This document shows positions 1 to 47,058 of a stretch of 47,058 bases of DNA, piece after piece. Within the stretch, counting starts at the first letter, position 1. The number at the start of each line of letters is the position of its first letter. The notes under the pieces were generated by a model. That model saw only the letters and a program-made list of their open reading frames with translations, had not been told where the DNA came from and did not search any database. This DNA comes from an uncultured Verrucomicrobiota bacterium (GTDB taxonomy: Bacteria > Verrucomicrobiota > Kiritimatiellia > RFP12 > UBA3636): positions 1 to 47,058 of the forward strand of contig CAMVRE010000006.1 of assembly GCA_947169825.1 (NCBI GenBank). Reading direction: 5' to 3'. The translations under genes were made by a program, and so were the position numbers.

Positions 1-237
1 AGCCGGCCCCCTCCCTGAGGGGGCTGCCGAGCGAAGCGAGGCTGGGGGAGTCTTCTTCCGCATCGCCCGCGGCGGCTTCGTCCGCCCCGTCGGCACGGGG
101 ATGTCCTCCGCCGCGGCGACCGCTTCGCGGATCGCGCGCATCGACGCGCCCCCGCACACCGGGCATTCGCCCGGGTCGGCCTCGAACTTCGTGTGGCAGA
201 GTTCGCACTCCGCCACGTAGGTGCGCGAGGCGCTCAC
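1..237 (-). CDS. Zinc-ribbon protein, C-terminal end cut by window edge (ASRTYVAECELCHTKFEADPGECPVCGG...)
   Basis: Reverse translation shows CxxC...CxxC zinc ribbon; GTG start overlaps the stop of the upstream gene by 4 nt (GTGA), typical of translational coupling. Confidence 0.55.
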   Translation of the reverse strand, partial: MSASRTYVAECELCHTKFEADPGECPVCGGASMRAIREAVAAAEDIPVPTGRTKPPRAMRKKTPPASLRSAAPSGRGPA

Positions 238-1493
238 GCCAGGTCCTCCAGGAAGAGCGGCTTCGCAAGGATCGTCGCGCCGCGCGTCCGCGCGGGCGCC
301 GATCCTGCATCGGCCGGGTCTCGCGGCTCCGCCGCTCGGGAACCGGCGAGGGATCCACTCTCTGCGATCTCTGCGCTCTCTGCGTGAGATTCAATCTCTG
401 CGCCCTCTGCGCTCTCTGCGTGAGAAACACTCTCTGCGCCCTCTGCGCTCTCTGCGTGAGATTCAATCTCTGCGGTCTCTGCGGTCTCTGCGTGAGATTC
501 AATCTCTGCGGTCTCTGCGTGATCGAGAAGCAACACCGCCGGCCGGATCGCCCAAAACACGCCCTTTCCGCGGAACGTGGTCACGGTCCACGCGGTGCGC
601 CCGCCGCGCACGGGCACGGCCTCGCACCCCGTCTCCGCGTGCTCGTGGCCGTGGACGAACAACCGGACGGGCGAGGGGCTGCGCCCCTCCCCGAACCCCT
701 CCCCACGATGCGGGGCGAAGCGAATGCGGGGCTCTGCGGGCGTAGCCGCGCCGTGCGGCCCTTGCGGTGCTTCCGGAAACAGCGGCGGGTGGGGTTCGGG
801 GAGGGAGGAGCCCTCTCCCGTAGCCTCGCCGGCGGCGATCTCCCCGATGCGGTCCAGCGCGTCCGCGAGGTCGTCGAGCCCGACGTCGCAGAACAGCGAC
901 GCGCGGTTGGGGATCTTGCGGCGCGCGGAGGAGAGGCGGCACCAGGCGAAGTCGCGGTCGCATTCGGGCGCGCCGAGGTCGGCGAGGGTCTTCAGGCGCG
1001 GCAGCAGGTCCGCGTGCGGGACGGCCCCGTGCGCGAGGAGCGCGCCCTCCGCCTCCCCGCGGAGGAGGACCGCCGCGGGCGAGCCGAGGACGAACTCGAT
1101 CCACGCCCGCGCGATCTCGCGCTCCGGGTCGTGATCCGGAAGTCCGTCGAGCTCCTCCGCCCATTCGGCCGGCTCGACCAGCGACGAGAAACTCCGCGTG
1201 GCGGGGTTCCACGAGAGCCCCAGGTCGTGGTCGCCGCGGACGAAGACGAGGCGCGCGTCCTTCCGCGCCGGGTCGAGCCTGCGCGCGAGCCGCATCAGGA
1301 ACGCGGCGCAGCCGGCCGAGTCGCGGCCGCGGTCGATCGCGTCGCCGAGGACGATGAGGAACGCCTTGCGCCCGCTCTCCGCGGCCTTCGCGCGCACGGC
1401 GTCCACCGCGGCGACGAGCGCCGGCAGGTCGCCGTGCGCGTCGCCGACCGCGGCGTAGAGGAATCGTTCGGGCTGGAAGGGCAGGACGGTCAC
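234..1493 (-). CDS. Calcineurin-like metallophosphoesterase with repeat-derived C-terminal insert
   Basis: GDAHGD, GDAIDRG, VRGDHD metallophosphatase motifs; C-terminus contains (HAESAEGAEIES)n. Confidence 0.8.
   Translation of the reverse strand: MTVLPFQPERFLYAAVGDAHGDLPALVAAVDAVRAKAAESGRKAFLIVLGDAIDRGRDSAGCAAFLMRLARRLDPARKDARLVFVRGDHDLGLSWNPATRSFSSLVEPAEWAEELDGLPDHDPEREIARAWIEFVLGSPAAVLLRGEAEGALLAHGAVPHADLLPRLKTLADLGAPECDRDFAWCRLSSARRKIPNRASLFCDVGLDDLADALDRIGEIAAGEATGEGSSLPEPHPPLFPEAPQGPHGAATPAEPRIRFAPHRGEGFGEGRSPSPVRLFVHGHEHAETGCEAVPVRGGRTAWTVTTFRGKGVFWAIRPAVLLLDHAETAEIESHAETAETAEIESHAESAEGAESVSHAESAEGAEIESHAESAEIAESGSLAGSRAAEPRDPADAGSAPARTRGATILAKPLFLEDLA
359..527. repeat. 36-bp tandem repeat (tctctgcgccctctgcgctctctgcgtgagattcaa), 4 full units plus a partial
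   Basis: Units at 359, 395, 431, 467, 503; no unique spacers. Confidence 0.95.
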
Positions 1494-1549
1494 GGCATCA
1501 GTCTACCCGTCCCCGCTCCGGTTTTCACCCCGCGCGTTGCGGGGCGTAG

Positions 1550-1580
1550 AAATAAAAAAGCCGCGGCTCTTCGCCGCGGC
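1550..1580 (-). terminator. Rho-independent terminator after the PfkB-fusion gene
   Basis: Minus strand GCCGCGG-cgaagag-CCGCGGC followed by TTTTTTATT. Confidence 0.8.
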
Positions 1581-1606
1581 ATGGTCATGGACGTTCCCCG
1601 CGCGTC

Positions 1607-3319
1607 TCAGCAGTCCCGGATGTCGCCGTTGAGGAGCGGGAGCAGGGACGGGTCCACGGGAAGCCCGCCGCGGACGCGGACGACGTCGCCCGGAGCGAAC
1701 GCCCGGTTCCACTGCTCCGTCAGGAGCTGGTTCCGGGCGAGGTCGTCCACGCAGACGGGATGGCGGGCCAGTGTCTCCGCGACCCACGCGGGGCCGTCGA
1801 CGTCGCGCTCGGCCGGCTTGCGGCGGGCGAGCTCCCGCTTGAGCGCCCGGAGGCAGTCCTCGAGCGTCGCGTGGACCTTCTTCACGCCGTAGCGCTCCGC
1901 GAGGAACTTCGCGTGGCGCATCCAGGGGACCTCCGGGTCGACGCCGAGCACGACGCGCTTGCCGCGGGCGAGGTTCTCCGCCAGCTCCATCCGCGTCGTG
2001 AGCGCGTAGGGCTTGTCGGCCGGCCTGGCCTGCTTCGGAACCCAGAACAGGACGTAGTCGCACGTGCGGAGTCCGCGCGTCTCCCACTCGACCTGCGGGC
2101 GGTGGGGGAGGTGCTTCCCGCGCGGGTTGAGCCACGCGACGCCCTCGAGCCCCTCCTTCTCGGCGAGCTTCGGGACGGACTTCTGCCACTCCGGCGCGCC
2201 GCCGATGGGGCCGGCGAGGAAGACGGTCCAGCCCTTCTTCTCCGCGAACGGCGTCGGCGGGGCGTACATCGTGCCGCCCCTGCCGCAGTCGACGGGCGGC
2301 GGCGGCGCCTTGTCCGGCTTGGGCGGAACCGGCGGCGGGGGTGCGGGGTCCTGCGCCGGGTCGAGCCACGCGGGCGGCGTGGGGAAGCGGTCCTCGAGCA
2401 TCCCCTTGGAGCCGAGGAATCCGACGCTGCGGGAGGCGGTCGCCTGCGCCTCGCGGAGGCACGCCGCGACGGTCTCCCCGTCGAGGTCCGCGATGCGCGG
2501 GAGGCCGCGGCGGCCGAGCGCGGCGAGGAGGGCGGACGAGGTCCAGTCGCCGGCGCCCTCCCCGTCGACGAAGGCGGGGTTCGCGACGGGCGGGAGGGTG
2601 CGCCACCCCGCCCCGCGGAGGTTGAAGCGGAGCCCTTCCTTGTTCATCGTCCGGACGACGAGCTTGTCGGAGAGCCCCTCCAGGAAGGCCGCGTCGGGGT
2701 AGGCCTCGCTGGAGGCCTTGACAATGTCGGCGGACGCAAGGGCCTTCGCGAGGTCCTTCGGGTCGCACCGCGTGGGCGGCTCGAAGAAGACGAGCGTCCC
2801 GCGGGGGCGAAGCGCCTCCGCGAGCGCCCGGAGGCCGGCGGCGGGCTGGTCGTAGAAGAGGACGTCGGGGCGGTCTGCGCCGAGTCCGTCCAGAAAGGCC
2901 GGAACGTCCTTCTTGTTGAGATACCGGTAGTTTGTGAACGGTCCGCCCCGCGGCGTCTGCGGCCGGTAGGATATCTTGGGGTTGCCGTCCCGGTCGACCC
3001 GGTGCGTCTCGACGAAGAGCGTCGTGCCGCCGTCGCCCTCGGCGGAGACGAAGCGCGTGTCGGCCCCGTAGCGTTCGAGGTCCTCGACGAGGCGGCGGCC
3101 CCAGCCGGAGCCGTCGAAGCGCGCGAGGGGCATCGCGCGCCAGCCGAACTGCGCCGCGAGCATCGTCGCGACGTTGCCGGGCGTGCCCCCGACGTGGACG
3201 TAGAGGCGGCGGACGGAGCCATCGGGCTCCTTCTTCTGGACGATGTCCATCGGCATCGAGCCGGCGGCAAGGCAGGTGAAAGCTTTCATTTCGGAGCGTG
3301 GGCTGGAGGACGTGTTCAT
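1607..3319 (-). CDS. PfkB-family carbohydrate kinase fused to nucleoside 2-deoxyribosyltransferase-like domain
   Basis: N-term PfkB features (GGTPGNVA, GAGDW near catalytic base position); C-term WTVFLAGPIGGAPEWQ...NPRG...WETRGLRTCDYVLFWVP...ELAENLARGKRVVLGVDPEVP as in nucleoside deoxyribosyltransferase-like families; alternative start 3289. Confidence 0.75.
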   Translation of the reverse strand: MNTSSSPRSEMKAFTCLAAGSMPMDIVQKKEPDGSVRRLYVHVGGTPGNVATMLAAQFGWRAMPLARFDGSGWGRRLVEDLERYGADTRFVSAEGDGGTTLFVETHRVDRDGNPKISYRPQTPRGGPFTNYRYLNKKDVPAFLDGLGADRPDVLFYDQPAAGLRALAEALRPRGTLVFFEPPTRCDPKDLAKALASADIVKASSEAYPDAAFLEGLSDKLVVRTMNKEGLRFNLRGAGWRTLPPVANPAFVDGEGAGDWTSSALLAALGRRGLPRIADLDGETVAACLREAQATASRSVGFLGSKGMLEDRFPTPPAWLDPAQDPAPPPPVPPKPDKAPPPPVDCGRGGTMYAPPTPFAEKKGWTVFLAGPIGGAPEWQKSVPKLAEKEGLEGVAWLNPRGKHLPHRPQVEWETRGLRTCDYVLFWVPKQARPADKPYALTTRMELAENLARGKRVVLGVDPEVPWMRHAKFLAERYGVKKVHATLEDCLRALKRELARRKPAERDVDGPAWVAETLARHPVCVDDLARNQLLTEQWNRAFAPGDVVRVRGGLPVDPSLLPLLNGDIRDC

Positions 3320-3331
3320 TTGACTGGAGGG

Positions 3332-3360
3332 ATTGTACCGCCGCCTGACACCGGATTCAA
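3332..3360 (-). promoter_or_regulatory. Sigma70-like promoter TTGAAT-N17-TACAAT
   Basis: Minus strand TTGAAT CCGGTGTCAGGCGGCGG TACAAT. Confidence 0.7.
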
Positions 3361-4118
3361 GCGCAAACGGCGGGTCGGCGGAAAATTTCAGCCTCCCGGC
3401 ACCGGGACTCCGCGGCGGCAAGGGAGCGCACGACGGAGCGGGCGAGCGAGTAGTCGGTCCTGGAGACGAAGCCCCGCCGCACGAGAGTCCCCTTGTCGGA
3501 GAGGGCCTTTCGGACGGAGGCGCAGTCCTCTCCCGTCACGGAGGCGAAGAGTTCGCGGAGTTCGGCCTTGACGCCGGCGTCGGCGGTCGGAAGGAACGGA
3601 ACGTCGCGGAACCAGTCGCACCGGCCCGAACGGAAAAGGTAGAGGAACACGAGCAGGTTCGTCTCGACGGACGAGAGCCCGAACCGCGCCATCGTGCCGC
3701 ACACGAGGTCGAACACCGGGTCGTCCCGCCACCACGGCCACGACCGGCGCACGTCGTCCAGACGGTCCTTGACCCGCCATGCAAGGGCCTTGCGCAAGAA
3801 GGTCAGGGACGAGACGCTTTCCGTGGAGCGCCACACGTCGCGAAGGCCCTCCGAGAGCGGGCGGTCGGAGCGGAACGGTTCCGCGACGTTGCATGGCGCG
3901 TTGGCGACGAACCGGTACTTGCCGTCGGCGACGAACGCGTTGCGGCAGAGCGTGCGGGCGTCCGCGGCGGACGTGACGAGCGCGGCGACGTCGCGGAAAA
4001 AGCCGTTGCCCGGGTCCTCGAAACCGGGATGGCGGACGGCGTTGTGGAGGAACTCGAGTTTCTTCTCGCGGAGAAAGGTCGAGGCGGAATCGGAGGCGGA
4101 GGGAATTGCGTTGTTCAT
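3357..4118 (-). CDS. Hypothetical protein (253 aa)
   Basis: Long ORF with promoter TTGAATCCGGTG...GATAAT just upstream (4158-4182); start 4118 preferred over 4154 because of promoter position. Confidence 0.6.
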   Translation of the reverse strand: MNNAIPSASDSASTFLREKKLEFLHNAVRHPGFEDPGNGFFRDVAALVTSAADARTLCRNAFVADGKYRFVANAPCNVAEPFRSDRPLSEGLRDVWRSTESVSSLTFLRKALAWRVKDRLDDVRRSWPWWRDDPVFDLVCGTMARFGLSSVETNLLVFLYLFRSGRCDWFRDVPFLPTADAGVKAELRELFASVTGEDCASVRKALSDKGTLVRRGFVSRTDYSLARSVVRSLAAAESRCREAEIFRRPAVCA

Positions 4119-4360
4119 GTCGGGATGGGGGTTGGGATGATTGAATGACAACACATTATCTGCGACCTGCCACCGGATTCAAGGACAAAACGAACGAAAA
4201 CGAAAAAAACGATCCTCGGCCCGCGACGACCCCATTCCGCCCGGTCTCGGCGGACATGAACTGTTGCAACGCGCGGTCGCGCGCGCCCGGACGCGTGCGC
4301 GACATGAAATCTTCGCCGATGGCTTCGCACCGGTGCGCGGATGCGCCCCGGCGCCGGTCG

Positions 4361-4951
4361 TCACGACCGCAGATCCGCGAAGGAGACCATGTCCGCGGGC
4401 AGGGGGCGGTCGTATTCGAGGACGCCCCCGCCCGCGCGCAACTCCATCAGGAGGCGCCCGAGGAGGTTCGGGCCGCTGAAGGACGCGCCGTCGGGCGTGC
4501 GCTTGACGCCCCACGCGTCGGGGGTGCGGCGCGGGAAGGTCGTCTGGTCCTCGACGATCGGGCGGTCGCCGCTGCGCGCGAGCTCGGCGCGGAAGGCCGC
4601 GCTCTGGCGGTACTTCTCCATCAGGCAGAACTTCATCGCGTCGACGTCGTGCTCCGCCCAGTCCGGCCGCAGGAAGCCCTCCTTCTGCCAGTGCTTCGCC
4701 GTCATCTTCGGGTTGCCCTTCTTCCCGTAGACGGCGCGGCGCGCCTCCGGGTCCGTGAACTTCATCGTCTGGAAGACGCGCTCGGACGTGTCGAACGGCG
4801 CGCCGTCCACCACGAGCGGCGTCCGCGCGAAGTTGGAGAACACGCCCCACTCCGCGGCGATCTTCGACACCGCGCAGGCGCGGTCCGCCGGATACGTCTC
4901 GAACCCCCAGTACTGCGGGTAGTGGAGCCGGATGGAGTCGGAGACGCGCAT
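4361..4951 (-). CDS. NADAR (YbiA-like) family protein
   Basis: EWGVFSNFARTPLVVDGAPFDTSERVFQTMKF...WAEHDVDAMKFCLMEKYRQSAAFRAEL...WGVKRTPDGASFSGPNLLGRLLMELR. Confidence 0.85.
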   Translation of the reverse strand: MRVSDSIRLHYPQYWGFETYPADRACAVSKIAAEWGVFSNFARTPLVVDGAPFDTSERVFQTMKFTDPEARRAVYGKKGNPKMTAKHWQKEGFLRPDWAEHDVDAMKFCLMEKYRQSAAFRAELARSGDRPIVEDQTTFPRRTPDAWGVKRTPDGASFSGPNLLGRLLMELRAGGGVLEYDRPLPADMVSFADLRS

Positions 4952-4955
4952 CGGG

Positions 4956-5594
4956 TCAGCCTTGCGGGAGGTCCTTGGCGGCGATCGTCTCGAGGACGAC
5001 GGTCTTCGGCTTCTTCGCCGAGGCCGCGTCGCGGTCGAGCCGGTCTGCGGAGACGATGCGGACTTTGCCGGCGTCGAGGACGGCGCGGTTGAACGGGGGC
5101 AGGAAGCGCCCGTCCGGACCCTTTTTCCAGTTGAAGGGCCAGATGATGAAGTCGACGCCGATGCCGTCGAGGAACGCCGATGCCATCTTCTCGCCGTCGA
5201 ACGTCGGCTTTTTCGTTCCCCCGAGACGGCACGCGAGGAAGATTCGGAACGCCTTGCCGTCGGCCGCCGCTTTCGCGGGGATGTCGGCGCCAAGCGACTT
5301 GCGCGCCCTCGCGAGCACAGGCGTCGGAACCGGTTCGCCGAACGCGATCCAGTTGTCCGCGGTGCGCGCGGGAATCTCGACCGTGTAGACGAGGCAGTCC
5401 CCGCCGGCCTTGCTCTTCACGGCGTAGAGCCGGGCGGACTCGTAGCTTTCCGTGACGTAGACGCCGTAGCCGAACTTGCATTTTCCGTCGCCCTCGAGCG
5501 CATGGCCGAGAGAAAACCGGCCGAACGGCGCGGCCGACGTGCCGTGGTAGAAGACGGACGCCTCCGGCGCTTTCATCAGGGAGGATTTTGACAT
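4956..5594 (-). CDS. ADP-ribosyltransferase-fold protein (ART-PolyVal-like)
   Basis: FYHGTS...FGYGVYVTESYESARLYA...LVYTVEIP...ASAFLDGIGVDFIIWP pattern; stop lies 4 nt before the NADAR start. Confidence 0.75.
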   Translation of the reverse strand: MSKSSLMKAPEASVFYHGTSAAPFGRFSLGHALEGDGKCKFGYGVYVTESYESARLYAVKSKAGGDCLVYTVEIPARTADNWIAFGEPVPTPVLARARKSLGADIPAKAAADGKAFRIFLACRLGGTKKPTFDGEKMASAFLDGIGVDFIIWPFNWKKGPDGRFLPPFNRAVLDAGKVRIVSADRLDRDAASAKKPKTVVLETIAAKDLPQG

Positions 5595-5705
5595 GGCGAC
5601 TGTTTCCGCAGGTGGGGAGAACGGAACGGAATGCTACCAGAACCGAAGCGGAAAGTCCAACCACCCGCGCCGTGGCGGAGCCTCGCCACGGCGCGCGCGG
5701 GGCCG

Positions 5706-5963
5706 CTACCCAAACACGTCGCGGAAGGGCTTCACGTTGCCCTCGCCGCGGGCGTTGTGGTCGTCGATGACGGAGAAGACGACGCGGCCGAACGCGGCGC
5801 GGAACTCCGGGGCGGCGAGCTCGTCGCGGAAGAGCTCGGCCATGTGGCGCGGCGGGTTGCGGAATGCGCCGCACCCGAACGCCGAGAGGACGAGCGCCCG
5901 CTGCCCGTTCTCGCGGGCGATGCGGAGAATGGCGCGAATCTTGCGCCGCGTCGCCGCCTCCAT
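5706..5963 (-). pseudogene. C-terminal fragment of microbial-type poly(ADP-ribose) glycohydrolase (TIGR02452-like)
   Basis: 85 aa: ALVLSAFGCGAFRNPPRHMAELFRDELAAPEFRAAFGRVVFSVIDDHN; N-terminal catalytic part not found upstream in frame. Confidence 0.65.
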
Positions 5964-5971
5964 CGCGGGCG

Positions 5972-7225
5972 TCAGGCGTCCGCGAAGAGCTCGTCCGCGC
6001 CGACGATGAAATCGAAGAAGCCCTCTTCCCGGACGGCGGGGGAGAGTTCGCCCGCGTAGACGAGGGCCGTGCGGACGGACAGACCCTTGGCGAGACGGAG
6101 CCGCGACAGCTTTTCCGCGACCTCGTCCGCGATACCGCGGCCGATTTCGCGGCGGCGCTTGATCTCGACGACGCAGACCGACCGCTTCGACTGGACGAGC
6201 AGGTCGATCTGGCATCCCTTCGCGCGGTTCGTCTTCTCCTGACGGTAGGGCGCCGCCGAGAAGACGAGCGAATCGCGCAACCCGATCTTCGGGAGCAGCG
6301 CCGGGACGCGGTCGAGGACGAGATTCTCGAACTGCAGTCCCAGGATGGTCTCCCAGCCGTCGAGCCGCTCCAGCGCGCCGAAGGAGAAGAGCCCCGCCTC
6401 GATCGCCGCCTTCCGGGGCCGGACGTAGTGCAGATAGAACCGCGCGTAGTTGTCCTTCAGGCGCCAGCGTGCCTCGCGGAGCGGCAGGCCCGTCTGCGGA
6501 TTGAGGTCGGCGTCCTTCGCGGCGAATCCGGCGAGCCGGAGTTCCTCGAGCGTGGCGGAAAGATGTCCGTTGACCGTTTCGCCGAGCTCGCCGGCCAGTT
6601 CGGAAACGGTCCGGCTGCCGCGGGCGAGCCCTTCGAGGACGATGCGGCGGCGCATCGCCTTCTCCCCGAATACGTCGGAGAATATCTCGTCGAACTCGCG
6701 GAAGAGGAGCCCCCCGGGCGTGAAGCAGAGCCGGCGGACGTTCTCGTCCGCGGAAAGCGCCGGCCGGATTTCCTGGAGATAGCGGGGAATCCCGCCCGTG
6801 ACGGACAGGACGTCGAGCTTCTCGCCGAGGGCGATCCGCGAAGCCCGCTTCCCGAAGAACCGGTCGCAGTCCCGGAGCGGCAGTTCCGGCACCTCGAGGT
6901 CGAGGGAGTTGCGCCCCGCGAACCCCGTGTTCTTCAGGATGTTCTCGACGATCCACGCCGAGACGGAGCCGCACAGGACGAAGACCAGCCCCCGCCGCCG
7001 GGAGAACAGCCGGTCCCACGCCTTCTTCAGGTATCCCGCGAAGTCCGGATCGTATCCGCCGAGCCAGGAGATCTCGTCGAGGAGGACGACCGTCCGCCCG
7101 CCGTCCGGGAGCGCCCCGTCGAGAAGCGCGAACGCTTCGCTCCACGTCTCGACCACGACCTTCGGCAGCCGGGATTGCGCGGCGAGGTCGGCGCAGAACG
7201 CCTCGCGCTGCTTCCGGTCGTCCAT
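5972..7225 (-). pseudogene. AAA ATPase (ATPase_2/DUF234-like), N-terminally truncated
   Basis: VVLLDEISWLGGYDPDFAGYLKKAWD (Walker B), LVFVLCGSVSAWI, CQIDLLVQSKRSVCVVEIK; Walker A region (GRRRIGKT) absent. Confidence 0.65.
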
Positions 7226-7266
7226 GCCCGGACGCGCAGAACCGGCCGGAAAACGCAAACAAAATC

Positions 7267-7354
7267 GGGCAACTAATCGTCAAAATGTCATTTAGTTGCC
7301 CAAAGAAGATAGATTTTCCGGGCGACTAATCGACACAATGTCGTTTATCCGCCC
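7267..7354. repeat. Two tandem 35-bp imperfect palindromes
   Basis: gggcaactaatcgtcaaaatgtcatttagttgccc (7267-7301) and gggcgactaatcgacacaatgtcgtttatccgccc (7320-7354). Confidence 0.9.
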
Positions 7355-7496
7355 CGGACCGGGCGAAGCTCGGGTGAGCCCATGTCGACGAGAAAACGCC
7401 CCTCCAGGAGCGCGACGAGCACGCGCCCGCCGAACGTCCCGATTGCGCAGTTCATGCGATGTTCGGCGTCCTTCGGGGCCGTCCCCGGTTTCTCCC

Positions 7497-8933
7497 CTAT
7501 GCCTGCTTCCCCGTCCAGATGCGGAACTGCTCGGGCTTGAGGCCGAAGTGGCGGATCAGACGGATCGGGACGCCGGTTTCCTGCAGAAATCCGGCTTTCG
7601 TTCCGAGGGAGAGGTCGGCCCGCACGTCGCCGTTCGGCCCGAGGTAGGGGCTCGCCTTTTCCAGCTTGGCGTGTCCGCCCCTGCGGGCGAAGGGACGCCG
7701 CCCCCCCTTGAGCCGGAACGTCGGCTCGTCCGGCAGGGCCTCGAACTTGGCCGCATCGACGGTCACCAGTGTTTCGAGCAGCCGCAGGAGGAGATCGCTC
7801 CATGATTTCGACTCCCCCTTGAAAGCCCCGTCGAAGACCAGTCCGCCCGGCGACCGGATTCCGTCCAAATGTCGCTTCTCAAGCGGAATCGACGCATCGG
7901 CGGGAATGGAAACGGGCGCGATGTCCGCGGTCGGGGCGGGGGCTCCGGATTCGATCGCCTTCCGGAGCGCCTCCTGCATGTCGGCGACCGCTTTCGTCTG
8001 CGCGTTGATCTTTGCGAGCAGCGCGTCGATTTGCTCGGAGCCGGGGCCTGCGGAGGCGCCGCCGTAGAAGCGTTCCCGGACGTAGAGTTCGCGCTGGCGG
8101 CCCTTTAGGTAAAGGACCGAAGTCTGCGCGCGATACACGACGGATTCCTCGCGTCCGAGATAGACGACGTCCGGACTCGGCTTGACGGGCACCCGGACGA
8201 ACCGCAGTCCCGAACCGGTCGGGTCGGGGATGGCCTCGGGCTGGCCGACGAGCGCCGCGGCCGCCGTTCCGAGGTAGCACCGCACGGCGGTCGTCAGCTT
8301 GGTCGTGAAACCGTCGAAGTCGGATTTGTAATCGTAGTTCCTATCCAGGACCTTGTCCATCATGATCGGCGCTTCGCCGAGATGGGGCAGATCGCCCTCG
8401 ATTCCGGTCACGAAGCCCTTGTCGTCCACGCCCAGGTAGAGGTCGCCGCCGGCGGTGTTCATCAGCGCGGCGATCTCCTTGGCGATTTCGAACGGCTGGT
8501 CGGAATCGGGCTGGTGCGTCGTCGGGCTGAAGACGAGCGACGACTTCAGCTCCAGGGTCAGGCTCTCCTTCAGTCCGGTCTGCCCGCCCCGTGTCGGACG
8601 GGGCCGCGCGGGCGTGGCCGCCTTGGGCGCAGGCGCGGCCGGCCTGGGCGCAGGAGCGGAGGCCGTCGGGACGGCCGGAGCGGGCGGCGCGTAGTATCTC
8701 GGCGCCAGCGCGAACTCGGGCCCTTTGTCGGTCACCTCGGTGCAGACCAGTTCAATGGCCTTGTCCTTCAACTTTCGGACATCGGTCGTCGGCTTGCCGG
8801 ACACCTCGACCTTGAAGCACGAGCCGTCCTCCATCCGGACATTGATGTACAAGGGGTCCTTTTTGGAGACGAACAGGACGAACGGCTTGTAGGATTTGCC
8901 TTTTTCGAAAGGCGTAAGCGTTCCGGGTGTCAT
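7497..8933 (-). CDS. AlbA_2 (Schlafen AlbA_2) domain protein
   Basis: ESLTLELKSSLVFSP...EIAKEIAALMNTAGGDLYLGVDDKGFVTGIEGDL. Confidence 0.75.
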   Translation of the reverse strand: MTPGTLTPFEKGKSYKPFVLFVSKKDPLYINVRMEDGSCFKVEVSGKPTTDVRKLKDKAIELVCTEVTDKGPEFALAPRYYAPPAPAVPTASAPAPRPAAPAPKAATPARPRPTRGGQTGLKESLTLELKSSLVFSPTTHQPDSDQPFEIAKEIAALMNTAGGDLYLGVDDKGFVTGIEGDLPHLGEAPIMMDKVLDRNYDYKSDFDGFTTKLTTAVRCYLGTAAAALVGQPEAIPDPTGSGLRFVRVPVKPSPDVVYLGREESVVYRAQTSVLYLKGRQRELYVRERFYGGASAGPGSEQIDALLAKINAQTKAVADMQEALRKAIESGAPAPTADIAPVSIPADASIPLEKRHLDGIRSPGGLVFDGAFKGESKSWSDLLLRLLETLVTVDAAKFEALPDEPTFRLKGGRRPFARRGGHAKLEKASPYLGPNGDVRADLSLGTKAGFLQETGVPIRLIRHFGLKPEQFRIWTGKQA

Positions 8934-8967
8934 GGGATTCTTTCCTCTTGGCGGAATTCTTTCGATT

Positions 8968-11900
8968 TCAGTTTTTCGCGATCGTGGCGACGATTTCGTC
9001 GGAGCCGAATTGAGAGCGGATGCGGGCAAAGTGACCCGGGCTGTAGCGCGAGAAAATGCGAAGCAGCGTTTTTTCGAACGATGCCGCGTCGTTGTACTTT
9101 TCGGCAAGCGTGGAGATGGTCCGCGGCGGCAATGTCAGATACTCCCGGATGTCGGTTTCCAAATCCGCTGCGAAAGCGGCGAGTTCGGGAGGAAGTTTCG
9201 GCTTGAATCTCGAGAGGTTCTGATGTGCGAGAACGATCGTCGAGTTGCCGCCCTGCTGCGGCATCTTCGTTTCCGGGGCGAACTTCTGCAGCTTCCGGTA
9301 GATTCCTTCCTTCTCGGTCTGCTTCCCGTCCTTGTCGGGCCCCGTCCAGAAGGCGGGATCGAACGGTTCGGCTTTCTTGTCGAAATCGCACTTGATTGCC
9401 TTGATTCCGTCTTCCAGGGTCCATTGCTCGATTTTTCCGGAATCCGGATTGTGGACGATGGCGAACAGCCCGGGCCCGCGGCGGCGGAAGAGGAACGTTC
9501 CGCGCGGATTTCCCGACCAGGCGGTCTTGACGCGCCCCGGAAGCTTGTCCAGTTTCTCGAGAACATCCGGATGGTTCTTCCGGAGCCAGGCCTCCTGCTT
9601 CCGCCAATCAACGCGAAGTTGCGAGAAGAGGTCCATCTGCTCCTTCTCTTCGGGGAAGAGACCAAGCCGGTCGAAGAGAGCGGATGCCGTCGGCGTTTCT
9701 TCGGCGGAGAAAATCTGCGCGTCCTCGCCGAGGAGTTCGTGGATTGCGAACATCTTCGCCTGGGCCGTCTCCTTGTTCTGGACGAGCGTCTGTCCCTTCA
9801 CGGTCGGGAAGAAGTTGAAAATGTAGAGATTCTCGAACATCTTCTTGCCGATTCGATTGACGCGTCCAACACGCTGGATGACGCGCGTGGGGTTCCACGG
9901 AATGTCGTAGTTGACGACGAGCCCCGCCCGGTTGAGGTTGAACCCTTCGCTGAGCTTGTCGGTCGCGAGCAGGATGTCGTATTGGTCGATTTGGAATTGT
10001 GCCGGGACGGACGCGTCGAAATTGCTTTTTAGTTCGCCGCGCCTGTTCTTCGCGAAGTTCTCGCCACTTACGGACAGCACCCGCGAACCGAACTTGTCCG
10101 TCAGTTTCCCGTAGAGGTGCTTGAGCGTGTCGGTGTATGCCGTGAACACAATGATTTTTCGCTTCGGGCTACCCGGCTCTGGCTTGATGTCCCGGTGCTT
10201 CCCGTCAAGAACCTTGCGCAGGGCCCCCACAAGAGCTTCCGCCTTGGGGTCGTTCCGCACCAGGTCGAGATCCTTGATTTCGGCGAGAATCTTTTCGAGC
10301 AGGGCGATGTCCTCGTCGATGTCGCGGCGGAAGTCTGCGCCACGGAATCGCTTGGGATCGTTCACGTTGTATTCCAGATCCCTGCTCTGCGAAGTCCGGC
10401 CCTTCCGCTCGCGGTCGGCCATGCGTTCCTTGACGAGTTTCGCGAGCAGTTCGAGCGCCTCGCCTTCGTCGTCAAGCGCGAGGACTTTCTCCTGGATGTC
10501 GCGCGCATAGACGTAGTATCCGAGTCTGTCCACCATCTTCTTCACGTTCTTCAGGAAAGAGAGCATGTTTTCGATGGATTTTTCGAACGCCCCGAAGGAA
10601 CTTTCGAAACGGAGGACGAGAATGTTGAGAAGTATCTTGTAGATGTTCTGCTGCGAGTTGTCCTGGTCGTTCTGGTTCGTTTCGTAGGCGTAGGGACGGT
10701 AAGCGGCGCCGTGGAACGTCCCGTCCTTCCCGAACCAGTCATTCACCACGCGGTCGTAGAAGGCGTTCTGCGCTTCCGTGAGTTCGAAGAACTGTGACTT
10801 GGGCTCTTTCACCTCCGAAAGCTCGGTCACTTCCTTGCTGTACACCGGGTCGGCCTTGAGGTCGAGACGGTTGCGGCGGATCACGACTTTCTCCATGATC
10901 TGCCGCATGGCTTTCGTAATCCGTTTTCCGTAGCGGTCCGCCGCTTGGCGAACCAGCTTCAGGTCCGCGCCCTGGCCGGTCTTCACTCCCGAAATGCCGC
11001 AGGCCGCGAGGGCCGCTTCGATTTCGGCCCAGTTTTTCCGGACAATGGCCTTGCGGAGCCGGAGCAGGTTGGCGAATTCCGAAGAAAGCTGCCGGAACCG
11101 GCCGTCCAGGTCTCCGCCCGGAACGAACGGCGAATTCTTTCCGGGCGAAAAGAGCGTGAGAAGCGCCGCCAGGTCTTCCGGTCGGTTGTTGAACGGCGTG
11201 GCCGAGAGCAACAGGACGTCCCGTCCCGCGCAGATTTGCGCGAGCTTTTCGTAACCCGCCGTCGCCCGCGACCGGAACCAGTGCGCTTCGTCCACGACTA
11301 CGAGATCGAAGTCGGGGTCACGCCCGAGCATGTCGAGTATGTCGTCGAGCTTGCCGCGCGAACAGACCGCCCAGTCGTGCAGGCCGAATTTCGCCACGTA
11401 TTCCCACCAGCCGGAATCCTTCGCGGTTTCGTCGCCGACGAGTCCGGGCGGGCAGATGACGAGCCCCCGTTTGCGCGAGAGAGCACCGAGAAGGCTGGCG
11501 ATTACGGTCTTGCCGAGACCCACGACGTCCGCGAGGATGCAACCGTGCCAGGCGTCCAACTTCGCGAGAGCCTGGGCCACTGCGTCGAGCTGGTATTGCA
11601 TCTTCTTCATGCCGGCATTTTTCAAAAGCTCCTCCGCCCGCGCCGTGTTCAGCGTTTTCGTCTGATTGTCCACATAGGCGCGGAGAACGAGCAGATAGGC
11701 CTCGTAAGGCGTTATTTCGGAGACAATCGACTCCGTGGTCAGAATGTCGAGGATCCGATTTTTTGTTGCGGAATCTTCCGTGAGATGAATCGCATCCTTC
11801 CACAGCCCGTCGAAATAGCTCTGCGCGTCCGTTGCGCCCCACTGCAGCATTCCGACGTTGAACTCGTCCCGCAACGCCAGCCCCGCCTCCGAGAAGTTGC

Positions 11901-12408
11901 TGCTTCCCGTGACCCAGAACGTGCCTGCGCCAGGAACGACCTGCCGGTCCTGCGACAAATGGAAAAGATAGAGCTTGGCGTGGTTCGGGTCCCTCGTGCG
12001 GCGCATCTTGAGCCGACCGTTCCGAAGAAGATCCACGAACAGGGAAAAGCGCTCGTGGAACTTGGCCGTGTCGAACATTTCCGACCCCATGGCCTTGCGA
12101 AGCGAGGCAAGGTAGGATTCGAGAATCTCGTCGGGCGAGGCATCATCGGCGCTCTTCCCGGCTATTTCCACGACCTTGCCGCACACGGGCTCCGCCTCCA
12201 TGCCGACCAGAACCCTAAGCTGTACTTTCGGATTGTCGCGCAAGGTGTCGGCCAGGAGCTTGAAGCCAGAAAAGTAGAAGAACCCCACGAGTATGTCGAT
12301 TTCGTCGCAGTTCGGGACGAGTCCGTTGAAAACGTCCGCCACCTTCGGAGTGTTGGCCTTGGGGTCGATTTCGTTGGGTGCCGGATTCAGGTTGTTGGTA
12401 ATGAACAT
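8968..12408 (-). CDS. PLD-domain plus SNF2/DEAD-like helicase fusion
   Basis: N-term HAKLYLFH...TGSSNFSEAGL (PLD); ADVVGLGKTVIA Walker A, VVVDEAHWFRS, LLSATPFNN, LSEGFNLNRAGLVVNYDIPWNPTRVIQRVGRVNRIG. Confidence 0.92.
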   Translation of the reverse strand: MFITNNLNPAPNEIDPKANTPKVADVFNGLVPNCDEIDILVGFFYFSGFKLLADTLRDNPKVQLRVLVGMEAEPVCGKVVEIAGKSADDASPDEILESYLASLRKAMGSEMFDTAKFHERFSLFVDLLRNGRLKMRRTRDPNHAKLYLFHLSQDRQVVPGAGTFWVTGSSNFSEAGLALRDEFNVGMLQWGATDAQSYFDGLWKDAIHLTEDSATKNRILDILTTESIVSEITPYEAYLLVLRAYVDNQTKTLNTARAEELLKNAGMKKMQYQLDAVAQALAKLDAWHGCILADVVGLGKTVIASLLGALSRKRGLVICPPGLVGDETAKDSGWWEYVAKFGLHDWAVCSRGKLDDILDMLGRDPDFDLVVVDEAHWFRSRATAGYEKLAQICAGRDVLLLSATPFNNRPEDLAALLTLFSPGKNSPFVPGGDLDGRFRQLSSEFANLLRLRKAIVRKNWAEIEAALAACGISGVKTGQGADLKLVRQAADRYGKRITKAMRQIMEKVVIRRNRLDLKADPVYSKEVTELSEVKEPKSQFFELTEAQNAFYDRVVNDWFGKDGTFHGAAYRPYAYETNQNDQDNSQQNIYKILLNILVLRFESSFGAFEKSIENMLSFLKNVKKMVDRLGYYVYARDIQEKVLALDDEGEALELLAKLVKERMADRERKGRTSQSRDLEYNVNDPKRFRGADFRRDIDEDIALLEKILAEIKDLDLVRNDPKAEALVGALRKVLDGKHRDIKPEPGSPKRKIIVFTAYTDTLKHLYGKLTDKFGSRVLSVSGENFAKNRRGELKSNFDASVPAQFQIDQYDILLATDKLSEGFNLNRAGLVVNYDIPWNPTRVIQRVGRVNRIGKKMFENLYIFNFFPTVKGQTLVQNKETAQAKMFAIHELLGEDAQIFSAEETPTASALFDRLGLFPEEKEQMDLFSQLRVDWRKQEAWLRKNHPDVLEKLDKLPGRVKTAWSGNPRGTFLFRRRGPGLFAIVHNPDSGKIEQWTLEDGIKAIKCDFDKKAEPFDPAFWTGPDKDGKQTEKEGIYRKLQKFAPETKMPQQGGNSTIVLAHQNLSRFKPKLPPELAAFAADLETDIREYLTLPPRTISTLAEKYNDAASFEKTLLRIFSRYSPGHFARIRSQFGSDEIVATIAKN

Positions 12409-12501
12409 TTTGAATTCCTCGATGGATTGCGGTTGTTTTGTTGTCGGGGTGAAAACGTGTTGAATTCAGTCGGTTCCGGAAATTGATTCTCACATGTCTT
12501 C

Positions 12502-15500
12502 CTACTCCAAATAGTCATCCTCGTCCGGAGCTGGCGAATGCGATCCTTTCGCCTTGGAGGTCTTGCCATTTGAGCCGGGTCTTGAGACTCCCTCAGCATT
12601 GCGTGAATCTGTTTCCGCGTCCCGCCCTTCGACAATATCGATTTCGGGTTGCGTCAGACCGTAAAGCTTGTAGACGATTTGGTCGATGTCCTTCTCCAAT
12701 GCCGCCGTGTCCGCGGAGGGATTCTCCTTCTTTGTCGCGAGAATGCGATCGACAAGAGATTCAATCTTTCGCATTTCGGAAGCAGGAGGGGCGGGAGGAA
12801 AAGGCAAGGAATTAAGTTCGCCGGAGGAAACATGTGTGTTGCTGTTGAAAAGGCGAAACCAATAATCCATAAAGTGGGAATTTATACATCCGAGAAGATA
12901 CAAACCTTGATTTTTTGTATCAACTTTGAAAACATTGGTACTGTTTTCGGTTACTATTGGAAATTTTTCTTGGTGCGAATCAATCAACGTGGCGATAATC
13001 CTCCAAGGCTGCTCGACGGCAGTCGTCCGTTGCGTAACCAAAGCAATTCCGTCAAAGCGCGGCGCTTCGTTCGAATTAATGAATGCGCTGTCGGCTCTTC
13101 GTGCAGGGGGCGCAAGGAAATAGCGTTGCACGTTTTCCCCGAAAAGCATTCTGGCGGAATTATTGGTCGGCGAACTCGAAAGCCACCGTTTGTATTTGTT
13201 CCATTCGATGCTTCCGGTGACAAAACCGAGGGGATTCTTGCATTCGGACATAATTCTTCTGGCAACGATATAGTCCGTTTCGTTGTCGGATGCCAAAATC
13301 CTGCCATCGGGCATGATGATGTTTTGTTTCGGGCAAGAGTAGAATTGCAGGTGGTCGAGATCGGATTTCGTCCGGACGATTCCGGTCTCCGCGGTTCCGT
13401 TTCCTTCCCGGTACCAGAAGGAAACAACCACGGACTGAAGTACGCCTTCAAAGGTGTCAGTCCGATTCTCGATGTTTACGATTTTGCAAGAGTCGTAGGC
13501 GGGAACGATTTGTTTTCTCGTTGCGGCCAGATAGGCGTCCCCGAGCAGTGTTTTCGGATGAATGTACGAAAGCATGCCTGTCTTAGAAGTCAATCGCGTC
13601 GAGACGGCAAAGAAGAGTTGGTAGATGTTTACTCGCCCCGACTTGTAGTCGGGGTAAAGGGTTTCGTATGTTCCTTTCAGATCGTTATTTTTCTTGATGA
13701 CGAAATACGGCGGATTCCCGATGACGATGTCGAAACCGTCCCTGACGTCGAACATCCAGTCCGGGTCGAAGAAGCCGGCGGAGGCGTTCTGGTCGTAGGG
13801 GTCCCACGCGGCGACCATGGCGGAGAGACGCTCGACGTTCGAGTTCCCGGCGGCGCGGTTCTTCTTCGCGTTCTCGCGGTCGATTTCGCGGCGGCAGTTG
13901 GCCATGCAGGTTTCGAGACGGCGGCGTTTCTCCTCGTTGGCGTCGAACCGCTCGAGCGAGACCTCCTGCGCCGGCGGGTCGCCGAAGAGCGCGTCCTGCA
14001 CGGGCTTGCGGCGTTCTTCCCACCTGGGCTCCCGGACGGATTCCCATTCGCCTTCGAGCCGCCCGAGCAGTTCGGTCGCCCGGCGAATGCGGTCCCCGTC
14101 GGGCGTGCAGAGGGAGTCGGAGACGGCGGCGGCGATTTCGGCGCGTTTGGCCTTTTCCTTTTCCTGGTACTTTCGCTTGGTCTTCCAGCCGCGCGCCTGG
14201 AAGATGGCGTGGCGGATTTCGCGCAGGTCGGTGCGGAGCTTGGGGATTTTGCCTCCGCTGAAATCGAATTCGCCGCCGACGTCGGGAAGCGGCAGGAGGG
14301 TGTTGGCGCAAACGAACTTGCTTTCCAGGTTGGGAAGAGCGACGAACGCCTCCGAAAGCGGCGTTCCGTCCGGCGGGTCGGGCTGGTCGCAGAGAAGCGA
14401 AATGTAGAAGCGCAGTTTTGAAATCTGGGCGGCGATGGGCTGGATGTCCACGCCGTAGATGCAGTTCTCGATGATCCAGAGCTTGCGCGCGTAGTCGAGG
14501 TTGACCTTCTGCTCGGAGAACATCTTGTCGAGGTCGGCGAAGCGCTTCTGCTTCTCCGCGGGGTCGTCGATCGTCTCGGCCGAGAGGCGGAACTGATCCT
14601 CCTTATAGCGGCGCTGGATGCGCGTCAGGATGGCGAGGCCGCTCGGGTCGAGGACGGCAAGCAGGCGCGTCATCGCGTGGAGCATGCCCATCGGGAACGC
14701 GCCCGAGCCGCAGGCCGGGTCGAGCGAGCGGCAGTCGTAAAGCGCTTCGAGCAGCGCATTCTGCTCATCCGGCGAAAATGGAAGTTTCTTGTTGTCCTCG
14801 CCCGCGGCGGCCCGCCGGAAGAGTTCGTCCAGTTTCTTCTCGTCCGCAGCGGCGGGAACCTTGGCGCGGAGGTGGGCGCGGAGGGACTGCTCCACCATGT
14901 AGTCCACGATTTCGCGCGGCGTATAGAACGACCCCGTCATCTTCCGGGCGGCTTCCTGCGTTTCGTGGTTGAACGCGCCGAGGAGGTTCTCGAAGACCTT
15001 GCCGAGCAGTTCGGGGTCGAGCGCGACGTCACCGTCGTTTGTCGCATTCTCGTCGATCGTGAAATCGTAGGCGGCGAGGAGATTCAGGAGTCCTTCGTGT
15101 CCTTCCTCGTCGGAGCCGTCTCCGAAGAAGAGCGCGTTCGGGAGAACCGCCTGGCATTTCTCGTTGCGGCTGAATCCGTCGAGATAGACGTCGTCGTCCG
15201 GATTGCCGGATTCGGCCTTCGGGTCGAGACAGTCGAAGAGCGCGCAGTTGAGGAACGGAATGTCGCGGAGGAGGCTCTTCCTAGAGGAATCCTTCGAGAA
15301 GAAAACGTCCGGGTCCCGGAACGCCTCGCGGAAGCGGTAGCGGTTGCGGACGTCGTGGTCGGAGGCATGGCCGTGGTAGGGTGTCTGCGCCCACGTGCGC
15401 TCGTCCGGCGGGACGTTGAGCGTCGCGAAAAAGAGGTTCTGGAGAACGGCTCGGTAGTAGGACGTTCCGTTCTTCCCGTCCAGGGACTCGGGTTTGAAGT

Positions 15501-16332
15501 CCCGGAGGTTCGTTTCGGCCCAGCTCCGGGCGAACGGTTCGTCGGGGACGAGACCGCGTTCGCGGACGAACCAGACGAAGAGCAGCCGGGTGATCAGGCG
15601 GATGACCGCCTCCTGGATCTTCGTGCGGTCGTCCGTTTCGTCGCCGATCCGATTCGGAAAGGAAACGCCGGTTTCGGGCGCGCAGGCCCACTCGTACCAC
15701 TTGAACAGGTGTTCGTAGAAATCCTTGGTGAGCTGTTCGACGGAAAAGGCCTTTTCGAGCGCCTCGAAGGAAGGAACCGGATCTCCGAGGCGTTTGCGCA
15801 TCGTGTTGCAGCGCCTGTCCGCGCGGCAGAAGAACGAGTGGCGGCGGGCGTCCGACCATTTCTTGGTCCGGCGGTCCACGCGGGCGGTCACGAACGAGAT
15901 CCGGAAATTGCCGTCCGCGTCGTAGAAGAAGAACAGTCCCTGCGTGCAAAGCCCATCAATGCCAGCGGGCGGGTTGTCAAGTGCGACTTGGACGATCTTC
16001 TTGGCATAATCGAACTGGACGAGACGGGACGTGCGTTCGGCTAGTGGCCGGTTCATCAGGACCGACGCGACGACAAGCGGACGGTTTTCGCCGGTCTTGT
16101 CCGGAAGCGTTTTCACGAAACCGAGAATCTGGGCCGAATCGAAATAGTCTTTTTCGTTTCGGTTGCTGAAAGCGGGGGCGGCGATCGTAAGCCCCGGCGC
16201 GAACGACGAAAACTTGCGTTGCAGCCAACTGACGGCTTGTTCGTACGAATAGTTTTCGATGAGGGCGGCGAGGGCGTCCCGGGCGGCGTTGTCGATGGTC
16301 GTGGCGGCAGAACGGGCGGTACGGCGGGGCAT
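12502..16332 (-). CDS. Eco57I/PglX-like N6-adenine DNA methyltransferase (possible type IIG RM enzyme)
   Basis: SLDPACGSGAFPMGMLHAM, FDIVIGNPPYFVIKKN; ORF track begins at a TTG (16359), ATG at 16332 preferred. Confidence 0.9.
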   Translation of the reverse strand: MPRRTARSAATTIDNAARDALAALIENYSYEQAVSWLQRKFSSFAPGLTIAAPAFSNRNEKDYFDSAQILGFVKTLPDKTGENRPLVVASVLMNRPLAERTSRLVQFDYAKKIVQVALDNPPAGIDGLCTQGLFFFYDADGNFRISFVTARVDRRTKKWSDARRHSFFCRADRRCNTMRKRLGDPVPSFEALEKAFSVEQLTKDFYEHLFKWYEWACAPETGVSFPNRIGDETDDRTKIQEAVIRLITRLLFVWFVRERGLVPDEPFARSWAETNLRDFKPESLDGKNGTSYYRAVLQNLFFATLNVPPDERTWAQTPYHGHASDHDVRNRYRFREAFRDPDVFFSKDSSRKSLLRDIPFLNCALFDCLDPKAESGNPDDDVYLDGFSRNEKCQAVLPNALFFGDGSDEEGHEGLLNLLAAYDFTIDENATNDGDVALDPELLGKVFENLLGAFNHETQEAARKMTGSFYTPREIVDYMVEQSLRAHLRAKVPAAADEKKLDELFRRAAAGEDNKKLPFSPDEQNALLEALYDCRSLDPACGSGAFPMGMLHAMTRLLAVLDPSGLAILTRIQRRYKEDQFRLSAETIDDPAEKQKRFADLDKMFSEQKVNLDYARKLWIIENCIYGVDIQPIAAQISKLRFYISLLCDQPDPPDGTPLSEAFVALPNLESKFVCANTLLPLPDVGGEFDFSGGKIPKLRTDLREIRHAIFQARGWKTKRKYQEKEKAKRAEIAAAVSDSLCTPDGDRIRRATELLGRLEGEWESVREPRWEERRKPVQDALFGDPPAQEVSLERFDANEEKRRRLETCMANCRREIDRENAKKNRAAGNSNVERLSAMVAAWDPYDQNASAGFFDPDWMFDVRDGFDIVIGNPPYFVIKKNNDLKGTYETLYPDYKSGRVNIYQLFFAVSTRLTSKTGMLSYIHPKTLLGDAYLAATRKQIVPAYDSCKIVNIENRTDTFEGVLQSVVVSFWYREGNGTAETGIVRTKSDLDHLQFYSCPKQNIIMPDGRILASDNETDYIVARRIMSECKNPLGFVTGSIEWNKYKRWLSSSPTNNSARMLFGENVQRYFLAPPARRADSAFINSNEAPRFDGIALVTQRTTAVEQPWRIIATLIDSHQEKFPIVTENSTNVFKVDTKNQGLYLLGCINSHFMDYWFRLFNSNTHVSSGELNSLPFPPAPPASEMRKIESLVDRILATKKENPSADTAALEKDIDQIVYKLYGLTQPEIDIVEGRDAETDSRNAEGVSRPGSNGKTSKAKGSHSPAPDEDDYLE

Positions 16333-16359
16333 GGCTGAATCGGGGAGCGGGAGTGACAA

Positions 16360-17283
16360 TTACGCGACGAAGACGTTGCGGTTGTGCCAGTCGAGGAGGT
16401 CGCGGGCGGGAGCTAGGGAAGAGTCGGAGGGAATGTCGATGCGGTGGCCGTCGAGGGTGCGGTAGACGGCGCCGCCGGAGTAGAGATCGGGAATGGCGCG
16501 GGCGATGCGGACGCGGAGATCGTCGGCGCCGACGGTAAGATAGCCGCGGGAGAAGAGCGCTCCGAGATCGGCGCGGAGGAAGAGGCCGTTGGGAACGATG
16601 TTTTCGCCGCCGGCGGAAACGGGCTTGATGTGCGCCGCGACGAGCGCGGGCACGGCGTCCATGCCGGTGACGGCGCAGCGCTTCCCGTAGGACTCCGCCA
16701 CGAGCAGGCGGAACATTCCGGAACCCGGGGCGAGCCGGACGGCAGGGGCCGGCGAACCGGCCGGCGGCTCGACGGCGAGTTCGTCACGTCCGAGCGCGCG
16801 GAGGCGGAGCATGACCTTCTCGTAGAGCGCCGCGCCGATTTCGTCCGCCGTGTCGTATCCCTTTCTCGACACGATGGCGTCCTTCCAGTCCGCCGGCGAA
16901 TCGATCCAGTCCTTTTCGTCGAAGTAGAACGTCTGCTCAAGGATCGTGCAGCCGATGGGCGAGGTTTCGTCGCCCGCCTTCCCGTTGGAGGCGCGGTAGT
17001 CCATGATCCGCTTCTTCATCGCCGGGAGCGAAGGGCATCCGTTCTCGTCGCCGAAGGCGCTCCAGGCCAGCTCCATCGGAAGCTTTTCGTAACGGACGAA
17101 GAATCCGCCGCCGGCGATCTTTCCGCCGTCCCGCTTGTGGAGTTTGAAGAGAAACAGGCCGCCGGGCGGGAGCGCCTTGAAGTCGTTGCCGCCTCCGGGC
17201 TGCCAGAAGTTGACTTCCGTGGCTCCGGCCGCCTTGAGGTACCGGAACCAGTTCATGTCCGTGATGCCAACGTTGAATTTCAT
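16360..17283 (-). CDS. HNH endonuclease domain protein
   Basis: FRLLVAESYGKRCAVTGMDAVPALVAAHIKPVSAGGENIVPNGLFLRADLGALFSRGYLTV. Confidence 0.85.
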   Translation of the reverse strand: MKFNVGITDMNWFRYLKAAGATEVNFWQPGGGNDFKALPPGGLFLFKLHKRDGGKIAGGGFFVRYEKLPMELAWSAFGDENGCPSLPAMKKRIMDYRASNGKAGDETSPIGCTILEQTFYFDEKDWIDSPADWKDAIVSRKGYDTADEIGAALYEKVMLRLRALGRDELAVEPPAGSPAPAVRLAPGSGMFRLLVAESYGKRCAVTGMDAVPALVAAHIKPVSAGGENIVPNGLFLRADLGALFSRGYLTVGADDLRVRIARAIPDLYSGGAVYRTLDGHRIDIPSDSSLAPARDLLDWHNRNVFVA

Positions 17284-17334
17284 GGTTTTCCGTATCGTGC
17301 TGCGATGGCGGGATTGTACCGGCACGGAGGAAGG

Positions 17335-17547
17335 TCAGTCGATCAGGCCGGTGAAGCCGTAGTCGTGGAGGATGCGGTAGACGTAGACCGACATGTCGGG
17401 GGTCTGCCGGAGAATCGTCTTGGCGATGCGCTTGATGTCCTTTTTGCTTTTCTTTTCCCCGCGCTTGACCTTTTCGACCTCTTCCACGAGGTCCTCGGTG
17501 TCGTAGTCGGGAATGCCGTAATGTGTGAAGAAGGATCCGCAGGGCAT
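17335..17547 (-). CDS. Small hypothetical protein (70 aa)
   Basis: Short ORF with promoter TTGAAT-N17-TATACT about 50 nt upstream. Confidence 0.5.
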   Translation of the reverse strand: MPCGSFFTHYGIPDYDTEDLVEEVEKVKRGEKKSKKDIKRIAKTILRQTPDMSVYVYRILHDYGFTGLID

Positions 17548-17601
17548 GGGGCGTCTTTCGGTTCGGAGGGGGGCGCGCGGAAGTGCACGGTTCGGGGGTT
17601 A

Positions 17602-17630
17602 AGTATACCACGGGGGGAGTTGGGATTCAA
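17602..17630 (-). promoter_or_regulatory. Promoter TTGAAT-N17-TATACT
   Basis: Minus strand TTGAAT CCCAACTCCCCCCGTGG TATACT. Confidence 0.75.
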
Positions 17631-17659
17631 TCGGATTCTCGCGCGGACGCGCGAGGCCG

Positions 17660-17965
17660 CGATTCGGGGCGGCTTCCCCCGCAAGGCGGCCGATCGACTA
17701 CATCGACTACGTCGACGACATCGACGACCCGCGCACGGAAGACCGAAGGCGGAGGGTGCCGCAGGAGTCCGGGACGCACGAAGGCGCACGAAGGCCGAAG
17801 GCGGAGGTGCGACTGGAGTCCGAGGCGCCCGAAGGCGCACGAAGGCCGAGGGCCGAGGTGCGACTTGCGGCGGAGGGTAGTCGATGTCGTCGATGTCGTC
17901 GGATCGTCGACGGCCGGGGAAGGGGGCGGCTTCCCCCCGCAGAGCGGCCGGTCGACGACACGACC
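17660..17965. repeat. Dispersed composite palindromic element, copy A
   Basis: cggcttcccccgcaaggcggc...tcgactacatcgactacgtcgacgacatcgacgacccgcgcacgg...gtagtcgatgtcgtcgatgtcgtcgg...cggggaagggggcggcttccccc. Confidence 0.9.
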
Positions 17966-18090
17966 GAATCGACAGAATCGCCCGAAGGTCCGGCCCAGAG
18001 GGCGCAAAGCGGAAGGGGCCGGGTCGAGATGCGACGGGCGCCGGCGCAGCGATTTGCCGCGCGCGGCGCCCGCGCGAACGACTCATCCTA

Positions 18091-18672
18091 CTACGCCTCG
18101 TCGTTGTTCTCGAGGTCGGCGACCTCTTCCTTGAAGCGGCGCTCGAGTTCGTCGGCGGCGGGGCCGGACCAGACGCCGTCCTTCCGCGTCCAGACGACGT
18201 CGCCGATCCGGACGGTCGCCGTCCCGTCGTCGCCGACGTCGGCCTCCGCCTCCTGGAAGTACTCGTCGACGAACCCGGACAGGTATTCGTCGGACTCCAG
18301 GAACTCGAGCATCGCCCCGAGGAACTCCGGCTTGGCGGCGGCGAAGTCCTCGACGGTTTCGTAACCGTCGGGGAACGGGTTCCCGAGCGGGGGCGGCGCG
18401 GCCCGGCCTTGGAGGGCGTCGTTGAACTCGCCGTTCCCGAACGCCTCGACGAGCTTCCACTCCAGCTCTTCGCAGAGCGCGGCGCAGCTGGTTTCCGAGA
18501 TGTCGAGGCCGTTGGCTTTTTGCGGCCCGGCGGCGAACCAGACGTAGAGCGTCCGGCCGTCATCCGTTTTGACTTCCGCCTCCCAGCAGATCGGCATTTC
18601 CGATTCGGGCCAGAGTTCCTCCCCGAACTCGACGCAGGCGTGCTTGGTTTCTCCGAGGGTGTAGCGTTCCAT
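18091..18672 (-). CDS. Hypothetical protein, paralogue of 20160-20705
   Basis: Shares VKTDDGRTLYVW, DISETSC, PDGYETVEDFAAAKPEF, VTVRIG..VWTRKDGVWSGPAADEL with the neighbour. Confidence 0.7.
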   Translation of the reverse strand: MERYTLGETKHACVEFGEELWPESEMPICWEAEVKTDDGRTLYVWFAAGPQKANGLDISETSCAALCEELEWKLVEAFGNGEFNDALQGRAAPPPLGNPFPDGYETVEDFAAAKPEFLGAMLEFLESDEYLSGFVDEYFQEAEADVGDDGTATVRIGDVVWTRKDGVWSGPAADELERRFKEEVADLENNDEA

Positions 18673-18853
18673 GGTATTCCTTGTGTTTTTGGGTGTTTGC
18701 CGGGAGAGCGCAGGCACCATGCCGACGCTTCGTCCGGTTCGATTTTCCCTTATACCACAGAGGAGGCCGGTTTCGCGGATTATTTCGCCGGTCGCCGCAT
18801 TTTCCTCGATTTCACGCTTCAGCAGCGGAAAAACGGGTTTCGAATCCGGATCG

Positions 18854-19354
18854 TCAACGCAAGATGTGGTCCGCAATCGAGCCGGAGACGGTTTTGAATT
18901 TCTCCACGGCGGACATCACGCTCACGCCCATGAAGTCAAAAAGCTCGTTGCGCGACTGCATGGCGGGAAGATCGGAAAGAGGAAACCAGCCCCACGGATC
19001 CATTTCGTGGTAGAAACGGAAGTCGTCGCTCGTCTGCGGTGGGGCGAGGAAGTAGATAAAGGTTTCCCAGTGGAATTCGTAGAAGAATGGAATCGATCGG
19101 TCGTAGCGGATCGAATCCACACGGCGGGCCGTGAGACGGTCGACGTCAACGTCCATTTCCTCGAAGGTTTCGCGTTTGGCCGTCGTCAGGAAGTCTCCGC
19201 CGTCGCGGGCGTCCATGCCGCCGCCGGGGAAGGACCATTTGCCCTTGCCGATGCGGAAAGGACCGATGCCATACTTTCGTTTGCCGAGGAAGACCTCATA
19301 TTGGCCGTCCCTCTGCCGGAAGAATGCGATTCCCGCGCCGCGGTAGGTTTTCAT
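18854..19354 (-). CDS. Nudix hydrolase
   Basis: GKGKWSFPGGGMDARDGGDFLTTAKRETFEEMDVD (Nudix box). Confidence 0.9.
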   Translation of the reverse strand: MKTYRGAGIAFFRQRDGQYEVFLGKRKYGIGPFRIGKGKWSFPGGGMDARDGGDFLTTAKRETFEEMDVDVDRLTARRVDSIRYDRSIPFFYEFHWETFIYFLAPPQTSDDFRFYHEMDPWGWFPLSDLPAMQSRNELFDFMGVSVMSAVEKFKTVSGSIADHILR

Positions 19355-19483
19355 GCGTGCTCTTTCGTGTCGTGTGGCGATGGCTGGATTGTACCAGACC
19401 GCCGGGCGGAAGTCACGCGTCCCCCGTTTTCGCAAGATTCTGGACGAGCGTCGAGGGCATGGTGAATCGAATTCCGAAGAAGC

Positions 19484-20056
19484 TCACGCTTTGTCCCGGG
19501 TCGCCCGGTTCACTTTGTCCAATGTGTACGAATCCGGCATTTGGGCGTGCGCTTCCAGCAACCAGTCGCGCTGCTGCCAATACGGAGGAGACGGGCTGTC
19601 GACGACGGCGCCAAGAGCGAAGGAATCCTTGTTTTCGTCGATCCAGTCGACGACGGCTTCCGGGGAATCGAAGACGAACGGCGAGGCGTGCTCGGCGAAC
19701 ATCTTCATGTCCGCCTGGCGTTCCGCAAGAAGCAGGGCGGACCATTTGGATCCGCGCCGGACAACGAGAAAGCCGAGGTCCTCGTTGATGCAGCCGATGC
19801 CGAGCCAGCCGATCTGGTCCGGAGCCCGTCCTCCAAGAAGGATCTCGTCATAGACGAACGGGAGCGGAGCGTAGGCCATGTCGCAACTTCCCTCCCCGTG
19901 GATGAATCCGCGGAGGCGGACGCACAGTTTGCCATCCATCTCCCCTTCTCCGTTTTCGATGCGGAATCCGGGGATGCAACGGTCGTTTATGCCATAGACC
20001 GACAAATGGGCTTGTTCGAAATGGTATTCCGGACGATTCTTGTCATCGGAAGGCAT
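19484..20056 (-). CDS. Hypothetical protein (190 aa)
   Basis: ORF with upstream GTGACC-N17-TACAAT promoter. Confidence 0.6.
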   Translation of the reverse strand: MPSDDKNRPEYHFEQAHLSVYGINDRCIPGFRIENGEGEMDGKLCVRLRGFIHGEGSCDMAYAPLPFVYDEILLGGRAPDQIGWLGIGCINEDLGFLVVRRGSKWSALLLAERQADMKMFAEHASPFVFDSPEAVVDWIDENKDSFALGAVVDSPSPPYWQQRDWLLEAHAQMPDSYTLDKVNRATRDKA

Positions 20057-20159
20057 GGCGGTCTGTTCTCCTTGTGCTGATGTGCGTGGCGATGGCAGGA
20101 TTGTACCAGAACGGCGGGCGGAGGTCACGCGGGAAAAGGGAGGACGGAGGAGGGCGCAT

Positions 20160-20705
20160 TCATTCGCCCACGCATTCTGCGGCTTCGTCAAGCAGGTCGG
20201 CGAGGGCGTCTGCGGCGGGGCCGGTCCATTTGCCGTCGGGACCTCGGGTCCACGTGACGCCGTTGCGGACGATCCGGACGGTGCCGTCTTCCCCTCTTTC
20301 CGATTCGTCGTTCATATACGGATCGTCGTAAAACCTGTCGAAGAAGTATTCGTCGCCGGCGTCCGCGAGGATATCGATGAGCGCGGGGACGAATTCGGGA
20401 TGCACGTCGGCGAACGCGGCGAGGGACTCATATCCGCAGGGAAGGGAATCCTCGACGCAGGGAAGGTTGTGGCCCCCGGACTCCGCGCACTCCCGGAAGC
20501 ACTTGTCCAGCTCCCGGCATTCCTTGATGCAGCTCTTCTCCGTGACATCGACGGAGTGCTCCTCGCCCGCGTCGAGCAGCCAGACGTAGAGCCGTTTGCC
20601 GTCGTTCGTCCGCACCGTCTTCTCGTAGCAGTGCGGGACGGGCGCAATGTCGCAGATTTGTTCGATGGCCGAGGCGGCGAATTCCCGGGTTTTTCCGATT
20701 CTCAT
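20160..20705 (-). CDS. Hypothetical protein, paralogue of 18091-18672
   Basis: VRTNDGKRLYVW, DVTEKSC, PCGYESLAAFADVHPEF, VRIVRNGVTWTRGPDGKWTGPAADAL. Confidence 0.7.
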   Translation of the reverse strand: MRIGKTREFAASAIEQICDIAPVPHCYEKTVRTNDGKRLYVWLLDAGEEHSVDVTEKSCIKECRELDKCFRECAESGGHNLPCVEDSLPCGYESLAAFADVHPEFVPALIDILADAGDEYFFDRFYDDPYMNDESERGEDGTVRIVRNGVTWTRGPDGKWTGPAADALADLLDEAAECVGE

Positions 20706-20752
20706 GCGTTTCCTTTCCTGCCGCCGCGCGGACGCGCGCGGTTCGGGAGTTA

Positions 20753-20781
20753 AGTATACCACGGGGGGATGTGGGATTCAA
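20753..20781 (-). promoter_or_regulatory. Promoter TTGAAT-N17-TATACT
   Basis: Minus strand TTGAAT CCCACATCCCCCCGTGG TATACT. Confidence 0.75.
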
Positions 20782-20814
20782 TCGGTTTCTCGCGCGGATG
20801 CGCGCGGCCGCGGT

Positions 20815-21108
20815 GCGGGGCGGCTTCCCCGCAAGGCGGCGGGTCGACGACATCGACTACGTCGACGACATCGACGACCCGCGCACGGAAGGCCGAGGGC
20901 GGAGGGTGCGACTGGATTCCGGGACGCCCGAAGGCGCACGGAAGGCCGAAGGCGGAGGGTGCGCCTTGCGGCGGAGGGTAGTCGATGTCGTCGATGTTGT
21001 CGGGTAGTCGACGGCCGGGGAAGGGGGAAACTTCCCCGCCAATCGGCCGGTCGACGACATCGTCGACGGCCGGGGAAGGGGGGGCGGCTTCCCCCGCAAG
21101 GCGGCCTC
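20815..21108. repeat. Dispersed composite palindromic element, copy B (with an extra partial right end)
   Basis: Same blocks as 17660-17965. Confidence 0.9.
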
Positions 21109-21868
21109 ACGGAATCGGGCGCGTCCCGCGGCAGCCCTCGGAATACGCCGAACAACCCCAGAAGGCTTCGCCCGTGTCCCGTTTCTTCCGTTTTCGCATC
21201 GGCTTTCCGCATTTCGGGCAAAGCGGGACGTCTTCGGGCGTGGATTCCGTCCGCTGGCGGGCCCGCTCCTCCAGACGAACCGCGGTCATCCGTTCGCGGA
21301 GTCCGCCCGTTTTCGCGAACGATTCGCCCAGCGACCGAATCTGGTTCTGGAGAACCTGCATGGCGCGTCGGACCAGGACCAGCAGGCAGTTGGCGCGGAC
21401 GCACGGATCCGGATCGTCGAGCCAGCGGGCGAACTTCGCCCGCTGGGTCCTTGCGTGGACGGCCGAATCGCGGACGATGTCGTCTCCCCGCGGCATCGGA
21501 TCGAGAACCACGGACAACGCGCCGGCCGCTTCGTCCTTCGTCCAGGGCAGCCGGTTCGAGAAGGCGAGCCACATCTCGTAGTCGCCGAGCAGCTCGGCCA
21601 GGCTCGCGCGTGCGACGCCGAGCAGCCGCAGCTCGGTCTCCTTGGCCGTCGCCGCGTTTTCCGACCCTTCGATGAGATTCGCCCGGCCGGATCGCGCCGC
21701 TTGGGTCATCTGATCGAACCAGCGGCCTTTCGGGTCGTTCCGTTGATCGAGGAAGTCCTGACAGAATCGCCAGGTCTCGATCTGGACGATCGTTGCGAGC
21801 GTGAAGGAATCCAGCCGGCGGTATCCGCCGACCGGCGAGGAGAAGAGCTTGGGGGAAGGGGGATTCAT
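21107..21868 (-). CDS. Four-helix-bundle suffix domain protein with C-terminal topoisomerase-type C4 zinc finger
   Basis: WRFCQDFLDQRNDPKGRWFDQMTQAARSGRANLIEGSE; CPKCGKPMRKRKKRDTGEAFWGCSAYSEGCRGTRPI. Confidence 0.8.
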   Translation of the reverse strand: MNPPSPKLFSSPVGGYRRLDSFTLATIVQIETWRFCQDFLDQRNDPKGRWFDQMTQAARSGRANLIEGSENAATAKETELRLLGVARASLAELLGDYEMWLAFSNRLPWTKDEAAGALSVVLDPMPRGDDIVRDSAVHARTQRAKFARWLDDPDPCVRANCLLVLVRRAMQVLQNQIRSLGESFAKTGGLRERMTAVRLEERARQRTESTPEDVPLCPKCGKPMRKRKKRDTGEAFWGCSAYSEGCRGTRPIP

Positions 21869-21899
21869 GGGGCGGAGTCTAGCAGAGGAAAATCGAGGC

Positions 21900-22148
21900 C
21901 GCAACCGGGGGCGGCTTCCCCCGCAAGGCGGCGGGTCGACTACATCGACTACGTCGACGACATCGACGACCCGCGCACGGAAGGCCGAAGGCGGAGGGTG
22001 CGACTGGAGTCCGGGACGTCCGAGGACGCACGGAATGCCGAAGGCGAAGGGTGCGACTTGCGGCGGAGGGTAGTTGATGTCGTCGATGTCGTCGATGTCG
22101 TCGGATCGTCGAAGGCCGGGGAAGGGGGCGGCTTCCCCCGCATGGCGG
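21900..22148. repeat. Dispersed composite palindromic element, copy C
   Basis: Same blocks as 17660-17965. Confidence 0.9.
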
Positions 22149-22164
22149 CGGGGTGTGCGCGAAA

Positions 22165-22201
22165 GAAAAAAGCCCGGCGGACGGCTTGCGCCGCCCACCG
22201 G
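22165..22201 (-). terminator. Strong intrinsic terminator
   Basis: Minus strand CCGGTGGGCGGC-GCAA-GCCGTCCGCCGGGCTTTTTT. Confidence 0.8.
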
Positions 22202-22390
22202 TGAAACGGGGCCGGGTCCGAGGCGGGACCTGACAAGGTTTAAGGAACAATGATTGAGGCGTGAAGAGTAAGTCCTTGCGGTTTGCGCCTTAGTCCCCCT
22301 GAGGAGGTCCATTGCCGGTATCGATGCCGATGTTTTTCCGGGTGATCGCCCGGAGGCCCGTCCGTCGCCGGCCCGTTTCGGAAGGACGGT

Positions 22391-22861
22391 CTAGCCGTCC
22401 AGATTGTCGGGAAGCGTCACCTTCGTCCGGATGTTGTATTCGTCCAGCCTGTCCTGCAGGACGTCGGCGCGCGCCTGCAGTTCGCCGCGCTTCTCCAGGA
22501 GGGTCGACTTGTCCAGCGCCACGTCCCACTCGACGACGGACCGGGAGGAGCCGAAGCGCCCCTCCAGAATCTCCAGGTCGTCGTCGGCGGGGACCTCCCG
22601 GAAGAACGTCAGGAGGGACTTGACCTCCTCCAGCTCGACGATGGTGCCGACGATGCCGGCGTTGGCCTCGGCGATGGCCGTCTTGACGGCAATCAGCTGC
22701 TCGGACAGGCGCTCCGCTTCCGCCGCCAGGTCCGTCGGCGACAGCGCGCGCGGAGAATCCTTGATTTTGCGGTTCTCCTTCTTGACCAGTTCCTGCACGT
22801 GGTGCAGGCGTCCCGCGATGCGGTTCTTTTCCTTGAGTGCTCGGGCAAGCGTGGTTTTCAT
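22391..22861 (-). CDS. Coiled-coil hypothetical protein (weak DIP1984-like resemblance)
   Basis: 156-aa ORF, heptad-rich. Confidence 0.65.
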   Translation of the reverse strand: MKTTLARALKEKNRIAGRLHHVQELVKKENRKIKDSPRALSPTDLAAEAERLSEQLIAVKTAIAEANAGIVGTIVELEEVKSLLTFFREVPADDDLEILEGRFGSSRSVVEWDVALDKSTLLEKRGELQARADVLQDRLDEYNIRTKVTLPDNLDG

Positions 22862-22909
22862 GGTTGGGTGGTTGGGTGGTTGGATGGTTAGATGGTTAGG
22901 TGGTTAGGT
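22862..22909. repeat. Octamer microsatellite (GGTTRGRT)x6 abutting a start codon
   Basis: ggttgggt ggttgggt ggttggat ggttagat ggttaggt ggttaggt. Confidence 0.95.
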
Positions 22910-22989
22910 GGTTGTAGCGTTGATGGGAAGAGCATACCGCGGAGAGGATGCGTTTTCACCCCTGCGCAAAAAATTATCCGGATCCGCGC

Positions 22990-23019
22990 GGCGTGGCGGG
23001 GTGCGCACCCCGCCACGCC
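22990..23019. repeat. Perfect 30-bp palindrome GGCGTGGCGGGGTGCGCACCCCGCCACGCC
   Basis: Read directly; member of a dispersed family. Confidence 0.95.
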
Positions 23020-23035
23020 GCCGCGGAGGGCGGCG

Positions 23036-24838
23036 TCAGGCGGCTGGTGGACGGAACCACCGGCCGCGTTTGGGCGCGGGAAGGGCGGAGCGGAAGGATT
23101 CTTCGCGGCGCCTTTCGCGGAGGAACGCCTTCCATTCGCCTTCGGGGACGAGGCGGCGCCATTCGGGGCGCCAGGCCCATTCGGGATTCGTCGAGAGGAG
23201 CCGGATCCAATCCTCGGCGCCAAGCTTCCCCCACTCGCAGGCGGCGCCGTCTTCCGGGTGGGCGCGGAGCCACTCCACCCAGCCGGCGCCGGTGTCCGGC
23301 GCCGGGGCGGGGCTCTCCGACTTCCCTTCCGTGGACGGGGACGGAACCTTGTCCCGGCGGAAGAAGAAAGGAGGCGGATCGTCGTCGTCGCCATCTTCGC
23401 ATTCCCGCCGGCGTTTCCGGATGAGATTCCTGATGAACGGCAGCTTCCGGAACCTGTCGTCTTCTTCGATGTTCCGGTGAATGTCCTCCCAGTTCCTCCG
23501 AAGGGAGGCCCGGATGTACGGATGGTCAATCAAGTTCGGGAGCCAGTCGAGGAGAAGGGCGAGTCCGATGTGCGGCTCCAGCTTCCGGAAGGTGTCCTCC
23601 GTCATCCCGTCGAGTAGTCCGGGTTGTTCGATGAGAAGGACGGTGAGATATCCCGTTTCGGCGATTTGCGCCAGATCCACGGGGATGGTTTTCGCGAATT
23701 CCGGCTTGGACCGGAGCAGCATCGCGATTTCGCTGGTGGACAGCAGATCCCACCGGAAACCCGGGTGGTGCTCCAGTTCGGGGTGGAAGGAAAGCAGGAT
23801 CCGCCAGTCCCCGGCGTCGAAACGGGACACGGGGCACATCGGGGCCAGGTTGGCGTCGTAGAGAAGGGCTGCCCGCCAGAAGTCGCCGGAGCCCTCCTCG
23901 ACGACGCCGCGGCGAGTGGCGTAGGACGGGTCGGCGGCGACGGCGCGGGAGGCTTCGCGGAGCGGGTGATAGCGCCAGGACAGGTCGCTGAGCGGTTCGT
24001 CTTCCGGCGCGGGGAGCGGGGCCAGCGGGACGCCGGGGGGCACGGCGAAGAGGCTCTGCATCCGGAGGTATTCCCCGTCGGAATAGAGGCCTTCGTTTTG
24101 CAGGCTTCCCCTGGAGTTGTATTCGGCTTCCAGGTCGTTGATTTCGTCAAACCACTCGGAATACTTCGGCGAATGCGCGATTTCACCCATGTCCATGATA
24201 CGCGATGGCCGCAGCCACGTGGAGGCTTCGCGAAGGCCGGCTTTCTCCATCGGGTCGTTGGCCATCCGGAGGCCGGAAGGCCATCCCTGTTCGTCGGGGA
24301 CGAAATGGTTGGTCGCGTAGCTCCAATCCATCGCCGAAAGATACAGGCCGCGTTTCGCGGCGGTGGCGGCGAGGAGCGCGAGGAGGGCTTCTTCGCCGGC
24401 GTGTCCGAGGCCGAGGCCGGTTCCCCGGCGATGGCCGGCGAAAAGGTCCTGGAGGACTCCCCAGTCCTCCGGATGTTCCCGGATGGCCTCCGCGGCGCAG
24501 TCGCCGTCGTCGGGGCCGTTGACGACGGCGACGCGGATGCCGTGGCTCCAGATCCAGGACAGACGGAGGCCGTCGGCGTCGGCGAAGAGCCGGCGGCAGT
24601 CGCCAAGCGTGACGGTTCCCATGTCGCCGTCGTGGCGGAACCAGCCGCCGAGGAATCCTTCCTGCATCGGGAAGTATTCCTTGTCCCGCCTTTCCAGGAA
24701 CCGGCAGAAGCGGAACACGTATGGGCGGAGCCCGGGACGGGACTCCACCAGGTCGTCGAGGTTGCGGATGAACGCGGCGATGGCCGGTTTGACGGCTTCC
24801 GCGATGCAGGGCGGGGTTTTGAGGTCTTCGTCATTCAT
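23036..24838 (-). CDS. Hypothetical protein (600 aa) with C-terminal DW-type repeat
   Basis: WVEWLRAHPEDGAACEWGKLGAEDWIRLLSTNPEWAWRPEWRRL; promoter TTAACA-N17-TATACT upstream at 24914. Confidence 0.75.
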   Translation of the reverse strand: MNDEDLKTPPCIAEAVKPAIAAFIRNLDDLVESRPGLRPYVFRFCRFLERRDKEYFPMQEGFLGGWFRHDGDMGTVTLGDCRRLFADADGLRLSWIWSHGIRVAVVNGPDDGDCAAEAIREHPEDWGVLQDLFAGHRRGTGLGLGHAGEEALLALLAATAAKRGLYLSAMDWSYATNHFVPDEQGWPSGLRMANDPMEKAGLREASTWLRPSRIMDMGEIAHSPKYSEWFDEINDLEAEYNSRGSLQNEGLYSDGEYLRMQSLFAVPPGVPLAPLPAPEDEPLSDLSWRYHPLREASRAVAADPSYATRRGVVEEGSGDFWRAALLYDANLAPMCPVSRFDAGDWRILLSFHPELEHHPGFRWDLLSTSEIAMLLRSKPEFAKTIPVDLAQIAETGYLTVLLIEQPGLLDGMTEDTFRKLEPHIGLALLLDWLPNLIDHPYIRASLRRNWEDIHRNIEEDDRFRKLPFIRNLIRKRRRECEDGDDDDPPPFFFRRDKVPSPSTEGKSESPAPAPDTGAGWVEWLRAHPEDGAACEWGKLGAEDWIRLLSTNPEWAWRPEWRRLVPEGEWKAFLRERRREESFRSALPAPKRGRWFRPPAA

Positions 24839-24998
24839 GGTTTGTGCATCTCCGAGCGGCCGAGCCGCCTGGAGGCGCGAAACCATGTGTCCGGAAGGAA
24901 ATCGAATTCATCGCGGGCAAAGTATATCGGCGAGATCCAAAAATGTTAACGAAAATTCGACAATAATTGCATTTTCCTCGAATTATCGCTCCAGAGTC

Positions 24999-25065
24999 GC
25001 GGTTGATGACCTTGTCGGCGCGGGTCGTGGAGACGCCGAAGTCCTTCCCCACCTCGCGGAGGGCG
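24999..25065 (-). pseudogene. Duplicated sigma-factor region 4 fragment
   Basis: ALREVGKDFGVSTTRADKVINR; near-identical DNA to 27142-27208. Confidence 0.85.
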
Positions 25066-25340
25066 CAGCCGCCTCCAAAACAACTGCGGAGCATGGCTCT
25101 GCGGTCTCTGCGCTCTCTGCGTGTGACAAAAGAAATTCCGGTGGATTCATAGGATCCACCGGCCCGGGTTGTCGGCGCGCGGATGTGCCGCGCTTGGTTC
25201 GGGATTTCGCGAAAACCCGGCCTGCGGCGGCGAAGGCCGCCGCACGAAATCCCGGAGCGAAAACCCGGAACAGGCGGCGCGAGCGCCGCCGGCCGAAAAC
25301 CCGGAAACCCGGAATGGCGCGCGGCGCGCCCTCCGCGTGT

Positions 25341-26924
25341 TCAGGCGCCGCGGAAGGCAGCCGCGACGCAATCGTAGCGCGGGGCGGCGAGCTTGCGGCG
25401 GATGGTGTCCTCCGGGTCGACCCCGGAGAGCATGTCGAGGATGTTTTGCGAGAAGCCGCTGGCGAGGACGAGGCCGTTGCCGTTCTCCTGGAGAGGAACG
25501 CCGCCGGTGCGGGACGCGACGTTCCAGAAGACGATTTTCGGGAGGTCGTAGCCTTTCTCCTTCCATTCCCGACGGATGGTCTCGAAGAGGATTTCCCGGC
25601 CGGCCTTGGAGGCCTCGCCGTCTTCGTCTTCTTCCTCGTCGTCGGCGAAACAACACCCTCTGGCTTCGTCGAACTCCATGTCGCTGATGATGACGACGGC
25701 GGGGACTTTCTCCTGCGGAATCCCGTTTTCCGAAACGGCGTCGAGGACGAGGCGCATGGTTTCCTCGACATCCGTGTTGGCGCATTCGTCCTCCCCGTAG
25801 GTGCGGACGAGTTTCTCGCGGAGCGTGGCGCAACCGGAGAGGTCGACGAGGCGCGGGAGCTGCGAGAAGGAGATGAAGCGGTTCGCGAAGGGGCCCTCGA
25901 GGTGTTCCGACGCGAGGATCGCCAAGGACGTGGCGACGTCGAGAGCCGTGGCCCGGCCACCGGAGACCGGCGTCGTCATGGAGCCCGAGCCGTCGCGGAC
26001 GACGATGGCGTTGCCGAGGATTCCATTCGGGACGGGGAGCGCCTTCCACTGCGCTTCGAGGAGGGGATCCTCCTCGAAATCCTCCGGATACGCCAAAACG
26101 GGGCCGTGGTAGGCGGCGACGATTTCGTAGGGATAGAGGGCGCCGGCGTTGACCTTGGAAGTTCCTTTTTCGAGGCCGGCGAGATACGCCTTGTAGCGCT
26201 CCGGGTCGTGGGCGAAGAACGCATTGCGGTAGCGGAGGGCCGCCTTGGACGGAACGGCGCCGTAGTCGACGGCGCCCCACTCGCCGGCGCACATGGATCT
26301 CTCCGTCACGCGGAGGCGGGCGCGGAGCGCCGAAAGCTTCCGGCGATAGTCCGCGGGGCGGAGACGGAAGCACGAGAACGCGAGTTCCTTCGCGAGGGAC
26401 TCCTGCTTCGCCGAGACCCCGCGGACCGACGGGAGCCACTTCGCGAGGAGGGACGGTCTTCCGTCGGGGGCGGCGAGGGCGCGGAGGTCTTCCTCCCACC
26501 GGCGCCGGAGAATGGCGAAGACCGCATCTCGGAGCACCGGGCGCGCGGCGGCGTCCGCGACGCCGTCGCCGAGGACGGCCCAAACGTCGTCCCACCGGCC
26601 GAATTCGGGGACGAGGGGGAGGAGCGCGGCGGCGACGCCGTCCGGCAAGCCGGCGAAGACGTCGCGGAAGAGCCCGCGCTCGCCGAGTCCGCCGCGGACG
26701 TCGCGGACGAAGAAGAGGAGGCGGAGGGCCTTCTCCCGGTTCGCGTCGAGGCACTTGCGGAACGCCGCGCGCTTCGCGTCGGCGTCCCATTGGCGCATGG
26801 ACGACACCTTGAAGAAGAAGTCCGCGAAGGGGGACGGGTGCGAGGCGAAGGCCAAGGCGCCGTTTTCGGTTTCGACGAGGCCGTCGTCGCGGACGGTTCC
26901 GTTTTCTTCGTTGATGGGTTCCAT
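25341..26924 (-). CDS. DUF2828 / TROVE-like vWA protein
   Basis: MRQWDADAKRAAFRKCLDANREKALRLLFFVRDVRGGLGERGLFR; RDGSGSM MIDAS; VPAVVIISDMEFDEA. Confidence 0.8.
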   Translation of the reverse strand: MEPINEENGTVRDDGLVETENGALAFASHPSPFADFFFKVSSMRQWDADAKRAAFRKCLDANREKALRLLFFVRDVRGGLGERGLFRDVFAGLPDGVAAALLPLVPEFGRWDDVWAVLGDGVADAAARPVLRDAVFAILRRRWEEDLRALAAPDGRPSLLAKWLPSVRGVSAKQESLAKELAFSCFRLRPADYRRKLSALRARLRVTERSMCAGEWGAVDYGAVPSKAALRYRNAFFAHDPERYKAYLAGLEKGTSKVNAGALYPYEIVAAYHGPVLAYPEDFEEDPLLEAQWKALPVPNGILGNAIVVRDGSGSMTTPVSGGRATALDVATSLAILASEHLEGPFANRFISFSQLPRLVDLSGCATLREKLVRTYGEDECANTDVEETMRLVLDAVSENGIPQEKVPAVVIISDMEFDEARGCCFADDEEEDEDGEASKAGREILFETIRREWKEKGYDLPKIVFWNVASRTGGVPLQENGNGLVLASGFSQNILDMLSGVDPEDTIRRKLAAPRYDCVAAAFRGA

Positions 26925-27111
26925 TGGTTTTGAAGAGGGACGGGCAGGGTTCGGGGAGCCGCTTCGTGCAGTTTGGATTGCTGGAAGAACCCTTCTTTCG
27001 GGATCGGGGGTGAAAGGCCGAGCGGCGTTCGGCCTCCCCGATCGCGATACCCGCTTTGATCGTTATGTTTCCATTCTACCCGGGGACGCGCCTCGTTTTC
27101 ACCCCCGCGCC

Positions 27112-27714
27112 CTACGCCGCCGCCCGGAGGCGGAGGAGGGCGCGGTTGATGACCTTGTCGGCGCGGGTCGTGGAGACGCCGAAGGCCTTCCCCACCTCGC
27201 GGAGGGTCGCCGGGACGCCGGTGGCGATGCCGAAGCGCATCTCCACCATCGCCCGGTCGCGGGCGGGGAGGGTCGCGAGGAGGCGGCGGGCGTATTCGCG
27301 GAGCGAGGAGAGGTCCGCCGCCTCCGACGGGTCCGCGGCGCCCTCGTCCGCGTAGAGGTCGTGGCCGGTGGCCTCGCCATCCTCCCCCACCGGGGCGTCG
27401 AGGGAGATGTGCGTGTAGGTCTCGCGCCACTTCCGGGCCGCCTCGCCGACGGTCTTGCGAATCCACGGCATCGCGTAGGTGGAGAACTTGTTGCCGAGTT
27501 CCGGCCGGAACCCGTCCGCGGCCCGCTGGAGGCCGGGCACGCCGGCCTGGACGAGGTCGCGGCGGAGCTCCTCCTGCACGCCCGCCGGCTCCTCGCCGGC
27601 CCACTTCGCCGCCTGGCGGTGCGCTTCCGCGCGCACCAGGTTGAGATTGTCCGCCACGAGGCGGCGGACGGCCTCTTCGTCGCGCGAGGCGACGGTATCG
27701 TATGTCTTGCTCAT
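27112..27714 (-). CDS. Sigma-70 family RNA polymerase sigma factor
   Basis: LVQAGVPGLQRAADGFRPELGNKFSTYAMPWIRKTVGEA; LREVGKAFGVSTTRADKVINRALLRLR. Confidence 0.85.
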   Translation of the reverse strand: MSKTYDTVASRDEEAVRRLVADNLNLVRAEAHRQAAKWAGEEPAGVQEELRRDLVQAGVPGLQRAADGFRPELGNKFSTYAMPWIRKTVGEAARKWRETYTHISLDAPVGEDGEATGHDLYADEGAADPSEAADLSSLREYARRLLATLPARDRAMVEMRFGIATGVPATLREVGKAFGVSTTRADKVINRALLRLRAAA

Positions 27715-27914
27715 GTTGTTTGTTCCTCGAAGGACTTCTGGACGCATGTCCGGCGTTCGGCCGGAGGGGCACCGTGGGGATGAGACCTCGGTTGCCGGAT
27801 CGATTACTTCCGATCTCTCTGCATGCTTTCGCCTTGTTCGTATGTGTGGGTGTTGCGGTTGTTGTTTGGTTGTTTGGCCTTGCCGCTCGAAAGAGACATC
27901 GGGGCGACGGCTAA

Positions 27915-27945
27915 AGTATACCACGAAGAAATGAAAATGTCAACA
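27915..27945 (-). promoter_or_regulatory. Near-consensus promoter TTGACA-N17-TATACT for the sigma gene
   Basis: Minus strand TTGACA TTTTCATTTCTTCGTGG TATACT. Confidence 0.8.
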
Positions 27946-27964
27946 TAAATCTAACAAAAAGTTA

Positions 27965-28279
27965 TCAACAGGCGGATCCGGCGTGCGGCTTGCCCGCCGC
28001 GAGCGCACACAGGCTTTCGTCGCGGAGGTCCTTCGGGACGGGGAGCCCGAGCCGGTCGGTCTGGCCCAGGAGGCCGCGGAGGGCCCGTTCCGCGTGCGCG
28101 CGGTCCTCCGCGGGGGACGGAGATCCCGCGAGGGCTGCGATGCAGTCGTCGAGGGCGGCGTCGAATTCCGCGTCCCCGACGGGGAACTCGATGGAATCCG
28201 TGATCTTCGCGATGAAATGGAGCACAATGTCTGCGGGGTTGTCGCCCGCCGGGGCGAATGTATGGGAGCTGTCGTTCAC
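27965..28279 (-). CDS. Small hypothetical protein (104 aa, GTG start)
   Basis: ORF in same frame; no recognised motif. Confidence 0.45.
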   Translation of the reverse strand: MNDSSHTFAPAGDNPADIVLHFIAKITDSIEFPVGDAEFDAALDDCIAALAGSPSPAEDRAHAERALRGLLGQTDRLGLPVPKDLRDESLCALAAGKPHAGSAC

Positions 28280-28344
28280 AATCCAAGCATACCCGATGGG
28301 CAAATGGTTTTCAACCCCGCTTCGCAAGTCCTCCGTGGCTGGGT

Positions 28345-28532
28345 GCGTGACGGAGTCCCCACCCCGCCACGGAAGGCGTTGAACGGCCGCGCGCCGTATG
28401 GAAAAAACACGCGAAAATCCGCTTCCAGAGAAGCAAAAGTCGCCAATTTCACACACGGTGAAATCGAAATAAAGTCGAGGAGGGGTTGCTTTCGCTACGG
28501 GGAGTTCCGGAGTTTCGGAGCCCGGGCGTTTC
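28345..28532. repeat. ~180-bp dispersed repeat, copy 1
   Basis: acgcgaaaatccgctt..agaagcaaaagtcg.caatttcac.cacggtgaaatcgaaat...ggggttgctttcgctacggggagt.c.ggagtttcggagc shared with 32383-32565. Confidence 0.9.
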
Positions 28533-28612
28533 CGGAATGCTCCCAGACTCCCAAACTCCCGGGAGCGGAAGCAACGGTGGATACGGAAGGTCGTTCGTCC
28601 TGAAAAGGCGGG

Positions 28613-28679
28613 GGCTCCAATGCCGGACAGGACGCGCGCCGTTGATGGAAGTCTACCCGCCGCATGCGGCGTTTTCAAC
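28613..28679 (-). promoter_or_regulatory. Promoter/leader block: TTGAAA-N17-TAGACT plus 50-bp leader identical to 30608-30657
   Basis: Direct comparison of both copies. Confidence 0.8.
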
Positions 28680-28693
28680 CGGCGCCACGGGGG

Positions 28694-29083
28694 TCAAGAC
28701 CGAAGGATGTCGGATTTCCCACACGCCTCGACGATTCGCCGAACTTCGCTCGGGCTGAACGGAAGAACCTCGGAGATGTCGATTCCGCGCGGAATGAAAT
28801 CCGAACGCATCTTGGCGTTGTAATTGAGGGAATGAGTGATCGCCTCGATCGAGTGGATGTTCTGCTCGTTCCACCAAACGGCGAGATCCTCGACAAGGCG
28901 GTGCAGTTTTCCCTTGCGGAGTATGCGCAGCATCCATTCTTCCCGCCTTGCGGATTGCAGGTGTTGTTCCAATGACGGATTGTAGTCGATGCAGTTCTGC
29001 GGCCTCGCAGCGGCGGGCTGTGCCCGCCGCGCATCGGCCGATTGCTCGCGGCTTCGCCGCTCGGTGGTTGTTTTTGCGGTCAT
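28694..29083 (-). CDS. Hypothetical protein (129 aa) with repeat-derived N-terminus
   Basis: ORF after promoter TTGAAA-N17-TAGACT at 29229-29257; N-term TERRSREQSADARRAQPAAA encoded by dispersed repeat. Confidence 0.5.
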   Translation of the reverse strand: MTAKTTTERRSREQSADARRAQPAAARPQNCIDYNPSLEQHLQSARREEWMLRILRKGKLHRLVEDLAVWWNEQNIHSIEAITHSLNYNAKMRSDFIPRGIDISEVLPFSPSEVRRIVEACGKSDILRS

Positions 29084-29535
29084 GTTCCAGAGAAGAAATA
29101 GCCCCCGTCGACGAAACCGCGCGGCACCTTCACGAGACGGTTCCTCGGGGGGCGTATCCGTTCCACGCGACAGTACCGCTAGTCGTATCCCTGAGGTAAT
29201 GGAACGGACCGAAAAGTCCAACGCCCATAGTCTACCCGCCGGGCGCGGCGTTTTCAACCGGCGGCTTCGCAAGGCGTGGCGGGGTCTGTTCCCCGCCACG
29301 CCCGCATCGGCCGAGCGCTCGCGGCTTTGCCGCTTGGAGAGGACGACGGGACGACGGACTGACGTGACGACGAGAAATCGCGCCTCCTATTCCGAAGGAT
29401 CGAGGATGCGTCTCCCATCGTCTTGTCGTCTCGTCGTCCTGAAACCAGGCGGCGCAGCCGCCACCAAAAACAAACTCCGCGGACTCCGCGGCTCTGCGCG
29501 AGATTCCGGAGCAGGGCTCTGCGCTCTCTGCGTGG

Positions 29536-30456
29536 CTAAGGCCGGTTCTTGTTGCTTTCCACAAGGGCCGCGACCTTGTCGGCCAGCGACTTGATTTCCT
29601 CGGCGGTGGCGGGGGTCCCTCCCTTGATGATGTCGGGCCAGATCTGGTAAAGATGGATGGCGGTGTCGGCCAGCCGCTCCAGGGCGGAACGGTTGTTGCG
29701 GACGAAGTTGCGCAGCCGGCCGAGGTCGCCTTCGCCCAGCTCGCCGGCCGGGCTTTCCGGGGAGAGGTTCCCGTCCAGGTCCATCCATCCCACGGAATCC
29801 GGCTTCAGCTCGTCGGACGCGTCCAGCTGGAAGGCGATCCGGTTCGCCGGGCCCCGGCGCTCGTAGGCCCGGGACTCGTCGATCCAGATTTGCATGGGAA
29901 GGAGCGTTTCCTTCTTCCATTTGACGGCCATGTCCTCCCCGATATGCCGTTCGCCTTCGTCCGGCGATTCCACGACGGCTCCCGTTCCACGCGCGCGAAG
30001 CAGAATCCACTTGCGGAACCATTCCGGTTCGTTGGCGACGTTGTCGGCGAGTTCCTTGATCTTGCGCTTGCCGAGCCGCGCGTCCAGGACGGCGAGCAGC
30101 CGGATGAAGTAGTTCTCGTGCGCGATCGCCTCCTCGATGGACAGCACGTTCAGGTACTGGTGGATGTACCCGGTGGCGGGTCTTCCCCATTCGCATGCGA
30201 CCCACCCCGTTTCCCGTATGATCTCCTCGTCGGGAGGCATGGGATGTTTTCCGTATTTTTCACGGAAGAACATCGGATTCGAGCAGAACCACGGCGTTCC
30301 GTCGACGAGAATGGAGAGCACGTGCATCGTGGATCCTCCCCACCACGGCTTCTCCTTGCACTTCTTGGTCCGGTACACGTCGTAATGGTAGCTGACGCGG
30401 CCTTTGAGCCCTTCCGCGAGCCGGCTTTCCAACGCTTGCTTGGTCTTGCTCCACAT
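29536..30456 (-). CDS. SF0329-family-like protein
   Basis: MWSKTKQALESRLAEGLKGRVSYHYDVYR...RLLAVLDARLGKRKIKELA...EWFRKWILLRARG. Confidence 0.6.
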   Translation of the reverse strand: MWSKTKQALESRLAEGLKGRVSYHYDVYRTKKCKEKPWWGGSTMHVLSILVDGTPWFCSNPMFFREKYGKHPMPPDEEIIRETGWVACEWGRPATGYIHQYLNVLSIEEAIAHENYFIRLLAVLDARLGKRKIKELADNVANEPEWFRKWILLRARGTGAVVESPDEGERHIGEDMAVKWKKETLLPMQIWIDESRAYERRGPANRIAFQLDASDELKPDSVGWMDLDGNLSPESPAGELGEGDLGRLRNFVRNNRSALERLADTAIHLYQIWPDIIKGGTPATAEEIKSLADKVAALVESNKNRP

Positions 30457-30607
30457 TTCGTGTTCTCTTTCTTTTTCTCGTCTTCGCGGGTTGTGGCGGA
30501 ATTCTGATTCGAAGGAAAATGGGGGGGCGGGAGGACAGTGGCAGACCGTTATCCGGGCATTCGGACCGGCCTAGAGCGCATAACCTCCGCCGCCCCCGGC
30601 GCGCGTC

Positions 30608-30674
30608 GGCTCCAATGCCGGACAGGACGCGCGCCGTTGATGGAAGTCTACCCGCCGAGCGCGGCATTTTCAAC
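30608..30674 (-). promoter_or_regulatory. Second copy of promoter/leader block
   Basis: 50 bp identical to 28613-28662. Confidence 0.8.
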
Positions 30675-31445
30675 TCCCGCCTGACGGCCTCGCAGGGCGT
30701 GGCGGAAACCGCCCCGCCCGCATCGGCCGAGCGCTCGCGGCTTCGGCGGTGGCGCCTCGCAATCCCCGGCCGCGGGCCGTCGGTCCGCGAACTGCGGCTG
30801 TCCGTCCAGGAGGAACTTCCAGTCGGCGTTCCGCAGTTTCGACCAGTCGCAACGATCCGCGAACCGAGGCTGATAGCGCAGGAGGAGGGCCCAATCGGAC
30901 CCCGTGAAACGGTCCCACGGACACCGGTCGGCGTATTCCGGCCGACTGGAGGCCAGCACGACGTAATCGGCGGGTTCCAGCCGGCTCCAGTCGCATCGGG
31001 ATTCCAGCTCCGGGCGCTCCTCCAGAATCAGGGCCCAGTCGAAACCGGTGAACCGGGCTTCGACGGATTCCGGCAGCCTGTCGACGAAGTGCGGCTTCTT
31101 CCGCAGCAGCGACACCCAGTCCTCGGACCGGAGCCTGTCCCATTCGCACCACCGGGCGAACCGGTCGTCGGCCTGGAGCATCACGCTCCAGTCGTTCCCG
31201 TCCAGTTTCTCCCGCGGGAATGTCCCGTTTTCGGCGGCGCCGGGCGTCGTCATGGCCTTCCCGGCGCGGACCGTGAGCTCGCTGTCGGCGTCGAAATCGT
31301 AGAGCACCGCATGCAAAAACCTCACTTCCGGAAGGAACTTGTGGTCATCCGGAAAGGATTGGAAGCGCTGCACGTCGCGAGGGTCCGTGCAGGGGCTGCG
31401 GAAAACGGTGTCCGCCGGGACGGTCGTGGATTCGGTGTCGTTCAT
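30648..31445 (-). CDS. Protein with 24-aa DW repeats
   Basis: CDWSRLEPADYVVLASSRPEYADR CPWDRFTGSDWALLLRYQPRFADR CDWSKLRNADWKFLLDGQPQFADR; C-terminus runs into a dispersed repeat. Confidence 0.75.
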   Translation of the reverse strand: MNDTESTTVPADTVFRSPCTDPRDVQRFQSFPDDHKFLPEVRFLHAVLYDFDADSELTVRAGKAMTTPGAAENGTFPREKLDGNDWSVMLQADDRFARWCEWDRLRSEDWVSLLRKKPHFVDRLPESVEARFTGFDWALILEERPELESRCDWSRLEPADYVVLASSRPEYADRCPWDRFTGSDWALLLRYQPRFADRCDWSKLRNADWKFLLDGQPQFADRRPAAGDCEAPPPKPRALGRCGRGGFRHALRGRQAGVENAALGG

Positions 31446-31471
31446 GGTCGTTTGTCTTGAAAGAGAGTGAC

Positions 31472-32260
31472 TCAGTTCAACGTCGTTTCGACGTCCAGGA
31501 CCTCCGCCGCCTCGGCGCGATTCAAAAGTCCGGCAAGGGCGCGGGTGTCGACTCCCTTGTCCCGGAAAGCCTCCAAGGTTCGCTTGCAACCCTCGTAGGC
31601 GGCGATTCCTTCGCGGATCGTGTCGGCGTTGTCGCGAAAGGCGAAGCATTCGAGGAAGTCGGCAAGGTCGGTTGTCTCTTCGCAGGCCATCGCGTCGTGG
31701 GCGATACAGAGCCAGACATCCCCGCCTTTCGGCTCGTTGCAGGACTGGTAGTTGGTGCGGTAGACGAGTTCGCCATCCATGTAGAGGGAAACATCCCAGA
31801 CCTTGTGGTTGGGCGTGAACTTCCGGATGCCGGCATCCGCGTTTTCCTTCGCCTCCACCCGGAACCGCTTCACGGTTTCGGCGAGGGCTTTCCCGTTGTC
31901 GAGGGACTCGAGAGGGGGGATTTCGTGGGACATGGATGGCTTTTCCTTGGTTTGTCGAGGAAGAGGGTTGTCGGCATCATCGCAACGATGCAAAGAGACG
32001 CTAGAAGTCCTTGCGGCTAGGTCTAGGTAGTGCATGACCGCAAGGCCCTTTCGGCTACGGCAGAGGGTGGAGCCGATGGACTCGTCTAACGCCTCCCGGA
32101 ACTTGAACTTGGAGTGGAACATGACGATTTTGTCCGCAAGGTCCGTCATTTGCCTCTCGGTTTCGAATTCGGATTCTGGATACCTGACAAACTCTTCCAT
32201 AGCCTTCATCGGGTCGGTTTCCGCGAGGTCCATCAATTCTTTGTAGCGTTCTGTAGTCAT
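31472..32260 (-). CDS. Hypothetical protein (262 aa); may be two genes (second from ATG at 31933)
   Basis: Start 32260 lies ~19 nt after CTGACA-N17-TATACT; internal MSHEIPPLES start. Confidence 0.55.
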   Translation of the reverse strand: MTTERYKELMDLAETDPMKAMEEFVRYPESEFETERQMTDLADKIVMFHSKFKFREALDESIGSTLCRSRKGLAVMHYLDLAARTSSVSLHRCDDADNPLPRQTKEKPSMSHEIPPLESLDNGKALAETVKRFRVEAKENADAGIRKFTPNHKVWDVSLYMDGELVYRTNYQSCNEPKGGDVWLCIAHDAMACEETTDLADFLECFAFRDNADTIREGIAAYEGCKRTLEAFRDKGVDTRALAGLLNRAEAAEVLDVETTLN

Positions 32261-32382
32261 TGTTGATTAGTTCCTTTCCAACCATAGTATATCAATCCGG
32301 TTTGAAAATGTCAGCGGAATTTTCGCGTGATTCTTGATTTTCTCGAAAACACCCTCGTAGAGGAGTGTTTCTTATGGCGGGC

Positions 32383-32565
32383 GTGGCGGAGTCTCCACCC
32401 CGCCACGAAGGGTATTGATCGGCCGCGCGCCATACAGCGAAAATTCACGCGAAAATCCGCTTTGGAAGAAGCAAAAGTCGCAAATTTCACGCACGGTGAA
32501 ATCGAAATCGAAAGCCGCGGCGGGGTTGCTTTCGCTACGGGGAGTCCGGGAGTTTCGGAGCCGGC
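32383..32565. repeat. ~180-bp dispersed repeat, copy 2
   Basis: See 28345-28532. Confidence 0.9.
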
Positions 32566-33497
32566 GTTTCGCCTGCGGCGGCGGCCTCCTCGACGGCGGC
32601 GAGGAAGATGCCGCGGGCGGAGGAGAGCAGACGCCGTCCGAGGACGGCCTCCGCGGCGCGGACGATCCGATCCTGGCGGACGCGGAGAAGGCGGAGCGGA
32701 TCGATTCCGTCGCGGATGGCGCGTTTCTCGGCAAGAAAGGCCCGGTAGTCGGCGAGTGGCATCTCCCCGCGCTTGAACCGCGTCTTCGGGCTCGGTTCTC
32801 CCGGACGTCCGAGCAGCGCCGTGCGCCGGGCTTCGGCCTCGGCGACGAGGCGCTGCTCGTCGGCCAGGGCCTCCGCTCGGGCCGCGAGGGCGCGGGCGAT
32901 CGCCTCCGGCGTTGTGCAGCACGCGCGAAGCCGCGCCGCCTCGACGGCGGCGGGCGGATGTCCGGTTAGCACGGGAGGCCGGACGCGCGCGGCCGCGAGC
33001 GACGCCGCCTCGAGCGGATGCGCCGGGTCGAGCAGGTCGGCGTCGCGAAGGGCGCGAAGGTGCGCGATCGCGGCGGCGAACGGAATTCCCGGCGGCGTGG
33101 CGGCGTCCGCTTCCGCGGCGCGGCGGCAGGCGTCCTGAACGGCCCAGAACCGCTTGATGCCCTCGTATCCCTCGCACTCGACGTCCGTGTCGCGGCAGAA
33201 GGGGCAGAACCGGTGAATGCGCACGATGAGATGGCTTGTGCCGCCCGCCGAGGCGTGGAGGAACAGCCGTCTGGAGCCGCAACGCCGGCAGGGTCGGTAC
33301 GACGCGGGGTCGTCCCAGACGCGGAAAAGTCCGGCGAGGGTCAGCGTCCCGGAGTCGGGCGCATCGCGTTTCTGCGGCATGCGCGCACGGCCGAAGGGGC
33401 CCGCCGCCGGGCCTTCGATGCGGACGTTGGGGAGGGCGGGGTCCGCCTCGACGGCGGCGCGCGTGAAGAAGAGGGTTTCGGCGAAGTCGGAAACCAT
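32535..33497 (-). CDS. Zinc-ribbon hypothetical protein, tandem paralogue B
   Basis: CRRCGSRRLFLHA...RFCPFC; LRALRDADLLDPAHPLEA shared with the neighbour. Confidence 0.75.
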   Translation of the reverse strand: MVSDFAETLFFTRAAVEADPALPNVRIEGPAAGPFGRARMPQKRDAPDSGTLTLAGLFRVWDDPASYRPCRRCGSRRLFLHASAGGTSHLIVRIHRFCPFCRDTDVECEGYEGIKRFWAVQDACRRAAEADAATPPGIPFAAAIAHLRALRDADLLDPAHPLEAASLAAARVRPPVLTGHPPAAVEAARLRACCTTPEAIARALAARAEALADEQRLVAEAEARRTALLGRPGEPSPKTRFKRGEMPLADYRAFLAEKRAIRDGIDPLRLLRVRQDRIVRAAEAVLGRRLLSSARGIFLAAVEEAAAAGETPAPKLPDSP

Positions 33498-33503
33498 GGA
33501 GAA

Positions 33504-33538
33504 GGTTGGTGGTTAGTGATTAGTGGTTAGTGGTTGGG
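33504..33538. repeat. Heptamer microsatellite (GGTTRGT)x5 between tandem paralogues
   Basis: ggttggt ggttagt gattagt ggttagt ggttggg. Confidence 0.9.
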
Positions 33539-34502
33539 CGGAGTCCTCCACGGCTTCGAGGAAGACGCGCTTTTCGTTGGAGAGGAGGGGGCGGCCGAGC
33601 TCCTCCTCCAGCGCGGCGGAGACCTCGTCGGCGCGGATCGCGGCGTTCCATTCGGGTCTGAGATCGTCCGCGAGCTCGCGCTTGCGCTCTTGAATGGCGC
33701 GGTATTCCTCTTGCGTGATTTCGCCGCGCCACAGGCGCACCTTCGGGCCGTCCGCGCCGGGGGGCGCGCGGAGGGAGGCGAGCTCCGCGGCCACCGCCTT
33801 GCAGCCCTCCTCGTGCCGCGCGAGGACTTCATGGAGGAGCTTCCGCGCGACGGCGAGGCGTTCGGGCGTCACGAGCTCCGCGCGGATGCGGGCGTCGCGG
33901 ACGGCGTCCGCGCGCCGGCGCGCCGCCTCCGCGAGGAGCGCGAGCGGGCCGTCGTTCCGGAATGGGCGGTCCGCGGCGGCCGATGCGAGCGATTCGGCCT
34001 CGAGCGGATGGGCGGGGTCGAGCAGGTCCGCGTCGCGCAGCGCGCGGAGCCGCGCCACGGCTTCCGCGAACGGAAGTCCTCCGGGCGGATCGGACGAAAC
34101 CTCCCCGCGGATGGCGCGGACGGCGCGCGAGACGGGACCGAAGAGCTCCCGGCCCTTCGTAAGGCCGTCGAACCGGATTTCGTCGTTGCGGCCGCAGAAC
34201 GGGCAGTGCCAGGCCGCCCGGAAATGCCAGTGGAGCATGCCGCATCCGCCGCCGTGCAGGAACAGCGCCGGGGTGCGGCAGTGCGGGCAGTCGTGCGCGA
34301 CGGCCGGCTCGTTCCAGAAGCGAAGAAGCCGGGCGAACGTCAGGGGCGGGGCGTCCTTGTCCCCCTCTAACGGCCGGCCGTTGCTGCGAAGCTTCCCCCA
34401 ATCCGCGAACTCGCCGGCGAGGCGGGCGCGGGCGAGGCGGCGGTCGCGCAGGACGGCGGCGCGGGTGAAGAAGAGAAGGTCGGCGAAGAATTCGCGCGTC
34501 AT
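33513..34502 (-). CDS. Zinc-ribbon hypothetical protein, tandem paralogue A
   Basis: CPHCRTPALFLHGGG...WHCPFC; LRALRDADLLDPAHPLEAESLA. Confidence 0.75.
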   Translation of the reverse strand: MTREFFADLLFFTRAAVLRDRRLARARLAGEFADWGKLRSNGRPLEGDKDAPPLTFARLLRFWNEPAVAHDCPHCRTPALFLHGGGCGMLHWHFRAAWHCPFCGRNDEIRFDGLTKGRELFGPVSRAVRAIRGEVSSDPPGGLPFAEAVARLRALRDADLLDPAHPLEAESLASAAADRPFRNDGPLALLAEAARRRADAVRDARIRAELVTPERLAVARKLLHEVLARHEEGCKAVAAELASLRAPPGADGPKVRLWRGEITQEEYRAIQERKRELADDLRPEWNAAIRADEVSAALEEELGRPLLSNEKRVFLEAVEDSAQPLTTNH

Positions 34503-34512
34503 GGTCGGGAAG

Positions 34513-35427
34513 CTAGGAGATGGACCCTCCGACGACGTCGCCGTTCTCGTCCAGTTCGTACTGGCCGGCGGACCAGAGGGAGTCCTCCGCGGCGCGGGAG
34601 AGGAGCTCGAGCTCCGCGGCCGTGGCGGGCGGCTCGCCGGCGTGCGAGCAGGCCGCGACCGCAGCGGCGGCGACGGACTCCGCCACGACGGGGTCTGCCC
34701 AGTAGAACCTGTGGTTGGCGCCGCCGCGCGTGCCGGGGGGCGGGAGGACCTCGCGCTCCGAGACGTCGGGGAACGCCTCGCCGAGCGGCTCGGCGAACCA
34801 GTCCTCGGGGCTGCGGAGGGAGAGCGCGGAGACGTCGTCGGGGAGGCGGTCGCCCTTCACTTCCGGCAGGCCGGCGACGGCCTGGATGGGCGCCGCGAAG
34901 GCGTTGAAAATCCGTTCGACGGCGCCCGGGCCGAGACGTCCGCGGGCGGCGGCGGCCTCGCGGCGCTCGGGCATCCCGAAAATCGCGTGGGCGGCGAGCC
35001 TCTCCGGGCGGTTGAAGAGCCCCATCGGCGGGGCGAGCATCACGAGGGACTTCGCCTCGGGGGCGAGGGCGCGCGCGAGCGTCTCGTAGGCGATGGCGGC
35101 GCCGAAGGAGTGGCCGACGAGGACGACCGGCGCGCCGCCGGCCTCGGCGGAGGCGGCGCGGACCGCCTCCGCGACGCGGGCGCGGACGGCGTCGCCCGCG
35201 CGCCCCTCGTAGAAGTCGCGGACGAGGGCGGGCGACTGGAGCGCGAGGTCCATCGTTCCGAACGAGTCGGGGGAGCCGAGGAGGCCGTCCCAGAGGACCT
35301 CCCTCCAGAGGACGGGGGCGCCGAGGCGCGCCTCGACGTTGCGGCGCAGCGCCGCGGAGAAGCCGGGCTGGCGCCCGCCGGGATGGTTGCCGAAGCCGTG
35401 GAGGCAGACGAAGGTTTTCATTTTCAT
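34513..35427 (-). CDS. Alpha/beta hydrolase
   Basis: VCLHGFGNHPGG; VVLVGHSFGAAIAYE nucleophile elbow. Confidence 0.85.
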   Translation of the reverse strand: MKMKTFVCLHGFGNHPGGRQPGFSAALRRNVEARLGAPVLWREVLWDGLLGSPDSFGTMDLALQSPALVRDFYEGRAGDAVRARVAEAVRAASAEAGGAPVVLVGHSFGAAIAYETLARALAPEAKSLVMLAPPMGLFNRPERLAAHAIFGMPERREAAAARGRLGPGAVERIFNAFAAPIQAVAGLPEVKGDRLPDDVSALSLRSPEDWFAEPLGEAFPDVSEREVLPPPGTRGGANHRFYWADPVVAESVAAAAVAACSHAGEPPATAAELELLSRAAEDSLWSAGQYELDENGDVVGGSIS

Positions 35428-35528
35428 GCCTTCATTCTACCGACCCGTTCGCCGCGATTCAACCCCTTCTTGCGAAAGGTGACGGCAACTTGGCAAAGTC
35501 AACGCCCCCTCGGCCGAGCGGAGGGCCG

Positions 35529-39732
<4,204 letters not shown>

Positions 39733-39744
39733 CCCCGTTCCGCG

Positions 39745-41319
39745 CTACGGGCGCGGACGGGCGCGGACGCCCTGGACGGCGAAGCGCGCGCGATGCGCGG
39801 CGAGGCGCTCCAGAAAGTCCCCGTAGTTGCGGCGTTCCGGCGGCGTCCAGAGCGTCTCCGCCAGCGCGCTCGCGCGCGGATAGGCCATGTAGTCGAGGTG
39901 GTCTCGCGTGGCGATGTATTCGGTCCAGAGCTGGCCCTGCGCGCCGAGGACGCGCCTCGCGGCCTCGGGCGGAACCGCCGTGAGGCGCGGGCTGAACGAG
40001 TAGACCTTCGAGAGCGGGATCATCCCGCCGATGGCGAGCGGCTCCTCCGCGACGGGTTCGTCCTGGTAGTAGTCGAAGTAGACGTGCGAGGTCGGCGCGA
40101 GGACGACGTCGTGTCCGGCGCGGACGGTGTCGTTCACGTAGTCCCAGCCCTTCCAGCCGACGCGCCAGCAGGCGATCGCGGCCGAGGGGTCCACGCCGCC
40201 CTCGAGGATCTCGTCCCAGCCGAGGAGACGCCGCCCGCGCGAACGGAAGAACGCGTCGAGCTTCTTCGTGAACCACGCCTGCAGCTGCTCGGGCCTCTTG
40301 AGCCCGCGCTCGGCCATGAGCTCCTGCGCGCGCCGGCTCTCCTCCCATTCGTGGCGCGGGGCCTCGTCGCCGCCGATGTGGAGGAACTTCGAGGGAAAGA
40401 GCTCCATCATCTCGGACCAGACGTCCTTGCAGAACGCGAGCGTGGACTCCTCCATGTTGAGCACGTGCTGCGAGATGCCCCAGGTCGTGCGGACCTCGGG
40501 GTGCGCCCATTCGCCGTTGCCCAGCTCCGGGTAGGAGGCGATCGCGGCGCACATGTGGCCGGGCATGTCGATCTCGGGCACCACGGTCACGCGGCGACGG
40601 GCGGCGAACGCCACGACGCGGCGGATGTCGTCCTGCGTGTAGAACCCGCCGTAGGGGATGCCGTCGAAGCGGTGCGGCCAGTCGTTCATGTGGTTGCCGA
40701 CCATCGTCTCGGCGCGCTTCGACCCGACCTCCGTAAGGCGCGGATACCTGCGGATCTCGACGCGCCAGCCCTGGTCGTCCGTGAGGTGCCAGTGGAAGAC
40801 GTTCATCCGGTGCTGCGCCAGGAGCTCCACGAAGCGGCAGACGTCGTCCGCGGGGAAGAAGTGCCGCGACACGTCGAGCATCAGTCCGCGCCAGCGGCAC
40901 TCGGGCGCGTCCTCGATCCGGACGGCGGGCGCCTCCCACGCGACCCCGGAGCGCGCCCCGGACGCGTAGATCTCCGCGGGAAGCAGCTGCCGCAGCGTCT
41001 GCACGCCGCGCGCGAGCCCCCACGAGGTCGCGGCCTCGAGGCGGACGCCGCCGGGCGCGACGTCGAGCGCGTAGGACTCCGGCAGGAAGCCCGCCTCGTC
41101 CGGCTCCGGGTCGGGCGCGGCCTGCGCGAGCGTGATCGCGCCGGCGCCCTCGCGGACGGGCAGCGCGAATCCGGTGGCGGGGCGCAGATACTCCGCGAGC
41201 AGCTCCGCGATCTCGCGGGCGGTGGAGGGGCCCTCGAAGCCGATGGCGGCGTCGGGGGAAAGGACGAAGGCGCCGTCGCGCCATTCGGCCGAGGCGGGCC
41301 GGGGGATGATCTCTTTCAT
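39745..41319 (-). CDS. GH20 beta-N-acetylhexosaminidase
   Basis: RGLMLDVSRHFFPADDVCRFVELLAQHRMNVFHWHLTDDQGWRVEI; HIGGDEAPRHEWE. Confidence 0.95.
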   Translation of the reverse strand: MKEIIPRPASAEWRDGAFVLSPDAAIGFEGPSTAREIAELLAEYLRPATGFALPVREGAGAITLAQAAPDPEPDEAGFLPESYALDVAPGGVRLEAATSWGLARGVQTLRQLLPAEIYASGARSGVAWEAPAVRIEDAPECRWRGLMLDVSRHFFPADDVCRFVELLAQHRMNVFHWHLTDDQGWRVEIRRYPRLTEVGSKRAETMVGNHMNDWPHRFDGIPYGGFYTQDDIRRVVAFAARRRVTVVPEIDMPGHMCAAIASYPELGNGEWAHPEVRTTWGISQHVLNMEESTLAFCKDVWSEMMELFPSKFLHIGGDEAPRHEWEESRRAQELMAERGLKRPEQLQAWFTKKLDAFFRSRGRRLLGWDEILEGGVDPSAAIACWRVGWKGWDYVNDTVRAGHDVVLAPTSHVYFDYYQDEPVAEEPLAIGGMIPLSKVYSFSPRLTAVPPEAARRVLGAQGQLWTEYIATRDHLDYMAYPRASALAETLWTPPERRNYGDFLERLAAHRARFAVQGVRARPRP

Positions 41320-41465
41320 GGGAAACGGGCGTGGTTGTTGCGGACGCCCTCTGATTCTATCCGACCCGGCCACTCGCGACAAGCGCGGCGCGGGCGGTTG
41401 CCGCGGAGGGCGTGCTTCTGGTAGACTCGCGGCCGTTACCGAAACTCCACCCAGGACCCCGCGAC

Positions 41466-43136
41466 ATGGCCGGCGAATACGCGATCTCCCTCGTCAACGT
41501 CACCAAGCAGCACGGCGCCAAGACCGTGCTCGAGGACGTCAACCTCTCCTTCTTCCACGGCGCCCACATCGGCGTCATCGGCGTGAACGGCTCCGGCAAG
41601 TCGTCGCTGCTGAAGATCCTCGCCCGCGAGGACACGGAGTTCATGGGCCAGTGCATCATCCCCGACTCGACCAAGGTCGGCTACCTCCCGCAGGAGCCGC
41701 GGCTCGACCCGTCGAAGACCGTGGAGGAGTGCGTGCGCGAGGGCGTCGTCGAGGCACAGAGGAAGCTCGACCGCTACGACGAGATCTGCGGCCTCCTGGG
41801 CGAGGTGACGGACGACGCCGAACTCGACCGGCTCAACGCCGAGATGGGGCGCCTCCAGGACGAGATCGACGCCGCGAACCTCTGGGACCTCGACCACAAC
41901 GTCGAGCTCGCGATGGAGTCGCTGCGGCTCCCGCCCGCCGACGCGAACGTCGCCCCGCTCTCCGGCGGCGAGCGCCGCCGCGTCGCCCTCGCGCGGCTGC
42001 TGCTCTCCAACCCCGACATCCTCCTCCTCGACGAGCCCACGAACCACCTCGACGCGGAGTGCGTCGCGTGGCTCGAGGCCTACCTCAAGAAGTTCAAGGG
42101 CACGCTCATCGTCGTCACGCACGACCGCTACTTCCTCTCGAACGTCACGGAATGGATCCTCGAGCTCGACGGCGGGCACACCTACCCGTGGAAGGGCAAC
42201 TACGAGGCGTGGCTCGAGCAGAAGCAGGCGCTCATGGCGCGCCTCCAGAAGCAGAACGACTCGCGCCGCAAGCTCCTGGAGGACGAGCTGCGCTGGGTGC
42301 ACACCAACCCCTCCGGCCGCCACGCCAAGAGCCAGGCGCGCCTCAAGCGCTACGAGGAGCTCGCCGCGCAGCAGGTCGACACGCGCGAGGAGGAGCTGCG
42401 CATCCGCATCCCCGCCGGCCCGCGCCTCGGCGACCTCGTCGTCCGCGCCCGCGACCTCAAAATGGGCTTCGGCGACAAGCTCCTCTTCGAGAACCTCTCC
42501 TTCGACCTGCCGCGCGGCGGCATCGTCGGCGTCATCGGCGGCAACGGCGCCGGCAAGACCACGCTCTTCAAGCTGATGACCGGCAAGGAGAAGCCGCTCG
42601 GCGGCTCTCTCGAGGTCGGCCCCACGGTCGAGATCTCCTACGTCGACCAGCTGCGCGACGCGCTCGACCCCGACAAGACCGTCTACGAGGAGATCACGGG
42701 AGGCAACGAGTTCGTCGCGCTCGCCAAGTCCCTCATGAACGGCCGCGCCTACTGCTCGCGCTTCAACTTCAAGGGGACCGACCAGCAGAAGAAGGTCGGG
42801 ACGCTCTCCGGCGGCGAGCGCAACCGCGTGCACCTGGCGAAGCTGCTGCGCGCGGGCGGCAACCTGCTCCTCCTGGACGAGCCCACCAACGACCTCGACG
42901 TCGCGACGCTGCGCTCGCTGGAGGAGGGCCTGCAGGACTTCGGCGGATGCGTGATGGTCGTCTCCCACGACCGCTACTTCCTCGACCGCGTGGCGACGCA
43001 CATCCTCGCCTTCGAGGGCGACTCGAAGGTGACGTGGTTCGAGGGCTCGTGGTCGGAATACCACGAGATGCGCCGCAAGCTCTACGGCGAGGACGCGGAC
43101 AGGCCCGTCCGCGTCCGCTTCAAGCCCGTCGGATAG
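41466..43136 (+). CDS. ettA: ABC-F ATPase, EttA-like
   Basis: Two ATPase domains (GVNGSGKSS, GGNGAGKTT; LSGGERRR, LSGGERNR); GYLPQEPRLDPSKTV typical of EttA. Confidence 0.93.
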   Translation: MAGEYAISLVNVTKQHGAKTVLEDVNLSFFHGAHIGVIGVNGSGKSSLLKILAREDTEFMGQCIIPDSTKVGYLPQEPRLDPSKTVEECVREGVVEAQRKLDRYDEICGLLGEVTDDAELDRLNAEMGRLQDEIDAANLWDLDHNVELAMESLRLPPADANVAPLSGGERRRVALARLLLSNPDILLLDEPTNHLDAECVAWLEAYLKKFKGTLIVVTHDRYFLSNVTEWILELDGGHTYPWKGNYEAWLEQKQALMARLQKQNDSRRKLLEDELRWVHTNPSGRHAKSQARLKRYEELAAQQVDTREEELRIRIPAGPRLGDLVVRARDLKMGFGDKLLFENLSFDLPRGGIVGVIGGNGAGKTTLFKLMTGKEKPLGGSLEVGPTVEISYVDQLRDALDPDKTVYEEITGGNEFVALAKSLMNGRAYCSRFNFKGTDQQKKVGTLSGGERNRVHLAKLLRAGGNLLLLDEPTNDLDVATLRSLEEGLQDFGGCVMVVSHDRYFLDRVATHILAFEGDSKVTWFEGSWSEYHEMRRKLYGEDADRPVRVRFKPVG

Positions 43137-43159
43137 TTCCGCGGAGCGCGGCCTGGCAC

Positions 43160-43408
43160 GGCGTGGCGGGGTGGAGACCCCGCCACGTCGTCGTCGGCCG
43201 GTCGCTCGCGGCTCCGCCGCTCGGAGACGGTGGATTGATGATGGTGGGGCGAGGCGTCCCCGCCGAGCCGCGGGAACTGCGCCGCGGCTCGGCGGGGGCG
43301 CCTCGCCCCACCCGAAACGGAAACCGGCCCCTCGAACCCGAAGGAACGAGGGGCCGGAGCGAAGCGGAGTTACGACGGGCGTTGCGCGCGGCAGTCGCCG
43401 CGCGCAAC
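43160..43408. repeat. Four consecutive hairpins in the convergent ettA-gdhA spacer
   Basis: 43160-43189; 43244-43273/43282-43311 (30-bp arms, 1 mismatch); 43324-43334/43347-43357; 43381-43392/43397-43408 (12-bp perfect). Confidence 0.9.
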
Positions 43409-43421
43409 ACCCTCGCGAAGA

Positions 43422-44762
43422 CTAGACGTAGCCCTGCGCGACCATCGCGTCGGCGACCTTGACGAAGCCGGCGATGTTGGCGCCCGCGACGTAGTTGCCC
43501 TTCTTGCCGAAGGCCTTCGCGGCCTCGTAGGCGTTGTCGTGGATCGCCTTCATGATGCCCTTGAGCTTCTCGTCGACCTCCGCCGCGCTCCAGCTGAGGC
43601 GCTCGGAGTTCTGCGACATCTCGAGGCCCGACGTCGCCACGCCGCCGGCGTTGGACGCCTTGCCCGGGCTGTAGAGGATCTTCGCCTTCACGAACTTGTC
43701 GACGGCCTCGAGCGTGGACGGCATGTTCGCGCCCTCGCCGACGACCTTGACGCCGTTCTTGAGCAGCGTGTCCGCGTCCTTGCCGTCGAGCTCGTTCTGG
43801 CGGGCGCACGGGAACGCGCAGTCCACCGGCACGGCCCACGGGCGGCCGTCCTTGTGGAACTCGACGCCCTTCCTGCCCTTCGCGAACTCGGCCAGCTCGC
43901 CGCGCTTCACCTGCTTGAGCTCCTTCACCTCGTCGATGAAGTCCTGAGACATGCCGCCCTTCACGTAGATCCAGCCGGAGCGGTCGGAGAACGTGACGGG
44001 CCTGGCGCCGAGCTGGACGAGCTTCTGCGCGGCGTACTGCGCGACGTTGCCGGAACCGGAGATCGAGCAGACCTTGCCCTCGAGCGTGTCGCCCTTCGTG
44101 GCGAGCATGTTCGCGGCGAAGTAGACGTCGCCGTAGCCGGTCGCCTCGGGGCGGATGAGCGAGCCGCCGAAGGAGAGGCCCTTGCCGGTGAGCACGCCCG
44201 TGAACTCGTTCACGATGCGCTTGTACTGGCCGAAGAGGTAGCCGATCTCGCGGCCGCCCACGTTCATGTCGCCGGCCGGGACGTCCGTGTCCGGGCCGAT
44301 GTGGCGGTAGAGCTCGGTCATGAAGCTCTGGCAGAAGCGCATGACCTCCGCGTCGGAGCGGCCCTTCGGGTTGAAGTCCGAGCCGCCCTTGCCGCCGCCC
44401 ATCGGGAGCGTGGTGAGGGAGTTCTTGAAGACCTGCTCGAAGCCGAGGAACTTGAGGACCGAGAGGTTGACGGTGGAGTCGAAGCGCAGGCCGCCCTTGT
44501 AGGGGCCGATCGCGCTGTTGTACTGGACGCGGTAGCCGCGGTTGACGTGGAGCTTTCCGGCGTCGTCGGTCCACGGGACGCGGAACATGATGACGCGCTC
44601 GGGCTCGACGAGGCGCTCGAGGACGCCGGCGTCCTCGTACTTCTTCCGCGCCTTGAGCACGGGCTCGAGGGTGCCGAGCACCTCGGTGACGGCCTGGATG
44701 AACTCCGGCTCGTTGGGATTCTTCGCCTTGACGTCGGCGAGGACTTTCTGTGCGTAGGTCAT
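43422..44762 (-). CDS. gdhA: Glutamate dehydrogenase (NADP-type)
   Basis: YNSAIGPYKGGLRFDSTVNLSVLKFLGFEQVFKNSLTTLPMGGGKGGSDFNPKGRSD. Confidence 0.97.
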   Translation of the reverse strand: MTYAQKVLADVKAKNPNEPEFIQAVTEVLGTLEPVLKARKKYEDAGVLERLVEPERVIMFRVPWTDDAGKLHVNRGYRVQYNSAIGPYKGGLRFDSTVNLSVLKFLGFEQVFKNSLTTLPMGGGKGGSDFNPKGRSDAEVMRFCQSFMTELYRHIGPDTDVPAGDMNVGGREIGYLFGQYKRIVNEFTGVLTGKGLSFGGSLIRPEATGYGDVYFAANMLATKGDTLEGKVCSISGSGNVAQYAAQKLVQLGARPVTFSDRSGWIYVKGGMSQDFIDEVKELKQVKRGELAEFAKGRKGVEFHKDGRPWAVPVDCAFPCARQNELDGKDADTLLKNGVKVVGEGANMPSTLEAVDKFVKAKILYSPGKASNAGGVATSGLEMSQNSERLSWSAAEVDEKLKGIMKAIHDNAYEAAKAFGKKGNYVAGANIAGFVKVADAMVAQGYV

Positions 44763-44969
44763 GGGATGACTCCGTTGGTTGTGTTTGCGCGCCCGGCGGA
44801 ACCGCAACGTGCGGGGAGGGATGATTTCGGGGTGGTTTACCGCGCGCCCGGCGGAACCGCAGCGCGCGAACGGCGGGAGAATACCACGCCGCCCCGCCCG
44901 CCCGCAAGCGGTTTTTCGCGCACGGGTGGCGCTCGTGCGCGCGCCGCGCCCCGCCGCCGATCCTTCGCT

Positions 44970-46904
44970 TTATTCGGCGGGCGCCTGGCCGGCCTCCGCC
45001 TCCGGCGCGGCCCCGGGGGAGGGGGCCGGCGCGGAATCGGAGCCGGCCTCGGCCGCGGCGTCGGGGTGGACGGCGAGGAGGATGTCGCGCAGGATGTAGG
45101 CGGCGGTGGTGCCGCCGGCGTCGGCGTCCTCGGCGAGGACCGCGTAGGCGCGTTCGGGGGCGTCCCACGGCTCGTAGGCGATGATCCAGGCGTGCTGGTG
45201 GTCGAAGGCGTCGTGCCCGTCGAACTCGGCCGTTCCGGTCTTCGCCGCGAGCCGCAGCGACGGCAGGCCGATGCGGCGGGCGGTGCCGTGCGCGCCGGCG
45301 GCGTCGACCATGCCGCGCCGGACGATGTCCAGGTCCGCCGGGCGCCACGCGACGTGGTCCACGACCTGCCGGTCGGCCTTCGCGGTGACGTCCCCCGCGC
45401 GCAGGACGAGGTGCGGCGCGAGGACGTCGCCGTCGTTCGCGAGCGCGAGCGCGAGCAGCGCGATCTGCATCGGCGTCACGGAGAGCATGCCCTGTCCGAT
45501 CGAGGCGTTGGCGGTGTCGCCCGGCGTCCACGGGACGCGGCCGCGCGTGTGGGCCTTCTTCCACGCGGAGTCGGGCAGGATGCCGGCGGAGGCGGGGATG
45601 CCGAGCGCGGGCGCGGTGCCGAAGCCGAGCGCGGCGTAGGCGTCGCGCAGGCCGCGCTCCCAGCCGAGGGCGAGGCCGCACTCGACGAAGAACGCGTTGC
45701 ACGAGACGGCGAGCGCGCGCTCGACGGCGATGCGGCCGTGGCTCGCGCCGTGCGAGCAGCGCAGGTTGATCCCGTTCCGGTGGAAGCCGTGCTCGCAGGT
45801 GAACTCCGTGTCGGGCCGGATCGCGCCCGCGCCGAGCGCGGCGAGGGCGACGGCGGGCTTCACGACGGAACCGGCCGGATATGCGCCGGAGAGCGCCCGG
45901 TGCAGGAGCGGCCGGTCCGGATCCGCGAGCAGGCCACGCCACGTCGCGCCGGAGAGCGACGGGACGAAGCGCGAAAGGTCGTAGCGCGGGGCGCTCGCGA
46001 GGGCGAGCACCTGCCCGTTCCGGGCGTCGAGGACGATCGCCGCGCCGCGATGGCCGTCGAGCGCGCGCTCGGCGGCGCGCTGCAGGCCGGCGTCGAGCGA
46101 GAGAACCACGTCGCCGCCCTGGACGGGCTCCGCGGCGGGGTAGGTCTCGCGCTTGTAGCCGAGCACGTCGATGCGCAGCACCTCGGCGCCGCCGCGCCCG
46201 GCGAGGACGCCGTCGAACGCCTTCTCGACGCCCTCGCGCCCGAGCAGCTCGTGCGTGGCGTAGTCGAACGCCGCGGCGCCGTCCTCGCCGGGGCCGGCGT
46301 CGGCGTCCGCCGTGTCGGGCGGCGCGGCGCGGTCGGGGTTGATGTCGCGCCCGGCGTAGCCGATCACGTGGCACGCCAGGTCCCCGAACGGATACACGCG
46401 GTCCTGCTCGACGACGATGTCGACGCCGGCGAGCGGCTCGGGCCATTCGGCGAGGCGCGCGAGCTCGTCCGGCGAGAGGTTGCGGTAGGCGACGAGCGGG
46501 ATCGGCCGGCGCTGGCGGAGGTGGCGCCAGATCGCGTCGCGGTCGAGCTCGGGGGGGCGGCCGACGATGCGCGAGAGGTCCCACGCCCGCGCGTAGACCT
46601 TCTCCACCGTGTTCGACCAGCGGCCGGGGGCGCGCAGCTCGTCGAGGTAGAGCGCGGCGCCGTAGCGCGGGCGGTTGCCGGCGAGGACCTCGCCGTGGCG
46701 GTCTCGGATGCATCCGCGCGTGGAGGGGAGCCGGACGCGGCGCAGCGTCATCTCGGACTGCTCGCCGAGGTAGCGCTCGCGGTCGCGCACCTGGACGTCG
46801 TGCAGGCGCAGGAGAAGGAACGCGAGCGCGCCGAGCGTCGCGGCGCCGAGCGCGGCGAGGCGCAGGCGCGGCCCGAGCGGGCTAGTCCCAGTCGAGCGCT
46901 TCAC
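44970..46904 (-). CDS. mrdA: Penicillin-binding protein 2 (MrdA-like transpeptidase)
   Basis: STRGCIRDRHGEVLAGNRP; YPAGSVVKPAVALAAL (SxxK); AVSCNAF (SxN); AKTGTAEF (KTG). Confidence 0.92.
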   Translation of the reverse strand: MKRSTGTSPLGPRLRLAALGAATLGALAFLLLRLHDVQVRDRERYLGEQSEMTLRRVRLPSTRGCIRDRHGEVLAGNRPRYGAALYLDELRAPGRWSNTVEKVYARAWDLSRIVGRPPELDRDAIWRHLRQRRPIPLVAYRNLSPDELARLAEWPEPLAGVDIVVEQDRVYPFGDLACHVIGYAGRDINPDRAAPPDTADADAGPGEDGAAAFDYATHELLGREGVEKAFDGVLAGRGGAEVLRIDVLGYKRETYPAAEPVQGGDVVLSLDAGLQRAAERALDGHRGAAIVLDARNGQVLALASAPRYDLSRFVPSLSGATWRGLLADPDRPLLHRALSGAYPAGSVVKPAVALAALGAGAIRPDTEFTCEHGFHRNGINLRCSHGASHGRIAVERALAVSCNAFFVECGLALGWERGLRDAYAALGFGTAPALGIPASAGILPDSAWKKAHTRGRVPWTPGDTANASIGQGMLSVTPMQIALLALALANDGDVLAPHLVLRAGDVTAKADRQVVDHVAWRPADLDIVRRGMVDAAGAHGTARRIGLPSLRLAAKTGTAEFDGHDAFDHQHAWIIAYEPWDAPERAYAVLAEDADAGGTTAAYILRDILLAVHPDAAAEAGSDSAPAPSPGAAPEAEAGQAPAE

Positions 46905-47058
46905 GGTCGTCCTCCCCGAGGCCGGTGTTGACGGAAAGCCAGTCGAGCCCCGCCGCCGCGGCGCCGACCGCGAGCGCGGCGAGCGCGCCGGCCGGAACTG
47001 CGAGCGCGAGCCGAGCCCCGAGCGCGACGGGCGGGAGCGGCGCGTATCCGCCGGCGAG
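46882..47058 (-). CDS. C-terminal end of a membrane protein upstream of mrdA, possibly MreD
   Basis: Hydrophobic LALAVPAGALAALAVGAAAAGLDWLSVNTGLGEDDREALDWD*; overlaps mrdA GTG start by 23 nt; MreD identity is positional inference. Confidence 0.45.
   Translation of the reverse strand, partial: LAGGYAPLPPVALGARLALAVPAGALAALAVGAAAAGLDWLSVNTGLGEDDREALDWD

What the first reader, a model, noticed from the sequence alone, without database searches (positions are those of the whole stretch)
4361..5594. Adjacent ART-fold + NADAR operon: candidate ADP-ribosylation toxin/reversal module
Seen: ORF 4956-5594 carries an ART-like pattern (YHGTS...FGYGVYVTES...YTVEIP...ASAFLDGIGVDFI) and ends 4 nt before a NADAR/YbiA-like ORF. 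Knowledge: NADAR proteins can reverse guanine ADP-ribosylation and pair with DarT1-type toxins. Inference: here the partner does not look like DarT but like the ART domains of phage polyvalent/MuF proteins, so this could be a non-DarT ART-NADAR pair with an unknown target.
Basis: partly seen in the sequence, partly recalled or inferred. Interest (0 to 1): 0.8.

Follow-up and report, generated by a model that had tools for sequence, protein, structure and literature searches.

The report
ADP-ribose writer–eraser gene pair
Two adjacent genes encode an enzyme predicted to attach ADP-ribose and an enzyme predicted to remove it; the pair recurs as a unit in many gut bacteria, often with a sugar-type kinase and further ADP-ribose removers, and looks like a new version of known toxin–antitoxin or phage-defence modules.

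Summary
ORF 4956-5594(-) is a confidently modelled ADP-ribosyltransferase (AlphaFold pLDDT 93; nearest solved folds are a phage ejectosome protein, diphtheria toxin and PARP2). Four bases downstream, 4361-4951(-) is a NADAR of the YbiA type with its key residues intact. A genome scan using the ART profile alone gave 75 loci, nearly all gut or rumen Bacteroidales plus some Kiritimatiellae. Of 68 complete ARTs, 61 have the NADAR directly beside them, in either order, median gap 2 bp, with one natural fusion. Distant ARTs and distant NADARs show no such pairing.

A PfkB (ribokinase-like) kinase lies within 4 kb in 24 of 62 paired loci, PARG in 10, ADP-ribosylglycohydrolase in 6. In two related genomes the same ART at the same site sits beside different eraser cassettes (ARH-PfkB-NADAR versus PARG-NADAR-PfkB). 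Here the PARG is a remnant and PfkB is fused to a deoxyribosyltransferase-like domain.

DarT-unrelated ART–NADAR pairs are already published (YarT–YbiA, 2024). This is a new variant: a different ART family (H-Y-N, no catalytic glutamate) with accessory enzymes. Guanine target and toxin/defence role are inferred, not shown.

The parts
4956..5594 (-). ART gene, 212 aa; ADP-ribosyltransferase with H17-Y46-N169 at the triad positions, invariant R117, near-invariant E135
   Evidence: AlphaFold2 pLDDT 93.2, pTM 0.88; Foldseek to cyanophage A4 ejectosome protein, diphtheria toxin, PARP2 and phage ART-PolyVal; residue counts over 69 homologues
4361..4951 (-). NADAR gene, 196 aa, YbiA-type; E57, K64 and E134 match the catalytic/ADPr-contacting E43, K50 and E125 of P. 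nicotianae NADAR
   Evidence: Pfam NADAR 1.2e-18; YbiA structure 2b3w 5.9e-13; profile alignment to 8bau and 2b3w read with PMC11543638
1607..3289 (-). PfkB (ribokinase-like) kinase fused to a nucleoside 2-deoxyribosyltransferase-like domain (ORF open from 3421; start by homology at 3289)
   Evidence: Pfam Nuc_deoxyri_tr2 2e-11 and PfkB 1.5e-8; AlphaFold2 pLDDT 93.3 and fructokinase/ribokinase matches; PfkB directly downstream of NADAR in all five relatives
5706..5978 (-). PARG (bacterial type, TIGR02452) remnant: C-terminal ~90 residues only; intact in the sister genome (L025/L007)
   Evidence: TIGR02452 7.4e-17 on profile positions 183-264 of 266; 95% DNA identity to L007 begins at 5978; full PARG_cat_microb 1.1e-28 in L025
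3302..4363 (-). about 1.06 kb insert between NADAR and PfkB, absent from the sister genome; carries ORF 3357-4154 (265 aa, unknown)
   Evidence: blastn of the window against L007; no Pfam, NCBIfam, PHROG or PADLOC match
234..1493 (-). calcineurin-like metallophosphoesterase next in line; doubtful member (a NADAR-metallophosphoesterase fusion exists in L044, but the sister genome lacks this gene here)
   Evidence: Pfam Metallophos 1.2e-9; L044 fusion; ORF list of L007

Best explanation
The two genes form a reversible ADP-ribosylation module. The ART uses NAD+ to attach ADP-ribose to a base, most likely guanine, in nucleic acid or a nucleotide. The YbiA-type NADAR hydrolyses that bond and so protects the cell. 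Growth arrest or infection control would follow when the eraser is lost or outrun, as in toxin-antitoxin and abortive-infection systems. The accessory PfkB kinase and a second eraser (PARG or ARH) would deal with released sugar or nucleoside, or with other ADP-ribose linkages. Shown here by sequence and structure prediction: ART fold, intact NADAR residues, tight and repeatedly rebuilt linkage, exchange of eraser cassettes. Inferred: catalytic activity, guanine as target, toxicity, defence role, and what the kinase does.
For: ART fold at high confidence. NADAR residues conserved, and guanine-ADPr hydrolysis shown for the NADARs assayed in PMC11543638, PMC11125620 and PMC11833690. 61 of 68 complete ARTs paired with NADAR, both orders, median gap 2 bp, 30 of 80 gaps being short overlaps, one fusion, L091. 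At least 6 order changes on the ART tree. None of the distant ARTs or distant NADARs is paired. A NADAR-only scan of viral contigs found one module-type NADAR, and it too has this ART beside it. Cassette exchange: L070 and L073 share ~98% identical ART DNA and 88-98% identical flanks but carry ARH-PfkB-NADAR versus PARG-NADAR-PfkB. Conversely the window and its sister share NADAR (dS 0.095) but not the ART allele (dS 0.73). So the partners fit each other's chemistry rather than one specific protein, which suits an enzymatic antidote. Spread across phyla: the window's ART and those of other Kiritimatiellae sit in two separate places among Bacteroidales ARTs. The window's neighbours upstream match PADLOC PDC-S27, HKD+SNF2 and type IIG restriction models.
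Against: No activity or toxicity has been measured. The third triad position is Asn in 66 of 69 members, so the usual catalytic glutamate is missing; activity may be weak, substrate-assisted or different. Neighbours of the 75 loci are mixed, with few repeated defence families, so a defence role is not evident from context. A kinase and several hydrolases could equally mean metabolism. NADARs can also act on riboflavin intermediates (PMC11543638), so guanine is not certain.
Confidence: 0.6

Rival explanations
1. Regulatory or salvage cassette: the ART modifies a small molecule or RNA (for example a guanine nucleotide) as part of normal nucleotide or NAD metabolism, NADAR resets it, and PfkB, NDT, PARG and ARH recycle the products. 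Not a toxin.
For: PfkB in 24 of 62 loci, PARG in 10, ARH in 6; PfkB fused to a nucleoside deoxyribosyltransferase-like domain in the window; a dGTPase-like gene directly downstream of PfkB in L085 and L090; PfkB fold nearest to fructo-/ribokinases, with aminoimidazole riboside kinase also in the list.
Against: Very patchy distribution (6 of 192 relatives), transfer across phyla, allele and cassette swapping and rapid ART change are unlike a housekeeping pathway. 31 of 62 loci have ART and NADAR without any of these accessories.
Confidence: 0.25
2. The ART is an interbacterial or injected effector with NADAR as its immunity protein.
For: Related ART domains occur in phage polyvalent proteins and PARP/diphtheria-type toxins; YarT resembles T6SS Rhs toxins (PMC11125620).
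Against: The ARTs here are mostly small single-domain ORFs of about 172-235 aa with no recurring delivery domain or secretion genes nearby.
Confidence: 0.08
3. The ART is catalytically dead or only binds ADP-ribose/NAD, serving as a sensor or regulator of NADAR.
For: Asn in place of the catalytic Glu at the third triad position in 66 of 69.
Against: H17, Y46 and R117 are invariant and E135 is 67 of 69 over ARTs that otherwise diverge to ~35-40% identity. A phage polyvalent ART aligned here also has Asn at that place (L020), and human mono-ARTs without the Glu are active (own knowledge).
Confidence: 0.07

Closest known systems
YarT-YbiA toxin-antitoxin pair (myxobacteria; Cihlova et al. 2024, PMC11125620)
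   Same: DarT-unrelated ART encoded beside a YbiA-type NADAR; NADAR is the enzymatic antidote, probably of guanine ADP-ribosylation.
   Different: YarT is a small HYD1/Tre23-like ART with an H-Y-E motif (E92) downstream of ybiA. Here the ART is 172-235 aa, ART-PolyVal/PARP-like, H-Y-N, in either gene order, with PfkB/PARG/ARH; no HYD1 match in Pfam.
DarT1-NADAR (DarTG1)
   Same: ART plus NADAR in one operon.
   Different: No DarT profile match; this NADAR has the YbiA-type Glu (E134), not the Asp of DarT1-linked NADARs.
PADLOC candidate PDC-M42
   Same: Its C protein is NADAR-like (61 of 63 of our NADARs match, best 2.4e-11) and its A protein ART-like (8 of 69, best 5e-4).
   Different: Its B protein has a C-terminal HTH; where found (L106, L107) it sits by a DUF3990 ART and not by this pair. 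No PfkB, PARG or ARH there.
DS-32 (NCBIfam DS32_1/DS32_2 anti-phage proteins)
   Same: DS32_2 is a NADAR-family anti-phage protein; the window NADAR matches at 9.7e-25.
   Different: 86.7 bits against a cut-off of 240; the DS32_1 partner was not found in this 73%-complete genome and no ART here matches any NCBIfam model.
ART-PolyVal / DUF3990 domains
   Same: Nearest sequence and fold family of the ART.
   Different: Those occur in phage polyvalent proteins or as DUF3990 genes, without a NADAR beside them in the loci checked.

Membership tests
ART superfamily, H-Y-[E/D/Q] clade | ART fold | tested here: met
   pLDDT 93.2 model; top PDB hits are ARTs and a phage ejectosome protein
ART superfamily, H-Y-[E/D/Q] clade | H and Y of the triad | tested here: met
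   H17 and Y46 invariant in 69 of 69
ART superfamily, H-Y-[E/D/Q] clade | Third residue E, D or Q | tested here: not met
   Asn in 66 of 69, Asp in 2, Lys in 1 at position 169; position assigned by alignment and by the start of the predicted strand 168-172, not by superposed coordinates
NADAR superfamily, YbiA subfamily | Fold/profile and residues E43, K50, E125 (P. nicotianae numbering) | tested here: met
   Pfam 1.2e-18; E57, K64, E134 aligned (PMC11543638)
NADAR superfamily, YbiA subfamily | Guanine-ADPr hydrolase activity | not testable with these tools
   needs assay
DarT1-NADAR | DarT-type ART | tested here: not met
   no DarT model among Pfam matches
DarT1-NADAR | NADAR with catalytic Asp in place of YbiA Glu | tested here: not met
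   E134 invariant in 63 NADARs, aligned to E125
YarT-YbiA | DarT-unrelated ART adjacent to YbiA-type NADAR | tested here: met
YarT-YbiA | Small HYD1/Tre23-like ART with H-Y-E | tested here: not met
   no HYD1 match; H-Y-N. YarT itself could not be fetched for direct comparison
YarT-YbiA / toxin-antitoxin | ART toxic alone, rescued by its NADAR | not testable with these tools
   needs expression experiment
PDC-M42 | ART (A) + HTH protein (B) + NADAR (C) together | tested here: not met
   C matched, A weak, B not beside this pair
DS-32 | DS32_1 and DS32_2 above curated cut-offs | tested here: not met
   DS32_2 86.7 of 240 bits; DS32_1 not found in the genome, though the search had no positive control

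The most novel reading that the evidence does not exclude
A self-contained ADP-ribose circuit for phage defence: a writer related to the ARTs that phages inject, one or two interchangeable erasers (NADAR with PARG or ARH) and a ribokinase-like kinase that handles the product, exchanged as cassettes among gut bacteria, with the kinase as an undescribed component of ADP-ribosylation immunity.
Probability: 0.25. Interest if true: 0.85.

Novelty: new variant of a known kind. Interest (0 to 1): 0.62.

Why it matters
It extends reversible base ADP-ribosylation beyond DarT and YarT to a new ART family that is common in gut and rumen Bacteroidales and carries no name in NCBIfam. The natural cassette swaps (same ART with different NADARs, same NADAR with different ARTs) give ready-made pairs to test whether a NADAR antidote recognises the chemical bond or the partner protein. 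The recurrent PfkB kinase suggests an unstudied step after ADP-ribose removal.

Tried and rejected
First NADAR scan used a wrong end (4952, out of frame) and found nothing; redone. ART against PDB by single sequence: nothing useful; profile against PDB: only a marginal PARP12 match among chance hits. ART in phages: none; plasmids: weak DUF3990-type matches only. The PDC-M13 match turned out to be DUF3990-like genes elsewhere in these genomes. The unknown ORF 3357-4154 was compared with AAA proteins found near other copies: no convincing match. The NDT-like domain found no solved relative. Considered and rejected: DarT1-NADAR, YarT, DS-32 and PDC-M42 as direct membership (see the table). Literature search for NADAR with PfkB found no paper describing the combination; de Souza and Aravind 2012, who surveyed NADAR neighbourhoods, is not held, so prior mention of PfkB there cannot be excluded.

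Full report
Observation. The ART ORF lies at 4956-5594 on the minus strand (212 aa) and is followed after 4 nt by a NADAR ORF at 4361-4951 (196 aa). The NADAR matches Pfam NADAR at 1.2e-18 and the E. coli YbiA structure at 5.9e-13. The ART alone gives only weak profile matches (ART-PolyVal 5e-4, DUF3990 0.02), so the ART call needed homologues and a model.

The ART. With 69 homologues, 67 match ART-PolyVal, 58 DUF3990 and 29 PARP; none matches any NCBIfam model. AlphaFold2 on that alignment gives pLDDT 93.2 and pTM 0.88. Foldseek places it with a cyanophage ejectosome protein, diphtheria toxin, PARP2 and, lower in the list, the ParT toxin, and with many phage ART-PolyVal domains (best 3e-10). 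H17, Y46 and R117 are invariant and E135 is 67 of 69. The residue at the third triad position is Asn in 66 of 69, so the motif is H-Y-N rather than H-Y-E. A phage polyvalent ART aligned to the profile also has Asn there (L020). This is a caveat on mechanism, not a sign of decay, since the residue is conserved.

The NADAR. In the profile alignment to solved NADARs, E57, K64 and E134 fall on E43, K50 and E125 of P. nicotianae NADAR, the residues tied to guanine-ADPr hydrolysis in PMC11543638. E57 and E134 are invariant and K64 is conserved in at least 90% of the 63 family members. The Glu at E134 marks the YbiA subfamily; DarT1-linked NADARs have Asp (PMC11543638).

Linkage. A scan of one genome per species with the ART profile only returned 75 loci, nearly all gut or rumen Bacteroidales plus some Kiritimatiellae. 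Among 68 complete ARTs, 61 have NADAR in the same-strand chain: ART-NADAR 37, NADAR-ART 7, and the rest with PfkB before, between or after. The median gap is 2 bp and 30 of 80 gaps are -4, -1 or -8. Of the seven exceptions, two are at contig ends (L041, L068), one has a frame-broken PfkB in between (L056), one has a small ORF in between (L064), one has its NADAR with a second ART nearby (L082), one is a 150-aa fragment (L097), and one is genuine (L031; that genome has a full pair elsewhere, L047). L091 is a natural ART-NADAR fusion. Controls: 15 distant ART hits have no NADAR and 8 distant NADARs have no such ART. In 192 relatives all six NADARs scoring below 1e-70 are next to this ART. A NADAR-only scan of viral contigs found one module-type NADAR, and it is adjacent to this ART (L122). 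Gene order changed at least 6 times and PfkB presence at least 13 times on the ART tree.

More than a pair. PfkB follows NADAR directly in all five relatives, and after an insert in the window. Over 62 paired loci PfkB lies within 4 kb in 24, PARG in 10 and ADP-ribosylglycohydrolase in 6 (Pfam confirmation). The PfkB model (pLDDT 93.3) is nearest to fructo- and ribokinases, with E244, G245, G247 and D248 of the EGxGD motif invariant. In the window it is fused to a nucleoside 2-deoxyribosyltransferase-like domain. In L085 and L090 a dGTPase-like gene follows PfkB. NADAR is fused to a metallophosphoesterase in L044 and is duplicated in L057.

Exchange of partners. L070 and L073 share one chromosomal site: flanks 88-98% identical and ART ~98% identical in DNA, but between them ARH-PfkB-NADAR is replaced by PARG-NADAR-PfkB, with NADARs about 50% identical. 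In the other direction, the window and its sister genome G009 share NADAR (95% aa, dS 0.095) and PfkB-NDT (88%), but their ARTs are only 56% identical with dS 0.73, so the ART allele has a different history from its flanks. Either partner can be replaced while the pair persists. This argues for an enzymatic antidote acting on the product rather than one relying on a specific protein contact; that step is inference.

State of this copy. The PARG upstream is truncated at 5978, where an ATPase ORF (PDC-S27-like) ends its reading frame. About 1.06 kb carrying an unknown ORF (3357-4154) is inserted between NADAR and PfkB. ART, NADAR and PfkB-NDT are intact. Neighbouring genes include a SNF2/HKD-type helicase and a type IIG-like restriction-methylation ORF, so this copy sits in a defence-like stretch. 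Context elsewhere is mixed. On the ART tree the window pair and the other Kiritimatiellae lie in two separate places among Bacteroidales, which suggests at least two transfers between phyla.

What it most likely does. A writer-eraser module: the ART modifies a base (guanine is the best guess from NADAR biochemistry) and NADAR reverses it, in toxin-antitoxin or abortive-infection fashion, with a kinase and second eraser handling products or other linkages. Linkage and anatomy are shown; activity, target, toxicity and defence are inferred. The main rival is a nucleotide salvage or regulatory cassette.

Compared with what is known. A DarT-unrelated ART with a YbiA antidote is published as YarT-YbiA (PMC11125620), but that ART is a smaller HYD1-type H-Y-E enzyme without these accessories. 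DarT1-NADAR, PDC-M42 and DS-32 each share the NADAR but fail at least one defining test here. Hence a new variant of a known kind.

Noticed in passing
window 5972-16359: Minus-strand run of defence-like genes: PDC-S27-type ATPase, Schlafen AlbA_2 protein, SNF2/HKD-type helicase, type IIG-like restriction-methylation ORF.
   Followed up: partly
window 3357-4154: 265-aa ORF with no match in any library, in a ~1 kb insert absent from the sister genome, with a promoter-like site just upstream (4182-4155).
   Followed up: partly
window 234-745: The 3' part of the metallophosphoesterase ORF encodes near-perfect repeats of the type HAESAEGAE; probably a simple-sequence expansion.
   Followed up: no
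window 18854-19483: Reads by eye like a Nudix hydrolase (an ADP-ribose-related family); not tested.
   Followed up: no
L044:1104-2390: NADAR fused to a calcineurin-like phosphoesterase next to the ART.
   Followed up: partly
L085:2382-3566 and L090:7262-8446: dGTPase-like gene directly downstream of ART-NADAR-PfkB in two Kiritimatiellae (for L090).
   Followed up: partly
L122:2369-3579: A 36-kb IMG/VR contig carries the ART-NADAR pair, beside AAA and SIS-like genes that also recur at chromosomal copies.
   Followed up: partly
L075:3369-4034 and L082:2218-2883: A second, ~25% identical ART near the main one, with PARG between; in L082 the NADAR sits with this second ART.
   Followed up: partly
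L106 and L107: DUF3990-type ART beside a protein with a C-terminal HTH (PADLOC PDC-M42B) in two genomes that also hold the ART-NADAR pair.
   Followed up: partly
L010 (repeats near 6400 and 11300): A nearly identical short stretch (encoding APVSEWQTTWTQNPRAERRGGPTPPRGTIQKKPFN) occurs at two places, perhaps a mobile repeat.
   Followed up: no
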